Positions 1-64,000 of a stretch of 64,000 nt of DNA are shown piece by piece (within the stretch, counting starts at the first letter, position 1; every line of letters begins with the position of its first letter). Origin of the DNA: Blastococcus saxobsidens DD2. GTDB lineage: Bacteria; Actinomycetota; Actinomycetes; Mycobacteriales; Geodermatophilaceae. The translations under genes and the position numbers were made by a program. Under the pieces are notes generated by a model. That model searched no databases. It worked only from the letters and a program-made list of their open reading frames with translations, and was not told the origin of the DNA. The DNA lies in NCBI RefSeq assembly GCF_000284015.1, contig NC_016943.1, positions 3,389,541 through 3,453,540 of the forward strand. The letters run 5' to 3'.

Positions 1-365
1 GCGCGGCCGAGGCCGCCGCGGCCCGACCGCTGACGCGCGCGGACCGCGGACACCTCACCGGGCTGCTCGCCGGGTGCACCGGCGCCGGACCCGCCGACTA
101 CCGCAGGCTGGACTCGCGCCTGCACCTCGCGGTGGCCGAGGTGGCCGGCTCCCCGTCGCTGACGACGGCCGTCGCGGACGTCCGCACCCGGGTCAACGAG
201 CTGCTGGACGCCATTCCGCTGCTGCCCCCGAACATCGAGCACTCGGACCGCCAGCACGCGGCCGTCGTCACCGCCATCCTGGCCGGCGACCCGGCAGGCG
301 CCCGATCGGGCATGGCCGAGCACCTGGCCGGCACCGCGGCCCTGCTGCGCGGCTTCCTCACCTGA
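1..365 (+). CDS. GntR/FadR-type regulator, C-terminal FCD domain (5' end outside window)
   Basis: Open reading frame entering from the left edge and ending in TGA at 363-365. It encodes about 120 residues of an all-helical ligand-binding domain. The stretch DYRRLDSRLHLAVAEVAGSP matches the FCD pattern, in which an Asp and His residues bind a metal or carboxylate effector in FadR-subfamily GntR repressors. The last helices (HSDRQHAAVVTAILAGDPAGA) are also typical of the family. The N-terminal winged helix lies outside the window, so its DNA target and effector cannot be inferred. The identification rests on pattern recognition of the C-terminal half only. Confidence 0.75.
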   Translation, partial: AAEAAAARPLTRADRGHLTGLLAGCTGAGPADYRRLDSRLHLAVAEVAGSPSLTTAVADVRTRVNELLDAIPLLPPNIEHSDRQHAAVVTAILAGDPAGARSGMAEHLAGTAALLRGFLT

Positions 366-446
366 CGGGGGACGTCGGCGGCGGGACCTGCCATCGGCCG
401 GGTTCCGTCGTACCGTTCGTGGTGACCGTCGCCACACGGGGGTTCC

Positions 447-3400
447 ATGGCTCTGCTGCACCGGCTCGGCTCGGCCCGCAGGGCCGCGCACGAGGCCACG
501 CGCCTGGCCACCGAGGTGGCCGCACTGGCCGCCGTCCCGGTGCTGGCCGGTGCCGGTCTGCTGGTCGGGTCCGGGGTTCCGCGGAAGGTCGCCCGTACCG
601 GCGCGGACCTCGCCGGCGGCTCGGTCGAGCTGACCCGCCGCGCCGTCGTCTCCGGCGCCCGGGCGGTCGGGACGATCGTCACCGGTGCCGACCCGCTCCC
701 CGGCGGCCACCTGCACGACCTGCTCGACGCGGCCAAGGGGATGCTCGAGCCGCCGGAGACCCGCTCCACCCGGCGGGTCTGGGCAGACCACGGCCGGCTG
801 CAGATCGAGGTGGAGACCCCCGCCGACGACGAGACGCCCGAGGCCCGGCGCAGCCTGCGCCGGCACCTGGAGCGCCTCGAGGGCGTCGAGTGGGCCACGG
901 TCAACGACGTCGTCGGCCGGGTGCTGCTCGCCGTCGACGACCGCCGGATCACCCCCGACGAGGTCATCGGCGTCGTCACCGAGATCGAGCAGGCCCGTGG
1001 AGGGAAGCACGTCTTCCCGCAGCGCCCCGACCACCCGGCCGACCTCGAGCCGCTGCTGGCCGCCGCCGTCTCCGCCGCGATCGACACCGCGGCGTACGGG
1101 GTGGCCACCGCCGCCAGGTACCTGCCCGTCCCGGCCCTCACGCGGCACGCCACGCTGCTCATGGCGCTGCTGGACTCCCAGCGGTGGCTGAAGCAGGCCA
1201 TCTCCGGCCGCATCGGCCCGGTCGGCACCGACCTGGTCTTCGACGCCACCTCCGCGCTGCTGCACTCGCTCACCCAGAGCCCGACCGTGCCGGGGCTCAA
1301 CGCCGCCGCCGCGATCCAGCGGGCCCTGGAGGTGCGCGCCCGGCGCCAGGTGTGGTGCCGCCGCGAGCGGGAGCTCTGCCTGCCGGAACCGGACGACGAC
1401 ACCGAGCCGCAACCACCACCCGGGCCGCGCCCCGCTCCCCTCCCCCGCGGCCCCGTCGAGACCTACCTCGACCGGCTCGGCCCCACGGAGTTCGCCGCGG
1501 CGCTCGCCCTGCTGCCGCTGACCGGCCGCCCTGGCCGCTCCGCCGACCTGTTCAAGGCGCTCACCGCCAAGGCCGCCACGCAGGGCCGCGAGTCCTTCGC
1601 CGCCTCGCTCGGCCTGCTGCTCTCCCGCCGGGGCGTGCTGCCGATGGACGGCTCCGCCTACCGCCGGCTCGACCGGATCGACACCGTCGTCGTCGACGCC
1701 GGCGCGCTCTGCACCGGGCCGCCGGAGGTCGTCGAGGCCACCGGGGAGGCCGACGGGTGGGACCACGCCGCCGTCTGGACCGCCGCCACGCGGCTGCTCG
1801 GCGGAGGCAGCACGGACGACGACGACGGCACGCTCCGGCTCGGCCCGCCGCGCACCTCGGACGACTCCCCCGGCGGCGAGCTGCGGTCGCTGCTGCAGGG
1901 CCGCCGCCGGGTGGGCACGGTCGTCCTCGGCGCCGGGCTCGACCCGCACGCCGAGGCGCTCCTCAGCACCACCGTCGATGCGGGCTGCCGGCTGGTGCTC
2001 ACCCCGCACGTGAGCACCGGCGAGATCGCCGGCGCGGCCCACGAGAACCCGCCACCGGACGAGCACCTGGTGGACACGGTCCGGCGACTGCAGTCCGACG
2101 GGCACGGCGTCCTGCTGGTCTCGTCCACCGACGGGCCGGCGCTGCTGGCCGCCGACGTCGCCGTCGCTCCCGTCCTCGACGGCCGCGCACCCGCCTGGGG
2201 CGCCGACCTGATCACCGGGTCCGGCCTCGCGGACGCCTGCCGCATCGTCGCCGCCACCTCCGCCGCCAAGGCGGTCAGCCGGCAGGCGGTCCGCACCGCG
2301 CTGACCGGCAACGTCCTGGGCGGGCTGCTCGCCGCCGTCGGCAGCCCCCGGCGCGGCCAGCGGCGGGCCACCACGCCGGGCAAGTGGGCCACGGTGAGCA
2401 CCATGACGGTCGGCACCTGGACCGCCGTCCGGGTGAGCCGCCGCCCCGTCCCGGCACCGACCGTGCACACGCCGTGGCATGCCCTGGACGCCGACGAGGT
2501 GCTGCGCCGGCTGGCCGACGCCGCACCCGAGCCGGACGGCACCCGCAAGCCCGCACCGAAGGCCCTCCGCACCCCGGCCCGCTTCGCGCGCACCGTCGCC
2601 GCCGAGCTCGCCGACCCGCTCACCCCCGTGCTGGCCACCGGGGCGGCGGCCACGGCGGTCCTGGGCGAGTTCACCGACGCCGTACTGGTCGGCGGGGTCA
2701 CCGTGGTCAACGCGCTGGTCAGCGGCTTGCAGCGGCTCCGGGCGGAGACGGCGCTGGAGGCGCTGCTGCTCGAGCAGGACCGCACCGCCCGCCGCGAGAC
2801 CGACAGCGGGGAACCCGAGGAGGTGCCCGCGGCCGAGCTCCGCGTCGGCGACGTCGTCCACGTCCGGCCCGGTGACCTCGTGACCGCGGACGCCCGGCTG
2901 CTGGAGGTATCGGACCTGGAGGTCGACGAGTCCGGCCTCACCGGTGAGTCGCTGTCCGTCGCCAAGTCGGTCGACGCGACGCCGGGGGCCGTGGTCGCCG
3001 ACCGCACCTGCATGCTGTTCGACGGCACCACGGTGGTCGCCGGGAACGGGCGGGCCGTCGTCGTCGCGGTCGGGCAGGCGACCCAGGCCGGGCGGGCGTC
3101 CCGTGCCGCCGGTGGCGCCGCTCCCCCGGCCGGCGTCCAGGCCCGGCTGGCCGAGCTGACCAGCGCCGTTCTCCCGCTCACCCTCGCCGGCGGCGGGGCG
3201 GTCACCCTCCTCGGGGTGCTGTGGGGCCGCCCGCTGCGCGAGGCGGTCGCCGCCGGGGTGGCCATCGCGGTCGCCGCGGTGCCGGAGGGGCTGCCGCTGG
3301 TCGCCACCGTCGCCCAGCAGGCGGCCGCCCGGCGGCTCTCCCGGCGCGGTGCGGTGGTGCGCAGCGCCCGGGTGCTCGAGGCGCTCGGCCGGGTCGACAC

Positions 3401-4943
3401 CGTCTGCTTCGACAAGACCGGCACGCTCACCGAGAACCGGCTGCGGGTCGCCCGGCTGGTGCCGCTGGACGGCGGAACCGAGGACGACCTGCTCCGGCTG
3501 GCCGCCGCCGGCATGGGCAGCGGCGACCACCGCTCCCATGAGACCGACCGCGCCGTCCACGAGGCCGCCGGCGACGCGTACGACCAGCTACCCGACGCGA
3601 GCCTGCCCTTCGCGGCCGGGCGCGGGTTCTCCGCCGGGGTGCGCGACGGCCGGCTGGTGATCAAGGGCGCACCCGAGGTCGTGCTGCACCGCTGCGCCGA
3701 CGCCCCCGACCTGCGCGACCGCATCCAGGAGCTCGCCGCCGACGGGCTGCGGGTGCTCGCCGTCGCCGACCGGGCGGTCGACGCCGCCCCCGACGACCTC
3801 GACGAGGCCGCCACCGGGCTGACCCTGCGCGGGCTGGTCGGGCTGGCCGACACGCTGCGCGAGTCGTCGGTCCGCGCCGTCGAGCAGCTGCGCGCATCCG
3901 GCGTCCGGGTGGTGATCGCCACCGGCGACCACCCCGAGACCGCCGGCGCCATCGCCGCCCAGGCCGGGGTTCCCGACGCCGACAGGGTGGTCACCGGCAC
4001 GCAGCTCGCGCGCGCCTCGGAGGACGAGCGGGCCCGCCTGGTCGCGGAGAACTCGGTCTTCGCCCGGCTCACCCCGGAGCAGAAGGTGCTGCTGGTGGGC
4101 GCGCTGCGCCGGGCCGGGGCGACGCTGGCGATGACCGGCGACGGGGTGAACGACGCCGCGGCGATCCGGCTGGCCGACGTCGGCGTCGGCGTGGAGGGCG
4201 CCGAGTCGCCGGCCGCCCGCACCGCCGCCGACCTGGTGCTCACCGACTCCGACCTCACCCGGCTGGTCGACGCGATCGCCGAGGGCCGGGCCATGTGGTC
4301 GCGCGTCCGCGACGCGGTGTCGATCCTCGTCGGCGGCAACGCCGGCGAGGTGACCTTCACGGTGCTGGGCACCGCCGTCGGCGGCCGGGCGCCGCTGGGC
4401 ACCCGGCAGCTGCTGCTGGTCAACCTGCTCACCGACATGTTCCCGGCGCTGGCCGTCGCGGTCGCCGCACCCCGGTCGAGCAACGGCAACGGCCACGACG
4501 ACGGCCCGCTGGCCGGGCACCCCCTTGCCGCGGTGCTGCTCGCCGGGCCGCACCGCGGGTTCACCCGGGAGGTCCGCCGGATGGTGCTGGTGCGGGGCGC
4601 GGCGACCGCGAGCGGCGCCACCGCCGCCTGGGCCGCCGGCCGGGTCACCGGGATCCTCCCCGGCCGGGCGAGCACGATGGGCCTGGCCGCGCTGATCGCC
4701 ACCCAGCTGGCCCAGACGGCGTGGTCGGGACGGCGGAGCCCGCTGGTGCTGGCCACCGTGGCGGGGTCGCTCGCCGTGCTGGTCGGCACCGTGCAGGTCC
4801 CGGGCCTCAGTCAGTTCTTCGGCTGCACGCCGCTGGACCCGCTCTCCTGGGCGGTGGTGCTCGGCTGCGCCGTCGCCGGTGCCGCGGGCGCCGAGATCGT
4901 CCCCCGGGTGATCACCCAGGGCGCGCCGGCGACCTCCTCGTGA
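447..4943 (+). CDS. CtpI-like cation-transporting P-type ATPase
   Basis: Membrane ATPase of 1498 residues. The catalytic core is clear: TGES actuator motif at 832-835, phosphorylated Asp989 in DKTGTLTEN, the hinge TGDGVNDAAA with GDGVND at 1231-1236, and hydrophobic segments in the second half. The first ~700 residues form a long N-terminal region unlike ordinary P-type ATPases but typical of the mycobacterial CtpI group (about 1600 residues), whose ion is not firmly established. The ATG follows a purine-rich ggggg; a TACCGT hexamer at 411-416 could be its -10. It stands alone, downstream of the GntR gene. Transport of a cation is well supported; which cation is unknown. Confidence 0.85.
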   Translation: MALLHRLGSARRAAHEATRLATEVAALAAVPVLAGAGLLVGSGVPRKVARTGADLAGGSVELTRRAVVSGARAVGTIVTGADPLPGGHLHDLLDAAKGMLEPPETRSTRRVWADHGRLQIEVETPADDETPEARRSLRRHLERLEGVEWATVNDVVGRVLLAVDDRRITPDEVIGVVTEIEQARGGKHVFPQRPDHPADLEPLLAAAVSAAIDTAAYGVATAARYLPVPALTRHATLLMALLDSQRWLKQAISGRIGPVGTDLVFDATSALLHSLTQSPTVPGLNAAAAIQRALEVRARRQVWCRRERELCLPEPDDDTEPQPPPGPRPAPLPRGPVETYLDRLGPTEFAAALALLPLTGRPGRSADLFKALTAKAATQGRESFAASLGLLLSRRGVLPMDGSAYRRLDRIDTVVVDAGALCTGPPEVVEATGEADGWDHAAVWTAATRLLGGGSTDDDDGTLRLGPPRTSDDSPGGELRSLLQGRRRVGTVVLGAGLDPHAEALLSTTVDAGCRLVLTPHVSTGEIAGAAHENPPPDEHLVDTVRRLQSDGHGVLLVSSTDGPALLAADVAVAPVLDGRAPAWGADLITGSGLADACRIVAATSAAKAVSRQAVRTALTGNVLGGLLAAVGSPRRGQRRATTPGKWATVSTMTVGTWTAVRVSRRPVPAPTVHTPWHALDADEVLRRLADAAPEPDGTRKPAPKALRTPARFARTVAAELADPLTPVLATGAAATAVLGEFTDAVLVGGVTVVNALVSGLQRLRAETALEALLLEQDRTARRETDSGEPEEVPAAELRVGDVVHVRPGDLVTADARLLEVSDLEVDESGLTGESLSVAKSVDATPGAVVADRTCMLFDGTTVVAGNGRAVVVAVGQATQAGRASRAAGGAAPPAGVQARLAELTSAVLPLTLAGGGAVTLLGVLWGRPLREAVAAGVAIAVAAVPEGLPLVATVAQQAAARRLSRRGAVVRSARVLEALGRVDTVCFDKTGTLTENRLRVARLVPLDGGTEDDLLRLAAAGMGSGDHRSHETDRAVHEAAGDAYDQLPDASLPFAAGRGFSAGVRDGRLVIKGAPEVVLHRCADAPDLRDRIQELAADGLRVLAVADRAVDAAPDDLDEAATGLTLRGLVGLADTLRESSVRAVEQLRASGVRVVIATGDHPETAGAIAAQAGVPDADRVVTGTQLARASEDERARLVAENSVFARLTPEQKVLLVGALRRAGATLAMTGDGVNDAAAIRLADVGVGVEGAESPAARTAADLVLTDSDLTRLVDAIAEGRAMWSRVRDAVSILVGGNAGEVTFTVLGTAVGGRAPLGTRQLLLVNLLTDMFPALAVAVAAPRSSNGNGHDDGPLAGHPLAAVLLAGPHRGFTREVRRMVLVRGAATASGATAAWAAGRVTGILPGRASTMGLAALIATQLAQTAWSGRRSPLVLATVAGSLAVLVGTVQVPGLSQFFGCTPLDPLSWAVVLGCAVAGAAGAEIVPRVITQGAPATSS

Positions 4944-5081
4944 CCTCCCCGGGCTGACGCGCCCCCGCCGAGGCGGAACCGGGTCCGCAACACGGCGCCA
5001 CCGCCTCCTGCGCGACGGTGTCCGCGGCCCGGTCGACGCGCGCAGGGCGGGTGTGAGACCCCTTGTACCGACTCGGTGGCT

Positions 5082-5100
5082 GGACGCCCGAGGGGCGTCC
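5082..5100 (+). terminator. Hairpin after the P-type ATPase gene
   Basis: Perfect 8-bp stem GGACGCCC / GGGCGTCC with a 3-nt GAG loop, followed by a pyrimidine-rich run (CTCTTCGTCGTCCTC). It lies between the ATPase stop and the ATG at 5135 and is a plausible terminator, although the T-tract is weak, as is usual in high-GC actinobacteria. Its position argues against starting the next gene at the upstream TTG (5063), which would place the hairpin inside the coding region. Confidence 0.5.
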
Positions 5101-5134
5101 CTCTTCGTCGTCCTCTGGCTCTGGCCTGATCCGG

Positions 5135-6904
5135 ATGAGCAAGTGCTCCCACCCCCGCAAGCCGCGCCGCCCCACGAAGGACCGGCCGCACGGCCGGTCC
5201 CGAGCCCCGGCGCGGCAGCCGGTCCTCCACGACCCGCTGGCCGACGTCACCGCGGCACTGGCTACCGACGAGCCGCTGGCGCTGCTCGGGCTGGCCAGCA
5301 CGCTGCTGGCGAGCTTCGACGAGCGCGCCTCGCTGGGGCGGCGGGACAAACCGTCGATGCCGCGGCTCGACGAGCTCCTCCAGGCTTTCTTCGCCATCGA
5401 GGAGGTGGAGACGTCGGCCCTGCTCGCCGCATTGTCCGGTCTTGCCGGCGACGAGGTCCTGCGCCACGAGGTCCGGCGGGAGATCGCCGCCCGGGAGCAC
5501 GTGCTGCCCCGCTGGCTCCCCGACCTCGACGGCGCCGAGCCGGTGGAGCGAGCGTTCGAGATGCGTCACGTGCTCGGCGACGGCGAGAACCTCGTCGTCG
5601 GCGTGCTGCTGCCCGGTGGCCACCAGTTGTGCGCCGCGGCCTACGTCGACCACAACCTCGGCACCCTGGTGAAGGACGCCCTCGTGTCCCCTGGCGCCCT
5701 GACCGAGCTGGTCGACATGATGCGCGCGGAGGCCGCCGACGAGCTCGACACGGTGCTGACCGATCTGGCTCCCGCCGATGCCCGGGCCCGCATCGCCGAG
5801 GCGATCGAACTGAGCCGCATCACGTTCCCGCCGATCGAGACCGACACCTGGCCGGCCTGCCGTCCCCTGGTCGAGTGGATGGTCGGCCTGCTGCCCGCCG
5901 GGGGCACCGGCTACGTGCGACCGGTTTGGCCGGACGACGCCCGGCAGGCTTTGGCGGACCGCTTCTTCTCGTCGCCCTTCGGAGCCCGGCTCGACGATGC
6001 CGACCGGCGGAGCCTGCTGGAGTCGCTGCTGTGGTTCGGCACCGACTACGGCCCTGGCGATCCGCTGCGCTGGAGCCCGGTGGCCGTCGAGATCCTGTTG
6101 ATCGACTGGATCCCCCGGACGATCGTCGCCGACGTGCCCTACCTGACCCAGGCGCCCGAGCTGCTCCGCGCCTTTCTCCGGTTCTGCCACGCCGAGCGCG
6201 GCATCCGGGCGGAACTCACCGCCGAGACCCTGGCGGCGGTCGACGAGCTCGAGGGCGAATACCAGACGACGATCCGCACGCCGCGCCCCCAGGGGCCGGC
6301 CGCGCTGCTGGCCCGTATGGGCGCGCTCGATCCCGACGGGCCCTGGCCTGCGACAGACGACCTGCTGAGCGGGTTCGACCCGCTGGAGGACCTGGCCGAG
6401 GCGGTCGGTGGCCGCGACGCGCTGGCCGCGCTCGACGGCAAGCCGCTGCCCGACGAGCCGTTCGACTGGGACCAGGTGCCGGGCGACATCCGCCCGCGGC
6501 TCGGCGCGGCGCTCGACCTGGTCGACCGCTGCTGCGACGAGCTGCTTGACGCCGAGCTGCGCACCGCCGCCCGCCGACTGCTGGCCCGGGTGGCCGCGGC
6601 CGACCCCGAGCTCTTCCTCCGCCGCGGCCGGCCGGAGGGATCCGCCGCGGCCGTCTGCTGGATCGTCGCCACCGCCAACCACCTGTTCCGCGACCGCCGG
6701 CTCACCGTGAAGCAGCTGACCAGCTGCCTCGGGTCGACAGGCTCCCCCGCGCCGCCGGCCAAGGCGCTGCTGAAGGCCATCGGCGTGGAGCCAGAGAGAT
6801 ACGCCTACGGCGACGGCCACCTCGGGTCCCCGGACTACCTCACCGGAGAGCACCGGGCCGGCATGGCGGCGGCCCGCGACCGGCTCCTGGACCAGCGCAC
6901 GTGA
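5135..6904 (+). CDS. Uncharacterised DUF6398-like protein next to Wadjet
   Basis: Protein of 589 residues from the ATG at 5135. The frame stays open upstream to a TTG at 5063, but that extension crosses a terminator-like hairpin. The N-terminus is short and basic (MSKCSHPRKPRR), followed by a soluble, mostly helical body without recognisable catalytic motifs. The C-terminal ~80 residues (around AAAVCWIVATANHLFRDRRL and the following segment) look like the helix-turn-helix-type DUF6398 module. The stop overlaps the GTG of the next gene, so the two are translationally coupled. The pair sits directly upstream of jetA on the same strand. A defence-associated role is inferred from location only; nothing in the sequence gives an enzymatic activity. 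Confidence 0.6.
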   Translation: MSKCSHPRKPRRPTKDRPHGRSRAPARQPVLHDPLADVTAALATDEPLALLGLASTLLASFDERASLGRRDKPSMPRLDELLQAFFAIEEVETSALLAALSGLAGDEVLRHEVRREIAAREHVLPRWLPDLDGAEPVERAFEMRHVLGDGENLVVGVLLPGGHQLCAAAYVDHNLGTLVKDALVSPGALTELVDMMRAEAADELDTVLTDLAPADARARIAEAIELSRITFPPIETDTWPACRPLVEWMVGLLPAGGTGYVRPVWPDDARQALADRFFSSPFGARLDDADRRSLLESLLWFGTDYGPGDPLRWSPVAVEILLIDWIPRTIVADVPYLTQAPELLRAFLRFCHAERGIRAELTAETLAAVDELEGEYQTTIRTPRPQGPAALLARMGALDPDGPWPATDDLLSGFDPLEDLAEAVGGRDALAALDGKPLPDEPFDWDQVPGDIRPRLGAALDLVDRCCDELLDAELRTAARRLLARVAAADPELFLRRGRPEGSAAAVCWIVATANHLFRDRRLTVKQLTSCLGSTGSPAPPAKALLKAIGVEPERYAYGDGHLGSPDYLTGEHRAGMAAARDRLLDQRT

Positions 6905-8223
6905 ACGCGGGCCACCTCGACTCTGGGGCCACCGACGAGCCCGTCGTCCGGAACACCGAGCCGGAGGGGCTGGCCAACCTCGCCGCCGTCCTCCGGCTCT
7001 GCCAAGCCGGGCGCCTGCAATGCAGCGCGAAGACGGCCCGGCCGTCGGCCACCACGGTGCGCGCCGTGGCCGACGTGCTCGTCGCCGGCGACATCTATCC
7101 GGACGATGCGATCGCCGCCTTCGCGTGGCCGCTGCTGCTCCAGGCCGGCGGGCTGGCCCGGCTGGACGACTCCCGCCTCGCGCTGACCCCCAAGGGGCGG
7201 CGTGCCCTCGGGCAGCAGGCACACGAGGTCATCCGCGACATCTGGCAGCGCTGGCCCCGACACGCACCGATCGACGAGCTCAGCCGGGTGGACCAGATCA
7301 AGGGCCAGAAGTCCGCCGGGGTGCTCAGCGCGGCCGGTTCGCGCCGGGAGGCGGCGACGGCGGCTCTTCGCCATTGCCCGCCCGGGGAGTGGACGGGCAT
7401 CGACGGCCCCTTCACCACGCTGCGCCGCCACGAGCACCGGCTGACCGTCGCCCGGTCGGAGCGGGCGCTGTGGATGCTCTACATCGTCGACGCGGAGTAC
7501 GGCAGCCTCGGCTACGACGGCTACCACGACTTCCGGGTCCTGGAGGGCCGCTACGTGCTCGCGGTGCTGTTCGAGTACGCCGCGACACTCGGGTTGATCG
7601 ACGTCGAGTACGTGGCTCCGGCGCAGGTGCGCGACGACTTCCGGCACATCTGGGGCGCCGACTGGCTCGACGCGCTGAGCCGCTACGCCGGGCTCGGCGC
7701 CGTCCGCCTGACCGCTCTCGGTGCCTACGCCACCGGGCTGACGCCGGCGTACGCGCCGGCGGCGGCCGAGCGCGGGCTCGAAGTGCTGCCGAACCTCGAC
7801 GTGGTCGCCCTCGGCGACGTGCCCGCGGCCGACCGCCTCGTCCTCGACGCCTTCGCCACCCGCGGCTCCGACCGGGTGTGGACGCTATCCGCGGCGAGCC
7901 TGCTCGCCGCAGCCGACGCGGGCCGCTCACCTCACGAACTGGCCGGCTTCCTGGCCGACCGGGCGATCCACGGCGTGCCACCTGCCGTGCAGACGTTGCT
8001 GGACGACGTCGAGGTGCGGCTCCGGCGGGTGCGCGACCTCGGGTTCCACCGGGTCGTGGAGTGCGACGACGCCCAGACGGCCACCCTGCTGACCACGGAC
8101 CGGACCCTCCGCGGGCTGTGCACGCGGATCGGCGAGCGGCACCTGCTCATCGAGCCCGCCGGCGAAGTCAAGGCCCGGGCCGCGTTGCTGAGGCTGGGTC
8201 ACCCGCTGGTGCCGCCGTCCTGA
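6901..8223 (+). CDS. Helicase_C_3-like (XPB/Ssl2-type) domain protein without helicase motor
   Basis: Protein of 440 residues starting at GTG, sharing GTGA with the preceding stop. The C-terminal part (VLPNLDVVALGDVP, then a helical run, then HGVPPAVQTLLDDVEVRLRRV) resembles the Helicase_C_3 module found in actinobacterial XPB/Ssl2-like helicases. No Walker A, DEAD/H or RecA-type motif is visible, so it is not itself a motor. The N-terminal half carries winged-helix-like stretches (LARLDDSRLALTPKGRRALG). It is separated from jetA by 132 nt holding the jetA promoter. With its coupled upstream neighbour it forms a two-gene unit of unknown function at the edge of the Wadjet locus. The domain call is moderate; the function is unknown. 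Confidence 0.6.
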   Translation: MNAGHLDSGATDEPVVRNTEPEGLANLAAVLRLCQAGRLQCSAKTARPSATTVRAVADVLVAGDIYPDDAIAAFAWPLLLQAGGLARLDDSRLALTPKGRRALGQQAHEVIRDIWQRWPRHAPIDELSRVDQIKGQKSAGVLSAAGSRREAATAALRHCPPGEWTGIDGPFTTLRRHEHRLTVARSERALWMLYIVDAEYGSLGYDGYHDFRVLEGRYVLAVLFEYAATLGLIDVEYVAPAQVRDDFRHIWGADWLDALSRYAGLGAVRLTALGAYATGLTPAYAPAAAERGLEVLPNLDVVALGDVPAADRLVLDAFATRGSDRVWTLSAASLLAAADAGRSPHELAGFLADRAIHGVPPAVQTLLDDVEVRLRRVRDLGFHRVVECDDAQTATLLTTDRTLRGLCTRIGERHLLIEPAGEVKARAALLRLGHPLVPPS

Positions 8224-8296
8224 CGCTCGCCGACGGTGATCTGCAGGTCATCGATACGCGTGCGTGAACGTCACCGAGCCGGCGCCGACCGGGACC

Positions 8297-8333
8297 CGGT
8301 TCCGTCAGTGGTCCTCCCTAGCATCGGCGGCGG
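8297..8333 (+). promoter_or_regulatory. Promoter-like element upstream of jetA (near-copy at jetB)
   Basis: The 37-bp element begins CGGTTCCGTC, contains the likely -10 hexamer TAGCAT at 8319-8324, and ends CGGCGGCGG. Aligned without gaps to 10471-10507 upstream of jetB, 28 of 37 positions match by my count, including CGGTTC, CTCC, TAGCAT and most of the GC-rich tail, with identical spacing. The ATG of jetA lies 32 nt after the hexamer. The conserved region upstream of the -10 could be a -35 or a regulator site. Confidence 0.55.
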
Positions 8334-8355
8334 GTCCGGCACTGGAGAGGTGGAC

Positions 8356-9813
8356 ATGCACTACGACGACGTCGCCGCGCTGCAGCGGCACAGCTCCGCG
8401 TGGCGGCTGGTCCGCGCCGACCACGCCCCGCTGATCATCAGCTTCCTCGACCAGGTCTTCGTCGAGGGGAACATCCGCGGCATCGCCGCCGGCGAGCTGG
8501 CCGACCGGCTCGATGATGTTCTCCATGCGCTGAACGAGGGGCACGACCCACCGCTGTTCCCGAAACCGGCGCGCGCCTACCTCGACTTCTGGGCGGCACC
8601 CGACGCCGGCTGGCTGCGCAAGTACTACCTCGCCGGCTCCGACGAGCCGCACTTCGACGCCACCCCCGCCGCCGAGAAGGCGGTCGCCTGGTGCACCTCC
8701 CTACGGGCCCGCAGCTTCGTCGGCACCGAGTCCCGGCTCAACACCGTCGTCGACCTGCTGCGCCAGATGGTCTACGGCGCCGAGGCCGATCCAGACACCC
8801 GCCTCGCCGAGCTGGAGCGTCGCAGGCAGGAGATCGACGACGAGATCGAGCGCGTCCGCCGCGGCGAGGTCGACGTCATGGACCCGTCCGCCCAGCGCGA
8901 CCGGTATCAGCAGTTCGCCGGCACCGCGCGCGAGCTGCTGGCCGACTTCCGCGAAGTCGAAGGCAACTTCCGGGCGCTCGACCGCGACCTGCGCGAGCAG
9001 ATCACCACCTGGGACGGCGCCAAGGGCGGCCTGCTCGAGCAGGTGGTCGACGGCCGGGCCAGCATCGCCGACTCCGACCAGGGCAAGAGCTTCCACGCCT
9101 TCTACGACTTCCTGCTCTCCCCCACCCGCCAGGAGGAGCTCACCGACCTGCTGCGCCGGGTGCACGAGCTGCCCGCCCTCGCCGACGGCGACGACCGCCT
9201 GCGCGCCGTCCACCACGAGTGGCTGGCCGCCGGCGAACGCACCCAGACCACCGTGCGCACGCTGTCGGAACAGCTGCGCCGCTACCTCGACGACCGGGTC
9301 TGGCTGGAGAACCGGCGGGTGATGGACATCCTGCGCAGCATCGAGACCTCCGCGCTCCAGTTGCGCGGGGAACGCCGCATCGAGGTGACCGTCGAGATCG
9401 ACGCGCTGGCACCGACCGTCGTCCTGCCGATGGAACGTCCCCTCTACACGCCGCAGACGCGGGTCGCCGTCGACAGCAGCGACCTGCAGAGCGGCGACGA
9501 CGACTTCGACGCCACCGCGCTGTTCGGGCAGGTGCACGTCGACCCGGCACCGCTCACCGCGCACGTGCGGCGCGCTCTGCTGCAGCGACCACAGGTCGGC
9601 CTGGCCACGCTCCTGAACCACCATCCGCTCGAGCAGGGCCTCGCGGAGCTGGTCACCTACTTCTCCCTCACCGACGGCACCTTCGACGTCGTCTTCGACG
9701 ACATCCCCGAGCAGGTCGCCTGGACCGACAGCGACGGCCGCACCCGGCGGGCCACCGTTCCCCGGCTCACCTACGCCCGCCGCGCCGAGCTCCCGCAGTC
9801 GGCGCCGACGTGA
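8356..9813 (+). CDS. jetA: Wadjet subunit JetA (DUF3375)
   Basis: Protein of 485 residues with the DUF3375 layout: an N-terminal winged-helix region (HSSAWRLVRADHAPLIISFL), a central coiled coil (about residues 145-290, rich in Glu/Arg heptads) and a C-terminal domain ending in a beta-rich part (LVTYFSLTDGTFDVVFDD). In type I Wadjet, JetA is the kleisin-like (MukF-like) subunit that bridges the JetC SMC heads and recruits JetB. The complex senses and cleaves circular plasmid DNA together with JetD. The ATG at 8356 has the Shine-Dalgarno GGAGAGG at 8344-8350. The order jetA-B-C-D is kept downstream, but a toxin-antitoxin pair separates jetA from jetB. Confidence 0.92.
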   Translation: MHYDDVAALQRHSSAWRLVRADHAPLIISFLDQVFVEGNIRGIAAGELADRLDDVLHALNEGHDPPLFPKPARAYLDFWAAPDAGWLRKYYLAGSDEPHFDATPAAEKAVAWCTSLRARSFVGTESRLNTVVDLLRQMVYGAEADPDTRLAELERRRQEIDDEIERVRRGEVDVMDPSAQRDRYQQFAGTARELLADFREVEGNFRALDRDLREQITTWDGAKGGLLEQVVDGRASIADSDQGKSFHAFYDFLLSPTRQEELTDLLRRVHELPALADGDDRLRAVHHEWLAAGERTQTTVRTLSEQLRRYLDDRVWLENRRVMDILRSIETSALQLRGERRIEVTVEIDALAPTVVLPMERPLYTPQTRVAVDSSDLQSGDDDFDATALFGQVHVDPAPLTAHVRRALLQRPQVGLATLLNHHPLEQGLAELVTYFSLTDGTFDVVFDDIPEQVAWTDSDGRTRRATVPRLTYARRAELPQSAPT

Positions 9814-9847
9814 GGATCGCATCGGCGCCCACGTGGTATCAGGCCTG

Positions 9848-9875
9848 CATCCCAATTCGGTACCATCCTGGGATG
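9848..9875 (+). promoter_or_regulatory. Promoter and operator of the inserted MazEF-like pair
   Basis: A perfect 7-bp inverted repeat, CATCCCA (9848-9854) and TGGGATG (9869-9875), separated by 14 nt, overlaps the start codon at 9873. Inside it lies TACCAT (9861-9866), a -10-like hexamer ending 6 nt before the ATG, so the transcript would be leaderless. The arrangement fits autorepression by the ribbon-helix-helix antitoxin and gives the inserted pair its own promoter within the jet locus. Confidence 0.5.
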
Positions 9876-10109
9876 AGCAAGCAGATCGCCGTACGCCTGG
9901 CAGACGACCTCGTCGACTTCGTCGACACTCTCGTCGCGCACGGACGGGCGACCAGCCGCGCTGCGGTAGTGACTCGTGCACTCGAGCGTGAGCGGCGCAG
10001 GGAAGTGGCGGCGCGGGATGTCGAGATCCTCGCCGCCGATCCCGATGATCCTGACCTCGACGCCCTCGCCGACTTCGCCGCAACCGTCCGGATGGATGAC
10101 CTGGACTGA
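9873..10109 (+). CDS. Ribbon-helix-helix antitoxin (MazE-like) inside the Wadjet locus
   Basis: Protein of 78 residues beginning MSKQIAVRLADDLVDFVDTL, with an N-terminal beta strand and two helices of the ribbon-helix-helix DNA-binding fold (to about residue 45). An acidic C-terminal tail (ILAADPDDPDLDALADF) of the kind that wraps a MazF toxin follows. The stop overlaps the toxin ATG (ATGA). The start codon lies 6 nt after a TACCAT hexamer with no leader. It is the antitoxin and probable autorepressor of the pair and has no known role in Wadjet. Confidence 0.85.
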   Translation: MSKQIAVRLADDLVDFVDTLVAHGRATSRAAVVTRALERERRREVAARDVEILAADPDDPDLDALADFAATVRMDDLD

Positions 10110-10408
10110 TGCGGCCGATCCACGTCGCCCGCCTGGACAAGGGTCGTCCGGTGCTCGTGCTCACCCGGGAACTGGTCCGGCCGCACCTGTCCCGCGTGAG
10201 CGTGGCGCCGATCACGAACACGATCCGCGGTCTGTCGACGGAGGTGCCAGTCGGCGCGGCCAACGGGCTGAGCCACCCGAGCGTCGTGAGCTGCGACAAC
10301 GTGACCACAGTGCCGCGCACGGCGCTCGGCCGCCAGATCGGCTTCCTGCTGCCGGACCAGGAAGAAGCGCTGACCGAAGCGATCCATGCTGCCTTCGATC
10401 TCTACTGA
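10109..10408 (+). CDS. MazF/PemK-family toxin inside the Wadjet locus
   Basis: Protein of 99 residues with the MazF beta-barrel pattern: a short N-terminal strand (MRPIHVARLDKGRPVLVLT), RVSVAPITNTIRGLSTEVPVG and the conserved PSVVSCDNVTTVPRTALGRQIG block. MazF proteins are sequence-specific endoribonucleases that arrest translation when the antitoxin decays. Length and order (antitoxin first, 4-nt overlap) fit the family. The pair is oriented with jetA and jetB and could make loss of the defence locus harmful to the cell; that is inference. Confidence 0.88.
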   Translation: MRPIHVARLDKGRPVLVLTRELVRPHLSRVSVAPITNTIRGLSTEVPVGAANGLSHPSVVSCDNVTTVPRTALGRQIGFLLPDQEEALTEAIHAAFDLY

Positions 10409-10470
10409 TGCGAGGCGGCACTGCCCCTCGCGCACGCATATGTCGCCGTGTCGACACGCGGAGCTGCGTG

Positions 10471-10507
10471 CGGTTCTGTCGTACTCCCTCCATAGCATCG
10501 GCAGCGG
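10471..10507 (+). promoter_or_regulatory. Second copy of the jet promoter element, upstream of jetB
   Basis: The element begins CGGTTCTGTC, carries TAGCAT at 10493-10498 and ends CGGCAGCGG. It aligns without gaps to the element in front of jetA (28 of 37 positions by my count). The GTG of jetB is 37 nt after the hexamer. It would let jetBCD be transcribed independently of jetA and of the toxin-antitoxin insert. Confidence 0.55.
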
Positions 10508-10534
10508 TCCTCGACTTCAGCCCGGAGGTGGCAT

Positions 10535-11182
10535 GTGACCGCACCGCCCGTCCGATCCGAGCTCGACCTGCCGCTGGTCGCCACCTCGCTCATGAAGGGC
10601 GTGATCTACCGCGACACCCACGAGCAGGTCTGGCGCCACCTGCTGCCCCTGCAGAGCCGGCTGCGCGAGTACATGTCCACCATCGGCCTGGTCCCGGTCA
10701 TCGACGAGGCCGAGGGCTACGCCTTCCTCCGGCAGCGGGACGACGACGCAGAGGGCACCGACGGCGCCCGGGCGGGGTCCGCCGTTCCCCGGCTGGTCGC
10801 CCGCCGCTCGCTGTCGTTCCACGTCAGCCTGCTGCTCGCACTGCTGCGCCGCCGGCTGGCCGAGTTCGACGCCACGGACGCCGGCAGCCGGCTGGTCCTC
10901 ACCCGCGAGCAGATCGTCGCGATGCTCCGCGTGTTCCTCCCCAGCACCAGCAACGAGGCCCGCCTCGTCGACCAGGTCGACCAGTCCATCACCAAGGTCG
11001 TCGAGCTCGGCTTCCTGCGCCGGGTGCCGGGTTCGGACGGCGCGGTCGAGGTGCGCCGCATCCTCAAGGCCTTCGTCGACGCCCAGTGGCTGGCCGACTT
11101 CGACACCCGGCTGGCCGCCTACGCCGCCCAGCTCCGCCACCCCGATGCCGCCGCCGAGCCCGAGGAAGGGGCGCAACCGTGA
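10535..11182 (+). CDS. jetB: Wadjet subunit JetB (DUF4194)
   Basis: Protein of 215 residues matching DUF4194 in length and order. It is a small MukE/KITE-like winged-helix protein, e.g. the segments HVSLLLALLRRRLAEFD and LVLTREQIVAML, then VDQVDQSITKVVELGFLRRV. It binds the JetA kleisin and completes the SMC-type motor. The GTG start is preceded by CGGAGGTG (10522-10529). The stop overlaps the GTG of jetC (GTGA), so the two are coupled. It differs from the canonical operon only in lying 126 nt beyond the inserted toxin gene. Confidence 0.9.
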   Translation: MTAPPVRSELDLPLVATSLMKGVIYRDTHEQVWRHLLPLQSRLREYMSTIGLVPVIDEAEGYAFLRQRDDDAEGTDGARAGSAVPRLVARRSLSFHVSLLLALLRRRLAEFDATDAGSRLVLTREQIVAMLRVFLPSTSNEARLVDQVDQSITKVVELGFLRRVPGSDGAVEVRRILKAFVDAQWLADFDTRLAAYAAQLRHPDAAAEPEEGAQP

Positions 11183-14100
11183 CCACGCCCGTCCACCTCG
11201 CCACCGACGAGACTCCTCCACCCGAGGTGCCGTCCGGTTTCCGGCTCGACCGCCTCGAGGTGCTCAACTGGGGCACGTTCGACCAGAAGGTGTGGACCCT
11301 GCGGGCCGGCGGTGCCAACACCCTGCTCACCGGCGACATCGGCTCCGGCAAGTCCACCGTCGTCGACGCCGTCACCACCCTGCTGCTCCCGGCCCAGCGA
11401 ATCTCCTACAACAAGGCCGCCGGCGCCGACACCCGCGAGCGCAGTCTCCGGTCCTACGTGCAGGGGCACTGGCGCTCCGAGCGCAACGAGGCGACCGGCA
11501 CCACCCGGCACGTCGGCCTGCGGGCGGGCAGCACCTACTCGGTGCTGCTCGCCGTCTTCACCAACCCCGGCTACGACACCACCATCACCCTCGCGCAGGT
11601 GTTCTGGCTCAAGGACGGCGACGGCGGCCAGCCCGACCGCTTCTACGTGACCGCCGACCGCGACCTCACCATCGCGGCCGACTTCGCCGACTTCGGCACC
11701 GACGTCACCGCCCTCAAGCGTCGCCTGCGGGGCCAGACCGGGATCTCGGTGCAGAACGCATTTCCCGACTACGGCCGCGACTACCGCCGCCGGCTCGGCA
11801 TCGACTCCGAGCAGGCGCTGGAGCTGTTCCACCAGACGGTGTCGATGAAGGCGGTCAGCGACCTCAACGGTTTCGTCCGCAGCCACATGCTCGAACCCTT
11901 CGACGCCGCCGGCTGGATCGACCGACTCGTCGCCCACTTCGACGACCTCACCCGCGCCCACGAGTCCGTCGTCCGCGCCCGCACGCAACTGGACCAGCTG
12001 CGGCCGGTGCTCGCCGACGCCGACGCCCACGACCGGCTCGGCGCCGAGATCGCCGCGCTCGACGCTCAACGCGAGGCCCTGCCGGTGCACACCGCGCAGC
12101 TTCGGGCAGACCTGCTCGCCCGCCGGATCGAGTGCCTGCGCGAGTCGGTGGCCGAGGACGACCGGGAGCTCGCCCGGCTCACCGACGACCTGGGCCGGCA
12201 CCGGAGGCGAGAGCGGGAGCTGATCGTCGAGCGTGCCGGGCACGGCGGCGACCGGCTGGCCCGCATCGACGAACTGGTCGACGCGGAGGAACGCGCCCTC
12301 GACACCCGCCGGCAGAAGGCCGCCACCTTCGCCGACCTGCTCACCGCCGCCGGCCTCGACCCGGTCGCCGACGAGCACGGTTTCAGCGCCCGGCGGGTCG
12401 AGGTCCGAGTCGCGACCGCGGCCGCCGAGTCCGACGCCGCCGAGGCGCAGAACCGGCTCCGCGAGCTCGCCGTCGACGCGCGCGGCCTGCAGGACGAGTC
12501 GGACGACCTCCGCGCCGAGCTGGCCAGCCTGCGCCAGCGCACCAGCAGCCTTCCGCGGCAGAGTCTGGAACTGCGCCAGCGGCTGGTCACCGAGCTCGGC
12601 ATTCCCGCGGCGGCGCTGCCCTTCGCCGGCGAGCTGATCCAGGTCGGGGCGGCCTCCCGCGACTGGGAGGGTGCCGCCGAGCGCCTGCTGCGCGGGTTCG
12701 CCCTGTCGCTGCTCGTCCCTGGCGAGCACTACCCCGCGGTCTCGCGCTGGATCGACGCCCACGACCTGCGTACCCGGCTGGTCTACTACCGCGTCGCCGC
12801 GCGCGCCCCAACCCTGCCGGCACTGCCGTCCGCCGACTCGCTCGCCGCCAAGCTGGAGATCAAGGACTCCGCCGTGCGGCCGTGGCTGGAAGCGCAGCTG
12901 GCCCACCGCGCCGACCACGTGTGCGTCGACTCCATCGAGGCGTTCCAGCGCACCCCGAAGGCCCTCACCCGCGCCGGCCAGATCAAGGAATCCGGCGGCC
13001 GGCACGAGAAGAACGACGCCACCCGGATCGACGACCGCCGGTCGTACGTGCTCGGCTGGAGCAACGCGGAGAAGATCGAGGCACTGCTCAGCCAGGCCCA
13101 GCAGCTGCAGGAGCGGCTCAACCGGCTGGCCGACGACCGCGCCCGGTCCGAGGCCGCCTACCGGACCGCGGCCGTGCGGGGCCGCACGTTGAGCAAGCTG
13201 GACGTCTTCGACGACTGGGCCGAGCTCGACTGGCAGGCCGTCGTCCGGCGCATCGCCGATCTGACCGCGGAGCGCGAGCGGCTGCTGTCCGCGTCGGGCG
13301 AGCTGCAGCGCGTCGACCGGGAGCTCGACGGGGTGCGCTCCGCCATCTCCGAGGCGGACGACGCCTTGTCAGCGCGCCAGCAGCGACGCGGCGGGCACGG
13401 CAGCGAGCTGGCGGACGCCGAGCAGCGCGCCACCGCCGTCGCCGCCCGGCTCGAGGACGCCGGCAGCGTGCCGGCCGAGCATCTGGACGCCTTGGCCGGC
13501 CGCGCCGCGGCGCACCCCGCACCGACCACGGTGGAAGGCGTCGACGGTCTGGAGGAGGCGCTGCGCCGGCAGCTGACCGAGGACCGCGACCATCGGGCCA
13601 AGCGCCAGTCCGGCGTGGAGTCCCGGCTGGTCCGGGCGATGGGGAAGTTCATCAGCGACCATCCCGTCGAGACCAGCGAGATGGACGCCTCGGTGGCCGC
13701 GGCCGGCGAGTTCCGCGCGCTGCACGAGCGGCTGACCGGCGACGACCTGCCCCGCTTCGAAGCCACCTTCAAGCGGTACCTGAACGAGAACACCATCCGC
13801 GACATCGCCGGGTTCCTCGCCGAACTGAACAAGCGGTCCGAGCTGATCTCCCAGCGGGTCGCGACGATCAACGCCTCCCTCGTCGGCATCGACTACAACC
13901 CCGGCCGCTACATCCGGCTGGACACGCAACTCACCCCGCACCCCGAGATCAAGGACTTCAAGCGCGACCTGCGCGCCTGCACCGACGACGCCCTCGCGGA
14001 CGGCGACGACCAGTACTCCGAACAGCGCTTCCTGCAGGTACAGGCCATCGTCGAACGCCTCCGCGGCCGGCCGGGACACGGCGACGTCGACCGGAACTGG

Positions 14101-14562
14101 TCGCGTTTCGTCACCGACGTCCGCAACTGGTTCGTCTTCACCGCCTCCGAACGCTGGCGGGAGGACGACACCGAGTACGAGACCTACAGCGACTCCGGCG
14201 GCAAGTCCGGCGGGCAGAAGGAGAAGCTCGCCTACACCATCCTGGCCGCCTCGCTGGCCTACCAGTTCCGCCTCGACCCGGCCGCCGCCCGGTCGAAGAC
14301 CTTTCGCTTCGTCGTCATCGACGAGGCATTCGGCCGCGGCTCCGACGAGTCCACCCGGTTCGCCCTCACCCTGTTCACCCGGCTCGGCCTGCAACTGCTC
14401 ATCGTCACGCCGCTGCAGAAGATCCACGTCATCGAGCCGCACGTGGCCGCCGTCGGGTTCGTCGACAACCCGACCGGCAATTACTCCCGGATGCAGAGCA
14501 TGACCATCGAGGAGTACCGCGAGCAGCAGGCGCTGAGCCGGGCCGCCGGCGACGCGGGCTGA
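11179..14562 (+). CDS. jetC: Wadjet SMC-like ATPase JetC
   Basis: MukB/SbcC-like ATPase of 1127 residues. Walker A is GDIGSGKST at residues 52-60. Long coiled-coil arms (roughly 220-450 and 640-870) flank a hinge. The ABC signature region SGGKSGGQKEK is at 1006-1016, and Walker B with the catalytic glutamate is VVIDEAFGRG (Asp1048, Glu1049). JetC forms the dimeric DNA-extruding motor with JetA and JetB. It starts at GTG overlapping the jetB stop. All residues needed for ATP hydrolysis are present, so the motor looks intact. Confidence 0.95.
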   Translation: MTTPVHLATDETPPPEVPSGFRLDRLEVLNWGTFDQKVWTLRAGGANTLLTGDIGSGKSTVVDAVTTLLLPAQRISYNKAAGADTRERSLRSYVQGHWRSERNEATGTTRHVGLRAGSTYSVLLAVFTNPGYDTTITLAQVFWLKDGDGGQPDRFYVTADRDLTIAADFADFGTDVTALKRRLRGQTGISVQNAFPDYGRDYRRRLGIDSEQALELFHQTVSMKAVSDLNGFVRSHMLEPFDAAGWIDRLVAHFDDLTRAHESVVRARTQLDQLRPVLADADAHDRLGAEIAALDAQREALPVHTAQLRADLLARRIECLRESVAEDDRELARLTDDLGRHRRRERELIVERAGHGGDRLARIDELVDAEERALDTRRQKAATFADLLTAAGLDPVADEHGFSARRVEVRVATAAAESDAAEAQNRLRELAVDARGLQDESDDLRAELASLRQRTSSLPRQSLELRQRLVTELGIPAAALPFAGELIQVGAASRDWEGAAERLLRGFALSLLVPGEHYPAVSRWIDAHDLRTRLVYYRVAARAPTLPALPSADSLAAKLEIKDSAVRPWLEAQLAHRADHVCVDSIEAFQRTPKALTRAGQIKESGGRHEKNDATRIDDRRSYVLGWSNAEKIEALLSQAQQLQERLNRLADDRARSEAAYRTAAVRGRTLSKLDVFDDWAELDWQAVVRRIADLTAERERLLSASGELQRVDRELDGVRSAISEADDALSARQQRRGGHGSELADAEQRATAVAARLEDAGSVPAEHLDALAGRAAAHPAPTTVEGVDGLEEALRRQLTEDRDHRAKRQSGVESRLVRAMGKFISDHPVETSEMDASVAAAGEFRALHERLTGDDLPRFEATFKRYLNENTIRDIAGFLAELNKRSELISQRVATINASLVGIDYNPGRYIRLDTQLTPHPEIKDFKRDLRACTDDALADGDDQYSEQRFLQVQAIVERLRGRPGHGDVDRNWSRFVTDVRNWFVFTASERWREDDTEYETYSDSGGKSGGQKEKLAYTILAASLAYQFRLDPAAARSKTFRFVVIDEAFGRGSDESTRFALTLFTRLGLQLLIVTPLQKIHVIEPHVAAVGFVDNPTGNYSRMQSMTIEEYREQQALSRAAGDAG

Positions 14563-14563
14563 C

Positions 14564-15769
14564 ATGGCGGGCAGCGCGACACGGGGAACCTCCGGGCCGG
14601 GCCGCAGGCGCAGCGAGTGGACGACGTGGTCAGACGTTCGCGACCAGCTGCGGCGTCGCTGGGACCGTGGCGACTCTCTCAGCGCTCACGCCGCCGGCCT
14701 GCCGTTCGAGCCGTTGGACCTGCCGATCCGCGGGCCCGGGCCCCGTGACATCGGCGACCGGTTCGACGACGTCCGGGCCTGGCGCACGGGCTGGACGGCG
14801 GCGCCCCGCGGCGCCCGGGTCGTGGAGGCGTCGATCGGGGGGCGGTTGATCGGGGTCAACCGGCTGCCGTCCCGCGTGGCCATCGACAGCTGGGACGAGC
14901 TGATCTCCGTCCTCGGCGTCTGGCGCGATGTCGATACCTTCGACGCCCGGCTGGCATCCGCGCGCGACCTGGCGCCTGCGCTGGTCGAGTGGATGACCCG
15001 CTCCCCGATGCGGGTGCTCGCCGCGGGTGAGGACTGGGACCGGCTGGTCACCACGGTGCTCTGGATCGACCAGCAGGCCCGCCCGGGCAGCTACCTGCGG
15101 GAGATCGACGTGCCCGGAGTCGACACCAAGTTCGTGGAGACCCACCGCGGCCTGCTCGCCGACCTGCTGGAATCGCAGCTGGCGCCGGCGCGGATCGACG
15201 CCACCCGCCCCCGGTCGGACTTCGCCGGCCGGTTCGGTTTCCGGAGCAAGCCCGACCATCTCCGCCTCCGGCTGCCGCCGGAGCACGCCGGGCCGTTCAG
15301 CGAGATCGCCGTCCGCGTCGAGGAGCTGGCGCACGCGCCCGTCGGCGCCGACACCGTGATCGTCGTGGAGAACGAGATCACCTACCTGGCGCTGCCACCC
15401 CGGCCCCGCACCGCTGTGCTCTTGGGTGGGGGCTACGCAGCCCGCCGGCTCACCCCGCTGACCTGGCTGGCCGATGTCGACCTCCGGTACTGGGGGGACA
15501 TCGACACCCACGGCCTCGCCATCCTCGACCGGCTGCGCGCGGCCTTTCCGCATACCCGGTCGATACTGATGGACCAGGCGACGCTGCTGGCGCACCGGAC
15601 CCAGTGGGTGCAGGAGCCCAGTCCCACCGCCGAACGACTGGACCGGCTCACCCCGGAGGAGAGCGCGCTGTACGCCGCCCTGGTCACCGATGCCTTCGGC
15701 CCCTCCGTCCGGCTGGAACAGGAGCGGGTGCGGATGTCCCTCGCCGAACGGGCCCTTCGCGTCGACTGA
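14564..15769 (+). CDS. jetD: Wadjet nuclease JetD (DUF3322-DUF2220, Toprim-like)
   Basis: Protein of 401 residues. The N-terminal ~190 residues match DUF3322 and the rest DUF2220, the Toprim-type nuclease half. Visible metal-binding elements are VVENEITYLAL (Glu269, Glu271), a glycine-rich GGGYAARRL, and YWGDIDTHG with Asp312 and Asp314. JetD cuts circular DNA after the JetABC motor has extruded it. The ATG lies one base beyond the jetC stop. With both acidic pairs present, the nuclease appears functional and the system complete. Confidence 0.93.
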   Translation: MAGSATRGTSGPGRRRSEWTTWSDVRDQLRRRWDRGDSLSAHAAGLPFEPLDLPIRGPGPRDIGDRFDDVRAWRTGWTAAPRGARVVEASIGGRLIGVNRLPSRVAIDSWDELISVLGVWRDVDTFDARLASARDLAPALVEWMTRSPMRVLAAGEDWDRLVTTVLWIDQQARPGSYLREIDVPGVDTKFVETHRGLLADLLESQLAPARIDATRPRSDFAGRFGFRSKPDHLRLRLPPEHAGPFSEIAVRVEELAHAPVGADTVIVVENEITYLALPPRPRTAVLLGGGYAARRLTPLTWLADVDLRYWGDIDTHGLAILDRLRAAFPHTRSILMDQATLLAHRTQWVQEPSPTAERLDRLTPEESALYAALVTDAFGPSVRLEQERVRMSLAERALRVD

Positions 15770-15806
15770 TGTCACCCCACGCCTCAAAAATGTGTATGGT
15801 ATGCGC

Positions 15807-16058
15807 ATGTCTCGCGTCAACATCACGGTTCCGGACAACCTGATCGAGCAGGCGCGTGAAGCGGGCCTGAACGTGTCGAAACTTGCCGCTGCCGCTCTTG
15901 CCGAAGAACTCGATCGTCGGGCCAAGATCGCCGCGCTCGACGCCTACCTGCTGGAACTCGACGAGGAACTCGGCCCGATCTCGGCCGCCGAGGTCGAGGC
16001 TGCGCAGACCTGGGCGGCCGGGTTGCCGACGACAGCGCGCGCCGGCCGGCCAGCGTGA
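15807..16058 (+). CDS. CcdA/VapB-like antitoxin
   Basis: Protein of 83 residues starting MSRVNITVPDNLIEQAREAGLN, a ribbon-helix-helix DNA-binding domain of the CcdA/VapB type. A helical acidic tail (LELDEELGPISAAEVEAAQTW) then binds the toxin. TATGGT (15795-15800) lies exactly 6 nt before the ATG, suggesting a leaderless transcript; an in-frame ATG at 15801 is the alternative start. The stop overlaps the toxin GTG (GTGA). It starts only 37 nt after jetD. Confidence 0.82.
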   Translation: MSRVNITVPDNLIEQAREAGLNVSKLAAAALAEELDRRAKIAALDAYLLELDEELGPISAAEVEAAQTWAAGLPTTARAGRPA

Positions 16059-16441
16059 CCCTGGTCCTCGATTCAGGCGGCGTGACCGGGCTGGCCGGCC
16101 AGCGGGCCCGGCTCCGCGAACTGCAACGGCGCGGCCTGTGGCCGGCCGAGGTTCCCGCGGTCGTGCTCACCGAGGCGCTCACCGGTGACCATCGGCGCGA
16201 CTTCCAGCTGAACCGCCTGCTGCGGGCCTGCCAGGTCCGTCCCGTTCCCGAGCTGCAGGCCCGGGAGGCCGCTGTCTTGCGCACCCGCACCGAACGCGCG
16301 GGGGAGATCTCCGCCGTCGACGCCGTGGTGGCCGCCTCGGCGAGCACCCGACCCGGCAGTGTCGTCCTGACCAGCGACCCCGGCGACCTTCGCGCCCTGG
16401 CAGAACACGCCGTCCACCGGTTCACCGTCGTCCCCGTGTAA
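16055..16441 (+). CDS. PIN-domain toxin (VapC-like)
   Basis: Protein of 128 residues with the four acidic positions of a PIN nuclease: Asp6 in LVLDSGGV, Glu40 in VVLTEALTG, Asp89 in ISAVDAVVAA and Asp108 in VLTSDPGDL. VapC-type PIN proteins are Mg-dependent RNases, often cutting tRNA or rRNA. It is coupled to the preceding antitoxin by a 4-nt overlap. It ends in TAA, one of the rare non-TGA stops here, and converges on the next toxin gene. Confidence 0.85.
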   Translation: MTLVLDSGGVTGLAGQRARLRELQRRGLWPAEVPAVVLTEALTGDHRRDFQLNRLLRACQVRPVPELQAREAAVLRTRTERAGEISAVDAVVAASASTRPGSVVLTSDPGDLRALAEHAVHRFTVVPV

Positions 16442-16525
16442 CTGGATCAGGCGAACAGCGGCGCATCGAGCGCGGCCGATGGCGATCCGCCGCAACCGCA
16501 ACACCTGGACGTCTCGCGCCGCCCG

Positions 16526-16873
16526 TCAGAGCGCCAGGTGCAGGCGCAGGGCGTCGTCGAGCACCAGCATGTGCTCCTCCGGCACCCGGCCCAGCACCGG
16601 ACCGACCCGCTCGACCGCAACCGCCCGCACCTGCTCGGCCTGAGCCTTCGACTCGACGCGGAGCCCGCTGACTGTGGAAGGCAGAAACGTCTGGAAGGGG
16701 AAGACCCGCTGGACGTTGCTGCTCAGCGGGACCACGGTGACTACTCCGCGCCCCAGTCGTGCGGCGGTCGCGTTCGCCTGGTCGTTGCTGACCACGACGG
16801 CCGGCCGGCGCTTGTTGGCTTCACTGCCGCGCACCAGCTCGAGGTCGATCAAGCGCACTTCACCGCGACGCAT
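16526..16873 (-). CDS. MazF/PemK-family toxin, second copy
   Basis: Protein of 115 residues with a classic MazF N-terminus (MRRGEVRLIDLELVRGSEAN, then KRRPAVVVSN) and the middle strand GVVTVVPLSSNVQRVFPFQ. It ends with a helix (RVPEEHMLVLDDALRLHL). It is closer to the canonical MazF family than the copy inside the jet locus, so the two pairs are not a recent duplication. Its start overlaps the antitoxin stop by 14 nt. Expected activity is sequence-specific mRNA cleavage. Confidence 0.92.
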   Translation of the reverse strand: MRRGEVRLIDLELVRGSEANKRRPAVVVSNDQANATAARLGRGVVTVVPLSSNVQRVFPFQTFLPSTVSGLRVESKAQAEQVRAVAVERVGPVLGRVPEEHMLVLDDALRLHLAL

Positions 16874-17090
16874 CGACTATCCCGTCGGCCGTTGCCGGTT
16901 CCCAGACCGCCTGCTCCCCAGAGGCCGCCCATTCGTCCCAGGCCGCGCTGTAGTCGGCCTCCAGGTCGGGCTGAGGCAGCAGGTGGAGCGCGCGCCTGAT
17001 CACCGCCGAGCGCGTCGTCAGACCCGACCGGCGGAGGTAGTCGTCCAGGAGCGCGACATCGTCATCGGTCAGGCTGACGCTGAGTTTCAT
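16860..17090 (-). CDS. MazE-like ribbon-helix-helix antitoxin, second copy
   Basis: Protein of 76 residues: MKLSVSLTDDDVALLDDYLRR, then TTRSAVIRRAL form a ribbon-helix-helix DNA-binding domain. A tail rich in Trp and acidic residues (ADYSAAWDEWAASGEQ) is the usual toxin-binding segment. The first of two overlapping genes, it is preceded by a perfect 16-bp palindrome and by TAGCAT exactly 6 nt before the ATG. Confidence 0.9.
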   Translation of the reverse strand: MKLSVSLTDDDVALLDDYLRRSGLTTRSAVIRRALHLLPQPDLEADYSAAWDEWAASGEQAVWEPATADGIVDASR

Positions 17091-17113
17091 CCCGCGATGC
17101 TACCGCGGTAGCA
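17091..17113 (-). promoter_or_regulatory. Palindromic operator and -10 of the second MazEF-like pair
   Basis: TGCTACCGCGGTAGCA (17098-17113) is a perfect 16-bp palindrome just upstream of the antitoxin start. On the minus strand its end forms TAGCAT (17102-17097), followed by 6 nt and the ATG at 17090. A dimeric antitoxin bound here would block its own promoter. The whole element sits in the 31 nt between the antitoxin and the SNF2 helicase stop. Confidence 0.55.
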
Positions 17114-17121
17114 CCCGAGGA

Positions 17122-20100
17122 TCAGGCGAAGAGGCCACGGATGTCCTCGGCCGTCAGCGTCCCGGACAGGGCGCCGGCGTCGTCGTCCAGCACCCGGGTG
17201 AACAGGTCGCGCTTGCGCGCCTGGAGCGCCACCACCTTCTGCTCGATGGTGTCCGCGGCCACCAGCCGGTAGACCATCACCGCCTTGTCCTGGCCGATCC
17301 GGTGGGTGCGGTCGACCGCCTGCGCCTCCGCCGCGGGGTTCCACCACGGGTCGAGCACGTACACGTAGTCGGCCTCGGTCAGGTTCAGCCCGAACCCGCC
17401 TGCCTTGAGGCTGATCAGGAAGACCGGGGCGCGCCCGCTGCGGAACTCGTCGATCACCCGCTCGCGGTCCTTGGTGCGCCCGTCCAGATAGGCGTGGGGC
17501 AGGCCCGCGGCGTCCAGCCGCTGCCGGACCGTGCCCAGGAAGCCGGTGAACGAGCTGAACACCAGAGCGCGGTGTCCCTCGGCGACCACCTCCTGCAGGT
17601 GCTCGAGGAAGGCGTCGGCCTTGCTCGACCGCACCCCGGCGTACGCCTCGTCGAGCAGCGATGCATCCAGCGCCAGCTGCCGCAGCAGCGTCAGTGAACG
17701 GAAGATGGTGAACCGGTTGTTCTGCAGGTCGTCGACGAGGCCGAGCACCTTGCGGCGCTCCCGCTGCAGATGGGTGTCGTAGATCTTGCGGTGTTTCGGG
17801 TTGAGCACCACCTCCAGCACCTGCTCCTGCTTGGGCGGCAGCTCGGCGGCCACCTGCTCCTTGGTGCGCCGGCGCATCAGCGGCCGGATCCGTCGCCGGA
17901 GCGCGGCCAGCACCTCGGGGTCGCCACCGCGCTCGATGGGGAGCCGATAGTGCTCGGTGAACCGCTGCGGGCTCGGGAACAGCCCCGGGGCGACGATCGA
18001 AAGCATCGACCACAGGTCCATGAGGTTGTTCTCCACCGGCGTGCCGGTGATGGCCAGCTTGAACCGGGCGGGCACCCGCCGGGCGGCCGCGTACGTCTTG
18101 GCGGCGTGGTTCTTCACGAACTGAGCCTCGTCGAGCACCAGCCCGCTCCACGGCAGCCCGCGGTAGTCCTCCTCCCCGAGCCGCAGCAGCGTGTACGACG
18201 TGATCACCAGATCGGCGCCGTCGACCATCTCCTCCAGAGACATGCCGAGCTTGCGGCCGGTGGCCTCGATGGTCCGGACGACGAGGTCCGGCGCGAACCG
18301 CTCCGCCTCCCGCGCCCAGTTCGACACCACGCTGGTCGGGGCGACGACGAGCACCGGTGCGGTCAGCGTCCCGGCCTCCTTGGCCCGGCACACCAGCGCC
18401 AGGGCCTGCAGCGTCTTGCCCAGCCCCATGTCGTCGGCGAGCACGCCGCCGAGTCCGGCGTCCCAGAGCACGGAGAGCCACTGGTAACCCTGCAGCTGGT
18501 ACGGGCGCAGCTGCGCGGCCAGACCCGCCGGCGCGGGCGGCAGCGGCGAGTCCTCGATCTCGAGCAGCGCCCGGACGTCGCGCAACCACCGCTCGCTCTG
18601 CTCGGCCACCACGCCCAGCTCGAGGAGCTCGTCCCAGAGCCCCGCCTGGTAGCGGCTGATCCGCAGGCCCGGCCGGTCGGCGTCCTGCAACGCCTGCGCC
18701 TCCTCGATCAGCCGGCGCAACCGGTCGAACTCCGGACGGTCGATGTCGAACCACAGCCCGCTGGCCAGCACCAGGTGCGACTCGCCCGCCGCCAGCGCCG
18801 AGAAGAGCAACGCGAATGGGATGTCCTCGCCGTCCACGGTGATCGTGACGCCGAGGTCGAACCAGTCGGTGTCCTCGCGGTCGGTGGCCGAGACCTGCAC
18901 GACGGGGGCGGCCTCGGAGCGCCGGTAGTCCGGCGGCTCGCCGGTCACCTCGACCAGCACGCCGACGTCCGCCAGCCGCGGCAGCAGCTCGGTGACGAGG
19001 ACCACGGTGTCCAGCCCGGACACCTCGGCGGTGGGGATCGGCCGCGGCTCCGGGCCGACGTGCCACACCCTGAGCAACCGCTCCGGTGGAGCGGGCAGGG
19101 CACGCAGCAACCGCTGCTCCTCGGCGGTGTCGCGTCCCGGATCCGCAGCAGCTGCGGCGTCCCGCGCCAGCGGGAACCGGCGGACGTCGTCCCCCGTGCG
19201 GTACAGCACCGACCAGTCGAGGCGGGCCCGGTGACCGCCGGAGTGCGTCACATCCAGGCGCAGCTGCGGGGGTGCGACCTCCGGCAGCTCCACCGATCCG
19301 TCGGAAGAACGCACCGGCAGGGCGCGGCGCAGTGCCGGGTAGAAGCCGGTCAGGAAGCGGGCCCGGTCGGCCGCGGACACCCGCAGCGGACCCGTGGTGA
19401 CCAGCTTCGCGACGCGCCGGGGAACCCGCGCCAGTGGCACCAGCACCAGCCCGTCGTCGGCGAGGACATCCGGTGGCAGCCCGTCGGTGCCGGCGAACAG
19501 CGCGGCGCCGTGCGGTGGGCTGCCCAGCAGCCGCACAGACCCGACCGGAACACGGACGCCTCCCCCCAGCTCCACCACCGCCTGCACCCGCAGGTCGCCG
19601 TCGCCGTCCTGACACACGTCCACGACGAGCGCCCCCGGCTCGCCCGCCACCCGGACCCGCCTGCCCCGCGTGGTCAGCAGGGGCACGCCCTCGTCCACCA
19701 CCCGCTGCAGGGCCGGCCACAGCGCCGGACCGAACTCCTCGAGCAGCACCGGGGCGTCTCTGGTGCCGTAGTGGTAGCCGGGACTGTCATCGGCGGCCTG
19801 GTGCGTCCGGTAGAGCTCGCGCAGCGCGGCCGCCTGCGCGGGATCCCGCTGCGAGTAGTAGTCGTACTGCAGGTTCCGCCAGGACACTCCCGTGCGAATC
19901 CAGCGGCCCTTGGCTCCGGGCACGACCGGACGCAGCCGCACCGACTCCTGCGCGTCCGCCGAGCCGGGGCCCGCTGGCTCGATGTCGAACTGCAGGCCCA
20001 GCGGGGTGCCTCGACCGGGCCCGGCCGGTGCGGACTCCACCAGATCGGCCAGCGCCTGCTCCCAGACCGGTGCGGGCGGCACCTCCGCCCGCACCCCGCT

Positions 20101-20394
20101 CAGGGCGTTCCGGGCGGCGATGAGCACCGCCGCGGCGTGCTTGCAATCCTCCCCGACCGGGCAGCTGCACTCCCCCCACCACCGAGCGTCCGCCTCGTCG
20201 AACTCCGCGACGGTGTCGTACCGGCGCCCGCCGCTGCCGACCACCACGGCACCGAGCTGTCCCAGCCGGCGCGAGTACGAGATGTCCGAGACCCGACCCT
20301 GCCGCGCGTACGTGGCGCCACGTCGCCACGACTCGTCCCCGACCGACCGGCGGACGACGGAATCGGTGAGCACCGGGAGCAGCTCTTGGAGCAC
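17122..20394 (-). CDS. SWIM zinc-finger SNF2-family helicase
   Basis: Protein of 1090 residues. An N-terminal SWIM zinc finger has Cys76, Cys78, Cys84 and His86 (CSCPVGEDCKHAAA). A long middle region (about 120-600) of the bacterial SNF2-associated type follows, and then the motor: Walker A DDMGLGKT with Lys660, DEAQ box in LVLDEAQFVKNHAAK near residue 755, and the C-terminal RecA domain ending in VDRTHRIGQDKAVMVYRL. Such ATPases translocate on double-stranded DNA. It may be a housekeeping gene or part of the island. It has its own start and ends 31 nt before the antitoxin, on the same strand. Confidence 0.9.
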   Translation of the reverse strand: MLQELLPVLTDSVVRRSVGDESWRRGATYARQGRVSDISYSRRLGQLGAVVVGSGGRRYDTVAEFDEADARWWGECSCPVGEDCKHAAAVLIAARNALSGVRAEVPPAPVWEQALADLVESAPAGPGRGTPLGLQFDIEPAGPGSADAQESVRLRPVVPGAKGRWIRTGVSWRNLQYDYYSQRDPAQAAALRELYRTHQAADDSPGYHYGTRDAPVLLEEFGPALWPALQRVVDEGVPLLTTRGRRVRVAGEPGALVVDVCQDGDGDLRVQAVVELGGGVRVPVGSVRLLGSPPHGAALFAGTDGLPPDVLADDGLVLVPLARVPRRVAKLVTTGPLRVSAADRARFLTGFYPALRRALPVRSSDGSVELPEVAPPQLRLDVTHSGGHRARLDWSVLYRTGDDVRRFPLARDAAAAADPGRDTAEEQRLLRALPAPPERLLRVWHVGPEPRPIPTAEVSGLDTVVLVTELLPRLADVGVLVEVTGEPPDYRRSEAAPVVQVSATDREDTDWFDLGVTITVDGEDIPFALLFSALAAGESHLVLASGLWFDIDRPEFDRLRRLIEEAQALQDADRPGLRISRYQAGLWDELLELGVVAEQSERWLRDVRALLEIEDSPLPPAPAGLAAQLRPYQLQGYQWLSVLWDAGLGGVLADDMGLGKTLQALALVCRAKEAGTLTAPVLVVAPTSVVSNWAREAERFAPDLVVRTIEATGRKLGMSLEEMVDGADLVITSYTLLRLGEEDYRGLPWSGLVLDEAQFVKNHAAKTYAAARRVPARFKLAITGTPVENNLMDLWSMLSIVAPGLFPSPQRFTEHYRLPIERGGDPEVLAALRRRIRPLMRRRTKEQVAAELPPKQEQVLEVVLNPKHRKIYDTHLQRERRKVLGLVDDLQNNRFTIFRSLTLLRQLALDASLLDEAYAGVRSSKADAFLEHLQEVVAEGHRALVFSSFTGFLGTVRQRLDAAGLPHAYLDGRTKDRERVIDEFRSGRAPVFLISLKAGGFGLNLTEADYVYVLDPWWNPAAEAQAVDRTHRIGQDKAVMVYRLVAADTIEQKVVALQARKRDLFTRVLDDDAGALSGTLTAEDIRGLFA

Positions 20395-20502
20395 CGCCCG
20401 AGGCTAGCGACGCCCGACGAGGCGGCGGCCGCCCGTCCACACCCGCGTGGACCTTTCGGCCCGGAGCCGGCGGACTGCGGCAGCGACAGTCGGCCGGCTC
20501 GG

Positions 20503-20964
20503 TCAGGGAACGGGATGGACGCGAGTACGACCGGCTGGGAACAGGACCGTGGCCGCTTCTGCGGCGGCGGTGGCCGCCGCGATGGTGATCGGCTGGGCGT
20601 TGTAGCGCTGCCGATTGCGGTCGCGACGCATCCGGTCGTAGTGCCGCGACGCGGCGTTCTCCGGCGGGGTGTCGAAGACGGCGGCCAGGAATCGGCCGAG
20701 TGCGTCGTGCTGACCGGGGCCGTGCGCGGTGCGGTAGCCGTACGCCGCGAGCATGGCTTCGCCGACGTCGTGCGCGGCGTCGTAGGCGAGGTTGTACTTG
20801 TTCTGCGCGTGCCGGACGTTCGGCAGGTCGGCCAGCGCCGTCTCGGCCTGCTCCAGGAACGCCGCGCAGCGACGCTCGTCGGTCGGGACGCGCTCGAGCC
20901 GGCGCGCCGCCACGAGCGCATCGACGCTGCGCTGCTGCCCGGTGGACAGCGGTATCACCGCCAC
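20503..20964 (-). CDS. HEPN-domain toxin candidate (SAV_6107-like)
   Basis: Protein of 153 residues, mostly helical, with a conserved basic motif MRRDRNRQRYNA near the C-terminus that resembles the active region of SAV_6107-type HEPN proteins. HEPN proteins paired with MNT nucleotidyltransferases act as RNases or as targets of nucleotidylation. The start overlaps the stop of the upstream nucleotidyltransferase gene by 10 nt, the typical organisation. The 108 nt between its stop and the helicase start hold nothing I can recognise. Confidence 0.75.
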   Translation of the reverse strand: MAVIPLSTGQQRSVDALVAARRLERVPTDERRCAAFLEQAETALADLPNVRHAQNKYNLAYDAAHDVGEAMLAAYGYRTAHGPGQHDALGRFLAAVFDTPPENAASRHYDRMRRDRNRQRYNAQPITIAAATAAAEAATVLFPAGRTRVHPVP

Positions 20965-21542
20965 GGCAGGTCTCCGACGACGCCCACCGTCGGGCTGTCC
21001 CGGACCTGGGCGAGGAAGCCACTGCGTTCCCCGATCTCCTCCGGCGTCATGATCGTCGGGTTGATCTCACGGCCGACCTGGTCACCGATCCGCTGACACG
21101 CGTCGTAGACCGCCATGGGGTCGGGGGTGCCCACGACCATGACGTCGATGTCGTTGGGCGCATTCCCGGGCTCACCACGCATCCGGGCGGCGAAAGAGCC
21201 ATAGAGAAAGGCGGCCTCCACTCCGGCGATGTCGCGCAGCTCGGCGGCCAGCAGCGGGACCGGGCCGGCAGAGACCAGGAGCAGATCCCGGACCGGTTGG
21301 GTCAGAGGCGATCCGGGATTCGGGCGGACGAGCCTGGCCTGGCCGACTCGCCGCTCGTTCAGGAGACCCGCATCGAGCAGCCGGCGCACCTCTCGGTGGA
21401 CCGTGCCATAGGCCAGTCCGGCCCGCTGTGCGAGCTCGTTCAGATTGAGCTCGTCCGCGCCGGACAGGAACAGCTCGGCCAGCAGCCGAGCTTGACCGTC
21501 CGAGCGGAACAACGGGGCCACGAGCGGCGGAGCGGTTCTCAC
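20955..21542 (-). CDS. Winged-helix MNT nucleotidyltransferase antitoxin
   Basis: Protein of 195 residues. Residues ~15-75 form a MarR/ArsR-like winged helix (LNELAQRAGLAYGTVHREVRRL). Residues ~105-180 form a minimal nucleotidyltransferase with Gly115-Ser116 (LYGSFAARM) and Asp131/Asp133 (NDIDVMVVG). The fold can transfer AMP or another nucleotide to the partner HEPN protein to neutralise it. The fused DNA-binding domain suggests autoregulation, supported by two direct repeats over the promoter. It begins with GTG only a few bases after the predicted transcription start. Confidence 0.85.
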   Translation of the reverse strand: MRTAPPLVAPLFRSDGQARLLAELFLSGADELNLNELAQRAGLAYGTVHREVRRLLDAGLLNERRVGQARLVRPNPGSPLTQPVRDLLLVSAGPVPLLAAELRDIAGVEAAFLYGSFAARMRGEPGNAPNDIDVMVVGTPDPMAVYDACQRIGDQVGREINPTIMTPEEIGERSGFLAQVRDSPTVGVVGDLPWR

Positions 21543-21544
21543 AG

Positions 21545-21579
21545 AAACGGATACTACTGTTCATTAAACGGATACTCAA
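21545..21579 (-). promoter_or_regulatory. HEPN-MNT promoter with two direct-repeat operators
   Basis: On the minus strand TTGAGT (21579-21574) and TAGTAT (21556-21551) are separated by exactly 17 nt, a good -35/-10 pair. An 11-bp sequence, AGTATCCGTTT, occurs twice (21576-21566 and 21555-21545), 21 bp apart, i.e. two helical turns. One copy covers the -35/spacer and the other runs from the -10 to the start point. The region is AT-richer than its surroundings. Confidence 0.65.
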
Positions 21580-21635
21580 CGCTGGTGAAGTAGCGAGGCC
21601 AACTCATCACGTTCGCACCGGTCCGTGGCGGACCG

Positions 21636-22766
21636 TCACCCCTCCCCGAGCCGCCCGCGCACCCAGTCGTGGAACAGCGCGAGGTGGTGCTCGACGGGGA
21701 CCAGCACCCCTCCGGCGGCGTAGGCCCGCGAGCTCATCCCCGGCTGGGTGCGCTCGCAGGCGGCGAAGTCCTGCTGGTTGACCCGGTGGAAGAGCTCGAC
21801 GGACCGGGAGACGTCCAGCCCGGCGGCGACCACCTCCGGCGCGTACAGCCAGTCGCACTCGACTCCCGTGCGGTCGACGGCCAGCGGGGTCATCCGCAGC
21901 AGGATCACGTGGTCGGGCACCAGGTTGAGGAAGACAGCGGGCTTGACGGTGACCGCGTAGTACCGGCGGTCCTGGTCCGGGTCGATCCCCGGGAGCGCGG
22001 GGAAGCCGGCACCACCGTCCACGGTGAAGCCCTCGGCGGAAACCGCGAACTCCGCCCCGTGCCCGACGTAGGACTGGGCGGCGTACCCGCGGCTGAACTC
22101 CGGCAGGACGTCGGTCAGCTCCGGGTGGATCGTCGCGCAGTGGTAGCACTCCATGAAGTTCTCGACGACGAGCTTCCAGTTGGCCGCCACGTCGTAGCGG
22201 ATCCGCCGGCCCAGGGCCAGCCGTCCGACGTCGTACCCCTCGATCGCGGCCGGGTCGCCGAGCCGCTCGGTCACCGCCCCGACGACGTCGCCCTCGAAGG
22301 ACGGCGGGGCGTCGGCCAGGCACACCCACGCGTAGCCGAGCCACTCCCGCAGGTGCACCGGCACCAGCCCGTTGGCCACCCGGTCGACGTCGGGCATCCG
22401 CGCCAGGTTGGGCGCGGCGACCAGCGCACCGTCGAGCCCGAACGACCACGCGTGGTACGGGCAGCGCAGCGTGCGGTGCACCTGGCCCGACTCCTCGGTG
22501 CACAGCTGGGCGCCGCGGTGCCGGCACACGTTGAGGAACGCCCGCAGGACGCCGTCCCGGCCGCGCACCACCAGCACGCTCTCCCGGCCGACCTGCACCC
22601 GCCGGAAGCTGCCGGGCGCGGCGACCTCGTCGGTGCGGGCGACGCAGCACCACATCGCCTCGAACACCCGCTCCTGCTCGCGGGCGAACAGCTCCGGGTC
22701 GGTGTAGTAGCGCCCGGGCAGGGTCGGCAGCAGGCTCGAGGAGGGAGCCGGGAGGGTCGTGGTCAT
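21636..22766 (-). CDS. Rieske non-haem iron oxygenase, GbcA-like (glycine betaine demethylation)
   Basis: Protein of 376 residues. The Rieske [2Fe-2S] ligands are Cys81/His83 (NVCRHRGAQ) and Cys102/His105 (RCPYHAWSF). The catalytic domain shows the iron ligand block [15 protein letters not shown]. In this operon the substrate is most likely glycine betaine, demethylated to dimethylglycine, as for GbcA. An aromatic substrate cannot be excluded by sequence alone. It is last of three genes and its ATG overlaps the stop of the oxidase before it. No reductase component (GbcB-like) is present in the window. Confidence 0.78.
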
Positions 22767-23914
22767 GGGGTGGCCTCCAGGGCCGGCCGGCGGGGGTCGA
22801 ACAGGTCGATCGGGTGCGTCGTGGAACCCGTGGTGGCGAGGTCGGCGAGCACCTCGCCGACCACCGGCACGAACTTGAAGCCGTGCCCGGAGAAGCCGCA
22901 GGCCACGGTCACCTGCGGGTGCCCGGGGTGCGGCGCGATCACGAAGTGCTCGTCGGGCGTGGTCGTGTACATGCAGGTGGCGGCCTTCAGCAGCACGCCC
23001 GGCAGGGTCGGCAGCACCCCGGCCAGGTGCCCGGCCATCGCCGCGACCTCCTCCGGGTGCACCTCCCGGTCGATCGTCGCCGGCGTGCACGGGATCCCCC
23101 GCCGGAAGAAGGCCACCTTCGCCCCGCCGTCCGGCCCGTCGATCGCCGGGAAGCCGTAAACCTGCGTGCCGTCGGCCGCCTCGTGGATGTAGACCGGGTG
23201 CCGGTCCGGCGTCCAGGCGCCGGTGCCACCGGAGGGCTGGAACCAGTACATGACCTGCCGCTCCACGGTCAGCGGGACGCCGAGGTCGGCCAGCACCTCC
23301 GGCGCCCACGAGCCGGGGCTGACCACGAGCGCGCCGGCCTCGTGCTCCCCCGCGGCCGTGCGCACCCGCACCCCGCCGCCCGGGGTCGCCGTCCAGGAGC
23401 ACGCCGGCTCGCCGAAGCGCAGCTCCGCCCCGCGCGCGGCCGCCAGGTCGAGGTGCGCGGCCACGGTCGCCTCCGGGCGGGCGAACCCGGCGGCGGCCTC
23501 GACCAGCCCCACCTCGTCGTCGGCCGGGGTCAGCGTCGGGAACCGGCGGCGGACCTCGGCCGCGTCGAGCAGCTCGTGGGCCAGCCCCCATTCGCGGGCG
23601 GCCCGCAGGCTGCCGGCGACGGTGCGGCTGTCGGGCCGGCCGAGGAACACCCCGCCGGTGCGCACCAGCACGTCGGTACCGGAGTCGGCGCACAGCTGGT
23701 CCCACAGCTCGTAGGCGCGCAGCAGCAGCGGCACGTAGGCGGGGTCCTCGAAGTAGGCCTGCCGCACGATCCGCGAGCCGCCGTGGCTGGATCCCTGGTC
23801 GTGCGCCGGGCCGAACCGCTCCAGCCCGAGCACCCGCTGCCCGCGGGCGGCCAGGTGCGCGGCGGCTGCGCTGCCCATGCCACCCAGCCCCAGGACGATG
23901 ACGTCGTGAGTCAT
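22763..23914 (-). CDS. Monomeric sarcosine oxidase-like FAD amine oxidase
   Basis: Protein of 383 residues of the monomeric sarcosine oxidase/N-methyltryptophan oxidase family: FAD-binding [16 protein letters not shown] at the N-terminus, [18 protein letters not shown] near residue 45, and [16 protein letters not shown] near the C-terminus. The usual covalent-flavin cysteine region appears as CGFSGHGFK. The expected reaction is oxidative N-demethylation of sarcosine to glycine, formaldehyde and H2O2, the third step after the dimethylglycine enzyme. It starts 2 nt after that gene and overlaps the Rieske gene by 4 nt. Confidence 0.85.
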
Positions 23915-23916
23915 GG

Positions 23917-26358
23917 TCAGCACCGCATCCGCGCGCCGGACGGGTCGACCGGCGGCTCGGCGGCCACCGTCGCGGCGACCGGCTCCCCGAACCAGTCGAT
24001 GGTCACCGCGCGGCCCGGTTCGGCGAGCGACGCCGGCAGCCACGCGTAGGCGATCGACCGGCCGATCGTGTAGCCGAACCCCGCGCTGGTGACGTAGCCG
24101 ACCGGCGTCCCGCCGACGCGCACCGGTTCGCGGCCCAGCACCGTCGTCGCCGGGTCGTCGAGGGTGAGGCAGGCCAGCCGCCGGTCGTGCGGACGGCGGT
24201 CCAGCGCCTCCTTCCCGACGAAGTCGCCCTTGCCGCGCCGGACGGCGAACTCCAGCCCCGCCTCGACGGGGTCGTGCTCGGTGGTCATGTCCACCCCCCA
24301 GGCGCGGTAGCCCTTCTCCAGCCGCAGGCTGTCGAAGGCCCGGCGGCCGGCGGCGACCATCCCGTGCGCGTGACCGGCCTCCCAGAGCACGTCCCAGAGC
24401 CGCAGCCCGGTGGCCGCGTCGGTGTACAGCTCCCAGCCGAGCTCGCCGACGTAGGAGACCCGCAGCGCGGTGACCGGCACGCCGCCGACGAACAGCTCCC
24501 GCGCCCGGAAGTACCCGAACGCCGCGTGCGATACCTCCGTACCGGTGAGCGACTGGAGCACGTCGCGGGACCGCGGCCCCCACAGCCCGATGCCGCAGGT
24601 GCCCGCGGTGGTGTCGCGCAGCTGCACCGACCCGTCGTCCGGAGCGTGCTGCCGGAACCAGTCGAGGTCCAGCGGGCCGTTGGCACCCACCTGGAACCGC
24701 TGCTCCTCCAGCCGGGCGACGGTCAGATCGCTGCGGATCCCGCCTGCGGCGTCCAGCAGCAGCGTGTAGGTGACCCGGCCGGCGGGCCTCGCGACGTCGT
24801 TGGTGGTCAGCCGCTGCAGGAAGTCGCAGGCGCCGGGGCCGGTCACCTCGATCCGGGTCAGCGGGGTGATGTCGTAGAGCGCGACCCGGTCGCGGGTGGC
24901 GAGCGCCTCGGCCGCCACGGTCGGCGACCACCACCGCGCCGCCCACGCGTCGCGCGGTGGCAGGTCCAACCCCTCGGCCAGCGGCGCGTTGGCCTCGAAC
25001 CACAGCGGCCGCTCCCAGCCGCCGGCCTCGCCGAGGACGGCGCCGAGCTCCTGCTGCCGCGGGAAGAACGGGCTCGTGCGCAGCGAGCGCAGCACTGCGG
25101 CCGGGGCCAGCGGGTGGACGACGTCGTAGACCTCGACGAACTGCTGCGCCCCCCGCGCGGCCACGTACTCCGGCGAGAGCTGCACGTCGACGAACCGGTG
25201 CAGGTCGCACTCGTGCACGTCGGTGCGCGGCTGCCCCTCGACCAGCCACTCGGCCAGCGCCTTGGCCACCCCGGCCGAGTGGGTCACCCACACTGCCTCG
25301 GCGACCCAGAACCCGGGCAGGTCGCGGTGCTCGCCGAGCAGCGGCATCCCGTCGGGGGTGAAGGAGAAGACGCCGTTGATGCCTGCGGATACCTCCGTCT
25401 CGGCGAGCCCGGGCAGCAGTACCAGGCTCTGCTTCCAGGCGTCGGCGAAGTCGTCGGGGGTGAAGGGCAGGCAGCTGTTCGCGTGCTCCTCGGCGTCCTG
25501 CGCGCTGACCGGCATCGGCCGGTGGCCGTAGGAGCCGATGCCGATCCGGTCGCCGTGCTCGCGGTAGTACAGGTCGGCGTCCTGGTGCCGCAGGATCGGC
25601 GCGCTGATCTCCTGCACCGCGCCGGCCAGGGCCGGCACCGGCGCGGTGGTGGCGTACTGGTGCGCCAGCGGCTGCAGCGGCACGGTCAGCCCGGCGAGCC
25701 CGCCGACGTCCGGGCCCCAGAAGCCGGCGGCGCAGACCACGACGTCGGCCGGCACGAAGCCCTGGTCGGTGTGCACGCCGCTGACCCGGCCGTGCTCCTC
25801 GGCGACGCCGGTGACCCGGTGCCGGGCGAGGAAGCGAGCCCCCCGGTCGATCGCCCGCCGCGCCTGCGCCTCCCCGGCCGGTACCGCGTGCGCGAGCCCG
25901 TCGCTCGGGACGTGCAGCCCGCCCAGCACGGCACCCGGGTCGAGCAGCGGGTGCAGCCGGGCGCACTCGCCGGGGTCGACCAGCCGGGCCTCGATCCCCC
26001 AGGAGGTGGCCAGCCCGTGCCGGCGGGCCAGGTCGGCCCAGCGCTCGGGTGTCGTCGCCACCTCCAGCCCGCCGACGGGCCGGAAGACCGGTGCGCCGTC
26101 CAGCTCGAGGCCGCCCAGCTTGCCGATCGTGTAGCGCGCGAACTCGGCCAGCGTCTTCGACGGGTTGGTCTGGAAGACCAGGCCCGGGGCGTGCGAGCTC
26201 GATCCGCCCGCCGCGAACAACGGGCCCCGGTCGAGCACCGTGACGTCGGTCCAGCCGCGTCCGGTGAACTCGTCGGCCAGCGAGCACCCGACGATCCCGG
26301 CGCCGATGACGACGACCCGGGGAACGACGCGGGACCTCCTGCGGGGAGCCATGTCCAT
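23917..26358 (-). CDS. Dimethylglycine oxidase-like flavoprotein (DAO + GcvT/folate domains)
   Basis: Protein of 813 residues, close in length to Arthrobacter dimethylglycine oxidase (about 830). The N-terminal FAD domain has GAGIVG at 19-24 and [14 protein letters not shown] around His56, the likely covalent flavin ligand. The C-terminal half is a GcvT-like tetrahydrofolate domain ([30 protein letters not shown]). It converts dimethylglycine to sarcosine and passes the methyl unit to tetrahydrofolate. The ATG at 26358 was chosen because GAAGGG lies 7 nt upstream; an ATG at 26391 would lie inside the operator region. Confidence 0.88.
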
Positions 26359-26375
26359 GGCCACGCCCTTCGTTC

Positions 26376-26411
26376 GTTGCGGCTTCCGCAACTGCTCGCG
26401 GAATGCGCAAC
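26376..26411 (-). promoter_or_regulatory. Tandem IclR operator candidates upstream of the dimethylglycine operon
   Basis: Site 1 (26376-26392) is GTTGCG-N5-CGCAAC with perfect 6-bp arms. Site 2 (26395-26411) is CTCGCG-N5-CGCAAC, with one arm perfect and the other matching 4 of 6. Their centres are 19 bp apart. The same perfect GTTGCG-N5-CGCAAC occurs at the start of the adjacent IclR gene (27278-27294). Finding it only at these two promoters strongly suggests binding by that regulator. Confidence 0.65.
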
Positions 26412-26512
26412 AGCCTCCGAACGGGGTCCGCCCCCGTCAAGAGCGGACGGCGCGTCGCCGCGCGTCCTGACCCGGCGGTCATCCCGCCGACACGGAGCGC
26501 CGCCTCCGGCCC

Positions 26513-27286
26513 TCAGCCGAGCTGCCGACCGGTTCCCGTGGCGACCACGCACAACCGCTCGGCCACCGCGGCAAACCGATCCGCGGGCAGGCGGTAGGAG
26601 GGGGCGGAGACGCTGAGCGCGGCGACCAGCCCGCCGTCCGGCGCGCACACCGGCGCGGCCACCGCGTTGAGGCCCAGCTCGAGCTCGCCCTCCGTCGCCG
26701 CCCAGCCCCGGGTGCGGACCTCGGCCAGGACCCGGTCGAGAACCGCGGCGTCACTGATCGTCGCCGGGGTGTACCGCTCGAGCGGGGCGGACGACAGGGC
26801 CCGGCGGGCGGCCGCCGGCCCGAACGCGAGCAGCACCTTGCCGCTGGAGGTGGCGTGCAGCGGCGTGCGCCGACCGACCCAGTTGAGCACGCCGACCGAG
26901 GCGCTCCCGTGCACCTGGCTGATGTTGACCGCGCTGTCGCCGTCGAGGACCGCGAGGTTGACCGTCTCGTCGAACTCGGCGGCCAGCCGCTCGCAGGCCT
27001 CGCGCCCCAGCCGGGTCAGGTCCAGCTGTGCCGCGCTGGCCCCGGCCAGGCGCACCAGCCCGAACCCCAGCCGGTAGGTGCCCCGCTCCCCCAGCTGCTC
27101 GACCAGGCCGTGTGCCTCCAGTGTGGCCAGCAGCCGGGAGGCGGTGGACTTGTGCACCCCCAACTCGGCCCCGAGCTCGGTGACGCCGGCGTTGCCGCGG
27201 TCGGCCAGCACGGCGAGCATCGCCAGCGCACGGTCGACGGACTGGACCAGCGCCGGCTGCCCGTTCCCGTCCACACCGTTGCGCAT
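26513..27286 (-). CDS. IclR-family regulator of the methylglycine operon
   Basis: Protein of 257 residues: N-terminal winged helix (VTELGAELGVHKSTASRLLATLEAHGLVEQ, about residues 35-65) and the IclR effector domain (LGREACERLAAEFDETVNLAVLDG ... GWAATEGELELGLNAVAAPV). It sits just upstream of the dimethylglycine operon on the same strand, 154 nt away. TAGCGT lies exactly 6 nt before the ATG, so the message may be leaderless, and an inverted repeat overlaps the start. The effector is presumably betaine or a methylglycine; that is inference. Confidence 0.92.
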   Translation of the reverse strand: MRNGVDGNGQPALVQSVDRALAMLAVLADRGNAGVTELGAELGVHKSTASRLLATLEAHGLVEQLGERGTYRLGFGLVRLAGASAAQLDLTRLGREACERLAAEFDETVNLAVLDGDSAVNISQVHGSASVGVLNWVGRRTPLHATSSGKVLLAFGPAAARRALSSAPLERYTPATISDAAVLDRVLAEVRTRGWAATEGELELGLNAVAAPVCAPDGGLVAALSVSAPSYRLPADRFAAVAERLCVVATGTGRQLG

Positions 27287-27298
27287 GTCGCAACGCTA
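27278..27298 (-). promoter_or_regulatory. IclR autoregulatory operator and -10
   Basis: GTTGCG-N5-CGCAAC at 27278-27294 spans the start codon (27286-27284). The hexamer TAGCGT (27298-27293) ends 6 nt before the ATG. The repeat arms are identical to those of site 1 before the dimethylglycine gene. Confidence 0.6.
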
Positions 27299-27324
27299 GC
27301 GGAGCGGCTGCGGACGAGCGGCGG

Positions 27325-27858
27325 TCAGACGCCCAGGTGCGCCAGCGCCTGCAGCAGCAGCGCGCTCTGCCCGTTCGCCAGCTCGGCGAGGACGCCGGGG
27401 TCGCGGGCCTCGTCGGGTGCGAACCAGGTCAGCTCGAGCGCGTCCTGCTGCGGCGCGCAGTCGCCCGCGACCGGGACGACGTAGGCCAGCGACACCGCGT
27501 GCTGGCGCGGGTCGTGGAACGGCGTCACCCCGGGCGTCGGGAAGTACTCGGCCACGGTGAACGGCTGCGGCGCGGGCGGGATCCGCGGGAGGGCCAGCGG
27601 ACCGAGGTCCTTCTCCACGTGCCGCACCAGGGCTGCGCGGACCCGCTCGTGGTACAGCACCCGCCCCGAGACCAGCGCCCGCTTGATCTGCCCGTCCTCG
27701 CCGGCCCGCAGCAGCAGCCCGACGGCGGTGACCACGCCGTGGCCGTCCACCCGCACCGGCACCACGTCGACGTAGAGGATCGGCAGCCGCTCGCGCGCGG
27801 CGTCCATGTCCTCGCGGGAGAGCCAGCCGGCACCGGTCGCCGTCGTCACGTCCGTCAT
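27325..27858 (-). CDS. NUDIX hydrolase family protein (DUF4916)
   Basis: Protein of 177 residues matching the actinobacterial DUF4916 family, a NUDIX-fold group. Recognisable parts are LPILYVDVVPVRVDGHG, VTAVGLLLRAGEDGQIKRALVSGRVLYHERVR, and AVSLAYVVPVAGDC. The canonical NUDIX box GX5EX7REUXEEXGU is not evident; the region between Gly-Arg and the next strand is replaced, so pyrophosphohydrolase activity is uncertain. The gene stands between IclR and a small membrane protein on the same strand. Confidence 0.7.
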   Translation of the reverse strand: MTDVTTATGAGWLSREDMDAARERLPILYVDVVPVRVDGHGVVTAVGLLLRAGEDGQIKRALVSGRVLYHERVRAALVRHVEKDLGPLALPRIPPAPQPFTVAEYFPTPGVTPFHDPRQHAVSLAYVVPVAGDCAPQQDALELTWFAPDEARDPGVLAELANGQSALLLQALAHLGV

Positions 27859-27895
27859 GGGGACTGTCTAGCGCACGCCCGCGCCGACACCCCGA

Positions 27896-28360
27896 TCAGT
27901 CGCCGACGTAAGCGCCGAAGCCGAAGTGCCGCTCGCCGTCCTCGTCGACCTGCACCAGCACGGTGTAGGCCTGCCCGCCGATGATCGCGGCGCAGGTGTC
28001 GCCGTCGCACTCGACGGTCTCCACCTCGCCGCCCTGCCCGGCGATCGCCTCGACGACGGCGGCCTCCGTGGCCGCGTTGTCGTCGTCGATCCCGCCGCGC
28101 CACAGGATGAGCCCGGCGATCGCGATCGCGGCCACGACGACGGCCACCATGGCGGCGATCAGCAGCCCGCTGTTCCGCTGCGCCCAGCCGGGGTCACCGG
28201 ACGGGCCGGAGGCGATGACACCCGGCGTGACGCCGGAACCCACGCCGTCGGCACCCCCTGCCGCGGCGAAGGTCGGGGGCACGACGATCTCACCGGGCCC
28301 TGGCTCGCCGGAGCCGCTCGCGCTGCTGCCGGCCTCGGGGTCCGGGTGGTGGCTGCTCAA
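27896..28360 (-). CDS. Single-pass membrane protein, function unknown
   Basis: Protein of 154 residues. A Gly/Ser/Pro-rich cytoplasmic N-terminus (about 60 residues) is followed by one membrane helix (LLIAAMVAVVVAAIAIAGLI, about 65-86). A small extracytoplasmic domain with one Cys pair (ECDGDTCAAIIGG) could form a disulfide. I recognise no family. It lies 37 nt downstream of the promoter-proximal end of the DUF4916 gene and is transcribed in the same direction. Confidence 0.6.
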   Translation of the reverse strand: MSSHHPDPEAGSSASGSGEPGPGEIVVPPTFAAAGGADGVGSGVTPGVIASGPSGDPGWAQRNSGLLIAAMVAVVVAAIAIAGLILWRGGIDDDNAATEAAVVEAIAGQGGEVETVECDGDTCAAIIGGQAYTVLVQVDEDGERHFGFGAYVGD

Positions 28361-28559
28361 CGGGTACGTCCTTCGTCCTGGTCGGGGAGTCGATCGAGGG
28401 CCGTTCCCGTCACATGCGCAGGAACCCGCCGCTCCACCGACGGAGGGTTCAGGCTATTCGCCTCCGGGGCGCGGATGACATGCGGCGCTCCGCGCATCCG
28501 GCCGCGGCCCCGGCTACCGTGATGTGACCCACGTCGCACCGACAGGACAAGGCGGGCCC

Positions 28560-29798
28560 ATGCTCTACACCGCGTACGAGTGGAACCGGCGGGCCGGAGC
28601 CCCCGTCGTGGCCGCATCACAGCTGACCGCGCGGGCGCTGGACGCGCTCCCCGCCCCGCTGGTCCGCACGCCCGGTCTCCGCCATGTGCGCGCGGCGTGC
28701 GACATCGTCGCCCACGCACGAGCCACCCACGAGCGCCCGGCATTCGGCATCACCTCCGTGCCGGTCGACGGCGAGACGGTCGCCGTGCGCGAGCGCCCGA
28801 CGATGCAGACGCCGTTCGCCACGCTCCTGCACTTCGAGAAGCCCGAGGTTCCCGGCCAGCCGCGCGTGCTCGTCGTCGGCCCGATGTCCGGGCACTTCAC
28901 GACGCTGATCCGGCCCAGCATCCGCACGCTGCTCTCCGACCACGACGTGCACGTCATCGACTGGCACAACGCGCGCGACGTTCCCGTCGAGCACGGCGCC
29001 TTCGGGTTGGACGAGTACATCGAGCACGTGGTGGCGGCCCTGCGGTACCTCGGTCCGGACACCCACGTGGTCGCCGTCTGCCAGCCCGCGGTCCCCGTCC
29101 TGGCGGCCGTCGCGCTGCTCGCGGCCGCGGACGACCCCGCCCAGCCGCCGAGCATGACGCTGATGGCCGGGCCCGTGGACACCCGGGTGAACCCCAACCG
29201 GGTCAACACCGCGGCCGTCGACAAGCCGCTGTCCTGGTTCGAGCGCCGCGTCGTCGACACCGTGCCCCGGGGCCACGCCGGGGCCGGCCGGCGGGTCTAC
29301 CCGGGCATCGTCCAGCTGACCGCGTTCATGTCGATGAACCCGAAGCGGCACCTGACCGCGCACGCCCAGCTCTACCGGGACATGGTCGCCGGCAACACCG
29401 CACGGGCAGCCGCCACCCGCGCCTTCTACGACGAGTACGGCGCGGTCATGGACGTGCCCGCGGAGTTCTACCTGGAGACCGTCGACCGCATCTTCAAGCA
29501 GCACCACCTGGCCACCGGCCGCTTCACCTGGCGCGGCCGGCACGTCGACCCCGGCGTCATCCGGCACACCGCCCTGCTCACCGTGGAGGGCGCCCAGGAC
29601 GACATCTGCTCCCCCGGGCAAACCGTGGCGGCCCACGACCTGTGCACCGGGATCCCGGCGGAGGACAAGCACCACCACCTGCAGCCCGGGGTCGGCCACT
29701 ACGGCGTCTTCAGCGGCTCCCGTTGGGAGGCGGAGATCTACCCGGTCCTCCGCGGCTTCATCGAGCGTGCCGCCGAGCGGCTCGCCGCGCCGGCCTGA
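28560..29798 (+). CDS. phaZ: Intracellular polyhydroxyalkanoate depolymerase
   Basis: Protein of 412 residues of the intracellular PHA depolymerase family. It begins MLYTAYEWNRRAGAP, close to the usual MLYQxYE start, which is why the ATG at 28560 is preferred over the GTG at 28524. The nucleophile is a cysteine in VVAVCQPAVP, replacing the serine lipase box as in the family. The acid/histidine region is LTVEGAQDDICSPGQT ... PGVGHYGVFSG. It hydrolyses stored polyhydroxybutyrate. The gene is monocistronic and ends at a strong terminator. TACCGT at 28515-28520 is a possible -10. Confidence 0.9.
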   Translation: MLYTAYEWNRRAGAPVVAASQLTARALDALPAPLVRTPGLRHVRAACDIVAHARATHERPAFGITSVPVDGETVAVRERPTMQTPFATLLHFEKPEVPGQPRVLVVGPMSGHFTTLIRPSIRTLLSDHDVHVIDWHNARDVPVEHGAFGLDEYIEHVVAALRYLGPDTHVVAVCQPAVPVLAAVALLAAADDPAQPPSMTLMAGPVDTRVNPNRVNTAAVDKPLSWFERRVVDTVPRGHAGAGRRVYPGIVQLTAFMSMNPKRHLTAHAQLYRDMVAGNTARAAATRAFYDEYGAVMDVPAEFYLETVDRIFKQHHLATGRFTWRGRHVDPGVIRHTALLTVEGAQDDICSPGQTVAAHDLCTGIPAEDKHHHLQPGVGHYGVFSGSRWEAEIYPVLRGFIERAAERLAAPA

Positions 29799-29807
29799 GC
29801 CCTACGA

Positions 29808-29845
29808 CAGAGCGGCCCGCCTCCTCCGGGAGGCGGGCCGCTCTG
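29808..29845. terminator. Bidirectional terminator between phaZ and the DUF4407 gene
   Basis: Perfect 17-bp inverted repeat, CAGAGCGGCCCGCCTCC (29808-29824) and its complement (29829-29845), with a 4-nt loop. It lies between two convergent genes (stops at 29798 and 29852) and would serve both. Confidence 0.85.
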
Positions 29846-29851
29846 CGATGG

Positions 29852-31249
29852 TCAGACGGTCGTCGGCATCCGGTCGATGGGCCGGCGACGGACCGACCGC
29901 ACCGTGCGGGCGGCCAGCTCCCGGATCGGGCCGGTGTCCCACATCTGCCGGCCCGGCTCGGCCGGGGCCTCGGCGGCCGCGGTCTCCGGCTGGGCGCGGC
30001 CGGCCTCGGTACGGGCGGCGATCTCGGCCAGCGCCACGCGGCGCCGGGCCAGGATCGCCTCCTTCTGCCGGTCCACCCGCTCCCGCTCGGCGAGCACCAG
30101 GAGCTCCTCCCTGGCCCGGGCCACGGTCCGCCGCGACTCCTGCGCCATCTCCTCCAGGTCCACGTCGCCGGAGTCGCGCAGGGCGACCAGCCGGTCGTAG
30201 GCCGTGGGCGGGCTGAAGTTGAGCAGCAGCTTCATGAGCACCGGGAGCACCTCGACGCACATGAACAGCAGCGAGAGCATGAACTGCGCGGCGGCCAGGG
30301 TCATGTTCTCGTCGCCCAGCCGGTCCAGGGCCTCCAGGCGGAGCAGGATGCCGCCGGAGCCCTCGTTCTCGGCGTCGAACGCGGCCTGCAGCCGGTCGAG
30401 CTCCGCGGTGAGCCGGGTGAACTCCTCGCGGTCGCGGTCCAGGGAGCCCTCGGCCAGCGAGGCGCTGCGCCCCTCGGCCGCGGTCACCGCGGCGACGGCG
30501 GCGTCGAGCTCCGCACGCGCCGAGTCGACCACCGCGGTTTGCGCGTCGGCCGCGGCCCGCGCCTGCAGGTAGGCCCGCCCCGTGCCGGCGTCACCGGTGC
30601 CGCAGGTGCCGTCCAGCTCGCACTGCGCCTTGGCCTCGAGCTGGCGGGAGACGGTCACCGCGGAGTCCAGCGCCGCCTGCTTCTCGGCCACGGTGCCACG
30701 CACCACCGCGAGCCCGGCGTCGGCCGCTCCCCCGCTGGCGACGATCGCCTCCTGCTGGGCGATCCGCTCCTCCAGCTCGGGCAGGTCGGCGAACCGGGTG
30801 TCCGCCTCGAGGCTCTGCCGGTGGGCGTCGGCGGCCTCGGCCTGCATCGACACGATCTCCGCGTCGATCTCCTTGTGGAACACCTGCAGGGTCAGCGGGG
30901 TCGCCACGACGACGCCGAGGACCAGCGCCAGGCCGATGCGCGGCACGGCCATGATCAGGTTCCGCTTCAGCGAGGCGTCGTGCGCCATCCCGACCAGGAT
31001 CATCCGGTCGAGGTTGACCACGACCGCGCCCCAGCCCAGCCCGACGAGCAGGGCCACCGGCCACCAGACGCCCAGCGCCATGCCGACGGCGAAGGCAGCC
31101 GAGACGGCGGCCAGCGCACCCGTGCTGAGCAGCACGCCGCCCAGCGCCACGAAGCGCGGCCGGGCTCCCGGCGCGGCCGCCAGCACGTCCGGACGTGCGC
31201 CGGCCAGGATCGTCAGCCCGTCACCGAGCCGCCGTCGTCGCTCGCTCAT
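29852..31249 (-). CDS. DUF4407 membrane protein with coiled coil
   Basis: Protein of 465 residues of the DUF4407 family. It has two N-terminal membrane helices (FVALGGVLLSTGALAAVSAAF; WPVALLVGLGWGAVVV), the conserved NLDRMI motif, and a third segment (IGLALVLGVVVATPLTL). A long coiled coil follows (about 125-300), then a further membrane segment (AAQFMLSLLFMCVEVLPVL), then a charged C-terminal tail. No enzymatic motif is visible. The ATG at 31249 gives MSERRRR; a GTG at 31291 is a weaker alternative. Confidence 0.82.
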   Translation of the reverse strand: MSERRRRLGDGLTILAGARPDVLAAAPGARPRFVALGGVLLSTGALAAVSAAFAVGMALGVWWPVALLVGLGWGAVVVNLDRMILVGMAHDASLKRNLIMAVPRIGLALVLGVVVATPLTLQVFHKEIDAEIVSMQAEAADAHRQSLEADTRFADLPELEERIAQQEAIVASGGAADAGLAVVRGTVAEKQAALDSAVTVSRQLEAKAQCELDGTCGTGDAGTGRAYLQARAAADAQTAVVDSARAELDAAVAAVTAAEGRSASLAEGSLDRDREEFTRLTAELDRLQAAFDAENEGSGGILLRLEALDRLGDENMTLAAAQFMLSLLFMCVEVLPVLMKLLLNFSPPTAYDRLVALRDSGDVDLEEMAQESRRTVARAREELLVLAERERVDRQKEAILARRRVALAEIAARTEAGRAQPETAAAEAPAEPGRQMWDTGPIRELAARTVRSVRRRPIDRMPTTV

Positions 31250-31371
31250 GCTGTGCACCCCCGGGTGACGGGGATCGCGAAGGACCGTCACCCACGAGTG
31301 CTTATCGGCAGTCCCGGAGGCGGCCCGGCACCGTGATCGATCTCGCTACCGGGCCCGGGGTGTCGGAGCTG

Positions 31372-31842
31372 TCAGCCGACGATGCCGTCCTCCACGGTGT
31401 CGGGGCCGGTGTCCGGGCCGGCGTCACCGTCGTCGCCCGGGCTCTCGAACGGGCTGTCGCCGTCGGTGGTGCCGTCGTCGGTGATCTCGGCCTCGCTGTT
31501 CGTCTCCTCGTCGGTGGTCCCGTCGCCGGTGGTCGCCCCGTCGGTGTCCGCTCCGTCGGTGGTGTCGACGTCGGGGATCGCGCCGTCCTCCACGGTGTCG
31601 GGGTCGTCACCCTCGGCGCCGGTCTGGTCGTCGTCCTGGATGCCGCCGGTGCCGGGATCGATGCTGTCGGCGTCCTCGGCCCCGCCGTCGACGCGGTCCG
31701 GATCACCGACCTCCTCCTCGTCGAAGACGGCCGGGATGCCGGTGCCCTCGAGGTCGGCCTCGTCGTCGCCGAAAGCGCAGCCGCTCAGGCCCAGGCCGGC
31801 AGCGAGCAGCGCGCCGGCGAACGTCCGTGTGGTCCTGCGCAT
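31372..31842 (-). CDS. Highly acidic secreted lipoprotein
   Basis: Protein of 156 residues with signal peptide MRRTTRTFAGALLAAGLGL and lipobox LSGC (Cys22). The mature part is almost entirely Asp, Glu, Gly, Thr and Ser, with loose repeats such as DGTTD and PDTVEDG (the latter twice), and no hydrophobic core, so it is probably disordered. The start is supported by AGGAGGAGGAG just upstream. It follows the flavin monooxygenase gene. It might bind divalent cations or act as a wall spacer; there is no direct evidence. Confidence 0.7.
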   Translation of the reverse strand: MRRTTRTFAGALLAAGLGLSGCAFGDDEADLEGTGIPAVFDEEEVGDPDRVDGGAEDADSIDPGTGGIQDDDQTGAEGDDPDTVEDGAIPDVDTTDGADTDGATTGDGTTDEETNSEAEITDDGTTDGDSPFESPGDDGDAGPDTGPDTVEDGIVG

Positions 31843-31935
31843 GTCTCCTCCTCCTGCGGTACGTCGTCCGGGCTTCCCTTGCCCGCCGCGGCCGTCGACA
31901 CACCGCGACGGCGGCAGTTGACACCGCATCGACAT

Positions 31936-32991
31936 CTACCGGCGCCGGGCGACCAGGCGGTCGACCACGGCCCGGGCATCGGCGCCGACGCCGCCGACGA
32001 GGTGCGAGGTGATCGACCGCTGGTACGGCAGCCCCACCGCGTAGAGCCCGGGCGCCCCGGGGACGACGCCGCCGCGGTGCCGCAGCCGGCCGGCGCCGTC
32101 GAGCGCGTCGAGGCGCAGCCACCCGTAGTGCGGCCGCAGGCCGGTGCACCACACCACGGTCGCCGCCGGGACCGTGCGGCCGTCGTCCAGCAGCGGCAGC
32201 CCGTCACGGACGCCGGCGACCCGGGGCAGCCGCTCGACCCCGGCGGCGGCGAGGTTCGCCGGCCGGACGCGGCCCAGCGGATCCGCGCCGCTCCGCAGCG
32301 CCCGCCACGCCAGGACCGCGCCGAAGCGGCCGAGACGCTGGAAGAGCGGGAAGGTGCGGCGCCCGAGTCTCGGGGTCACGCCGACGTCGCGGCCGGCCAG
32401 GGACACCTGGCGTCGGACCGCCGGGTCGCGGGCCACGTCGAGGGCGATCTCCGCCCCGGAGTTGCCGGCGCCGACGACGAGCACCGGCCCGGCGGGCAGC
32501 TGGCCGGGCCGGCGGTAGTCACGGGAGTGCAGCTGGACGATCCCCGGGTCGAGCTCCTCCGCCATGGCCGGCACGTACGGCGCGTGGTGGGCGCCGGAGG
32601 CGAGAACCACGTTGCCGGCGCGCCAGCTGCGGCCGCCGGCGGTCACCAGGAACCGCTCACCCTCGCGGCGGACGTCGGTCACCGGGCTCTCCAGCTCCAC
32701 GGGCAGGGCGAAGTGCCGCGCGTAGGTCTCGAGGTAGTGGGCGACGGCGTCCTTGCCGGGGTACTCGTCGGGGTCGGCCGGGAACGGCAGCCCGGGCAGC
32801 CGGGTGAAGCCGGCGGGGGTGAACAGCTGCAGCGAGTCCCATCGCTGCCGCCAGCTCGTGCCCACGCGGTCGGCCGCCTCGACGACGACGAAGTCCTGGT
32901 CGCGCTGGGCCAGGTGGTAGGCGGTGGCCAGGCCGGCCTGCCCGGCGCCGATGACCACCGTCCCGACGGTGGCGGGGCTGTCGCCGGCCAT
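31936..32991 (-). CDS. Flavin-dependent monooxygenase (CzcO/FMO-like)
   Basis: Protein of 351 residues with two dinucleotide motifs, VVIGAGQAGLATAYHLA near the N-terminus (FAD) and VLVVGAGNSGAEIALDVA near residue 170 (NADPH). The intervening segment (WRQRWDSLQLFTP, FPADPDEYP) is characteristic of the CzcO/putative flavin monooxygenase group. The ATG at 32991 has GAGGAG 6 nt upstream; an ATG at 32997 directly abuts that site. The gene ends in TAG, showing that TAG still works as a stop in this genome. It is divergent from a TetR gene that probably controls it. Confidence 0.85.
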   Translation of the reverse strand: MAGDSPATVGTVVIGAGQAGLATAYHLAQRDQDFVVVEAADRVGTSWRQRWDSLQLFTPAGFTRLPGLPFPADPDEYPGKDAVAHYLETYARHFALPVELESPVTDVRREGERFLVTAGGRSWRAGNVVLASGAHHAPYVPAMAEELDPGIVQLHSRDYRRPGQLPAGPVLVVGAGNSGAEIALDVARDPAVRRQVSLAGRDVGVTPRLGRRTFPLFQRLGRFGAVLAWRALRSGADPLGRVRPANLAAAGVERLPRVAGVRDGLPLLDDGRTVPAATVVWCTGLRPHYGWLRLDALDGAGRLRHRGGVVPGAPGLYAVGLPYQRSITSHLVGGVGADARAVVDRLVARRR

Positions 32992-33004
32992 GCGCATCTC
33001 CTCG

Positions 33005-33024
33005 TGTAGACGTCGACGTATACA
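33005..33024. promoter_or_regulatory. TetR operator in the divergent promoter region
   Basis: TGTAGACGTCGACGTATACA is a 20-bp palindrome with one mismatched pair, lying between the flavin monooxygenase and TetR starts. A further half-site, GCGTCTAC, follows at 33030-33037, and TACGAT (33035-33040) is a -10-like hexamer 6 nt before the TetR ATG. Confidence 0.6.
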
Positions 33025-33046
33025 TCCGGGCGTCTACGATGCCACG

Positions 33047-33634
33047 ATGGAGACCGCGGGCGGCGACCGGCCGGGGCGCCGGCTGCCGCGAGCCGAACGG
33101 CGGGACCAGATCCTGGCAGCCGCGACCGGCGTCTTCGCCCGCGACGGGTTCACCGCCACCGGCATGGGCGACGTCGCGACCGCCGCCGGGATCAGCCGGG
33201 CGATCCTCTACCGGCACTTCGACACCAAGGCCGACCTCTACCGCGCCGTCCTGGCGCGCGCCCGCCACCACCTCCAGGACGCCGTCGGCGAGCCGCCCTA
33301 CACCGAGCGGATCGTCGACGACCTCCTCCGGGGCGCCGCCGCCGATCCCGCCGCGTTCACCGTGCTGTTCCACCAGTCCGGCCGGGAGCCGGAGTTCCGG
33401 GCGGACGCGGACCGCTTCACCGCCGACATGGTCGCCATGGCCCACGACCACCTCTCGGCCGTCATCCCCGACCCGGCCTGGGCCCGGTGGGCGGCGCAGC
33501 TGGCGCCGGCCACCACGATCGCCGCCGTCGCGGCGTGGCTCGACGCCGGCCGGCCCGACCCGGAGCACGCCGCGGCGCGGATCCGCCGCGCGATCGAGGG
33601 CATCCACGTCGCGGCGAACGCGGACCGGCGATGA
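33047..33634 (+). CDS. TetR-family regulator
   Basis: Protein of 195 residues. The helix-turn-helix is FTATGMGDVATAAGISRAILYRHFDTKADLYRAV at about residues 33-66, the standard TetR signature. The C-terminal ligand domain is divergent. It is divergent from the flavin monooxygenase gene with a near-perfect palindrome between them, so local repression of that gene and of itself is likely. The stop overlaps the next ATG (ATGA). Confidence 0.9.
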   Translation: METAGGDRPGRRLPRAERRDQILAAATGVFARDGFTATGMGDVATAAGISRAILYRHFDTKADLYRAVLARARHHLQDAVGEPPYTERIVDDLLRGAAADPAAFTVLFHQSGREPEFRADADRFTADMVAMAHDHLSAVIPDPAWARWAAQLAPATTIAAVAAWLDAGRPDPEHAAARIRRAIEGIHVAANADRR

Positions 33635-34098
33635 CCGACGCCGTGCACGACCGTGCCGCCGGCCGGCCGTTCCCGGAGCTCCCGGACGACGAGTTCTCCG
33701 TGCTCGCCGAACCCGGCACGGTCGGCGCCGGGCTCCGCCGGATCCGGGAGCTCTGCTCGGAGACTCCGGGTGTCTCGGCGAAGCACGTGGTGGCGGCGCT
33801 GCACCACCACCGTCCGTCGCTCGTCCCGCTGCTGAGCCGGCCCACCCGCTGGCAGCTGCTGCCCCACGTCCGCGAGGGCGACAGCAGCGTCGAGGCGGTC
33901 ATCCACCGGGAGATCCGCGCCAACCGCGCAGCCCTCTCCCTCCTCCAGGAGCGCGTCGCCGACCTGCTGCACGGGGACGCCCCGCTGACCGTCCTCCGCC
34001 TGCACGACGTCCTGCTGTGGCTGAGCGCGACCCTGCGGCTGAGCCACGCCGTCGCACTCGGTCAGGCAGCGGTCCAGCCGGGGTCACGGCCGGTCTGA
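33631..34098 (+). CDS. Hypothetical protein coupled to TetR
   Basis: Protein of 155 residues, predicted all-helical and soluble (e.g. SSVEAVIHREIRANRAALSLLQERVADLL). I recognise no domain. It shares ATGA with the TetR stop, so it is translated from the same message. Its 3' end overlaps the convergent gene on the other strand by 37 bp, so at least one stop region is shared coding DNA. Confidence 0.6.
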   Translation: MTDAVHDRAAGRPFPELPDDEFSVLAEPGTVGAGLRRIRELCSETPGVSAKHVVAALHHHRPSLVPLLSRPTRWQLLPHVREGDSSVEAVIHREIRANRAALSLLQERVADLLHGDAPLTVLRLHDVLLWLSATLRLSHAVALGQAAVQPGSRPV

Positions 34099-34643
34099 CC
34101 GAGCAGGCGGGCGAACGCCGGGGCGTCGTCCGGCACGGGCACCACCGGCCCGAAGAGGCCCTCGGGTTCGGCCGAGGGATCCCTGCGATCGCCCACCATC
34201 TCGGCGCACGCCCGCACGGAGGCATCGTCGGGCCGGTAGGGCTGCCCGGTGGCGACGGCGAGGTCCCAGCCGTGGACGAGCACCTCGTTCAGCGCCACCA
34301 CGGCCATCACCGACGCCGGCAGGCGTACGCCGGCCACCTCGGCGTCTCCCTCGCGCGCGGCCGGGTCGCCCCAGGCGGTGGCGAGCGCGTCGAGCCGGGC
34401 AGGCAGCAGGGTCCGCCAGTCCGGCGCCAGGCTCGTGGCGTCCGCCGACGGGCCGCCGGAGAACTCCGCCCGCTCCGCGGCCGACCGGAACGCCAGCGTC
34501 AGCCCGACCAGGTGGTCGAGCAGCGCCGCCACCGACATCCCGGCGCACGGCGTCGGATCGTCCAGCTGGTCATCTCCCACCCCGGCGACCACACGCGCGG
34601 TCTCGGCGGTCTGCGGTCCCAGGTCCACGGTCGTCGTCTGCAT
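34062..34643 (-). CDS. TIGR03086-type mycothiol-dependent (DinB-like) protein
   Basis: Protein of 193 residues of the actinobacterial DinB-like/maleylpyruvate-isomerase group: an N-terminal helix followed by PCAGMSVAALLDHLVGLTLAF with a metal-ligand His, and a second His in NEVLVHGWDLAVATGQPY. These proteins bind a divalent metal and are thought to use mycothiol as thiol cofactor. The particular reaction is unknown. It ends inside the 3' end of the hypothetical gene on the plus strand. Confidence 0.75.
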   Translation of the reverse strand: MQTTTVDLGPQTAETARVVAGVGDDQLDDPTPCAGMSVAALLDHLVGLTLAFRSAAERAEFSGGPSADATSLAPDWRTLLPARLDALATAWGDPAAREGDAEVAGVRLPASVMAVVALNEVLVHGWDLAVATGQPYRPDDASVRACAEMVGDRRDPSAEPEGLFGPVVPVPDDAPAFARLLGQTGRDPGWTAA

Positions 34644-34697
34644 GCCAGTAGGACGGCACCGCGGCGTGGAACTCATCGCCTGGGGCAAGCTGCCGGG

Positions 34698-35117
34698 GTG
34701 AGCGATCCCCACGACCTCCGCCGGTTCGTCGACGCGCAGACCAACACCTACGACCAGGCGCTCGCCGAGCTGCGCGCCGGGAGCAAGCGCACCCACTGGA
34801 TGTGGTTCGTCTTCCCGCAGATCGCCGGGCTCGGCCGCAGCGGCATGGCGCAGCGGTTCGCGATCGCCGATCTGGACGAGGCCCGCGCCTACCTGGCGCA
34901 TCCGGTGCTGGGCCGCCGCCTGGTCGAGTCCGCCCGGGCGCTGACCGCGCTGGACACCGACGACCCGGTGGCGGTCATGGGCTCGATCGACGCGCAGAAG
35001 CTCCGGTCGTCGATGACGCTGTTCGCGCACGCCGCCCCGGATCAGCCGGTCTTCCGCGAGGTGCTCGACCACTACTTCGGCGGCACCGAGGACGATGCGA
35101 CGACGAGCCGGCTCTGA
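34698..35117 (+). CDS. DUF1810 family protein
   Basis: Protein of 139 residues from GTG. The characteristic opening is DLRRFVDAQTNTYDQALAELRAG, then THWMWFVFPQIAGLGRS, and MGSIDAQKLRSSMTLF. DUF1810 proteins are small helical proteins of unknown biochemical function, present across many bacteria. It is divergent from the TIGR03086 gene and followed by the GST gene on the same strand. Confidence 0.85.
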   Translation: MSDPHDLRRFVDAQTNTYDQALAELRAGSKRTHWMWFVFPQIAGLGRSGMAQRFAIADLDEARAYLAHPVLGRRLVESARALTALDTDDPVAVMGSIDAQKLRSSMTLFAHAAPDQPVFREVLDHYFGGTEDDATTSRL

Positions 35118-35163
35118 GCGCCCCACCTCGCGCCGTCGCCCGGTGTCCGAGAAGGTTGAGGAC

Positions 35164-36198
35164 GTGAGTGCAGACACGAGCGGATCCGGTTACGTCGAGG
35201 CCGAGTACTCGCGCGACTCCAAGTACATCTCCGACCGCATCACCTCCGACGGCTCGAGCCGCTGGCCGGTCGAGCCCGGCCGCTACCGGCTGGTCATCGC
35301 ACGCGCCTGCCCGTGGGCCAACCGCTCGGTGATCGTGCGCCGGCTGCTGGGCCTGGAGGACGCCATCTCCATGGGCATGTGCGGGCCCACGCACGACGAG
35401 CGCAGCTGGACCTTCGACCTCGACCCCGACGGGCGCGACCCGGTGCTGGGCTACGAGCGGCTGCAGGAGGCGTTCCTCGCCCGCGACCCGGAGTACTCGC
35501 GCGGCATCACGGTGCCGGCGATGGTCGACGTCCCGAGCGGGGCCGTCGTCACCAACAACTTCCCGCAGATCACCCTCGACCTCTCCACCCAGTGGACCGC
35601 CCACCACCGCGAGGGCGCGCCCGACCTCTACCCCGAGCACCTGCGGGACGAGATGGACGAGGTGATGGAGCGGGTCTACCAGGAGGTCAACAACGGCGTG
35701 TACCGCTGCGGGTTCTCCGGCTCGCAGCGCGCCTACGACAAGGCCTACGACCGACTGTTCACCACGCTGGACTGGCTCAGCGAGCGGCTGGAGAGCCAGC
35801 GCTTCCTGATGGGCGGGCAGATCACCGAGGCCGACGTCCGGCTGTTCACCACGCTGGCCCGGTTCGACACCGTCTACCACGGCCACTTCAAGTGCAACCG
35901 GCAGAAGTTGTCGGAGATGCCGGTGCTGTGGGCCTACGCGCGTGACCTGTTCCAGACCCCGGGCTTCGGCGACACGATCGACTTCCCGCAGATCAAGGAG
36001 CACTACTACGTGGTGCACGCCGACATCAACCCGACGCAGATCATCCCGAAGGGCCCGGACACGTCCGGCTGGCTGCTGCCGCACGACCGGGAGCAGCTCG
36101 GCGAGCGGCCGTTCGGCGACGGAACGCCGCCCGGGCCTCCCCCGCCGGCGGAGCAGGTGCCGGCCGACCACGGACCGGGCGGGATCCCGCACCGCTGA
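35164..36198 (+). CDS. Xi-class GST / glutathionyl-hydroquinone reductase-like protein
   Basis: Protein of 344 residues with the active-site motif ACPWANRS, in which the CPWA cysteine is the catalytic residue of xi-class GSTs (ECM4/YqjG type). A GST-C domain containing YQEVNNGVYRCGFSGSQRAYD and YHGHFKCNRQ follows, with a Pro-rich C-terminal tail. In glutathione-using bacteria these reduce glutathionyl-hydroquinones; in an actinobacterium the thiol is probably mycothiol. The GTG at 35164 is favoured by AAGG 8 nt upstream; an in-frame GTG at 35143 is the alternative. Confidence 0.88.
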   Translation: MSADTSGSGYVEAEYSRDSKYISDRITSDGSSRWPVEPGRYRLVIARACPWANRSVIVRRLLGLEDAISMGMCGPTHDERSWTFDLDPDGRDPVLGYERLQEAFLARDPEYSRGITVPAMVDVPSGAVVTNNFPQITLDLSTQWTAHHREGAPDLYPEHLRDEMDEVMERVYQEVNNGVYRCGFSGSQRAYDKAYDRLFTTLDWLSERLESQRFLMGGQITEADVRLFTTLARFDTVYHGHFKCNRQKLSEMPVLWAYARDLFQTPGFGDTIDFPQIKEHYYVVHADINPTQIIPKGPDTSGWLLPHDREQLGERPFGDGTPPGPPPPAEQVPADHGPGGIPHR

Positions 36199-36239
36199 CC
36201 CTGTGGACAACCCCGGATCGGCTCCGCGGAGCTGACACG

Positions 36240-36674
36240 GTGACGGGCATGACGATCTCACCGCCCACCGACGTGCCCGTCCGCTCCGCCGCCGATCTCA
36301 CCGACCGCTGGCGAGCCGTCCTCGGCGCACCCGACTTCACCGGCCGCAGCCTGTGGCTGACCTGGTTCGGCGCCGACGGCCGCCAGCTCCCGGTGGTCAT
36401 CCCGGTCGAGGACCTCCCTCAGCTCCCCGATCCGGTGCTGCTGGTCGGTCTGCGCGACGTGCACGCCACGGTGCTCGGCGACCAGCTGGGCGGCCAGGGC
36501 CACCTCGCCCTGGCGCTGTGCCGGCCGGGTGGTCCTGAGATCACCGCGGACGACGAGGCGTGGGCCGAGGCGCTGCGGTCGGTGCTGGACGAGGCGTCCT
36601 GGAGCCTGCACCTGGCCGCGGCCGGCAGCGTGCTGCCGCTGGTCGAGGCGCCGTCGTCGGTGTGGGGCCGCTGA
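36240..36674 (+). CDS. Hypothetical protein, 144 residues
   Basis: Small soluble protein with alternating strand/helix character (SLWLTWFGADGRQLPVVIPVEDLP; VLLVGLRDVHATVLGDQL). No family recognised. The GTG at 36240 has GGAG 8 nt upstream, better placed than for the ATG at 36249. It converges with the acyl-CoA dehydrogenase gene, leaving only 10 nt between stops. Confidence 0.55.
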   Translation: MTGMTISPPTDVPVRSAADLTDRWRAVLGAPDFTGRSLWLTWFGADGRQLPVVIPVEDLPQLPDPVLLVGLRDVHATVLGDQLGGQGHLALALCRPGGPEITADDEAWAEALRSVLDEASWSLHLAAAGSVLPLVEAPSSVWGR

Positions 36675-36684
36675 CGGCTGCTGC

Positions 36685-37836
36685 TCAGAGCGCGTGCCGG
36701 GCGATCCACTGCGCGGCGATGACGTTGCGCTGGATCTCGTTGGTGCCCTCGCCGAGGATCATCAACGGCGCATCGCGGAAGTAGCGCTCGACGTCGAACT
36801 CCTTGGAGTAGCCGTAGCCGCCGTGCACCCGCATGGCGTCGAGCGCCACCTGCATCGCGGCCTCGGAGGCGAACAGCTTCGCCATCCCGGCCTCCAGGTC
36901 CGCCCGCACCCCGCTGTCCAGCTTCTCGGCGGCGTCGGCGGTGAGCAGCCGGGCGGCCTGCACCTTGGTGGCCATGTCGGCGATCAGGTTGCCGACCGAC
37001 TGGTGCTTCCAGATCGGCTTGCCGAACGACTCGCGCTCCTGCGCGTACCGGGTGGCGGCGGCCAGCGCCGCCTGCGCGACCCCCACCGCGCGCGCGGCGA
37101 CCTGGACCCGCCCGATCTCCAGCCCGCGCATCATCTGCGCCCAGCCCCGGCCGGGCTCACCGCCGAGGACGGCGCCGGCCGGTACCCGCATCGCCTCGAA
37201 GGTCAGCTCGCAGGCCTCCACCCCGCGGTAGCCGAGCTTGGGGATCTTCTCCGACACGGTCAGGCCCGCGCCCGGTTCGACCAGCAGCACGCTCATCCCG
37301 GCGTGCGGCGGGGCGGCGTCGCGGTCGGTGCGGCAGAGCAGCCCGAAGAGCTGCGAGTGCTGGGCGTTGGAGATCCACGTCTTGCTGCCGGAGACCTCGT
37401 ACTCCTCGCCCACCCGGTCGGCGTGGGTGCGCATCGCCTGCAGGTCGCTGCCGCCGCCGGGCTCGGTCAGCGCCATGGTGGCGCGCAGGCCGCCGTCGGC
37501 CATGCGCGGCAGGTACGTGCTGCGCTGCTCCTCGGTGCCGAAGGTGGCCAGCAGGTAGGAGATGACCGAGTGGCCGCCGATGGCGCCGGCCAGGCTCATC
37601 CAGCCGCGGGCCAGCTCCTCGGTGACGCGGGCGAAGCAGGCGGTGCTCACCGCGCTGCCGCCGTGCTCCTCGGGCACCAGCAGCCCGAAGAAGCCGAGCG
37701 ACTTCATCTCCTCGATGAAGGCTTGCGGATAGCGGTCCTCGGCCTCGAACTCGGCCACCCGCGGGCGCACCCGGCGGTCGACGAAGTCCGCGGTGAGCGC
37801 CACCATCTCGCGCTCGTGGTCGGGCAGCGGGGTCAT
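36685..37836 (-). CDS. Acyl-CoA dehydrogenase
   Basis: Protein of 383 residues with the full acyl-CoA dehydrogenase layout: helical N-domain, MALTEPGGGSDLQAM and SGSKTWISNAQHSQLFGLL in the beta domain, and the C-terminal block MRVHGGYGYSKEFDVERYFRDAPLMILGEGTNEIQRNVI containing the catalytic Glu region. It oxidises an acyl-CoA to the enoyl-CoA using FAD. It overlaps the LLM oxidoreductase gene by 4 nt and lies downstream of an AMP-dependent ligase, suggesting a short fatty or branched acid degradation unit. Confidence 0.92.
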   Translation of the reverse strand: MTPLPDHEREMVALTADFVDRRVRPRVAEFEAEDRYPQAFIEEMKSLGFFGLLVPEEHGGSAVSTACFARVTEELARGWMSLAGAIGGHSVISYLLATFGTEEQRSTYLPRMADGGLRATMALTEPGGGSDLQAMRTHADRVGEEYEVSGSKTWISNAQHSQLFGLLCRTDRDAAPPHAGMSVLLVEPGAGLTVSEKIPKLGYRGVEACELTFEAMRVPAGAVLGGEPGRGWAQMMRGLEIGRVQVAARAVGVAQAALAAATRYAQERESFGKPIWKHQSVGNLIADMATKVQAARLLTADAAEKLDSGVRADLEAGMAKLFASEAAMQVALDAMRVHGGYGYSKEFDVERYFRDAPLMILGEGTNEIQRNVIAAQWIARHAL

Positions 37837-38882
37837 GCCAGGCTCTTGAGCAGCTCGATGGAGCGGAGCCGGTCGGCATGCTCGGCGGCCAGCGGCCGGG
37901 CGTTGAGCGTCGTCACCCCGGCCTCGCGGAAGGCGGCGACGCGCTCGGCGACGTGGCCGCGTGGCCCGACCAGTGCGACGCCGCGCACGAAATCCTCGGG
38001 CAACGCCGCGGCGGCGGCGTCCTTGCGTCCGTCGAGGTAGAGGTCCTGCACGGTGGCGGCTTCCTCGGCGTACCCGTACCGCACGGCCAGGTCGTTGTAG
38101 AAGTTCTTGCCCCGGGCCCCCATGCCGCCGACGTAGAGCGCCAGCTGCGCCCGCACCTGGTCCAGTGCGGTGGCCTGCTCGTCGGCGTCGTCGGTGATCA
38201 GCAGGTGGGTGTCGGCGACCACCTGCAGCGGCCCCAGGTCCGGATCCCGCCGCGTCACCCCCTCGGCCAGGGCCGCCCCGAACGCCGTCGCACTGCCCTC
38301 GGGGAGGAAGAACGCCGGCTGCCAGGCCTCGAACAGCTCCGCCGCGAGCGCGACGTTCTTGGGGCCGATGGCGGCCAGCAGCATCGGGATCCGCGGTCGC
38401 ACCGGCTCGTTGATCAGCTTCAGCGGCTTGCCCAGGCCGCTGCCGCCGCGCTCGGGCGTGAGCGGCACGTCGATGTGCCTCCCGTGGTGGTCGAGCTTCT
38501 CCCGCCGCCAGACCGCACGGCAGACGTCCACGACCTCCCGCGTCGTGGCCAGCGGGGCGGTGTAGGGCACGCCGTGGAAGCCCTCGATGACCTGCGGGCC
38601 CGAGGCGCCGATGCCGAGGGTGAACCGCCCGCCGGAGACGTAGTCCAACCCGGCGGCGGTCATCGCCAGCAGCGCCGGCGTCCGCGAGTAGATGTTGAGG
38701 ATCCCCGAGGCGATCTCCACCGTCGTCGTCCGCCCGGCGAGGTAGCCGAGGTGGCTCACGGCGTCGAAGGAATAGGCCTCCGCGACGAAGACGATGTCCA
38801 GGCCGGCGCTCTCGTAGTCCGTGATGACGGCGGTGGTGCGGTCGAACCCGCCGCTGTAGGAGATGGGCATGCCGATGCGCAC
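37833..38882 (-). CDS. LLM-class (F420/FMN) oxidoreductase
   Basis: Protein of 349 residues from GTG, beginning VRIGMPISYSGGFDRTT, a luciferase-like TIM barrel of the Rv3520c type (LLAAIGPKNVALAAELFEAWQPAF). Such actinobacterial proteins mostly use cofactor F420. AGGAG placed 5 nt before this GTG decides the start; the frame is open to a TTG at 38918 with no ribosome site. It is coupled to the acyl-CoA dehydrogenase downstream. Confidence 0.85.
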   Translation of the reverse strand: MRIGMPISYSGGFDRTTAVITDYESAGLDIVFVAEAYSFDAVSHLGYLAGRTTTVEIASGILNIYSRTPALLAMTAAGLDYVSGGRFTLGIGASGPQVIEGFHGVPYTAPLATTREVVDVCRAVWRREKLDHHGRHIDVPLTPERGGSGLGKPLKLINEPVRPRIPMLLAAIGPKNVALAAELFEAWQPAFFLPEGSATAFGAALAEGVTRRDPDLGPLQVVADTHLLITDDADEQATALDQVRAQLALYVGGMGARGKNFYNDLAVRYGYAEEAATVQDLYLDGRKDAAAAALPEDFVRGVALVGPRGHVAERVAAFREAGVTTLNARPLAAEHADRLRSIELLKSLA

Positions 38883-38925
38883 GGGTGCTCCTGTCGCCGG
38901 GTGGGCAGTCACCGGCAACGTATCG

Positions 38926-40458
38926 CTACCGCGGGACGGCGACCCAGCCCGCCGCGTCGCGCAGCGGGTTCTTCAGCACCTTGCCGCCGGCGTTGCGCGG
39001 CAGCGGACCGTCGATCACCCGCACGAACTGCGGGCACTTGAAGTCGGCCAGCCGCTCGTGGGCGAAAGATGACAGCGATGCCACCAGCTGGTCGGGCTGG
39101 GTGCCGGGCTTGGGCAGGACGACGGCGCCGACCTTCTCCCCCATCACCGGATCGGGCACGCCGACGACGGCCACCTCGAGGACGTCGGGGTGCTCGGCCA
39201 GGGCGTTCTCCACCTCGACGCTGTATACGTTCTCGCCGCCGCGGTTGATCATGTCCTTGGCGCGGTCGACGATCCGCACGATGCCGTCGGTGAGGGTCGC
39301 GAGGTCGCCGGTGTGCAGCCAGCCGTCGACGAACGTCTCCGCCGTCCGCACCGGGTCGCCCCAGTAGCCGGCGACGACGTTCGGCCCGCGCACCAGGAGC
39401 TCGCCGACTCCGGTGACCGCGTCCGGCTGGTCGAGGCGGACGTCGTTCAAGGGGGGGGCGAAGCCGACGGCGTCGGCGTGCGTCCCGGCGTACTCGTGCG
39501 GGAGGAAGGTGGCCAGCGCGCTGGTCTCGCTGAGGCCGAACCCGTTGCCGAGGCGGGCGTTCGGGAAGGCGGTCCGCAGCCGGTGCACGAGTTCCGGGGC
39601 GATCGGGGCGCCGCCGTAGCTGAGGGTGCGGACGGTGGAGACGTCGGTGGTCGCCAGCGCCGGGTGGCGCAGCACCAGCTCGTAGATCGTCGGGACGCTG
39701 GTGAGCAGCGTGATCCCGTACCGCGGGATGGCGTCGAGGAAGGCCGTGGCGTCGAAGCGTGGCATCAGCACCGAGGTGCCGCCCAGGGCGATCTGGCCGA
39801 GGAACTGGGAGTTGCAGCCGGTGACGTGGAACAGCGGGACGGAGATCAGCGTCGCGTGCCGCACCGCCGGGTCGCGGCTCAGCTCGCGGCAGCGGATGAC
39901 CGACTCGACGTTGCTGAGGAAGTTCTCGTGGGTGGTCATGGCGCCTTTGGGCCGGCCGGTGGTCCCGCTCGTGTAGAAGAGCGCGGCGACGTCGGTGTGC
40001 GCCGGGTCGGGCAGCTCGCCGGGCTCGCCGTCGGGCAGCGGCTCCCCCGGGCGGACGACGTAGGCCGCGCCGCAGTCGCCGAGGATGAAGTCCGCCTCCG
40101 CGGGCGCCAGGCGGGTGTTCATCGGGACGACGATCGCGCCGGCCAGCAGGGCGCCCCAGAAGGCGAGCACCCAGTCGACGCCGTTGGGCAGCTGGACGGC
40201 GACCCGGTCGCCGGTCTGGACTCCCGACTCGCGGAGACCGCCGGCGATGCGCATGGCCCGCTGCCAGAGTTCGGAGTAGGTGAGCTGCCCACCGCCGAGC
40301 TCGACGATCGCGGTGCGCTCGCCACGGGTCGCCGCCTGCGCGAACAGCACCCGGACCAGGTTGACCGGCAGGCCGGTGTAGCGGCGGATGCCGTCGGCAC
40401 CGACCTCGATGCCGCTCGTGTCGAAGGGATGCTCCCCCGTCGTCTGCTCCGTGCTCAT
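38926..40458 (-). CDS. AMP-dependent acyl-CoA synthetase
   Basis: Protein of 510 residues with all adenylate-forming motifs: ALFYTSGTTGRPKGAM (P-loop), the GFGLSETSA core, GWLHTGDLATLTDG, DMINRGGENVYSVEVE, and the C-terminal catalytic Lys in PRNAGGKVLKNPL. It activates a carboxylic acid to its CoA thioester; chain length cannot be read. It lies upstream of the LLM and acyl-CoA dehydrogenase genes on the same strand. It ends in TAG with no hairpin after it, a normal terminator. Confidence 0.92.
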   Translation of the reverse strand: MSTEQTTGEHPFDTSGIEVGADGIRRYTGLPVNLVRVLFAQAATRGERTAIVELGGGQLTYSELWQRAMRIAGGLRESGVQTGDRVAVQLPNGVDWVLAFWGALLAGAIVVPMNTRLAPAEADFILGDCGAAYVVRPGEPLPDGEPGELPDPAHTDVAALFYTSGTTGRPKGAMTTHENFLSNVESVIRCRELSRDPAVRHATLISVPLFHVTGCNSQFLGQIALGGTSVLMPRFDATAFLDAIPRYGITLLTSVPTIYELVLRHPALATTDVSTVRTLSYGGAPIAPELVHRLRTAFPNARLGNGFGLSETSALATFLPHEYAGTHADAVGFAPPLNDVRLDQPDAVTGVGELLVRGPNVVAGYWGDPVRTAETFVDGWLHTGDLATLTDGIVRIVDRAKDMINRGGENVYSVEVENALAEHPDVLEVAVVGVPDPVMGEKVGAVVLPKPGTQPDQLVASLSSFAHERLADFKCPQFVRVIDGPLPRNAGGKVLKNPLRDAAGWVAVPR

Positions 40459-40608
40459 GCGTCCCCCGTCTCCGGCCCGATCCGGTCCGGATTGTGCGCC
40501 GATGAGCCAGGTCTCTCCGGGGCGGCGTGGTCACCCGATCCGGCGGCAAGCGGCAGCTGTCCACAGTTACGGAACCGGAAACGTCGCGACCCTGCGTAGT
40601 CTCCCGCT

Positions 40609-41199
40609 GTGCATGATCTCCGTGGGGGACGAGTTCGGACGGCGCTCGGCTGCGTGGTGATGGGTGCGTTGGTGCTCACCGGGTGCTCGGAGAGGCAAGA
40701 GGCGAGCACCACGCTGCCGACCACCGAGGCCGCCCCGACGACCGAAGCGCTTCCGACCTTGGGCCCCGCTGACTTCCCAGTGCCCGAAGAAGCGCGCGAG
40801 CAGACGCCCGAGGGTGCGGTCGAGTTCGTCCGCTACTACGTAGCTCTCACGAAGCACCTCGCGGTGAACTCTCGGGATCCCGAACCTCTCCTGCAGCTCA
40901 GCCAGGACTGCCGCACGTGCAACCAGATCGCTCAGGCGTTGACGGCTGATCTGGCCGCCAGCTACAGCTACCGTGAGTACGCATACGAGTTTGACGAGTA
41001 CGGTCCGGCCCTCGTCGACGGCGAGACGGCCGAAGTGGGATTCGCCTACGTCCAGGGCCCCATCACCGCGGTCGACCAGGCCGGACAGATCGTGCCCGAT
41101 CGATCCGCCGCGACGCCCGAAGAGCTGCAGTCGGGCGCAAGCCTGCTGTGGAACGAAGACCTCCAGAGCTGGGTCATCACCGGCCTAACGGTGGGCTGA
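40609..41199 (+). CDS. DUF6318-type lipoprotein
   Basis: Protein of 196 residues with a lipobox (GALVLTGC, Cys26), a Thr/Pro-rich linker, and a DUF6318-like domain (EGAVEFVRYYVALTKHLAVN; SQDCRTCNQIAQAL, then DGETAEVGFAYVQGP). Secreted and probably anchored at the membrane; function unknown. The GTG start lies exactly 6 nt after TAGTCT (40597-40602), suggesting a leaderless message. Base composition is less GC-rich than the surroundings. Confidence 0.75.
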   Translation: MHDLRGGRVRTALGCVVMGALVLTGCSERQEASTTLPTTEAAPTTEALPTLGPADFPVPEEAREQTPEGAVEFVRYYVALTKHLAVNSRDPEPLLQLSQDCRTCNQIAQALTADLAASYSYREYAYEFDEYGPALVDGETAEVGFAYVQGPITAVDQAGQIVPDRSAATPEELQSGASLLWNEDLQSWVITGLTVG

Positions 41200-41201
41200 C
41201 C

Positions 41202-42113
41202 ATGCAACGGCTACTCCTCGTGCTGAGTGTCTTGGTGACAGCCATCGCGGTGAGCGCCACCTCGGCGCAGGCCTGCGTGGGACTCGACTGCGACGGCCCG
41301 GGCGTCACGACCGGCCCCGGTTCTCTGACCGCGGCCTACCTGGAGCGGTCGCCGGGCGGCTATTGGGCGGCCTCAAAAAACGCCCCCGTGGAGCACCCGT
41401 ACACCTATCGCCTCTCAAGGCCCTGCGTCATCGCTGACCGGGAGAACGGCGGGTGCCGACCAAGCGACTTCTTCGAGTGCCCAGCAGCACCCGGTCGAGT
41501 CGTGGAATACCTGGTGCCCGAGCAACGGCGCCTCGTGCTGTCGGGACCAAACGGCACGACAAGGACCGAGGACGAATTTCCACCGGGAGACGCCTCTGTA
41601 GGCACGCCCGTAGGCCCGTGGATCGTCGGACAGCGAGCCTGCATCGACATCACCGCGTTGAACCCGCCACCGTCGCCGGGTGAAGTGTTCCGCTACTTCG
41701 AGACGCTGCCGCTTCCCCAGCTTACGACCCAGCACCAGCCACCCGGGGACGGGCTGACCGGGCTGCCAGTCATCTTCTATACCGACTCCCCCACCACCCA
41801 GACCTTCACCGTCGACATCCGCGGCTTCCAGGTCGTCATCGAAGCCACCGCGCAGCGGTTCACCTGGCACACCGGCGACGCCACCGGCCAGATCGTGAGC
41901 ACCGACCCCGGCCGGCCCTACCCGGACGAGACCGTCGAGCACTCCTACCAGTCGGGCACCTACACCGCCTCCCTCACCGTGACCTGGGGCGCGACGTTCA
42001 CCGTCGACGGCGGCACGCCCGCCGACGTGCCCGGCACCACCACCACCGACGGCCCACCGGTCACCTTCGACGTCCTGCAGGCCCGCACCGTGCTCACCAA
42101 CCCCTACGACTGA
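41202..42113 (+). CDS. Secreted protein with PKD-like C-terminal domain
   Basis: Protein of 303 residues with signal peptide MQRLLLVLSVLVTAIAVSATSAQA. A Cys-containing N-terminal region (ACVGLDCDGPG, CVIADRENGGCRPSDFFECP) may form disulfides. A C-terminal PKD-like beta domain follows (FTWHTGDATGQIVSTDPGRPYPDETVEHSYQSGTY). It starts 2 nt after the lipoprotein stop and is probably co-transcribed. No catalytic motif. Confidence 0.7.
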   Translation: MQRLLLVLSVLVTAIAVSATSAQACVGLDCDGPGVTTGPGSLTAAYLERSPGGYWAASKNAPVEHPYTYRLSRPCVIADRENGGCRPSDFFECPAAPGRVVEYLVPEQRRLVLSGPNGTTRTEDEFPPGDASVGTPVGPWIVGQRACIDITALNPPPSPGEVFRYFETLPLPQLTTQHQPPGDGLTGLPVIFYTDSPTTQTFTVDIRGFQVVIEATAQRFTWHTGDATGQIVSTDPGRPYPDETVEHSYQSGTYTASLTVTWGATFTVDGGTPADVPGTTTTDGPPVTFDVLQARTVLTNPYD

Positions 42114-42152
42114 CCTGCGGAAACTGTCGTAGGTCGGTTCTACGGTGTGGGT

Positions 42153-43691
42153 GTGTTCGACTCCGGCCCACCTCGTGAGCCAGCCGATGGTGTCCCGATC
42201 CGCGACGTGCCCGACACGGTCGCGGTGGGGCTGAGCGATCTGGAGCTGGTCGCTGACATCTGGGCCGCCGACGCCCGCGAGGCCCGGCACGCCGCCCAAC
42301 GAGCCGAGGCGATCGCGGCCCTGGCCCGGCGGCGGGCGATCGAGCGGGACCGCGAATTCGGTCGCCTGGGCGGCCCCGGGCTGGACACCCGCCTCCGACG
42401 GAGCCCAGTGCTGGCCCAGGTGAGCGAGACGTTCACCGCCGAGCTGGCGCTTATCCGCGGCTGCTCGGAAGCGGAAGCGGAGTCCCTGGCGATCGAGTCG
42501 ATCGTGCTCACCACCAGCCTGACCGGCACGTGGGACGCCCTGTACGCCGGAGAGATCGACGTGCGGAAGATGCGCGCTCTGGTGGACCTGCTGAGCCCCG
42601 CGAAACAGTCGGTGATCGAGGAGATCGAACGGCGCGTTCTGCCCGCCGCCGGGCGGCTCACCGTCCCCCAACTCCGGCAGCGGGTCCGCCGCGCCCTGGC
42701 CCAGCTCGACGCCGAAGCCCTGGACAAACGACGGGAAGAGGCCGCCCGACGCGCCGACGTCCGCGCGCACCGCACCGGGGAGGGGATGAGCCAGCTGGTC
42801 ATCGACCTGCCCGTCGCACGAGCCGCCGCCTGCGTCGACGCCATCGACCAGTACGCCCAGATGCTGCGCGCCGACGGCGACCAGCGGCCGATCGGGGTCA
42901 TCCGGGCGGCCATCGCCGCCGACCTCATCCTGCGCCCCTGGGACACCTCCCGGCCGCCGGTCACCGCCCGCCTGGACGTACACGCACCCATCACATCCCT
43001 GCGCGAGCCGGACGGCCCGGAGTCGACGCCGCAGCCCGCCGCCGAGGTCGCCGGCGAGATCGTCACCGCCGCCGAGTGCCGAGAGCTCCTCCGGGAACTG
43101 GACATGCTCGGCGTCCGCTCCGCGCCCGCCGGCGGCTGCGTGCAGGTGGCCGTGGGCGACCCGGTCAGCGGCCGCCTCCTCGCCGTCGCCACCCTCGACC
43201 AACTGCGTCGCGGGGCCGGCATGCGTCGGCGCCGCACCCGGAGCGGCGCCCGGCGGAGCAGCGCCCGCGCCGACGGGGACGCCCCACCGGAGAGCGGAGC
43301 CGCCGACGGCCCCGGGGTCGGTCCCCCACCACCCACATCCGCATACGAGCCGAGCACCAGACAGGACAGATTCATCCGCACCCGGGACCGGCACTGTCGG
43401 ATGCCGGGCTGCCGGCGACGCGCCGGCCGCTGCGACATCGACCACGGCACCGCCCACGCCGACGGCGGCCCCACCGACTGCTGGAACCTCTGCTGCCTCT
43501 GCCGCCGGCACCACCGGATCAAGACCTTCGCCCGCGGCTGGTCCTTCCAACTGCTCGACGACGGACGACTCATCGTCCGCACACCCAGCGGCGTCTCCCG
43601 CGAGACCCGCCCACCCGGTTGGTGCTACGACTCCGAACCGGACCCACCGTGGCTGGAAGAAGAGCACCCACCCGACCAGCTGCGCTGCTGA
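42153..43691 (+). CDS. DUF222-HNH endonuclease family protein
   Basis: Protein of 512 residues: N-terminal DUF222 (about residues 20-330) and a C-terminal HNH nuclease (CRMPGCRRRAGRCDIDHGTAHADGGPTDCWNLCCLCRRHHRIKT) with zinc-type cysteines. This is the 13E12-like family present in many diverged copies in actinobacterial genomes, possibly mobile. The GTG at 42153 is preferred because TACGGT (42141-42146) ends 6 nt before it; a GTG at 42147 gives two more residues. It follows the secreted-protein gene by 39 nt. Confidence 0.85.
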   Translation: MFDSGPPREPADGVPIRDVPDTVAVGLSDLELVADIWAADAREARHAAQRAEAIAALARRRAIERDREFGRLGGPGLDTRLRRSPVLAQVSETFTAELALIRGCSEAEAESLAIESIVLTTSLTGTWDALYAGEIDVRKMRALVDLLSPAKQSVIEEIERRVLPAAGRLTVPQLRQRVRRALAQLDAEALDKRREEAARRADVRAHRTGEGMSQLVIDLPVARAAACVDAIDQYAQMLRADGDQRPIGVIRAAIAADLILRPWDTSRPPVTARLDVHAPITSLREPDGPESTPQPAAEVAGEIVTAAECRELLRELDMLGVRSAPAGGCVQVAVGDPVSGRLLAVATLDQLRRGAGMRRRRTRSGARRSSARADGDAPPESGAADGPGVGPPPPTSAYEPSTRQDRFIRTRDRHCRMPGCRRRAGRCDIDHGTAHADGGPTDCWNLCCLCRRHHRIKTFARGWSFQLLDDGRLIVRTPSGVSRETRPPGWCYDSEPDPPWLEEEHPPDQLRC

Positions 43692-43801
43692 TCGACGGAA
43701 CCGGCGCGTCCGGAAATGGTGACAACGGGTGCCCGGACGAGGACAGTGAGCGGGGCGGCGATGCCGTCCGGGGCTCGCCTGCTCGCGAGAGGAACCGTCG
43801 C

Positions 43802-44422
43802 ATGTACGCGCGCTCCACCACCATCACCGGCACCCCGGTGAACGTCGACCGCGGCGTCGTCTACGTCCGGGACCGGGTGCTTCCCGCGGTCCTCGGCATG
43901 GACGGCTTCGTCGGTCTCTCCATGCTGGCCGACCGGCACTCCGGCCGCTGCATCGTCACCACCGCCTGGGAGGACCGCGCCGCCCTGCACCGCAGCGCCG
44001 GCGGGGTGAAGGCGATGCGCGCACGCACCGCCGAGATCCTGGGCGGGCCGTCCACGGTCGAGGAGTGGTCCATCGCCGTGCTGCACCGCGTGCGTCCGGC
44101 GCCGGAGGGTGCCTGCGCCCGGGTGACCTGGACCCGCGGCCGCCCCGATCGGCTCGACCACATGGTCGACGCCTTCGGCGTGAGCCTCGTGCCACGCCTG
44201 GAGGACATCCCCGGCTTCTGCTCGGTGAGCATGCTCGTCGACCCGACCGAGGGCCGGAGCACCACCGCCGTCACCTACGAGAGCCGGGAGGCCATACAGG
44301 CGTCGCTGGACCGGGCCACCGAACTCCGCCAGGAGTTCAGCCGGCTCATGGGGGCCCAACTGCTCGAGGTGGCCACCTTCGAACTGGTCGTCGCCCACCT
44401 GCACGTGCCCGAGACCGTCTGA
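43802..44422 (+). CDS. Antibiotic-biosynthesis-monooxygenase (ABM)-like protein
   Basis: Protein of 206 residues made of two similar ferredoxin-like halves: the first around GFVGLSMLADRHSGRCIVTTAWEDRAAL and the second around GFCSVSMLVDPTEGRSTTAVTYESREAI. Each resembles an ABM barrel half. The duplication would allow a pseudo-dimeric barrel in one chain. ABM domains act on small aromatic or haem-like substrates, but no substrate can be assigned. A Shine-Dalgarno-like GAGAGGAA precedes the ATG. Confidence 0.7.
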   Translation: MYARSTTITGTPVNVDRGVVYVRDRVLPAVLGMDGFVGLSMLADRHSGRCIVTTAWEDRAALHRSAGGVKAMRARTAEILGGPSTVEEWSIAVLHRVRPAPEGACARVTWTRGRPDRLDHMVDAFGVSLVPRLEDIPGFCSVSMLVDPTEGRSTTAVTYESREAIQASLDRATELRQEFSRLMGAQLLEVATFELVVAHLHVPETV

Positions 44423-44455
44423 GCTTCCCGGACCGACGCCGCCGCCGACGAGTGG

Positions 44456-45517
44456 TCAGCCCGCCCGGGGACCGGACCCCAGCGGCAGCACCGGCGCGGT
44501 CACCGACCGGGACCCGCCCATCCAGGTCGGCAGCAGCAGCATCTTCACGCCCGCTCCCCCGGTGACGACGACGTGCACGTCGGCCGGCGATCCTGCCACC
44601 GCCAGCCCCGAGGCCGCATACGCCGGCACCCCCGCTCGGAAGGCCAGCGATGCTGCGGCGCCCTGCAGCAGCGCCGCACCCTGCTCGAGCAGGAACGACG
44701 CCATCTGCTCGTGGCCCCACCCGTGCATCGACAGCAGCTCCGCCGGCTCGGGCGGCAGCAGCAGGAACTGCTCCCCCAGCGCACCGCGCGCCGGGTCCCC
44801 CATCGCCAGCACCATCCCGGCCATCGCCGCCGCGGCCGGGCCCAGTACCGACGGCGGCTCCCGGTAGCCCTCCCCCGGCAGCACCTCCACGATGGCGCCG
44901 GCCCCGATCACCGTCACCGCGTCGACATCCACCCCGAGACCGCGGCGCTGCGCCAGCGACGGCAGCGGGCGGGCGGCCTCCGCCGTGCAGCAGGTGTACT
45001 TGGCCGGCTGGCCGATCGTCGCCATGTCGGTGACGCCCACGGTCGCGCCCCCGATGCCGGCCAGCGCCATCGAGACGGCCCGCCCGATGCAGGCGTTCGC
45101 CCGGTTCCCCGTCCCGAGCCCGCCCGCGCCCGACGTCATGCCCAGCCGGCGCCCCACCGGCCCGTGCACCAGCACGGCCACCGCCGGCGCGCCGGTCGTC
45201 GTGGAGAGGCCCAGCAGGTTGAACGAGTCGTCCAGCGCCGCCCGGCAGGCGGCGACCACCACCGGCAGCTCATCGGCCCGGCAGCCGGCCAGCACCGCGT
45301 ACCAGGCCACGGCCCGCACGCTCAGCGCCCCGAACAGCGGCGGGACCAGCCCGAGCTCCGCGTCGGGTGCCGCGACCCCGGCCAGCATCGCCTCGAGCCG
45401 GTCCGCGGTCGGCGGCACCACCGGTAGCCCGTCCCCGTGCCCGGCCGCCAGCAGGTCGGCCAGCACCGCGGCCGGGTCCGCGTCGCCGGCGACGAGCGGC
45501 AGACCCGGGTGGGTCAC
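44456..45517 (-). CDS. UGSC-operon protein B, paralogue of the preceding gene
   Basis: Protein of 353 residues from GTG, last gene of the operon and coupled to the preceding gene by a 4-nt overlap. It shares with that neighbour the motifs GDGLPxVPPT, AGCRxxxLPVV, GxxxRANAxIGRAV and GxPAKYxxCxAE, so the two are clearly paralogous. Two conserved cysteines (AGCR and CCTAE) could take part in thiol or selenol chemistry. No known catalytic fold is recognised. The co-translation of paralogues suggests a heterodimer serving the upstream selenoprotein; that is inference. Confidence 0.6.
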   Translation of the reverse strand: MTHPGLPLVAGDADPAAVLADLLAAGHGDGLPVVPPTADRLEAMLAGVAAPDAELGLVPPLFGALSVRAVAWYAVLAGCRADELPVVVAACRAALDDSFNLLGLSTTTGAPAVAVLVHGPVGRRLGMTSGAGGLGTGNRANACIGRAVSMALAGIGGATVGVTDMATIGQPAKYTCCTAEAARPLPSLAQRRGLGVDVDAVTVIGAGAIVEVLPGEGYREPPSVLGPAAAAMAGMVLAMGDPARGALGEQFLLLPPEPAELLSMHGWGHEQMASFLLEQGAALLQGAAASLAFRAGVPAYAASGLAVAGSPADVHVVVTGGAGVKMLLLPTWMGGSRSVTAPVLPLGSGPRAG

Positions 45518-46548
45518 CGCGCGACCGGCACCGCGCGGGACACCGCCGCCGTCGCCCCGAACGACGGGATCCACGCCGAGTGCTTGCCGGCGCCCCCCGC
45601 CACGAGCACGTGCAGCATCTCCGGCCCGGTGCTCACCGGGTACATGTCGCCGTCGGGCTCGACGCCCCAGTCCTCGAACTGCCGGCGGTTCTCCTCGGAG
45701 AACTGGGACACCGGGATCCGCGCCCGCTCCCACAGCCAGTCGCGGATCGCGTCGACCGTCCACCCGTCGCGGTGCAGCGTCGCGGCGTGCTCGGGGCCCA
45801 GCACCAGGAAGTGCGGGCCCTTGACGTACACGTTGTTGGACCCGGCGTCGGTCATCGTCCCGGCGATCGTCATGAGCAAGCCGAGACCCGTGGTCGACCC
45901 GTGGTCGTTGATGTTGTGCGGGCCCTCGCAGGCCGCCACCGTCACCATCGACTCGCCGGGGGCGAACCCGCGGCGCACCGAGAACGGCTCGAACGGGCTC
46001 TCCTCCTCGTTCTCGGCGAAGCACCACGAGTACTTCGCCGGTGTGCCCTGCGTCGACCGGTCCATCGACCCCGGTCGCGCGCCACCGATGTGCGTGGTGA
46101 TCAGCTGCACCGCCCGGCCGATGACGGCGTTGGCGCGCGTGCCCTGCCCGAAGCAGTTGCCGCCGGAGTTTAGACCGACCACCGTCCGCACCGGCCCACC
46201 GACGACGACCAGCGGCGCACACGGGTGGGTCGTCGCGAGCACGCCGTGCAGGTTGTACTCCGGCGCCAGGATCGCCCGCACCGCCGCCAGCACCACCGGC
46301 AGGTCCGCCGGACGGCACCCCGCCATCACCGCGTTCGCCGCGAAGCTCTCCCGGGTCGGCACCAGGCCTGACGGCGGCACCGGCCCCAGGTCCAGGTCGA
46401 TGCCCTCGAGGGCCGCCAGGGCCGCCGCCACCCGCGCCGGGGTGGGCGGCACCGTCGGCAGCCCGTCGCCCCAGCCGCGCTCCTCCGCGGCCTCGTGCCA
46501 GGTCTCCTCGGTCACCCCGGGGAGCTCGATCACCTCCGTGTCGGTCAT
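45514..46548 (-). CDS. UGSC-operon protein A, unknown function
   Basis: Protein of 344 residues: WGDGLPTVPPTPARVAAAL near residue 25, VMAGCRPADLPVV, GTRANAVIGRAVQLITTHIGGA, GTPAKYSWCFAEN. It is homologous to the next gene in the operon but diverged. The ATG overlaps the stop of the thioredoxin reductase-UGSC gene. Conserved Cys in AGCR and SWCFAE and invariant Asn/Arg clusters suggest a catalytic role, but I cannot name a fold. The position between the selenoprotein and its paralogue suggests one functional unit. Confidence 0.6.
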   Translation of the reverse strand: MTDTEVIELPGVTEETWHEAAEERGWGDGLPTVPPTPARVAAALAALEGIDLDLGPVPPSGLVPTRESFAANAVMAGCRPADLPVVLAAVRAILAPEYNLHGVLATTHPCAPLVVVGGPVRTVVGLNSGGNCFGQGTRANAVIGRAVQLITTHIGGARPGSMDRSTQGTPAKYSWCFAENEEESPFEPFSVRRGFAPGESMVTVAACEGPHNINDHGSTTGLGLLMTIAGTMTDAGSNNVYVKGPHFLVLGPEHAATLHRDGWTVDAIRDWLWERARIPVSQFSEENRRQFEDWGVEPDGDMYPVSTGPEMLHVLVAGGAGKHSAWIPSFGATAAVSRAVPVAR

Positions 46549-47993
46549 GCGCTCCCCCGCGCCTCGTCGGCCAGCGGCAGCAGCGCACCGGCGGCGGCCT
46601 CGATCCGCTCGGCCAGCTCCGCCTCGTTCAGCCCACCCACCGGATGTGGCACGACGACCACCCGCGGCGTCACCCGCCGGGCCTTCGCCTGGGCCTCCAC
46701 CAGGGGCAGGAACGACGAGGTCACCAGCAGCGGTGCCACGACGCCACGCTTCTCCAGTTCCACCGAGTCGTGGAGACTCCACGACGAGCACGAGCCCTAA
46801 TCGCCGACGGCCACCAGCACCATCTTGTAGCGCTGCGACAGCCAGTCGATGACGTCCTTGTCGGCGGCGGCCGAGGCGTTGGGCTTGCTGGCGTAGCCGA
46901 TCTCGGGCAGCTCCCAGTGCTCCTGCAGCCGCGCCCCCACCCCGCGCAGCAGCTCGGTGGCGTTCGGCTTCGAGTTGGAGAACAGCGCCACCTCGGACCA
47001 GTCGGCCGTCCCCCCGGCCTGCGTCTCGGCCGCGGAGTCGGCCGGCTGGACGCCGAAGGTCGGATCCACGATCCGCAGCCCCGGGCCTCCCGCGGCGCGC
47101 AGCGCCGCGACCGCCGCGGTACCGGCGGCCTCGCCGTCGGCTGCCGCCGATCGCACGGACTCAGGAGCGCCCGAGCGGGCGTCGCCGGCGACGAACACCG
47201 CCGGCACGGCGGTGCGCACGTCCTCCTCGGTGGGCAGCCGGCCCGACTCGTCCGGAGGCAGCCCGGCGACCAGGGTGTCCGGCCCCCGCCGCCCGACGTA
47301 GGGGAACAGCCCGTCGACCGCCAGTTCCCGCTCGCCCCCGGCGGTGGCGACGACGACACCGGACAGCACGCCCTCGCCCCGCAGCGCCGTGACCGCGGCC
47401 CCGGTCAGCACCTCGACGCGCGCCGAGGCAGCCAGCCGCCCGGCCCGCTCCGCGGACCAGCGTGGCTGCCCGGGCACCAGCACGGTCACCGCGGAGGCGA
47501 CCTCGGCCAGCTCCAGCGCCTCCTCGGCGGTCCACTCGTCGTCGCCGACGACCGCCACCGCCCGCCCGCGGAACAGTGGCCCGTCGCAGCCCGCGCAGGT
47601 GGAGATGCCCCGGCCGACGAGCAGCTCCTCGCCCGGCAGCCCCAGCCGCCCGGGGCCCAGCCCGGTGGCCACCACCACCGCGCCGGCGGTGACCTCGCCC
47701 TCGGAGGTCTCCAGCCGCGGCGGTGCACCCGCGTGCACCCCGGTGACCTCCGCGAACGCCGTCGTCACCCCGGCCGCCTCGGCCTCGGCCACCAGCCGGC
47801 CCATCAGCTCGGCCGAGGACGAGACCTCACCCGGCGCCGGCACGTCGTGCAGCCCGGTCAGGTTCACCAGCTGCCCACCCGGGGCCATCCGGTCGTAGGC
47901 CACCACGCGCAGCCCCGCCTCCGCAGCCACCCGTGCGGCGGTCAGCCCCGCCACCCCGGCACCGACGACGGCGACGTCCCAGTCGCTGCTCAT
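46545..47993 (-). CDS. Thioredoxin reductase-UGSC fusion selenoprotein, UAG-encoded Sec (predicted)
   Basis: Read through one TAG this is a 482-residue protein. Residues 1-~305 are thioredoxin-reductase-like: FAD site VVGAGVAGL at 9-17, redox pair Cys133/Cys136 in STCAGCDGPL, NADPH-side motif VAVVGDDEWTAEEAL and a GDA flavin motif near the end. Residues ~310-482 are a UGSC-family domain: VALFSNSKPNATELLRGV, YKMVLVAVGD, then TAG (codon 399), then GSCSSWSLHDSVELEKRGV and VVVVPHPVGGLNEAELAERI. The TAG sits exactly at the U of UGSC, giving Sec399 next to Cys402. The domain sequence is uninterrupted on both sides and ends in TGA overlapping the next ATG. A gene caller would report a 398-residue flavoprotein and a 72-residue orphan. 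The alternative is a real nonsense mutation or a sequencing error in a Cys/Sec codon. Confidence 0.8.
46767..46785 (-). promoter_or_regulatory. SECIS-like hairpin after the UAG codon
   Basis: On the minus strand GTCGTGGAGTCTCCACGAC folds into a 7-bp stem with loop AGUCU (8 bp if A-U closes the loop). Counting the T of TAG as 1, the loop occupies positions 22-26, with G23 and U24. In E. coli fdhF the SECIS loop GGUCU also occupies 22-26 after UGA. The hairpin lies inside the coding sequence, as bacterial SECIS elements do. Confidence 0.7.
46797..46799 (-). other. In-frame UAG predicted to encode selenocysteine
   Basis: The minus-strand codons around it read GTC GGC GAT TAG GGC TCG TGC, i.e. 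V-G-D-[UAG]-G-S-C. In the UGSC family this position is selenocysteine or cysteine, normally encoded by UGA, UGC or UGU. UAG is not one base from UGC or UGU, so a simple point mutation from a Cys codon does not explain it; a change from the Sec codon UGA would require two substitutions. Confidence 0.75.
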
Positions 47994-49069
47994 CCGCTCA
48001 CCAACCCCGTCGAGATCCGCGGCCACAGCTCGTCGGCGCCGGCGCCGGCCAGCCGCCGCCCGAGTTCCCGGTTCCAGTACCGCTCGCTGCCGAACTCGTC
48101 CCGCCACGACCACAGCCGCCGGGTCAGCTGGCCGAGCTCGTACTCCTTGGTCATGCCGATCGCGCCGTGCGCCTGGTGCGCGGCCCGGGCGGCGACGGTC
48201 GCCGCCTCGCTCGCGGCCGCCTTGGCCGCCGCCACGTCGAAGAAGCTCGGGTCCGGGCGCGCGTTGAGGGCCGCCACCTCGGTGGCCAGCCCGGCCAGCT
48301 GGGCCTCCTCGGCGATCGTCACCAGATGGGCCTGCACCGCCTGGAACCGCGCGATCGGCCGGCCGAACTGCTCCCGCTCGCCGGTGTAGCGCACGGTCAG
48401 CTCGCTCACCCGGGCCAGCGCCCCGGCGATCAGCGCCGCCCGGCCCAGCGCCCCGCGCAGCCGCAGCGCCTCGCCGTCCACGCCCTCCGGCGCCGGGGCG
48501 ACCACCTCGTCGGACAGCGGGACGTCGTCCCACGTCAGCGTGTCCCGCGGTTCGAGGGCGAGGTTCCGGCCCGGCGTCACCTCCGCCGCCGCGGTCGGCG
48601 CGGAGACGACGGAGCACTCGCCGTCGACGGAGGCCAGCAGGACCACACGGGTGCTCCGCCCGCCCCACGGCACCCGCTGCAGCCGCGCGGTCAGCCGCCA
48701 GGCGCCGGGGCCTCCGGACAGCTCGACCACGTCGCCGGGCCGGCCCACGGCCACGGACACCGGGCCCTCGGGCAGCTCCAGCCCGGCCGCGGCGAGCGCC
48801 CATCCGCCGAGCAGGCCCGCCTCGGCGAGCGGCACCGGCGCGGCGAACCGGCCGGCCGCCGCCAGGAGCGCACAGGCGTCGGCGACGTCGCCTCCCGAGC
48901 CACCGGCCTCCTCGGGCACCGAGACGGAGGGGAAGCCGGACTCCACCAGTGCCGACCACAGCCGCTCGCTCCAGCCGGTGCCCTCCGCCGCGACGACGTC
49001 CTCCGGGGTGGACAGGTTGCGGAACAGGCCGGTGGCGACCTCGGTGAGCATCGTCCGGTCGTCACTCAT
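47990..49069 (-). CDS. Acyl-CoA dehydrogenase, small/partner subunit type
   Basis: Protein of 359 residues, divergent member of the acyl-CoA dehydrogenase family: TGEREQFGRPIARFQAVQAHLVTIAEEAQLA (C-terminal domain start) and AHQAHGAIGMTKEYELGQLTRRLWSWRDEFG. It lacks the usual GGTNEI-type catalytic end. Such short members pair with a full-length partner as alpha2beta2 enzymes in steroid side-chain and other bulky acyl-CoA oxidation. Both ends overlap neighbours by 4 nt, consistent with fixed stoichiometry with the next dehydrogenase gene. Confidence 0.85.
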   Translation of the reverse strand: MSDDRTMLTEVATGLFRNLSTPEDVVAAEGTGWSERLWSALVESGFPSVSVPEEAGGSGGDVADACALLAAAGRFAAPVPLAEAGLLGGWALAAAGLELPEGPVSVAVGRPGDVVELSGGPGAWRLTARLQRVPWGGRSTRVVLLASVDGECSVVSAPTAAAEVTPGRNLALEPRDTLTWDDVPLSDEVVAPAPEGVDGEALRLRGALGRAALIAGALARVSELTVRYTGEREQFGRPIARFQAVQAHLVTIAEEAQLAGLATEVAALNARPDPSFFDVAAAKAAASEAATVAARAAHQAHGAIGMTKEYELGQLTRRLWSWRDEFGSERYWNRELGRRLAGAGADELWPRISTGLVSG

Positions 49070-50202
49070 GAGCCCAGCCCCTTCGCGGCCACGGAACGCA
49101 GGATCTCGGTCGTGCCACCACGCAGCGTGTACCCCGGTGAGTTGAGGACCGCCTCGGCGAGCAGCCGCTGGAAGAGCGACCCCGACCCCTGGTCGACCTC
49201 CATCTCGGCCGCCACGCGCAGCGCCTCGACCAGGTCCTGCTCGAACCGGGTGCCGATCTCCTTCACCAACGCCGCCTCGACCGCGGGCGCCTGACCGGCG
49301 TCCAGGGCGCGCGCCACCGACAGCGACAGCTGCCGGATCGCCCAGAACCGGGCGGCGAACCGTCCGACCACCGTCGCGTCACCGTCATCGACCGCCGCGC
49401 CGGCCTTCCGCAGGAACTCCCGCAGCACGGGGAAGGTCGACAGCCAGCGATCGGGACCGCTGCGCTCGTAGGCCAGCTCGCTGGTCACCTGCTTCCAGCC
49501 CGAGCCGACCTCGCCGAGCACCATGTCGTCGGGCACGAAGACGTCCTCGAGGGCGACCTCGTTGAAGTGGTGCGAGCCGTCGATGAAGGGGATCGGCGAG
49601 ACCGTCACCCCGGGCCCGCGCAGGTCGACGATCAGCTGGGAGAGGCCGACGTGCTTCTTGCCGTCCTCCATCGGCGAGGTCCGGCACAGCACGGCGAAGA
49701 AGTGGTTCAGGTGCGCCTCGCCGGTCCAGACCTTGGTGCCGGTGACCGTCCAGCCACCCTCCACCTTGGTCGCACGGGTGCGCACCGAGGCGAGGTCCGA
49801 GCCGGAATCGGGCTCGCTCATCCCGAGGGAGAAGAAGATCTCGGCCGCCGAGATGCCCGGCAGGAACGTCCGCCGCTGCTCCTCGGTGCCGTAGTGCAGC
49901 AGGGTCGGGCCGGTCTGCCGGTCGGCGACGAAGTGCGCGCCGATGGGCGCGCCCGCGGCAAGGAGCTCCTCGGCGACGATGAACCGCTCGACCGCGGTCC
50001 GCCCGTGCCCGCCGTACTCCGGGGGGATCGCCATGCCCACCCAGCCCCGGGCGGCGAGCTTGCGGGAGAAGTCCGGATCGTGCCGGGCGGCGAAGCCCAG
50101 CGCGGGAAAGTGGTCGGCGGGCAGCTCCGCGGCCAGGAAGTCGCGCACCTCGGCGCGCAACGACTCCTCGGCCGGGCTGAGGGTGGTGGCGCCGAAGTGC
50201 AC
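49066..50202 (-). CDS. Acyl-CoA dehydrogenase, large subunit type
   Basis: Protein of 378 residues from GTG with AGGAGG 6 nt upstream. Typical motifs: FFSLGMSEPDSGSDLASVRTRA, VTGTKVWTGEAHLNHFFAVL, and the C-terminal SPGYTLRGGTTEILRSVAAKGLG. It resembles the larger subunit of heteromeric FadE enzymes. Paired with the following gene it should form one dehydrogenase acting on the CoA thioester made by the operon's ligase. The substrate is probably not a simple fatty acid; that is inference from the partner type. Confidence 0.9.
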   Translation of the reverse strand: MHFGATTLSPAEESLRAEVRDFLAAELPADHFPALGFAARHDPDFSRKLAARGWVGMAIPPEYGGHGRTAVERFIVAEELLAAGAPIGAHFVADRQTGPTLLHYGTEEQRRTFLPGISAAEIFFSLGMSEPDSGSDLASVRTRATKVEGGWTVTGTKVWTGEAHLNHFFAVLCRTSPMEDGKKHVGLSQLIVDLRGPGVTVSPIPFIDGSHHFNEVALEDVFVPDDMVLGEVGSGWKQVTSELAYERSGPDRWLSTFPVLREFLRKAGAAVDDGDATVVGRFAARFWAIRQLSLSVARALDAGQAPAVEAALVKEIGTRFEQDLVEALRVAAEMEVDQGSGSLFQRLLAEAVLNSPGYTLRGGTTEILRSVAAKGLGS

Positions 50203-50267
50203 GGCGGGCCTCCTGGGTCGGGGGGGTGTCCCGCCGGACCGCCCGCACGGGCGGTCCGGCGGGGAGG

Positions 50268-51005
50268 TCAGGCGGTCTCGCGCCGCCGCTGGGACCACAT
50301 CTGGGTGGCCCGCTCGAAGTGCAGTGCGGCCTCCCAGCCGATCCCGGGCGGGCCGGCCTCGGTGCGGAAGGAGCGGGTGGCCTCGCGGGCCAGCTCCGGG
50401 TCCTTGGCCGCGCGCCCGGCGAGCTCCAGCGCGAACTCCTCGACCTGGTCGTCGGGCACGGCCTTCCAGGCCAGGCCGATCTCGGCGGCGCGGACACCGT
50501 CGATCTCCTCGCCGAACAGCCCCATCGCGGCGGTGGCCTCGCGGCCGGCCGTCCGGGAGCTGATCGTGAAGTAGCCGCCGCCGGGGTGCAGGCCGATGCG
50601 GAGGAAGCCGGCCATCAGCCGCGCAGTCTCCGAGACGATCCGCAGGTCGGTCGCGAGCGCCAGGTTGATGCCGGCGCCGACGGCGGCACCGCGGACGGCG
50701 GCGATCGTCGGCACCTGCAGCGTCCCGACCCGGCGGAACGCCTGGTAGACCGCCCCGAGCTCCTTGTAGGTCTTGTCCTCGGCCTGATCGGAGCCCGCCG
50801 TCCAGCGCCGGCGATCGGCACCGGAGCAGAACGTGCCGCCCTTGCCCAGGACGACGGCGGCACCGATGGCCGGGTCGCTGTCGACGTCGTCGCAGAGCTC
50901 CGACAGCTGCATCCCCATCTCGGGCGTCAGCCCGTTCTTCACCTCGACGTTGTCGACGGTGAGGACGGCGATGCCGCCCTGCTTCTCCAGGTGTACCTGT
51001 CCCAC
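50268..51005 (-). CDS. Enoyl-CoA hydratase/isomerase family protein
   Basis: Protein of 245 residues with the crotonase fold: VVLGKGGTFCSGADRRRW (oxyanion hole), VPTIAAVRGAAVGAGINLALATDLRIVSE, and FLRIGLHPGGGYFTISSRTAGREATAAMGLFGEEI. Gly-Gly-Gly-Tyr replaces the usual second catalytic Glu region (typically PE.G), so it may be a hydrolase or isomerase rather than a hydratase. GTG start with a purine-rich AGGCAGGA upstream. Second gene of the operon. Confidence 0.88.
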   Translation of the reverse strand: MGQVHLEKQGGIAVLTVDNVEVKNGLTPEMGMQLSELCDDVDSDPAIGAAVVLGKGGTFCSGADRRRWTAGSDQAEDKTYKELGAVYQAFRRVGTLQVPTIAAVRGAAVGAGINLALATDLRIVSETARLMAGFLRIGLHPGGGYFTISSRTAGREATAAMGLFGEEIDGVRAAEIGLAWKAVPDDQVEEFALELAGRAAKDPELAREATRSFRTEAGPPGIGWEAALHFERATQMWSQRRRETA

Positions 51006-51037
51006 GGGGGAAGTCCTGCCTCTCTGTGTCGGTGGTG

Positions 51038-53185
51038 CTATTCGCCGAGCGGGGCGCGGTGCCCGGTGGTGCGTACCAGCACGTCGACGGCGGTCGCCCC
51101 ACCGCCCCGCGGCCCGACGATCAGGGGGTTGAGCTCGAACTCCGCGAGCCGCGCGCCACCGGCGACGGCGGCCTGCGACAGCCGCACCACCGCGTCGACG
51201 GCGGCGGTCACGTCGGCCGGTGGGGCGCCGCGGAAGCCGGCGAGCAGCGGCCAGGCGCGCAGGCCGCGCAGCATCGTCCAGGCGCGCTCCGGGCTCACCG
51301 GGGCGAGCCCGGAGGCGAGATCGCGGTACAGCTCGGTGGTGACCCCGCCGAGGCCGACGGTGATCACCGGCGGGAAGCCGTCCCGGCCGGCGGTCGCGGC
51401 GAGGATCAGCTCGGTGCCCGGCGGGATCAGCTCCTGCACCAGCACGCCCTCGACGTCGGGCACGTGGTGCCGGCGGGCGGCCTCGACCAGCTCGGTGAAG
51501 ACCGCCGCCGCCTCCTCGGCCGCGACGCCCACCCGCACGCCGCCGACCTCGCTCTTGTGCGCCAGGTCGCCGGCGGCGAGCTTCAGCACGCCCGGCCCCG
51601 GGAGCGCCGCCACCGCCTCCCGCGCGGCCTCCGGTGTGGTGACCAGGGTCGAGGACGGCTGGGCGATGCCGATCGCGCGCAGCAGCTCCGGCCCGTCGAC
51701 GACATCGGCAGCGAGCAGCTCGCGCACCCGGGCAGCCGGCACCTCGGGCGCCGGCGGCAGGGCCGGCGCGGTGCCCCGGTGCGCCGGCGGGGCCATCCGG
51801 GCGGCGGCACGGGCCACGTCGCCGACCGCGCCGAAGACCGGGATCCCCGCCTCGCGGAACACCCGCCGTCCCTCGGTGGTGAGCTCCTGGCCGGCGATCC
51901 AGCCGACCAGCAGCGGGACGGGGAGCTTGGCCGCGGTCGCCACGAGGTCCTCGGCCAGCCGCGCGCCGGCGTCGCCGACCACCATCGTCACGAAGACCGC
52001 GATCGCGTCGACCGAGGGGTCGTCGGCGACGATCCGGCACACGTCGCCGAACGCGTGCGCCCCCCGGTTGAACAGCTGGGCGGTGACGTCGACGGGGTTG
52101 GCCAGCGCACCGAACGCCGGGATGAGCGGGCGCAGCCGGTCCTGGGTGTCGGCGGACAGCTCGGGCATCTCCAGGCCGAGGTCCTCGCACTGGTCGGCCG
52201 CGAGGCTGCCGGCGCCGCCCGAGGTGGTGACGACGGCGACCCGCCGCCCCTCCGACCGCTTGCCGGTGGACAGCACCGCGGCCACCGACAGCAGCTCGTC
52301 GATGTCGTGGACCAGCACCACGCCGTGTTCCTCGGAGGTGAGCACGAAGGCGACGTCGTCACCGAGCATGGAGCCGGTGTGGCTGGCCACCGCGCGCCGT
52401 CCGGCGCTGGACCGCCCCGAGCGGAGCACCACCAGCTGCTTGTCCGTCTCGCGCGCCCGGCGGGCGAGCGTGGCGTAGGCCTGCCCGTCGTCGGTGGCCT
52501 CGACGTACAGCATCAGGACCCGGATGGCCGGGTCCTCCAGCAGCTCCTGCGAGACCTGCACCAGGTCCAGGTCAGCCTGGTTGCCCGTGCTGGCCCAGAA
52601 CGACAGGCCCAGGCCCATGTCGGTGGCCAGGTCGAGCACCGAGCCACCGACCGCCCCGCTCTGCCCCACGTAGGCCACGCCGCTGTCGGAGGTCAGCGGC
52701 CGGTCGGCCGCCGCGGTGAACGTGGCCACCACCCCGGTCGGCGCGTAGAGGAAGCCCTGGCAGTTGGGGCCGAGCACCCGGACGCCGGTCTCCCGCGCCA
52801 CCGCCGCCAGGCGCTGCTGCAGGGCCAGCCCCCCGGGCCCGACCTCGGCGAAGCCGGAGGCGTAGACGACGGCGGCCGAGGCCCCCGCTGCCGCGGCCTG
52901 CCGGATGGCGTCCTCCACCCGGTCGGCGGCCACGAGCACGAGCACCAGGTCGACCGGCCCCGGGACGTCGGCCAGCGTCGGATAGCACCGCTGCCCGACC
53001 AGCTCCTCGTAGTTCGGGTTCACCGGGTAGACGGCGCCGGAGTACCCGTGCTCGACCAGGTAGCGCAGCGGCCGGGACATGAGGTTCTCCGAGCGGCCGG
53101 AGATGCCCAGCAGTGCGATCCCCCGCGGACGCAGCAGCGCGCCGAGCCCCTCGGGAGCACCGGACTCGGTCGACGGCACGGTCAC
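51038..53185 (-). CDS. NDP-forming acyl-CoA ligase (acetate-CoA ligase family)
   Basis: Protein of 715 residues. An N-terminal CoA-binding Rossmann domain (RPRGIALLGISGRSENL, VLGPNCQGFLY) is followed by two succinyl-CoA-ligase-like domains (VAYVGQSGAVGGSVLDLA; LRSGRSSAGRRAVASHTGSMLG, with the phospho-His in SHTGS). A C-terminal ATP-grasp part follows (LKLAAGDLAHKSEVGGVRVGV; LVQELIPPGTELILAATAGRDG). It makes an acyl-CoA with release of ADP and phosphate. First gene of the seven-gene operon; GTG start with GGAAGG upstream. It is divergent from a TetR gene. Confidence 0.9.
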   Translation of the reverse strand: MTVPSTESGAPEGLGALLRPRGIALLGISGRSENLMSRPLRYLVEHGYSGAVYPVNPNYEELVGQRCYPTLADVPGPVDLVLVLVAADRVEDAIRQAAAAGASAAVVYASGFAEVGPGGLALQQRLAAVARETGVRVLGPNCQGFLYAPTGVVATFTAAADRPLTSDSGVAYVGQSGAVGGSVLDLATDMGLGLSFWASTGNQADLDLVQVSQELLEDPAIRVLMLYVEATDDGQAYATLARRARETDKQLVVLRSGRSSAGRRAVASHTGSMLGDDVAFVLTSEEHGVVLVHDIDELLSVAAVLSTGKRSEGRRVAVVTTSGGAGSLAADQCEDLGLEMPELSADTQDRLRPLIPAFGALANPVDVTAQLFNRGAHAFGDVCRIVADDPSVDAIAVFVTMVVGDAGARLAEDLVATAAKLPVPLLVGWIAGQELTTEGRRVFREAGIPVFGAVGDVARAAARMAPPAHRGTAPALPPAPEVPAARVRELLAADVVDGPELLRAIGIAQPSSTLVTTPEAAREAVAALPGPGVLKLAAGDLAHKSEVGGVRVGVAAEEAAAVFTELVEAARRHHVPDVEGVLVQELIPPGTELILAATAGRDGFPPVITVGLGGVTTELYRDLASGLAPVSPERAWTMLRGLRAWPLLAGFRGAPPADVTAAVDAVVRLSQAAVAGGARLAEFELNPLIVGPRGGGATAVDVLVRTTGHRAPLGE

Positions 53186-53232
53186 GGGGTACCGCCTTCC
53201 GGGCGGGCGACGGGGTGGACACCAGCAGCTAA

Positions 53233-53256
53233 GTTGACGTCGATGTCAGTGTCAAC
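53233..53256. promoter_or_regulatory. Inverted repeat between the acyl-CoA ligase operon and TetR
   Basis: GTTGAC (53233-53238) and GTCAAC (53251-53256) are perfect 6-bp arms separated by 12 nt, in the short divergent region between starts at 53185 and 53286. It is the natural candidate operator for the adjacent TetR protein. Confidence 0.5.
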
Positions 53257-53285
53257 CGACGGCCGGCGAATCCGGGAGGGCACCC

Positions 53286-53972
53286 GTGGTCCAGCATCCG
53301 CGCGCGGCTGACGCGCAGGCCCCGGCCGCGTCGCTCCCCGAGGAGATGTCCGGCGCGGCGCGCACGGAGCGCGCACGGGCCATGCGCGCCCGGCTGCTCG
53401 CCGCCGCCCGGGACGTGTTCGAGCGCGACGGCTTCCTGGACGCGCGTGTCACGGACATCTCCGCCGCGGCCGGGGTCGCCCACGGCAGCTTCTACACCTA
53501 CTACCGCTCGAAGACCGATGTGTTCCGGGCGCTGATCGCCGCGACCATGGACGAGCTCTACGCCTCCCTCGGTGGCGCCGCCGACGGGACGCAGCCGGGC
53601 TCGCAGCCGCTGGACCCCGTGGACGGCATCGACCGGGCCAACCGCCGGTTCGTGGCGATGTACCGGGAGAACACCGCGCTGATGGCGCTGTTCGAGCAGG
53701 TGACCACCTTCGACCCCGAGGTGCGCGCGCTCCGGCACGCGGCCCGCGAGCGGATGGTCGGCCGGGTGCGGCACAGCATCGAGCGGTTCCAGTCCGCCGG
53801 CCTCGTCGCCGCCGACCTGGACACCGAGTACAGCGCCCACGCGCTGGTGGCCATGGTGAACGGCCTCGTGCACTACTGGCTGGTGCTCGGCGGCGACTTC
53901 GACCAGGAGCGCCTGGTGCACACCATGACCCGGCTGTGGGCGCAGTCGCTGGGGTTGCCCGCCCCCCGCTGA
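53286..53972 (+). CDS. TetR-family regulator of the selenoprotein operon
   Basis: Protein of 228 residues. After a ~28-residue tail the helix-turn-helix reads ARVTDISAAAGVAHGSFYTYYRSKTDVFRALI (about residues 55-87). The C-terminal ligand domain (MYRENTALMALFEQVTTFDPEVRAL ... HALVAMVNGLVHYWLVLGG) is the kind often binding CoA esters or hydrophobic acids. GTG start with GGGAGGG upstream. It is divergent from the seven-gene operon and probably represses it until the acyl-CoA substrate accumulates. Confidence 0.92.
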   Translation: MVQHPRAADAQAPAASLPEEMSGAARTERARAMRARLLAAARDVFERDGFLDARVTDISAAAGVAHGSFYTYYRSKTDVFRALIAATMDELYASLGGAADGTQPGSQPLDPVDGIDRANRRFVAMYRENTALMALFEQVTTFDPEVRALRHAARERMVGRVRHSIERFQSAGLVAADLDTEYSAHALVAMVNGLVHYWLVLGGDFDQERLVHTMTRLWAQSLGLPAPR

Positions 53973-53987
53973 CCGGGCCGCGCCGGC

Positions 53988-54761
53988 TCAGCCGGTGATG
54001 CGCGTGCTCAGCGTGCCGATGCCCTCGATGGTCACCGCGATCTCGTCCCTGCGCTGCAGCGAGCCCACCCCGGCCGGGGTGCCGGTGAGCACCACGTCAC
54101 CGGGCAGCAGGGTCATCGCCTGGCTGACCCAGGAGACGCACGCCGCCACGTCGCGCAGCATGTCGGCGGTCGTGCCGTCCTGGCGCAGCTCGCCGTTGAC
54201 CGTCGACCGCAGCGACAGCGCCGAGGGGTCGATCTCCGTCTCCACCCAGGGGCCGAGCGGGCAGGAGCCGTCGAAGCCCTTGCCGCGGGTCCACTGCCCC
54301 TCGGACTTCTGGATGTCGCGCATGGTCAGGTCGTTGGCCACCGTGTAGCCGAAGACCACGCCGGCGACGTCTTCGGCCGCGACGGCCACGCACCGCCGCC
54401 CGATGACGACGGCCAGCTCCCCCTCGTAGTGCAGGTCGGAGGTCAGCGCCGGGTACGGGACCTCGGCGTCCGGCCCCACCACGGCGGTGGAGGGCTTGAG
54501 GAACACGATGGGGATCTCGGGCACCTCGTTGCCGAGCTCCTTCGCGTGCTCGGCGTAGTTGCGCCCGAGGGCGACGACCTTGCTCGGCTCCACCGGAGCC
54601 AGCAGGGTGACCTCGGCCAGGGGCGTGCGCTCCTCGGTGCGCCGGACGCCGTCGAACGGCGGGCCCTCGAGCCGGACGACGACGGCGTCGTCGCCGTCGC
54701 CCTCGACCAGGCCGTAGGACGACGTGCTGCTGCCGGCGGTGGTGTAGCGGGCGAGGCGCAT
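53988..54761 (-). CDS. Fumarylacetoacetate hydrolase family protein, second copy
   Basis: Protein of 257 residues with the FAH core: ALGRNYAEHAKELG, then HYEGELAVVIG (the E-x-E metal ligands) and GYTVANDLTMRDIQ with the third acidic ligand, and LTGTPAGVG near the end. Members hydrolyse C-C bonds of 2,4-dioxo acids or decarboxylate oxo-acids. Its ATG overlaps the SDR stop by one base (TGATG). It converges on TetR. Confidence 0.88.
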   Translation of the reverse strand: MRLARYTTAGSSTSSYGLVEGDGDDAVVVRLEGPPFDGVRRTEERTPLAEVTLLAPVEPSKVVALGRNYAEHAKELGNEVPEIPIVFLKPSTAVVGPDAEVPYPALTSDLHYEGELAVVIGRRCVAVAAEDVAGVVFGYTVANDLTMRDIQKSEGQWTRGKGFDGSCPLGPWVETEIDPSALSLRSTVNGELRQDGTTADMLRDVAACVSWVSQAMTLLPGDVVLTGTPAGVGSLQRRDEIAVTIEGIGTLSTRITG

Positions 54762-55552
54762 CAGATCGCCTTGACCATGCCGCCGTCGACGAGCAGGTTC
54801 TGCCCCGTCATGTACGTGTTGGCGCCCGAGACGAGGAATGCCGCCACCCGGCCGAACTCCTCTGCTTCGCCGTAGCGCCTGATCGGGATCCCCTTCTCCG
54901 ACTGCGCCCGCACCTCCTCGACCGAGAGGCCGGTCTGCTTCGCCCGGTTGGCGTCGAGGCTGGCCACGCGGTCGGTCGCGATCCGGCCCGGACCCACCGT
55001 GTTGACCAGCACGCCGTCGGGGGCGAACTCGGTCGCGAGCGACTTGGCCAGGCCGACGACGGCGATCCGGTAGGTGTTGGACAGCAGCAGGTTCTCGATG
55101 GGCTGCTTGACCGACGACGAGGTGACGACGGCGATCCGGCCCCACTGCTGCTCGCGCATGTGCGGCAGCACGCCGCGGATCAGGCGCACCGTGCTCATCA
55201 GGTTGAGGTCGTGCGCCCGGTACCACGTCGCGTCGTCGTCGGCTGCGAGGAAGCCTCCGGGCGGTGGGCCGCCGGCGTTGGCGACGAGCACGTCGACGCC
55301 ACCGAGGCGGCGCCGGGTCTCCTCCAGCAGGCGGGTCACGTCGGCGACGTCGGCGACGTCGGCGGGGCAGTACTCCACCTGCGCGCCGGTGGCCTCGCTG
55401 ATCTCCGCCGCCGTCTTCGCGAGCTGCTCCTCACCCCGGCTGGAGATCATCACCCGGGCGCCCTCGGCGGCCAGCTGCGTCGCGGTCGCCCGGCCGAGGC
55501 CCTTGCTGGCCGCGGTGACGAGCGCGACCTTGCCGGTCAGTTCGAGATCCAT
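54761..55552 (-). CDS. Short-chain dehydrogenase/reductase lacking YxxxK
   Basis: Protein of 263 residues with cofactor motif TAASKGLGRAT and NAGG, and the C-terminal GQNLLVDGG. At the usual active site it has SSSVKQPIENLLLSNTYRIAVVGLAK: the Tyr is present but the residue four positions later is Val, not Lys. Either this belongs to a subgroup with shifted chemistry or the enzyme is atypical. It lies between two FAH-family genes, suggesting a joint oxo-acid pathway. Confidence 0.85.
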   Translation of the reverse strand: MDLELTGKVALVTAASKGLGRATATQLAAEGARVMISSRGEEQLAKTAAEISEATGAQVEYCPADVADVADVTRLLEETRRRLGGVDVLVANAGGPPPGGFLAADDDATWYRAHDLNLMSTVRLIRGVLPHMREQQWGRIAVVTSSSVKQPIENLLLSNTYRIAVVGLAKSLATEFAPDGVLVNTVGPGRIATDRVASLDANRAKQTGLSVEEVRAQSEKGIPIRRYGEAEEFGRVAAFLVSGANTYMTGQNLLVDGGMVKAI

Positions 55553-55555
55553 CAG

Positions 55556-56410
55556 TCACTCCACGGGGTTCGAGAGGTCACGGAAGCCGACGATCGAGCA
55601 GCCGGTGGTGTCGCCGGGCCGGATGTGGACGGCGCCGGGGGTGCCGGTCGAGATGATGTCGCCCGGCAGGAGGGTCATGACCCGCGAGTGGAAGGCCACC
55701 AGCCACCACGGGCGGAAGGTCATGTTCGAGACGACGTTGCGCCGGTGCACCTCGCCGTTGTGCAGGGTCGAGACCTCGAGTGCGTCGACGTCGGGCACCT
55801 CGTCCACGGTGACCAGCTCGGGGCCGAAGCTGAAGAACGTGTCGAAGCTCTTCGACCGGGTGAGGTACCGCGGGTTGATCTCGAGGATGTCCTCGGCGGT
55901 CATGTCGACGATCGTGGTGAACCCGGCGACGACCGAGGCGGCGTCGGCCTCGTCGACGTCCTTGCACTCCGTGCCGATGATGACCCCGAGCTCGCCCTCG
56001 GCCGTCGTCCGCTGCGACTGGGGCGGGATCCGGATCGGGTCGCCGGGGCCGATGATCGCGGTGTCGGGCTTCAGGAAGCTGGCCGGCTCGGTCGACGGCG
56101 CCTTCTCCTTCAGATCCGCCGCGTGCTCGACGTAGTTCAGCCCGATGCCCCAGATCTTGCGGGGACGGCGGTAGAGCGGCGCGTGGGCCAGCTGGTCCTG
56201 CGGGATGGCGAGGTCGTCGAGCAGCCCGGCCGGCGCCCCGCCCACCCACTGGCGCAGCGCCTGCACCTCACCGTTCTCCAGCAGCTCCTGCACCGTGCCC
56301 GACCAGGTGGTGCCCAAAGCCTCGTTCACCGCCGTGAGCAGCACGGCACCGGATGGCCGGACGAGCGCGGCCGGCTCGGCACCGTCGATCCGCAGGGACG
56401 TCAGTCGCAC
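55556..56410 (-). CDS. Fumarylacetoacetate hydrolase family protein, first copy
   Basis: Protein of 284 residues: GIGLNYVEHAADL, AEGELGVIIG (E-x-E ligands), IVDMTAEDI with the Asp ligand, PELVTVDEVPD, and STGTPGAVHIRPGD. It carries an ~85-residue N-terminal domain that the second copy lacks in full. It starts the three-gene unit FAH-SDR-FAH, with gaps of 3 nt or less. Expected role: hydrolysis or decarboxylation of a dioxo-acid intermediate. Confidence 0.9.
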   Translation of the reverse strand: MRLTSLRIDGAEPAALVRPSGAVLLTAVNEALGTTWSGTVQELLENGEVQALRQWVGGAPAGLLDDLAIPQDQLAHAPLYRRPRKIWGIGLNYVEHAADLKEKAPSTEPASFLKPDTAIIGPGDPIRIPPQSQRTTAEGELGVIIGTECKDVDEADAASVVAGFTTIVDMTAEDILEINPRYLTRSKSFDTFFSFGPELVTVDEVPDVDALEVSTLHNGEVHRRNVVSNMTFRPWWLVAFHSRVMTLLPGDIISTGTPGAVHIRPGDTTGCSIVGFRDLSNPVE

Positions 56411-56440
56411 AGGGGCTCCTAGCTCTCGGGGGACGGTCGC

Positions 56441-57328
56441 TCAGAGCCCGACGGCGCTGATCAGGTCGTCGAGCTCGGCGAGAGTGATGTCGTCGACGGG
56501 CGGGGCCGGGAAACGGGCGTGCGGTGAGCTGATCGCTCCCCGCCGGGCGAACACCTGCTTGCGGATGGTGACCCCGCCGACGCCGAGCTGCGCCTCGTAG
56601 CGGATCAGCGGCAGGTGCCGGAAGAAGTACTCCTGCGCCTCCGCGCGCTGCCCGGCCACGAACTTCTCGTAGGTGCCGACGAGGACCTGCGGGAAGCCGA
56701 ACCCGGTCATGATCCCGTCGGCACCGCGGAGCAGCTCCTCGTACAGGTACACCCCGCCGAGGCCGCCGAAGATGCCCACCGGCGAGCGCACCGCGTTCCG
56801 CACCGCGGTGATCTTCGGGAGGGTCGGCGTCTCCTCGAGCTTGAGGTACCGGCAGCCCTCGATCTCGTCGAGCAGCCGGACCAGGAACGGGGCGGGCATG
56901 GTCACGCCGGTGTTGACCGGCTCGTCCTGCACGACCACCGGCACCGACACCGCCTCGGCCACCCGGCGGAAGTGCTCGAAGACCAGATCCAGGTTCTTGG
57001 TGTTGTCCGGCGGCGCCAGCATGACCGCGGCGGCGCCGGCGTCCTCCGCGCGGCGCGCGTAGTCCAGGGCCATCCGGGTCGCGCGGGCCGAGATGCCGGC
57101 CACGACCGGTGCGCGCCCCGCGGTCGCCTGCACGTAGCGCCGCAGCACCCGCTCCCGCTCCTCGTCGAGGAGCTTGGCGGCCTCCCCCATGATGCCGAGG
57201 ATGGTGAGGCCGTGCGCCCCGGCACCGAGGTAGTCCTCGACGAGGGTGTCGATGCTGGCCTCGTCGACCGCCCCGTCGTCGGTGAAGGGCGTCAGCGTGA
57301 TGGGCAGCACGCCCCGGAGGGCGCTCAC
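56441..57328 (-). CDS. Dihydrodipicolinate synthase family aldolase
   Basis: Protein of 295 residues from GTG (SALRGVLPITLTPFTDDGAVD). The Schiff-base Lys is in CRYLKLEETPTLPK. The Tyr expected in the YNxP motif is replaced: the sequence reads VVVQDEPVNTG. This resembles the DHDPS-like subgroup acting on pyruvate-derived or sugar-acid substrates rather than lysine biosynthesis. A TACGGT hexamer at 57402-57397 is a possible promoter, leaving a leader of roughly 60 nt. It lies next to FAH and oxo-acid genes. Confidence 0.85.
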   Translation of the reverse strand: MSALRGVLPITLTPFTDDGAVDEASIDTLVEDYLGAGAHGLTILGIMGEAAKLLDEERERVLRRYVQATAGRAPVVAGISARATRMALDYARRAEDAGAAAVMLAPPDNTKNLDLVFEHFRRVAEAVSVPVVVQDEPVNTGVTMPAPFLVRLLDEIEGCRYLKLEETPTLPKITAVRNAVRSPVGIFGGLGGVYLYEELLRGADGIMTGFGFPQVLVGTYEKFVAGQRAEAQEYFFRHLPLIRYEAQLGVGGVTIRKQVFARRGAISSPHARFPAPPVDDITLAELDDLISAVGL

Positions 57329-57464
57329 CGCCGGACACCCCGCGGGAACGGCCCGACGGCCCGGCTGCGACACTCGGTGACTGGGATCACAGGCACACCG
57401 TAGCGGCTGCCGGGACCGGTTCCCCGGCCCGGGGTGGCCGTGCGGAGCACACGATCGGAGCAGG

Positions 57465-58688
57465 ATGACCCCCTCTCGCTTCGCCGTCGTCGGCGGCGGC
57501 ATCATCGGCGCCGCGGTGGCGCGGCGGCTGCTCCAGCTGCGGCCCGACGCCCAGGTGACGCTGCTGGAGAAGGAGGACCGGCTGGCCGCGCACCAGACCG
57601 GCCGCAACAGCGGCGTGGTGCACGCCGGCCTGTACTACGAGCCGGGCTCGCTCAAGGCGCTGCTCTGCCGACGCGGGGTCGGCCTGCTCCAGGAGTTCTG
57701 CGCCGAGAAGGACCTCGGCTACCAGGAGATCGGCAAGGTGCTGGTCGCCCTCGACGCCGCCGAGCAGTCCCGGCTGGACGCCATCGCCGAGCGGGCCCGC
57801 GCCAACGGGGTCCCCGGCATCCGGATCATCGACCGGGCCCAGCTGCACGAGCTCGAGCCGCACGTCACCGGCGTCGCCGGCCTGCACTCCCCCACCACCG
57901 CGATCGTCGACTACGCCGGGATCACCCGGCAGCTGGCCGCCGACGCCCAGGCGTCCGGGGCCACGATCCGCACCGGGTTCGCCGTCACGGGGCTGCGGCA
58001 CACCTCCGGTGGGCCGGCCGAGGAGGTCGTCGTGCAGGGGGCCACCGGTGAGGAGCTCGCCGTCGACCAGGTCGTGCTCTGCGCCGGCCTGCAGGTCGAC
58101 CGGCTCGCCCAGCTCGCCGGCGACGTCCCCGCCCCCCGCATCGTGCCCTTCCGCGGCGAGTACTTCGCCCTGGTCCCCGAGAAGCGATCCCTGGTCAACG
58201 GGCTGGTGTACCCGGTGCCCGACCCGCGCTACCCGTTCCTCGGGGTGCACCTGACCCCCCGGTTCGACGGCGAGGTGCTCGTCGGCCCCAACGCCGTGCT
58301 CGCCATGGCGCGGGAGGGCTACCGCCGCCGCGACGTCAGCGCCAAGGAGCTCGCCGAGATCGTCCGCTACGCCGGCTTCCGGAAGTTCGCCAAGCAGCAC
58401 TGGAAGACCGGCATCGCCGAGATGCGGGGCTCGCTGAGCAAGCGCACCTTCACCGCCGCCGCCCAGCGCTACGTCCCCGAACTCACCGTTGCGGACCTGG
58501 TCCCCGCCACCGCCGGCATCCGCGCCCAGGCGCTCGAATCCGACGGCAGCCTCGTCGACGACTTCCGCATCACCCGCACCGGCGCCGTCGTCGCCGTCCG
58601 CAACGCGCCCTCCCCCGCCGCGACCTCCTCGCTGGCGATCGCCGAGCACATCGTCGACGACCTCCTCGGCCGCGGCCCGGAGTCGTGA
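57465..58688 (+). CDS. lhgO: L-2-hydroxyglutarate oxidase
   Basis: Protein of 407 residues: FAD motif VVGGGIIGAAVARRLL, LAAHQTGRNSGVVHAGLYYEPGSLKA (the LhgO signature), and LHTPTTAIVDY-like LHSPTTAIVDYAGI. It oxidises L-2-hydroxyglutarate to 2-oxoglutarate. Divergent from the DHDPS-family gene, with GGAGCAGG just before the ATG. It is followed by an MFS gene in the same direction, possibly the carrier. Confidence 0.92.
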   Translation: MTPSRFAVVGGGIIGAAVARRLLQLRPDAQVTLLEKEDRLAAHQTGRNSGVVHAGLYYEPGSLKALLCRRGVGLLQEFCAEKDLGYQEIGKVLVALDAAEQSRLDAIAERARANGVPGIRIIDRAQLHELEPHVTGVAGLHSPTTAIVDYAGITRQLAADAQASGATIRTGFAVTGLRHTSGGPAEEVVVQGATGEELAVDQVVLCAGLQVDRLAQLAGDVPAPRIVPFRGEYFALVPEKRSLVNGLVYPVPDPRYPFLGVHLTPRFDGEVLVGPNAVLAMAREGYRRRDVSAKELAEIVRYAGFRKFAKQHWKTGIAEMRGSLSKRTFTAAAQRYVPELTVADLVPATAGIRAQALESDGSLVDDFRITRTGAVVAVRNAPSPAATSSLAIAEHIVDDLLGRGPES

Positions 58689-58722
58689 CCGGGGCCGCCT
58701 TCCGCCGGCGGGTCTGACCGCC

Positions 58723-59952
58723 GTGCGCCCGCCTCCCGGGACCCGCGGCCCGGTGAGCTCCCGGACCGCGGCCACCGCGGCGGTGAGCGTCACCACCGCC
58801 GGTGTGCTGCCCGGCTTCATGGTCGGCGTGCTGTGGGTGCAGCTGCGCGCGGACCTCGGCTTCGGCCCCTCGCTGCTGGGCGTGCTGGTGGCCTGCTTCT
58901 TCTTCTCCTCCGCCCTGGCCGCCTTCACCGCCGGCATGGTGGTGCGCCGCTTCGGCACCTCCCCGGTCGTGCGGCTCTCGGCGCTGGTGGCCGCCATCTC
59001 GATGCTGGTCATCGCCGTGGCGGCGCAGCACACCCCCGTGCTCGTCGGTGCCCTCGTCGTCGCGGGCTGGGGCAACGGCATCGGGCAGCCGGCCAGCAAC
59101 GACCTGATCGCCCGGGCGGTGACCCCCGAGCGCCACGGGCTGGCCTACGGCACGAAGCAGGCGGCGATCCCGCTGGCGACGATGCTCGCCGGGGCGGCGG
59201 TCCCGCTGGTCGCCATCCCGTTCGGGTGGCGGCCGGCGTTCGCGATCGGTGCCGGGCTGGCCCTGCTCGTGATGCTCACCGTCCCCAGCGGCCGCCGGCT
59301 CCCCCCACGGGGCGCCGCCGCGGCGTCGGAGGCGGCGGGGCCCTTCCGCCGCGCCGCGCTGGTCGTGCTGGCCTGCGGCATCATGCTCGGCGCGGCCACC
59401 GGCAACGCGCTCGGCTCGTTCTTCGTCGCCACCGCCGTCGACTCCGGCATCTCCCCCGGCACGGCCGGGCTGCTCGCCGCGGTGGCCAGCGCCGCCGGCG
59501 CGTCGGCCCGGATCGCGGTCGGCTGGCTGGCGGACAAGGTGCGCACCCGGTGGCTGCTCGTGGTCGCCGCCCAGATGGCGATCGGCGGCCTGTCCTACGC
59601 GCTGCTGGGCACCGGGGTGGAGGTGCTCATCGCCGCCGGTGCGGTGATCGGCTACTGCACCGGCTGGGCGTGGGCCGGGTTGTCCACCTACTCCGTCGCC
59701 CGGATGCACCCGGGCATGGCCGCCCGCGCCACCTCGATCACCCAGGGCGGGATGGGCGCCGGGGCGGCGCTGGGACCGCTGCTGTTCGGCCTCCTCGTCG
59801 CGGCGACCTCCTACGCGGTCGCCTGGTACACCACGGCTGCGGTCTCGGTGGTCGCCGGGGCGGTGATCGTCCAGGGCCGCCGGATGCTCCTGCGGGACCG
59901 GCCCGGGCTGGTGGCCGCGCAGCAGCTGCGGCGGCGAACCCGGCATGCCTGA
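58723..59952 (+). CDS. MFS transporter
   Basis: Protein of about 409 residues with 12 predicted membrane segments, the first around VTTAGVLPGFMVGVLWVQL and others such as LVACFFFSSALAAFTAGMVV. Between helices 2 and 3 is the charged MFS loop, and GTKQAAIPLATML and GWLADKVRTRWLLV are typical. GTG at 58723 is tentative; GTG at 58753 is equally possible. Follows lhgO by 34 nt; the substrate is probably an organic acid. Confidence 0.85.
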   Translation: MRPPPGTRGPVSSRTAATAAVSVTTAGVLPGFMVGVLWVQLRADLGFGPSLLGVLVACFFFSSALAAFTAGMVVRRFGTSPVVRLSALVAAISMLVIAVAAQHTPVLVGALVVAGWGNGIGQPASNDLIARAVTPERHGLAYGTKQAAIPLATMLAGAAVPLVAIPFGWRPAFAIGAGLALLVMLTVPSGRRLPPRGAAAASEAAGPFRRAALVVLACGIMLGAATGNALGSFFVATAVDSGISPGTAGLLAAVASAAGASARIAVGWLADKVRTRWLLVVAAQMAIGGLSYALLGTGVEVLIAAGAVIGYCTGWAWAGLSTYSVARMHPGMAARATSITQGGMGAGAALGPLLFGLLVAATSYAVAWYTTAAVSVVAGAVIVQGRRMLLRDRPGLVAAQQLRRRTRHA

Positions 59953-59958
59953 CCCGGC

Positions 59959-60840
59959 TCACCCGGGCAGGCCGCGGAGCACCTCCAGGGCGGCGGTCAG
60001 CGACGTCGGCACGGCGCCCGGCTCGTGCCCGGCCGCGGCCAGGCCCCGAGCGCTGCGCTCGTGCCGCTGCACGAGCCCGCTCGAGAGCAACGGCGGCACG
60101 CCGGTCCCCGCGACGGTGTCCCGGGCCATCCGCACCTCGACCGCCCGGCGGCCGGCATGGGCCACGTGCGTGGTGACCAGCATGGTGGCGAAGTCCCGCG
60201 TCGGGTAGCGGTCGAGCGTCTCCTCCACCATGGCGATCAGCGGCTCGACGACGTCGAGCTCCTGTGCCGCCAGCAGGGCCTCCACCCACAGTCCCTCCAT
60301 GCCCTTGACCACGACGCTGCGCAGCATCTTCAGGGCCGCCGCGGCACCGACCTCGCTGCCGACGACGGAGGCGTTGAACCCCAGCCCGATCAGCAGCCCG
60401 GCGGCCTCGGCGGCGTCCGGTCCGGCCAGCGAGATCGGGATCGCCGCGCCGTCGAGGGTGATCCCGCCGCCGGTCATCACCCCGTCGACCACCCGCACAC
60501 CGGCCAGCGCCGCGGCGACCTCATGCTTGGCGGTCGGCTCGGTCGAGTTCAGGTCGACGTAGAGGGCGCCGTCCCCGGCGTGCGGCGCGTAACCGGTCGC
60601 GGCGGCCACCGCCGTCGCCGGGGTGACCAGCGAGAGGACGACCTCCCGGTCGGCGAGCGCGGCGACGTCGTCGGCCGCCGTCGCGCCCGCAGCGGTGATC
60701 GCCGCGCGCACCGCCGGCCCCCGGGCCGGGTCGGCCAGGACGCGGTCGTGCACCAGCAGGTCGGCCCCGGCGGCCGCCACCGCCCCGCCGATGACCCGCC
60801 CGGCCTCCCCGAACCCGAGCAGGCCCCAGCGGAGGCTCAC
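59959..60840 (-). CDS. NAD(P)-dependent dehydrogenase, 6PGDH-like (DUF1932)
   Basis: Protein of 293 residues from GTG: Rossmann motif LRWGLLGFGEAGRVIGGAV, then DLNSTEPTAKHEVAAAL and a helical C-terminal domain with GAAAALKMLRSVVVKGMEGLWVEALLA (the conserved catalytic Lys). These are beta-hydroxyacid dehydrogenases. It overlaps the RraA-family gene by 4 nt. It converges on the MFS gene with 6 nt between stops. Confidence 0.85.
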   Translation of the reverse strand: MSLRWGLLGFGEAGRVIGGAVAAAGADLLVHDRVLADPARGPAVRAAITAAGATAADDVAALADREVVLSLVTPATAVAAATGYAPHAGDGALYVDLNSTEPTAKHEVAAALAGVRVVDGVMTGGGITLDGAAIPISLAGPDAAEAAGLLIGLGFNASVVGSEVGAAAALKMLRSVVVKGMEGLWVEALLAAQELDVVEPLIAMVEETLDRYPTRDFATMLVTTHVAHAGRRAVEVRMARDTVAGTGVPPLLSSGLVQRHERSARGLAAAGHEPGAVPTSLTAALEVLRGLPG

Positions 60841-61520
60841 CGGGGGCCGTCCCCGGTCACGAGCTCCTCGGTGAGCGTCTCCAGCACCCAGGAGCGGTCG
60901 AACGTGCCCGCGGCGATCTCGGCGAACTGCTCCTCCTCGGCGCGCAACCGCTGCTCCCCGCGGCCCACCACCTCGGACCCGCGCTCGTGCGGCACGACCA
61001 CCACGCCGTCGGCGTCGCCGACCACCAGATCGCCCGAGCGGACCACGCTGCCGCCGGCCTGCACCGGCCCGTGCACCTCCCCCGGCCCGTCCTTGTACGG
61101 GCCGAGGTGGTTGATGCCCGCCGCGAAGACCGGGATCGGCCCGGCGGCCAGCCCCTCGGCGTCCCGGACGGCGCCGTCGACGACGATCGCGGCGATCCCC
61201 CGGGTGACGGCGTAGCGACCCATGATCTCGCCGAGGACCGCCCGTTCGAGGAATCCGCCGCCGTCCACCACCAGCACGTCGCCGGGCTCGGCCAGATCGA
61301 GGGCGCGGTGGATGACCAGGTTGTCCCCGGGGCGCGTGCGCACGGTCAGCGCCGGCCCGGCCACCCGTGGCCAGCGCCCACCGGGGACCCAGTGCACCCC
61401 GCGGACACCACCGACCCGCTCCATGCTGTCGGACAGGATGCTGGTGGGCAGGTCGCGGCAGCGGACCAGCAGCCCGGGGTCGGGCCGCGGGCCCGCGGGG
61501 TGACGGCGACAGGTGCTCAT
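60837..61520 (-). CDS. RraA-family aldolase/regulator-like protein
   Basis: Protein of 227 residues: HRALDLAEPGDVLVVDGGGFLERAVLGEIMG, then AAIVVDGAVRDAEGL (the DGxxRD metal/substrate motif), and GDLVVGDADGVVVVPHER. In catabolic clusters such proteins are usually 4-carboxy-4-hydroxy-2-oxoadipate or 4-hydroxy-4-methyl-2-oxoglutarate aldolases rather than RNase E inhibitors. The surrounding genes favour an aldolase. Confidence 0.88.
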   Translation of the reverse strand: MSTCRRHPAGPRPDPGLLVRCRDLPTSILSDSMERVGGVRGVHWVPGGRWPRVAGPALTVRTRPGDNLVIHRALDLAEPGDVLVVDGGGFLERAVLGEIMGRYAVTRGIAAIVVDGAVRDAEGLAAGPIPVFAAGINHLGPYKDGPGEVHGPVQAGGSVVRSGDLVVGDADGVVVVPHERGSEVVGRGEQRLRAEEEQFAEIAAGTFDRSWVLETLTEELVTGDGPR

Positions 61521-61549
61521 CTCGGTCCTCCAGGTGGGGGTCGGGGGGT

Positions 61550-62803
61550 TCAGGTGGGCGCCTGCAGGTCGGCGTCCTGCACGGGCACCCGGCGGCGGAG
61601 ACCGGGAACCGGCAGCCCACGCGACCGGCGGACCATGCGGCGGCTGAGGCGGATCGTGACGGCGGCGAGCAGGCTGAGCACCGCAGCGGTCAGCCAGGCG
61701 GCGGGATAGGAGAACGTCTGCGCGACGACGCCGAAGAACAGCGGTCCGCCGGCTGCGCCCAGGGACAAGCCGGTCTGCACGAACCCGGTCACCGACGCAG
61801 CGGCGGCCCGGTTGTCGCGGATCACGGCGAAGTGGAACAGACCCGTCCAGGCCCAGCCCAGGCCGTAGGCCATCGCCGCACCCAGGACGAACAGCGCGGT
61901 CTGCCCGGTGGCCAGGAAGCCGTAGCCGAGGGCGCCGCCGGTGAGCAGGTTGGCGATGAACAGGTAGCGGCTCCGGTCGGGATGCCGGTCGGCCAGCCAC
62001 CCGAAGCCGATCCGGTTTCCCAGGCCCAGCACCGAGCAGGCGGCGAAGAGCAGCCCGGCCCGGCCGGGCGCCACGCCCGCCGCGACGGCGGAGTCGACGA
62101 GGAAGACGCCGGTGGACGTCGAGGCCGCCGCACCGAGGAACCCGCCGAGGGTCAGCACCAGCAGCCCTCCGCGCGGCAGGCCCTTGTCCGGTGCGCCGGT
62201 GTCCGCGGTCCGGGGCCCGGCGTGCGCGTCCCGCCCGCCGACGGCCGTCGCGACGAGCAGCAGTACCGCCAGCGCGACCGCTGCGGCGGCCGCCCAGCGC
62301 CATCCGAAGACCAGCGCGATGCCGGGGACGGAGAGACCGCCGAGCAGGGTGGCCGCCGGGATCGACGACTGCTTGATGCCGAAGGCCAGCCCGAGCCGGT
62401 GCTCGGTCACGAACTCGGAGATGCCGAGGTTGGCCGCGGGCTGGGCGACCGCGTTGCCCAGCCCGCCGATCGCCAGGCCGGCCATCAGCCAGCCCGCCGA
62501 CGAGGCGGTGCCGATGGTGACCAGCGAGCCGATCGCCAGCACCGCGGCCAGCACCGCGCCCCTGCGCGCGCCCAGTCGTTGCACCAGCCGCCCGCCGGGC
62601 CGCGCGCAGGTGCCGGACACGGCGAACAGCGTCGCCGCAGCCAGGCCGAACAGTCCCAGGCCCACCTCGAGGTCGGCGCGGATCTGCACCGCCAGCGCGC
62701 CGACCAGGAAGGCCGGCAGCACCCCCAGGACCGAGACGGCGACGGCCTGCAGGATCGCGCGGGTCGACGCCGGGGCTCCGGCTCCTGGGGGCGGTCCGGT
62801 CAC
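61550..62803 (-). CDS. MFS transporter, second copy
   Basis: Protein of 417 residues from GTG overlapping the preceding stop. It resembles the other MFS protein in the window in several motifs (GIKQSSIPAATLLGG against GTKQAAIPLATMLAG; GFGWLADRHPDRSRYLF), so both belong to one subfamily. Twelve membrane segments are visible. It probably imports the acid handled by the Ldh, RraA and dehydrogenase products. Confidence 0.87.
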   Translation of the reverse strand: MTGPPPGAGAPASTRAILQAVAVSVLGVLPAFLVGALAVQIRADLEVGLGLFGLAAATLFAVSGTCARPGGRLVQRLGARRGAVLAAVLAIGSLVTIGTASSAGWLMAGLAIGGLGNAVAQPAANLGISEFVTEHRLGLAFGIKQSSIPAATLLGGLSVPGIALVFGWRWAAAAAVALAVLLLVATAVGGRDAHAGPRTADTGAPDKGLPRGGLLVLTLGGFLGAAASTSTGVFLVDSAVAAGVAPGRAGLLFAACSVLGLGNRIGFGWLADRHPDRSRYLFIANLLTGGALGYGFLATGQTALFVLGAAMAYGLGWAWTGLFHFAVIRDNRAAAASVTGFVQTGLSLGAAGGPLFFGVVAQTFSYPAAWLTAAVLSLLAAVTIRLSRRMVRRSRGLPVPGLRRRVPVQDADLQAPT

Positions 62804-63990
62804 CGAGCGGGCACACCCAGGGGCCGGCCGACCCGTTCCCCGAGCTGCCGGAGGGCGGCGTGGGTCCCGGCGTCCAACGGCACGCCCTGCACCCGTCGGG
62901 CGGTCCGCTCGGCCGCCGCCCGCTGGCCGGGCGTCCGCACCGGTAGCGCGGGGTCCACCGGGATCAGCGCGCGCAGCTCGCCGAGCAGCCGCTGGGTCTC
63001 GGCCTGCATGCGGGTCGGGTCCCCGAGCCGTGCGGGGTCGAGGACGACGACCAGGTGGCTGGTCCGGGGAGGGCCGGTCACGGCGCGGGCGGTCAGGTTG
63101 CCGACGCCCGGACCGAACGGCCCTCCGGCGAGCACGGCCGTGAGGAGCTCGACCAGCAGCGCCAGGCCGTACCCCTTGTGGCTGGAGTGCTCGCGGTCGC
63201 TGCCCAGAGGCAGGAGCGGGCCCTTGCCCGGGTAGACCGCGCCCGGGTCGGTGGTCGGGTGGCCCTCGGCCGTCAGGCCCCAGCCCAGCGGGATCTGCTT
63301 CCCCAGGCGCAGCGCGATCTCGAACTTGCCGCCGGCGACCGCCGACGTCGCCATGTCGAAGACCATGGGTTCCTCGCCGGCCACCGGCATGCCCAGCGCC
63401 AGCGGGTTGGTGCCGAAGTAGGGGCGGGCCGAGCCGGTGGGCGCGACGATCGGCCCGGTGTTGGTCGCGGCGATGGCCACCAGACCCTGCCGCGCCGCGT
63501 CGTAGACGTAGGAACCGCTGGCCCCGTGGTGGCTGCTGTCCCGCACGTTCACCCAGCCCAGACCGAGCCGGCGCGCCCGCTCCACCGCCTCGTGCAGCGC
63601 CACGGCGGTGACCGGGTGGCCGAGCATGCCGTGGCCGTCGACGAGCGCCACCGCGCCACCGTCGGAGTGCACCGTCGGTTCGGCGTCGGCCGTGATCGCC
63701 CCGCTGCCGATCATCGCGACGTACGCGGGCAGGCGGGCGATGCCGTGCGAGTCGATGCCGGACAGGTCGGCATAGGCCAGCACGTGGGCGACCTCCCGGG
63801 CGTGGGACGGCCGCACGCCCACCGCCTCGAGCACCTCGACGGTCCACGCCTGCAGGTCGTCGGCCGGCACCCGCACCGCGGGCTCCGCGACCGCCTCGAC
63901 GGCTTCCACGCCGGCCGGCTCCTGGGCCGTGCGCGGCTCGGTGGCCCCGGTGGCTGCCGTCGTACCGGCGTCGTCGAAGGCGGCGAGCAC
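62800..63990 (-). CDS. Ldh-family (type 2 malate/lactate) dehydrogenase, start uncertain
   Basis: At least 396 residues of the malate/L-lactate/ureidoglycolate dehydrogenase type: LAYADLSGIDSHGIARLPAYV, VNVRDSSHHGASGSYVYDAARQGL (catalytic His), and HSSHKGYGLALLVELLTA. The family core begins near VRVPADDLQAW (about residue 39); the first ~38 residues are low-complexity. GTG at 63990 is one possible start, but the frame is open to the window edge, so the true start may lie outside, or be a later GTG. First gene of the operon leading to the MFS and RraA genes. Confidence 0.85.
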   Translation of the reverse strand: MLAAFDDAGTTAATGATEPRTAQEPAGVEAVEAVAEPAVRVPADDLQAWTVEVLEAVGVRPSHAREVAHVLAYADLSGIDSHGIARLPAYVAMIGSGAITADAEPTVHSDGGAVALVDGHGMLGHPVTAVALHEAVERARRLGLGWVNVRDSSHHGASGSYVYDAARQGLVAIAATNTGPIVAPTGSARPYFGTNPLALGMPVAGEEPMVFDMATSAVAGGKFEIALRLGKQIPLGWGLTAEGHPTTDPGAVYPGKGPLLPLGSDREHSSHKGYGLALLVELLTAVLAGGPFGPGVGNLTARAVTGPPRTSHLVVVLDPARLGDPTRMQAETQRLLGELRALIPVDPALPVRTPGQRAAAERTARRVQGVPLDAGTHAALRQLGERVGRPLGVPAR

Positions 63991-64000
63991 GGCCGCGGCC

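Follow-up and report, generated by a model that had tools for sequence, protein, structure and literature searches.

Selenocysteine (Sec) programmed by UAG has been described in the Geodermatophilaceae. The available text of PMC5330540 credits Mukai et al. 2016 with three genomes of this family that combine a tRNA-Sec of anticodon CUA with UAG-containing selenoproteins of the FDH and UGSC-motif types, and it also records a UAG-encoded AhpC from B. saxobsidens. Sec encoded by UAG in Blastococcus is likewise mentioned in the accessible part of PMC5133445. A sequence-only reading of the DNA studied here had pointed to earlier reports of this kind for Geodermatophilus and Blastococcus, and the two sources, to the extent of their available text, bear this out. 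The UGSC proteins appear in the available text of the GOS survey (PMC2398784) as a major selenoprotein family, fused in one case to a domain named Unknown_1.

The TrxR-UGSC gene analyzed in the present study (Table 1) resembles the systems ascribed to Mukai et al. 2016 in the accessible text of PMC5330540, given that its genome encodes a CUA tRNA-Sec and carries UAG in both UGSC and FDH-type genes. It differs from those reports in belonging to a different genome and in being a TrxR-UGSC fusion. With the UGSC family (PF24696; NF041046; PMC2398784, as far as its text was available), the gene shares the motif, the domain and the same hairpin after the Sec codon. Unlike that family, it uses UAG instead of UGA as the Sec codon, is fused to a TrxR-like part and falls below the NF041046 cut-off. 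Its N-terminal part resembles thioredoxin-disulfide reductase (TIGR01292) in its pyridine nucleotide-disulphide domain and CxxC motif (CAGC) but is followed by a C-terminal UGSC domain and, at 188.6 bits, stays below the cut-off of 343.45; it is hence termed only TrxR-like. Judging from the accessible literature, the principle of UAG-encoded Sec, the UGSC type included, is already known for the Geodermatophilaceae, and the TrxR-UGSC gene is a further example. The present analysis adds a family-wide anticodon count, sister genera with UCA, one genome (G058) that encodes two tRNA-Secs, and a partner protein, all of which are absent from the available text of PMC5330540. In the open-licence literature, as far as its text was available, no description was found of a UGSC-partner association or of a dual UAG/UGA code.

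Table 1. Features of the TrxR-UGSC locus in window coordinates (the window is the whole stretch of 64,000 nucleotides that was analyzed).
Feature	Position	Strand	Remarks
Partner B, tandem paralogue of A	44456..45517	minus	GTG start overlaps TGA of A; 36% identical to A
Partner A, unnamed	45514..46548	minus	344 aa; ATG overlaps end of UGSC gene; relative in 38/38 UGSC loci
TrxR-UGSC gene	46545..47993	minus	482 codons including TAG; ATG at 47993, ends with TGA; PF07992 and PF24696 above cut-off
UGSC domain, residues 308-470	46584..47072	minus	Sec399 (predicted) and Cys402; PF24696, alignment
Predicted SECIS-type hairpin	46767..46785	minus	8 pairs; starts 14 nt after first base of TAG
In-frame TAG, predicted Sec codon 399	46797..46799	minus	U of UGSC; translation and orthologue codons
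FAD/NAD(P) pyridine nucleotide-disulphide oxidoreductase domain, residues 6-287	47133..47978	minus	Pyr_redox_2, PF07992
CAGC redox motif, Cys133 and Cys136	47586..47597	minus	Translation
Acyl-CoA dehydrogenase-like gene	47990..49069	minus	Stop overlaps TrxR-UGSC start; NF050027 84.4 bits, below cut-off 450
Frame with second acyl-CoA dehydrogenase-like gene in C-terminal part	49066..51102 (frame, not gene start)	minus	All models below cut-off
Gene resembling ADP-forming acyl-CoA synthetases	51038..53185	minus	Below curated cut-offs; ordinary TAG stop

The TAG (46799-46797) is the sole stop within a minus-strand frame of 482 codons. It is preceded by 398 codons and followed by 83 sense codons, and a TGA (46547-46545) closes the frame at an ATGA junction with the ATG of the next gene. 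Translation through the TAG yields ...VAVGD-U-GSCSSWSLHDS... The sequence-only reading had placed the TAG at the U of UGSC in an otherwise continuous frame and had given the same lengths and the same overlapping TGA; the translation, together with conservation of the TAG in 19 of 19 family orthologues, confirms this description. A sequencing error as the source of the TAG is rejected because the same TAG is present in 19 genomes. The frame is already open for 754 codons ahead of the TAG, well beyond the start of the TrxR-UGSC gene. Long open frames arise by chance in high-GC DNA, so that openness of the frame says little in itself, and the case for Sec therefore rests on conservation and on the machinery of the genome.

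The Pfam UGSC domain (PF24696) spans the TAG with 123.3 bits against a cut-off of 25, which qualifies the protein as a carrier of this domain. The equivalog model UGSC_fam (NF041046) gives 111.7 bits, below its curated cut-off of 125, and the protein is therefore not assigned to that equivalog. Solved thioredoxin reductases rank top among the fold matches of the predicted protein model. In sequence, the protein combines an N-terminal flavoprotein domain of TrxR-like type, which contains CAGC, with a C-terminal UGSC domain. We take Cys133 and Cys136 of CAGC to have a redox role, as in thioredoxin reductases. The full-length product had been read as a thioredoxin reductase-UGSC selenoprotein, an interpretation that the present analysis supports.

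Is the TAG an ordinary stop? The product would then be a TrxR-like protein of 398 residues, and the last 83 codons would be a relic. In keeping with such a reading, the genome contains the RF1 gene (prfA), and TAG remains an ordinary stop elsewhere. Among 32 crude gene calls, which are no substitute for a proper annotation and account for 65% of the window, three end with TAG, 29 with TGA and none with TAA, and one of the three TAG-ended calls belongs to the TrxR-UGSC gene cluster. The relatives of the gene nevertheless make an ordinary stop very improbable. Nineteen full-length TrxR-UGSC orthologues were found among 112 family genomes, and every one of them has TAG at the same codon with 83 open codons downstream. 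A scan of named genomes, whose family loci overlap with those of the 112-genome set, identified 38 loci that encode UGSC relatives. All 15 Geodermatophilaceae loci (Blastococcus, Modestobacter and Geodermatophilus, the closest named relatives) carry TAG, and all 23 loci outside the family (Alphaproteobacteria, Streptosporangiales, Chloroflexi, SAR324 and more) carry TGA. Cys also occurs at this position in relatives. The UGSC motif and the residues downstream of the Sec site are kept, and a matching tRNA-Sec exists in the genome, which further argues against termination.

The sequence-only reading had proposed this comparison of codons at the UGSC position and would have taken a lack of purifying selection downstream of the TAG as evidence against Sec. 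The downstream sequence is conserved. In comparisons with eight family orthologues, dN/dS is 0.05-0.54 after the TAG and 0.21-0.42 before it, lower after than before in five comparisons and higher in three (0.54 vs 0.31 for L023, 0.46 vs 0.39 for L028 and 0.53 vs 0.42 for L036). By this measure, the parts before and after the TAG are both under constraint. A low downstream synonymous rate is likely due in part to constraint on the RNA, that is, on the hairpin.

The genome (4.88 Mb, one contig, 100% complete) was searched with the Rfam tRNA-Sec model, which produced six matches, two of them above the family cut-off. The best match has 65.3 bits (cut-off 47) and the anticodon CUA and is the only tRNA-Sec of the genome; the remaining five are tRNA-Ser, -Tyr and -Leu according to ARAGORN. 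The CUA tRNA-Sec sits between selD, on the minus strand, and selA-selB in one cluster, and selA, selB and selD each score above the NCBIfam cut-offs. The machinery that had been named as the first thing to look for is thus all present, and the situation that would have spoken against Sec, namely no Sec machinery or a tRNA-Sec with UCA only, does not apply to a genome whose single tRNA-Sec has CUA. ARAGORN labels the same CUA tRNA as tRNA-Pyl, which would fit a reading of the UAG as pyrrolysine. We consider pyrrolysine barely credible, given the Rfam score and position of the tRNA, the TGA or Cys found at the site in relatives, and a profile search of the genome in which PylS_Cterm, at 20 bits, fell far short of its cut-off of 178.15.

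The same predicted hairpin follows 12 TAG and 19 TGA codons in an alignment of 31 sequences, which took in 12 of 20 TAG loci and 19 of 23 TGA loci, and the GU at the start of its loop is invariant. Of the cells in the 27 distinct rows, 95.8% are paired; the outermost pair is broken in seven rows, and two-sided changes occur at three of the eight pairs, in four cells. None of 500 shuffles, which ignore the relatedness of the sequences, reaches the hairpin on any of five measures, and all versions slid along the alignment score lower. Its folding energy is unremarkable (z of -1.64, with 12 of 200 shuffles equally good), z varies between -0.67 and -3.36 over the nine sequences folded, and the Rfam SECIS families do not match it. 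The predicted hairpin is thus supported by conservation and covariation, not by folding energy.

A further alternative is that the CUA tRNA acts through EF-Tu as a general amber suppressor, so that UAG would be read everywhere and the hairpin would be unneeded. CUA is indeed a suppressor anticodon. However, SelB and RF1 are both retained, the hairpin is identical after TAG and TGA, and a TAG terminates a gene of the same cluster, so general suppression is highly unlikely. On the evidence given under each of them, ordinary termination, pyrrolysine and general amber suppression are all rejected. Of the features of a UAG-programmed Sec system, those visible in the genome, namely the in-frame UAG, the CUA tRNA-Sec, selA, selB and selD, and the predicted hairpin, were found. 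We propose with high confidence, on genomic evidence, that the UAG of the TrxR-UGSC gene is read as Sec by the single CUA tRNA-Sec, likely with SelB and the predicted hairpin. By analogy with the known bacterial pathway, SerRS would make seryl-tRNA-Sec, which SelA would convert into Sec-tRNA using selenophosphate from SelD. SelB would then bring the Sec-tRNA to UAGs that have a hairpin, and RF1 would terminate at all other UAGs. In the work of Mukai et al. 2016, 75Se labelling was reportedly used.

In addition to the TrxR-UGSC gene, the genome contains at least three more UAG-interrupted selenoprotein candidates. They comprise a second UGSC gene (L017), an FdhA-like gene (L234) and a weak AhpD-like match of 26 bits (L272; minus strand, genome position 1293245) with TAG in the CxxU motif NNCFY-U-LLAH. 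Ordinary pipelines had been expected to split such genes. Among 2852 UGSC matches, 96 short clusters were listed, and 94 of these 96 end with ALAD, which immediately precedes the Sec site, in agreement with that expectation; annotation cuts UGSC genes at the Sec site. Three metagenome UGSC proteins (P0122, P0123 and P0126), each from one contig shorter than 1 kb, have Arg, Trp and Gln in place of Sec, which are either read errors at a stop codon or sense-codon variants.

How did the codon change within the family? The tRNA-Sec could be typed in 108 of the 112 family genomes: 100 have CUA only, seven have UCA only (genera g5-g7) and one (G058) has both, so that CUA occurs in 101. The four untyped genomes gave either no Rfam match at 1e-8 (G067, G097 and G098) or two weak matches (G071). 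Among 40 genomes from other families of the same order, 24 have a UCA tRNA-Sec, which in G230 is accompanied by a CUA form. Of 397 genomes of the order, 76 match a pattern for the CUA form; these are G230 and 75 members of the Geodermatophilaceae. The CUA tRNA-Sec of G230 (G230:C194; L214 / L264) lies in a draft genome of another family and is either contamination or a second dual case.

The codon varies with the anticodon across relatives at both UGSC and FdhA-like sites. Nineteen FdhA-like matches in eight family genomes, none of which reaches the TIGR01591 cut-off, contain one TAG in six, one TGA in two and no stop in 11. In the five genomes in which the codon was read, it is TAG in G000, G004 and G047, which have CUA, and TGA in G072 and G074, which have UCA; the TAG and TGA groups are two different FdhA types by their flanking residues. 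In a SelA tree of 38 rows, rooted at midpoint only, a branch supported at 100/100 separates the 20 CUA rows from all others, next to the UCA members of the family. The tree omits 20 of the 58 loci with a typed tRNA-Sec for a missing or short SelA. These 58 loci represent 56 genes because L214/L264 are one place in G230 and L050/L237 are one place in G070, the latter appearing twice in the tree. Furthermore, the CUA tRNAs share a changed anticodon-stem pair relative to the UCA tRNAs of the family. A single switch would be the simplest reading of the SelA tree and the tRNAs, and the UCA sister genera likely represent the state before it.

G058 (100% complete, 1% contamination) has the CUA tRNA-Sec of the family, located approximately 1.4 kb from selB, as well as a divergent UCA tRNA-Sec at 1173-1263 of contig C17 (L138 = G058:C17:1-12000). 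The first 6 kb of this contig have a GC content of 62-66%, compared with 70-79% for the rest, the last 133 bases excepted. The region near the UCA tRNA contains an AhpD-like gene (PF02627) whose CxxU motif includes a TGA, together with another frame that is interrupted by a TGA and for which no Pfam match was found. A hairpin is predicted after each of the two TGAs; compared with 200 shuffles, neither has the better fold (46 and 80 were as good). Only one SelB above the cut-off was found in G058, and its FdhA-like match carries one TAG. These observations suggest two Sec codons in one cell. Taken together, the comparisons are compatible with a tentative scenario, which we rate as possible though somewhat short of probable, in which UGA switched to UAG once in the Geodermatophilaceae, with the tRNA and the genes changing together and the hairpins remaining unchanged, and G058 later gained a UGA-reading tRNA-Sec and UGA selenoprotein genes; a cell with one SelB would then decode both codons as Sec.

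What might the TrxR-UGSC protein do? Partner A has no Pfam or NCBIfam family, and a fold comparison, in which the class I fumarase fold was considered, gave no clear solved relative. Its family has 5157 database matches and near-invariant Cys78 and Cys176, and relatives occur not only at all the UGSC loci examined but also beside the second UGSC gene of the genome. The Unknown_1 domain mentioned in the available text of the GOS survey may be this partner. In two loci, UGSC and partner form a single frame with an internal TGA (L193, 2911-4617; L196, 2905-4605). In the 23 loci outside the family, UGSC mostly occurs as a small gene of its own; a TrxR-like gene lies directly upstream in seven of these loci and nearby on the other strand in an eighth (L180). 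The two kinds of fusion, UGSC with a TrxR-like domain here and UGSC with the partner in L193 and L196, suggest a relay from TrxR through UGSC to the partner. Electrons would pass from NADPH via FAD to Cys133/Cys136 of the TrxR-like domain, then to the Sec399/Cys402 pair, and finally to partners A and B. The partners may in turn act on a putative substrate within an acyl-CoA catabolic operon. An acyl-CoA pathway is the likely setting, given that two acyl-CoA dehydrogenase-like genes lie upstream in 14 of the 15 family loci.

The conserved partner offers a concrete interaction to test for the widespread UGSC selenoproteins. With CUA genomes and UCA sister genera in one family, ideas on the sequence of events during a codon switch can be tested by comparing them. 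The UAG Sec code is a lineage trait of the Geodermatophilaceae, and the complete genome analyzed here unites the genomic parts of a natural amber Sec code.
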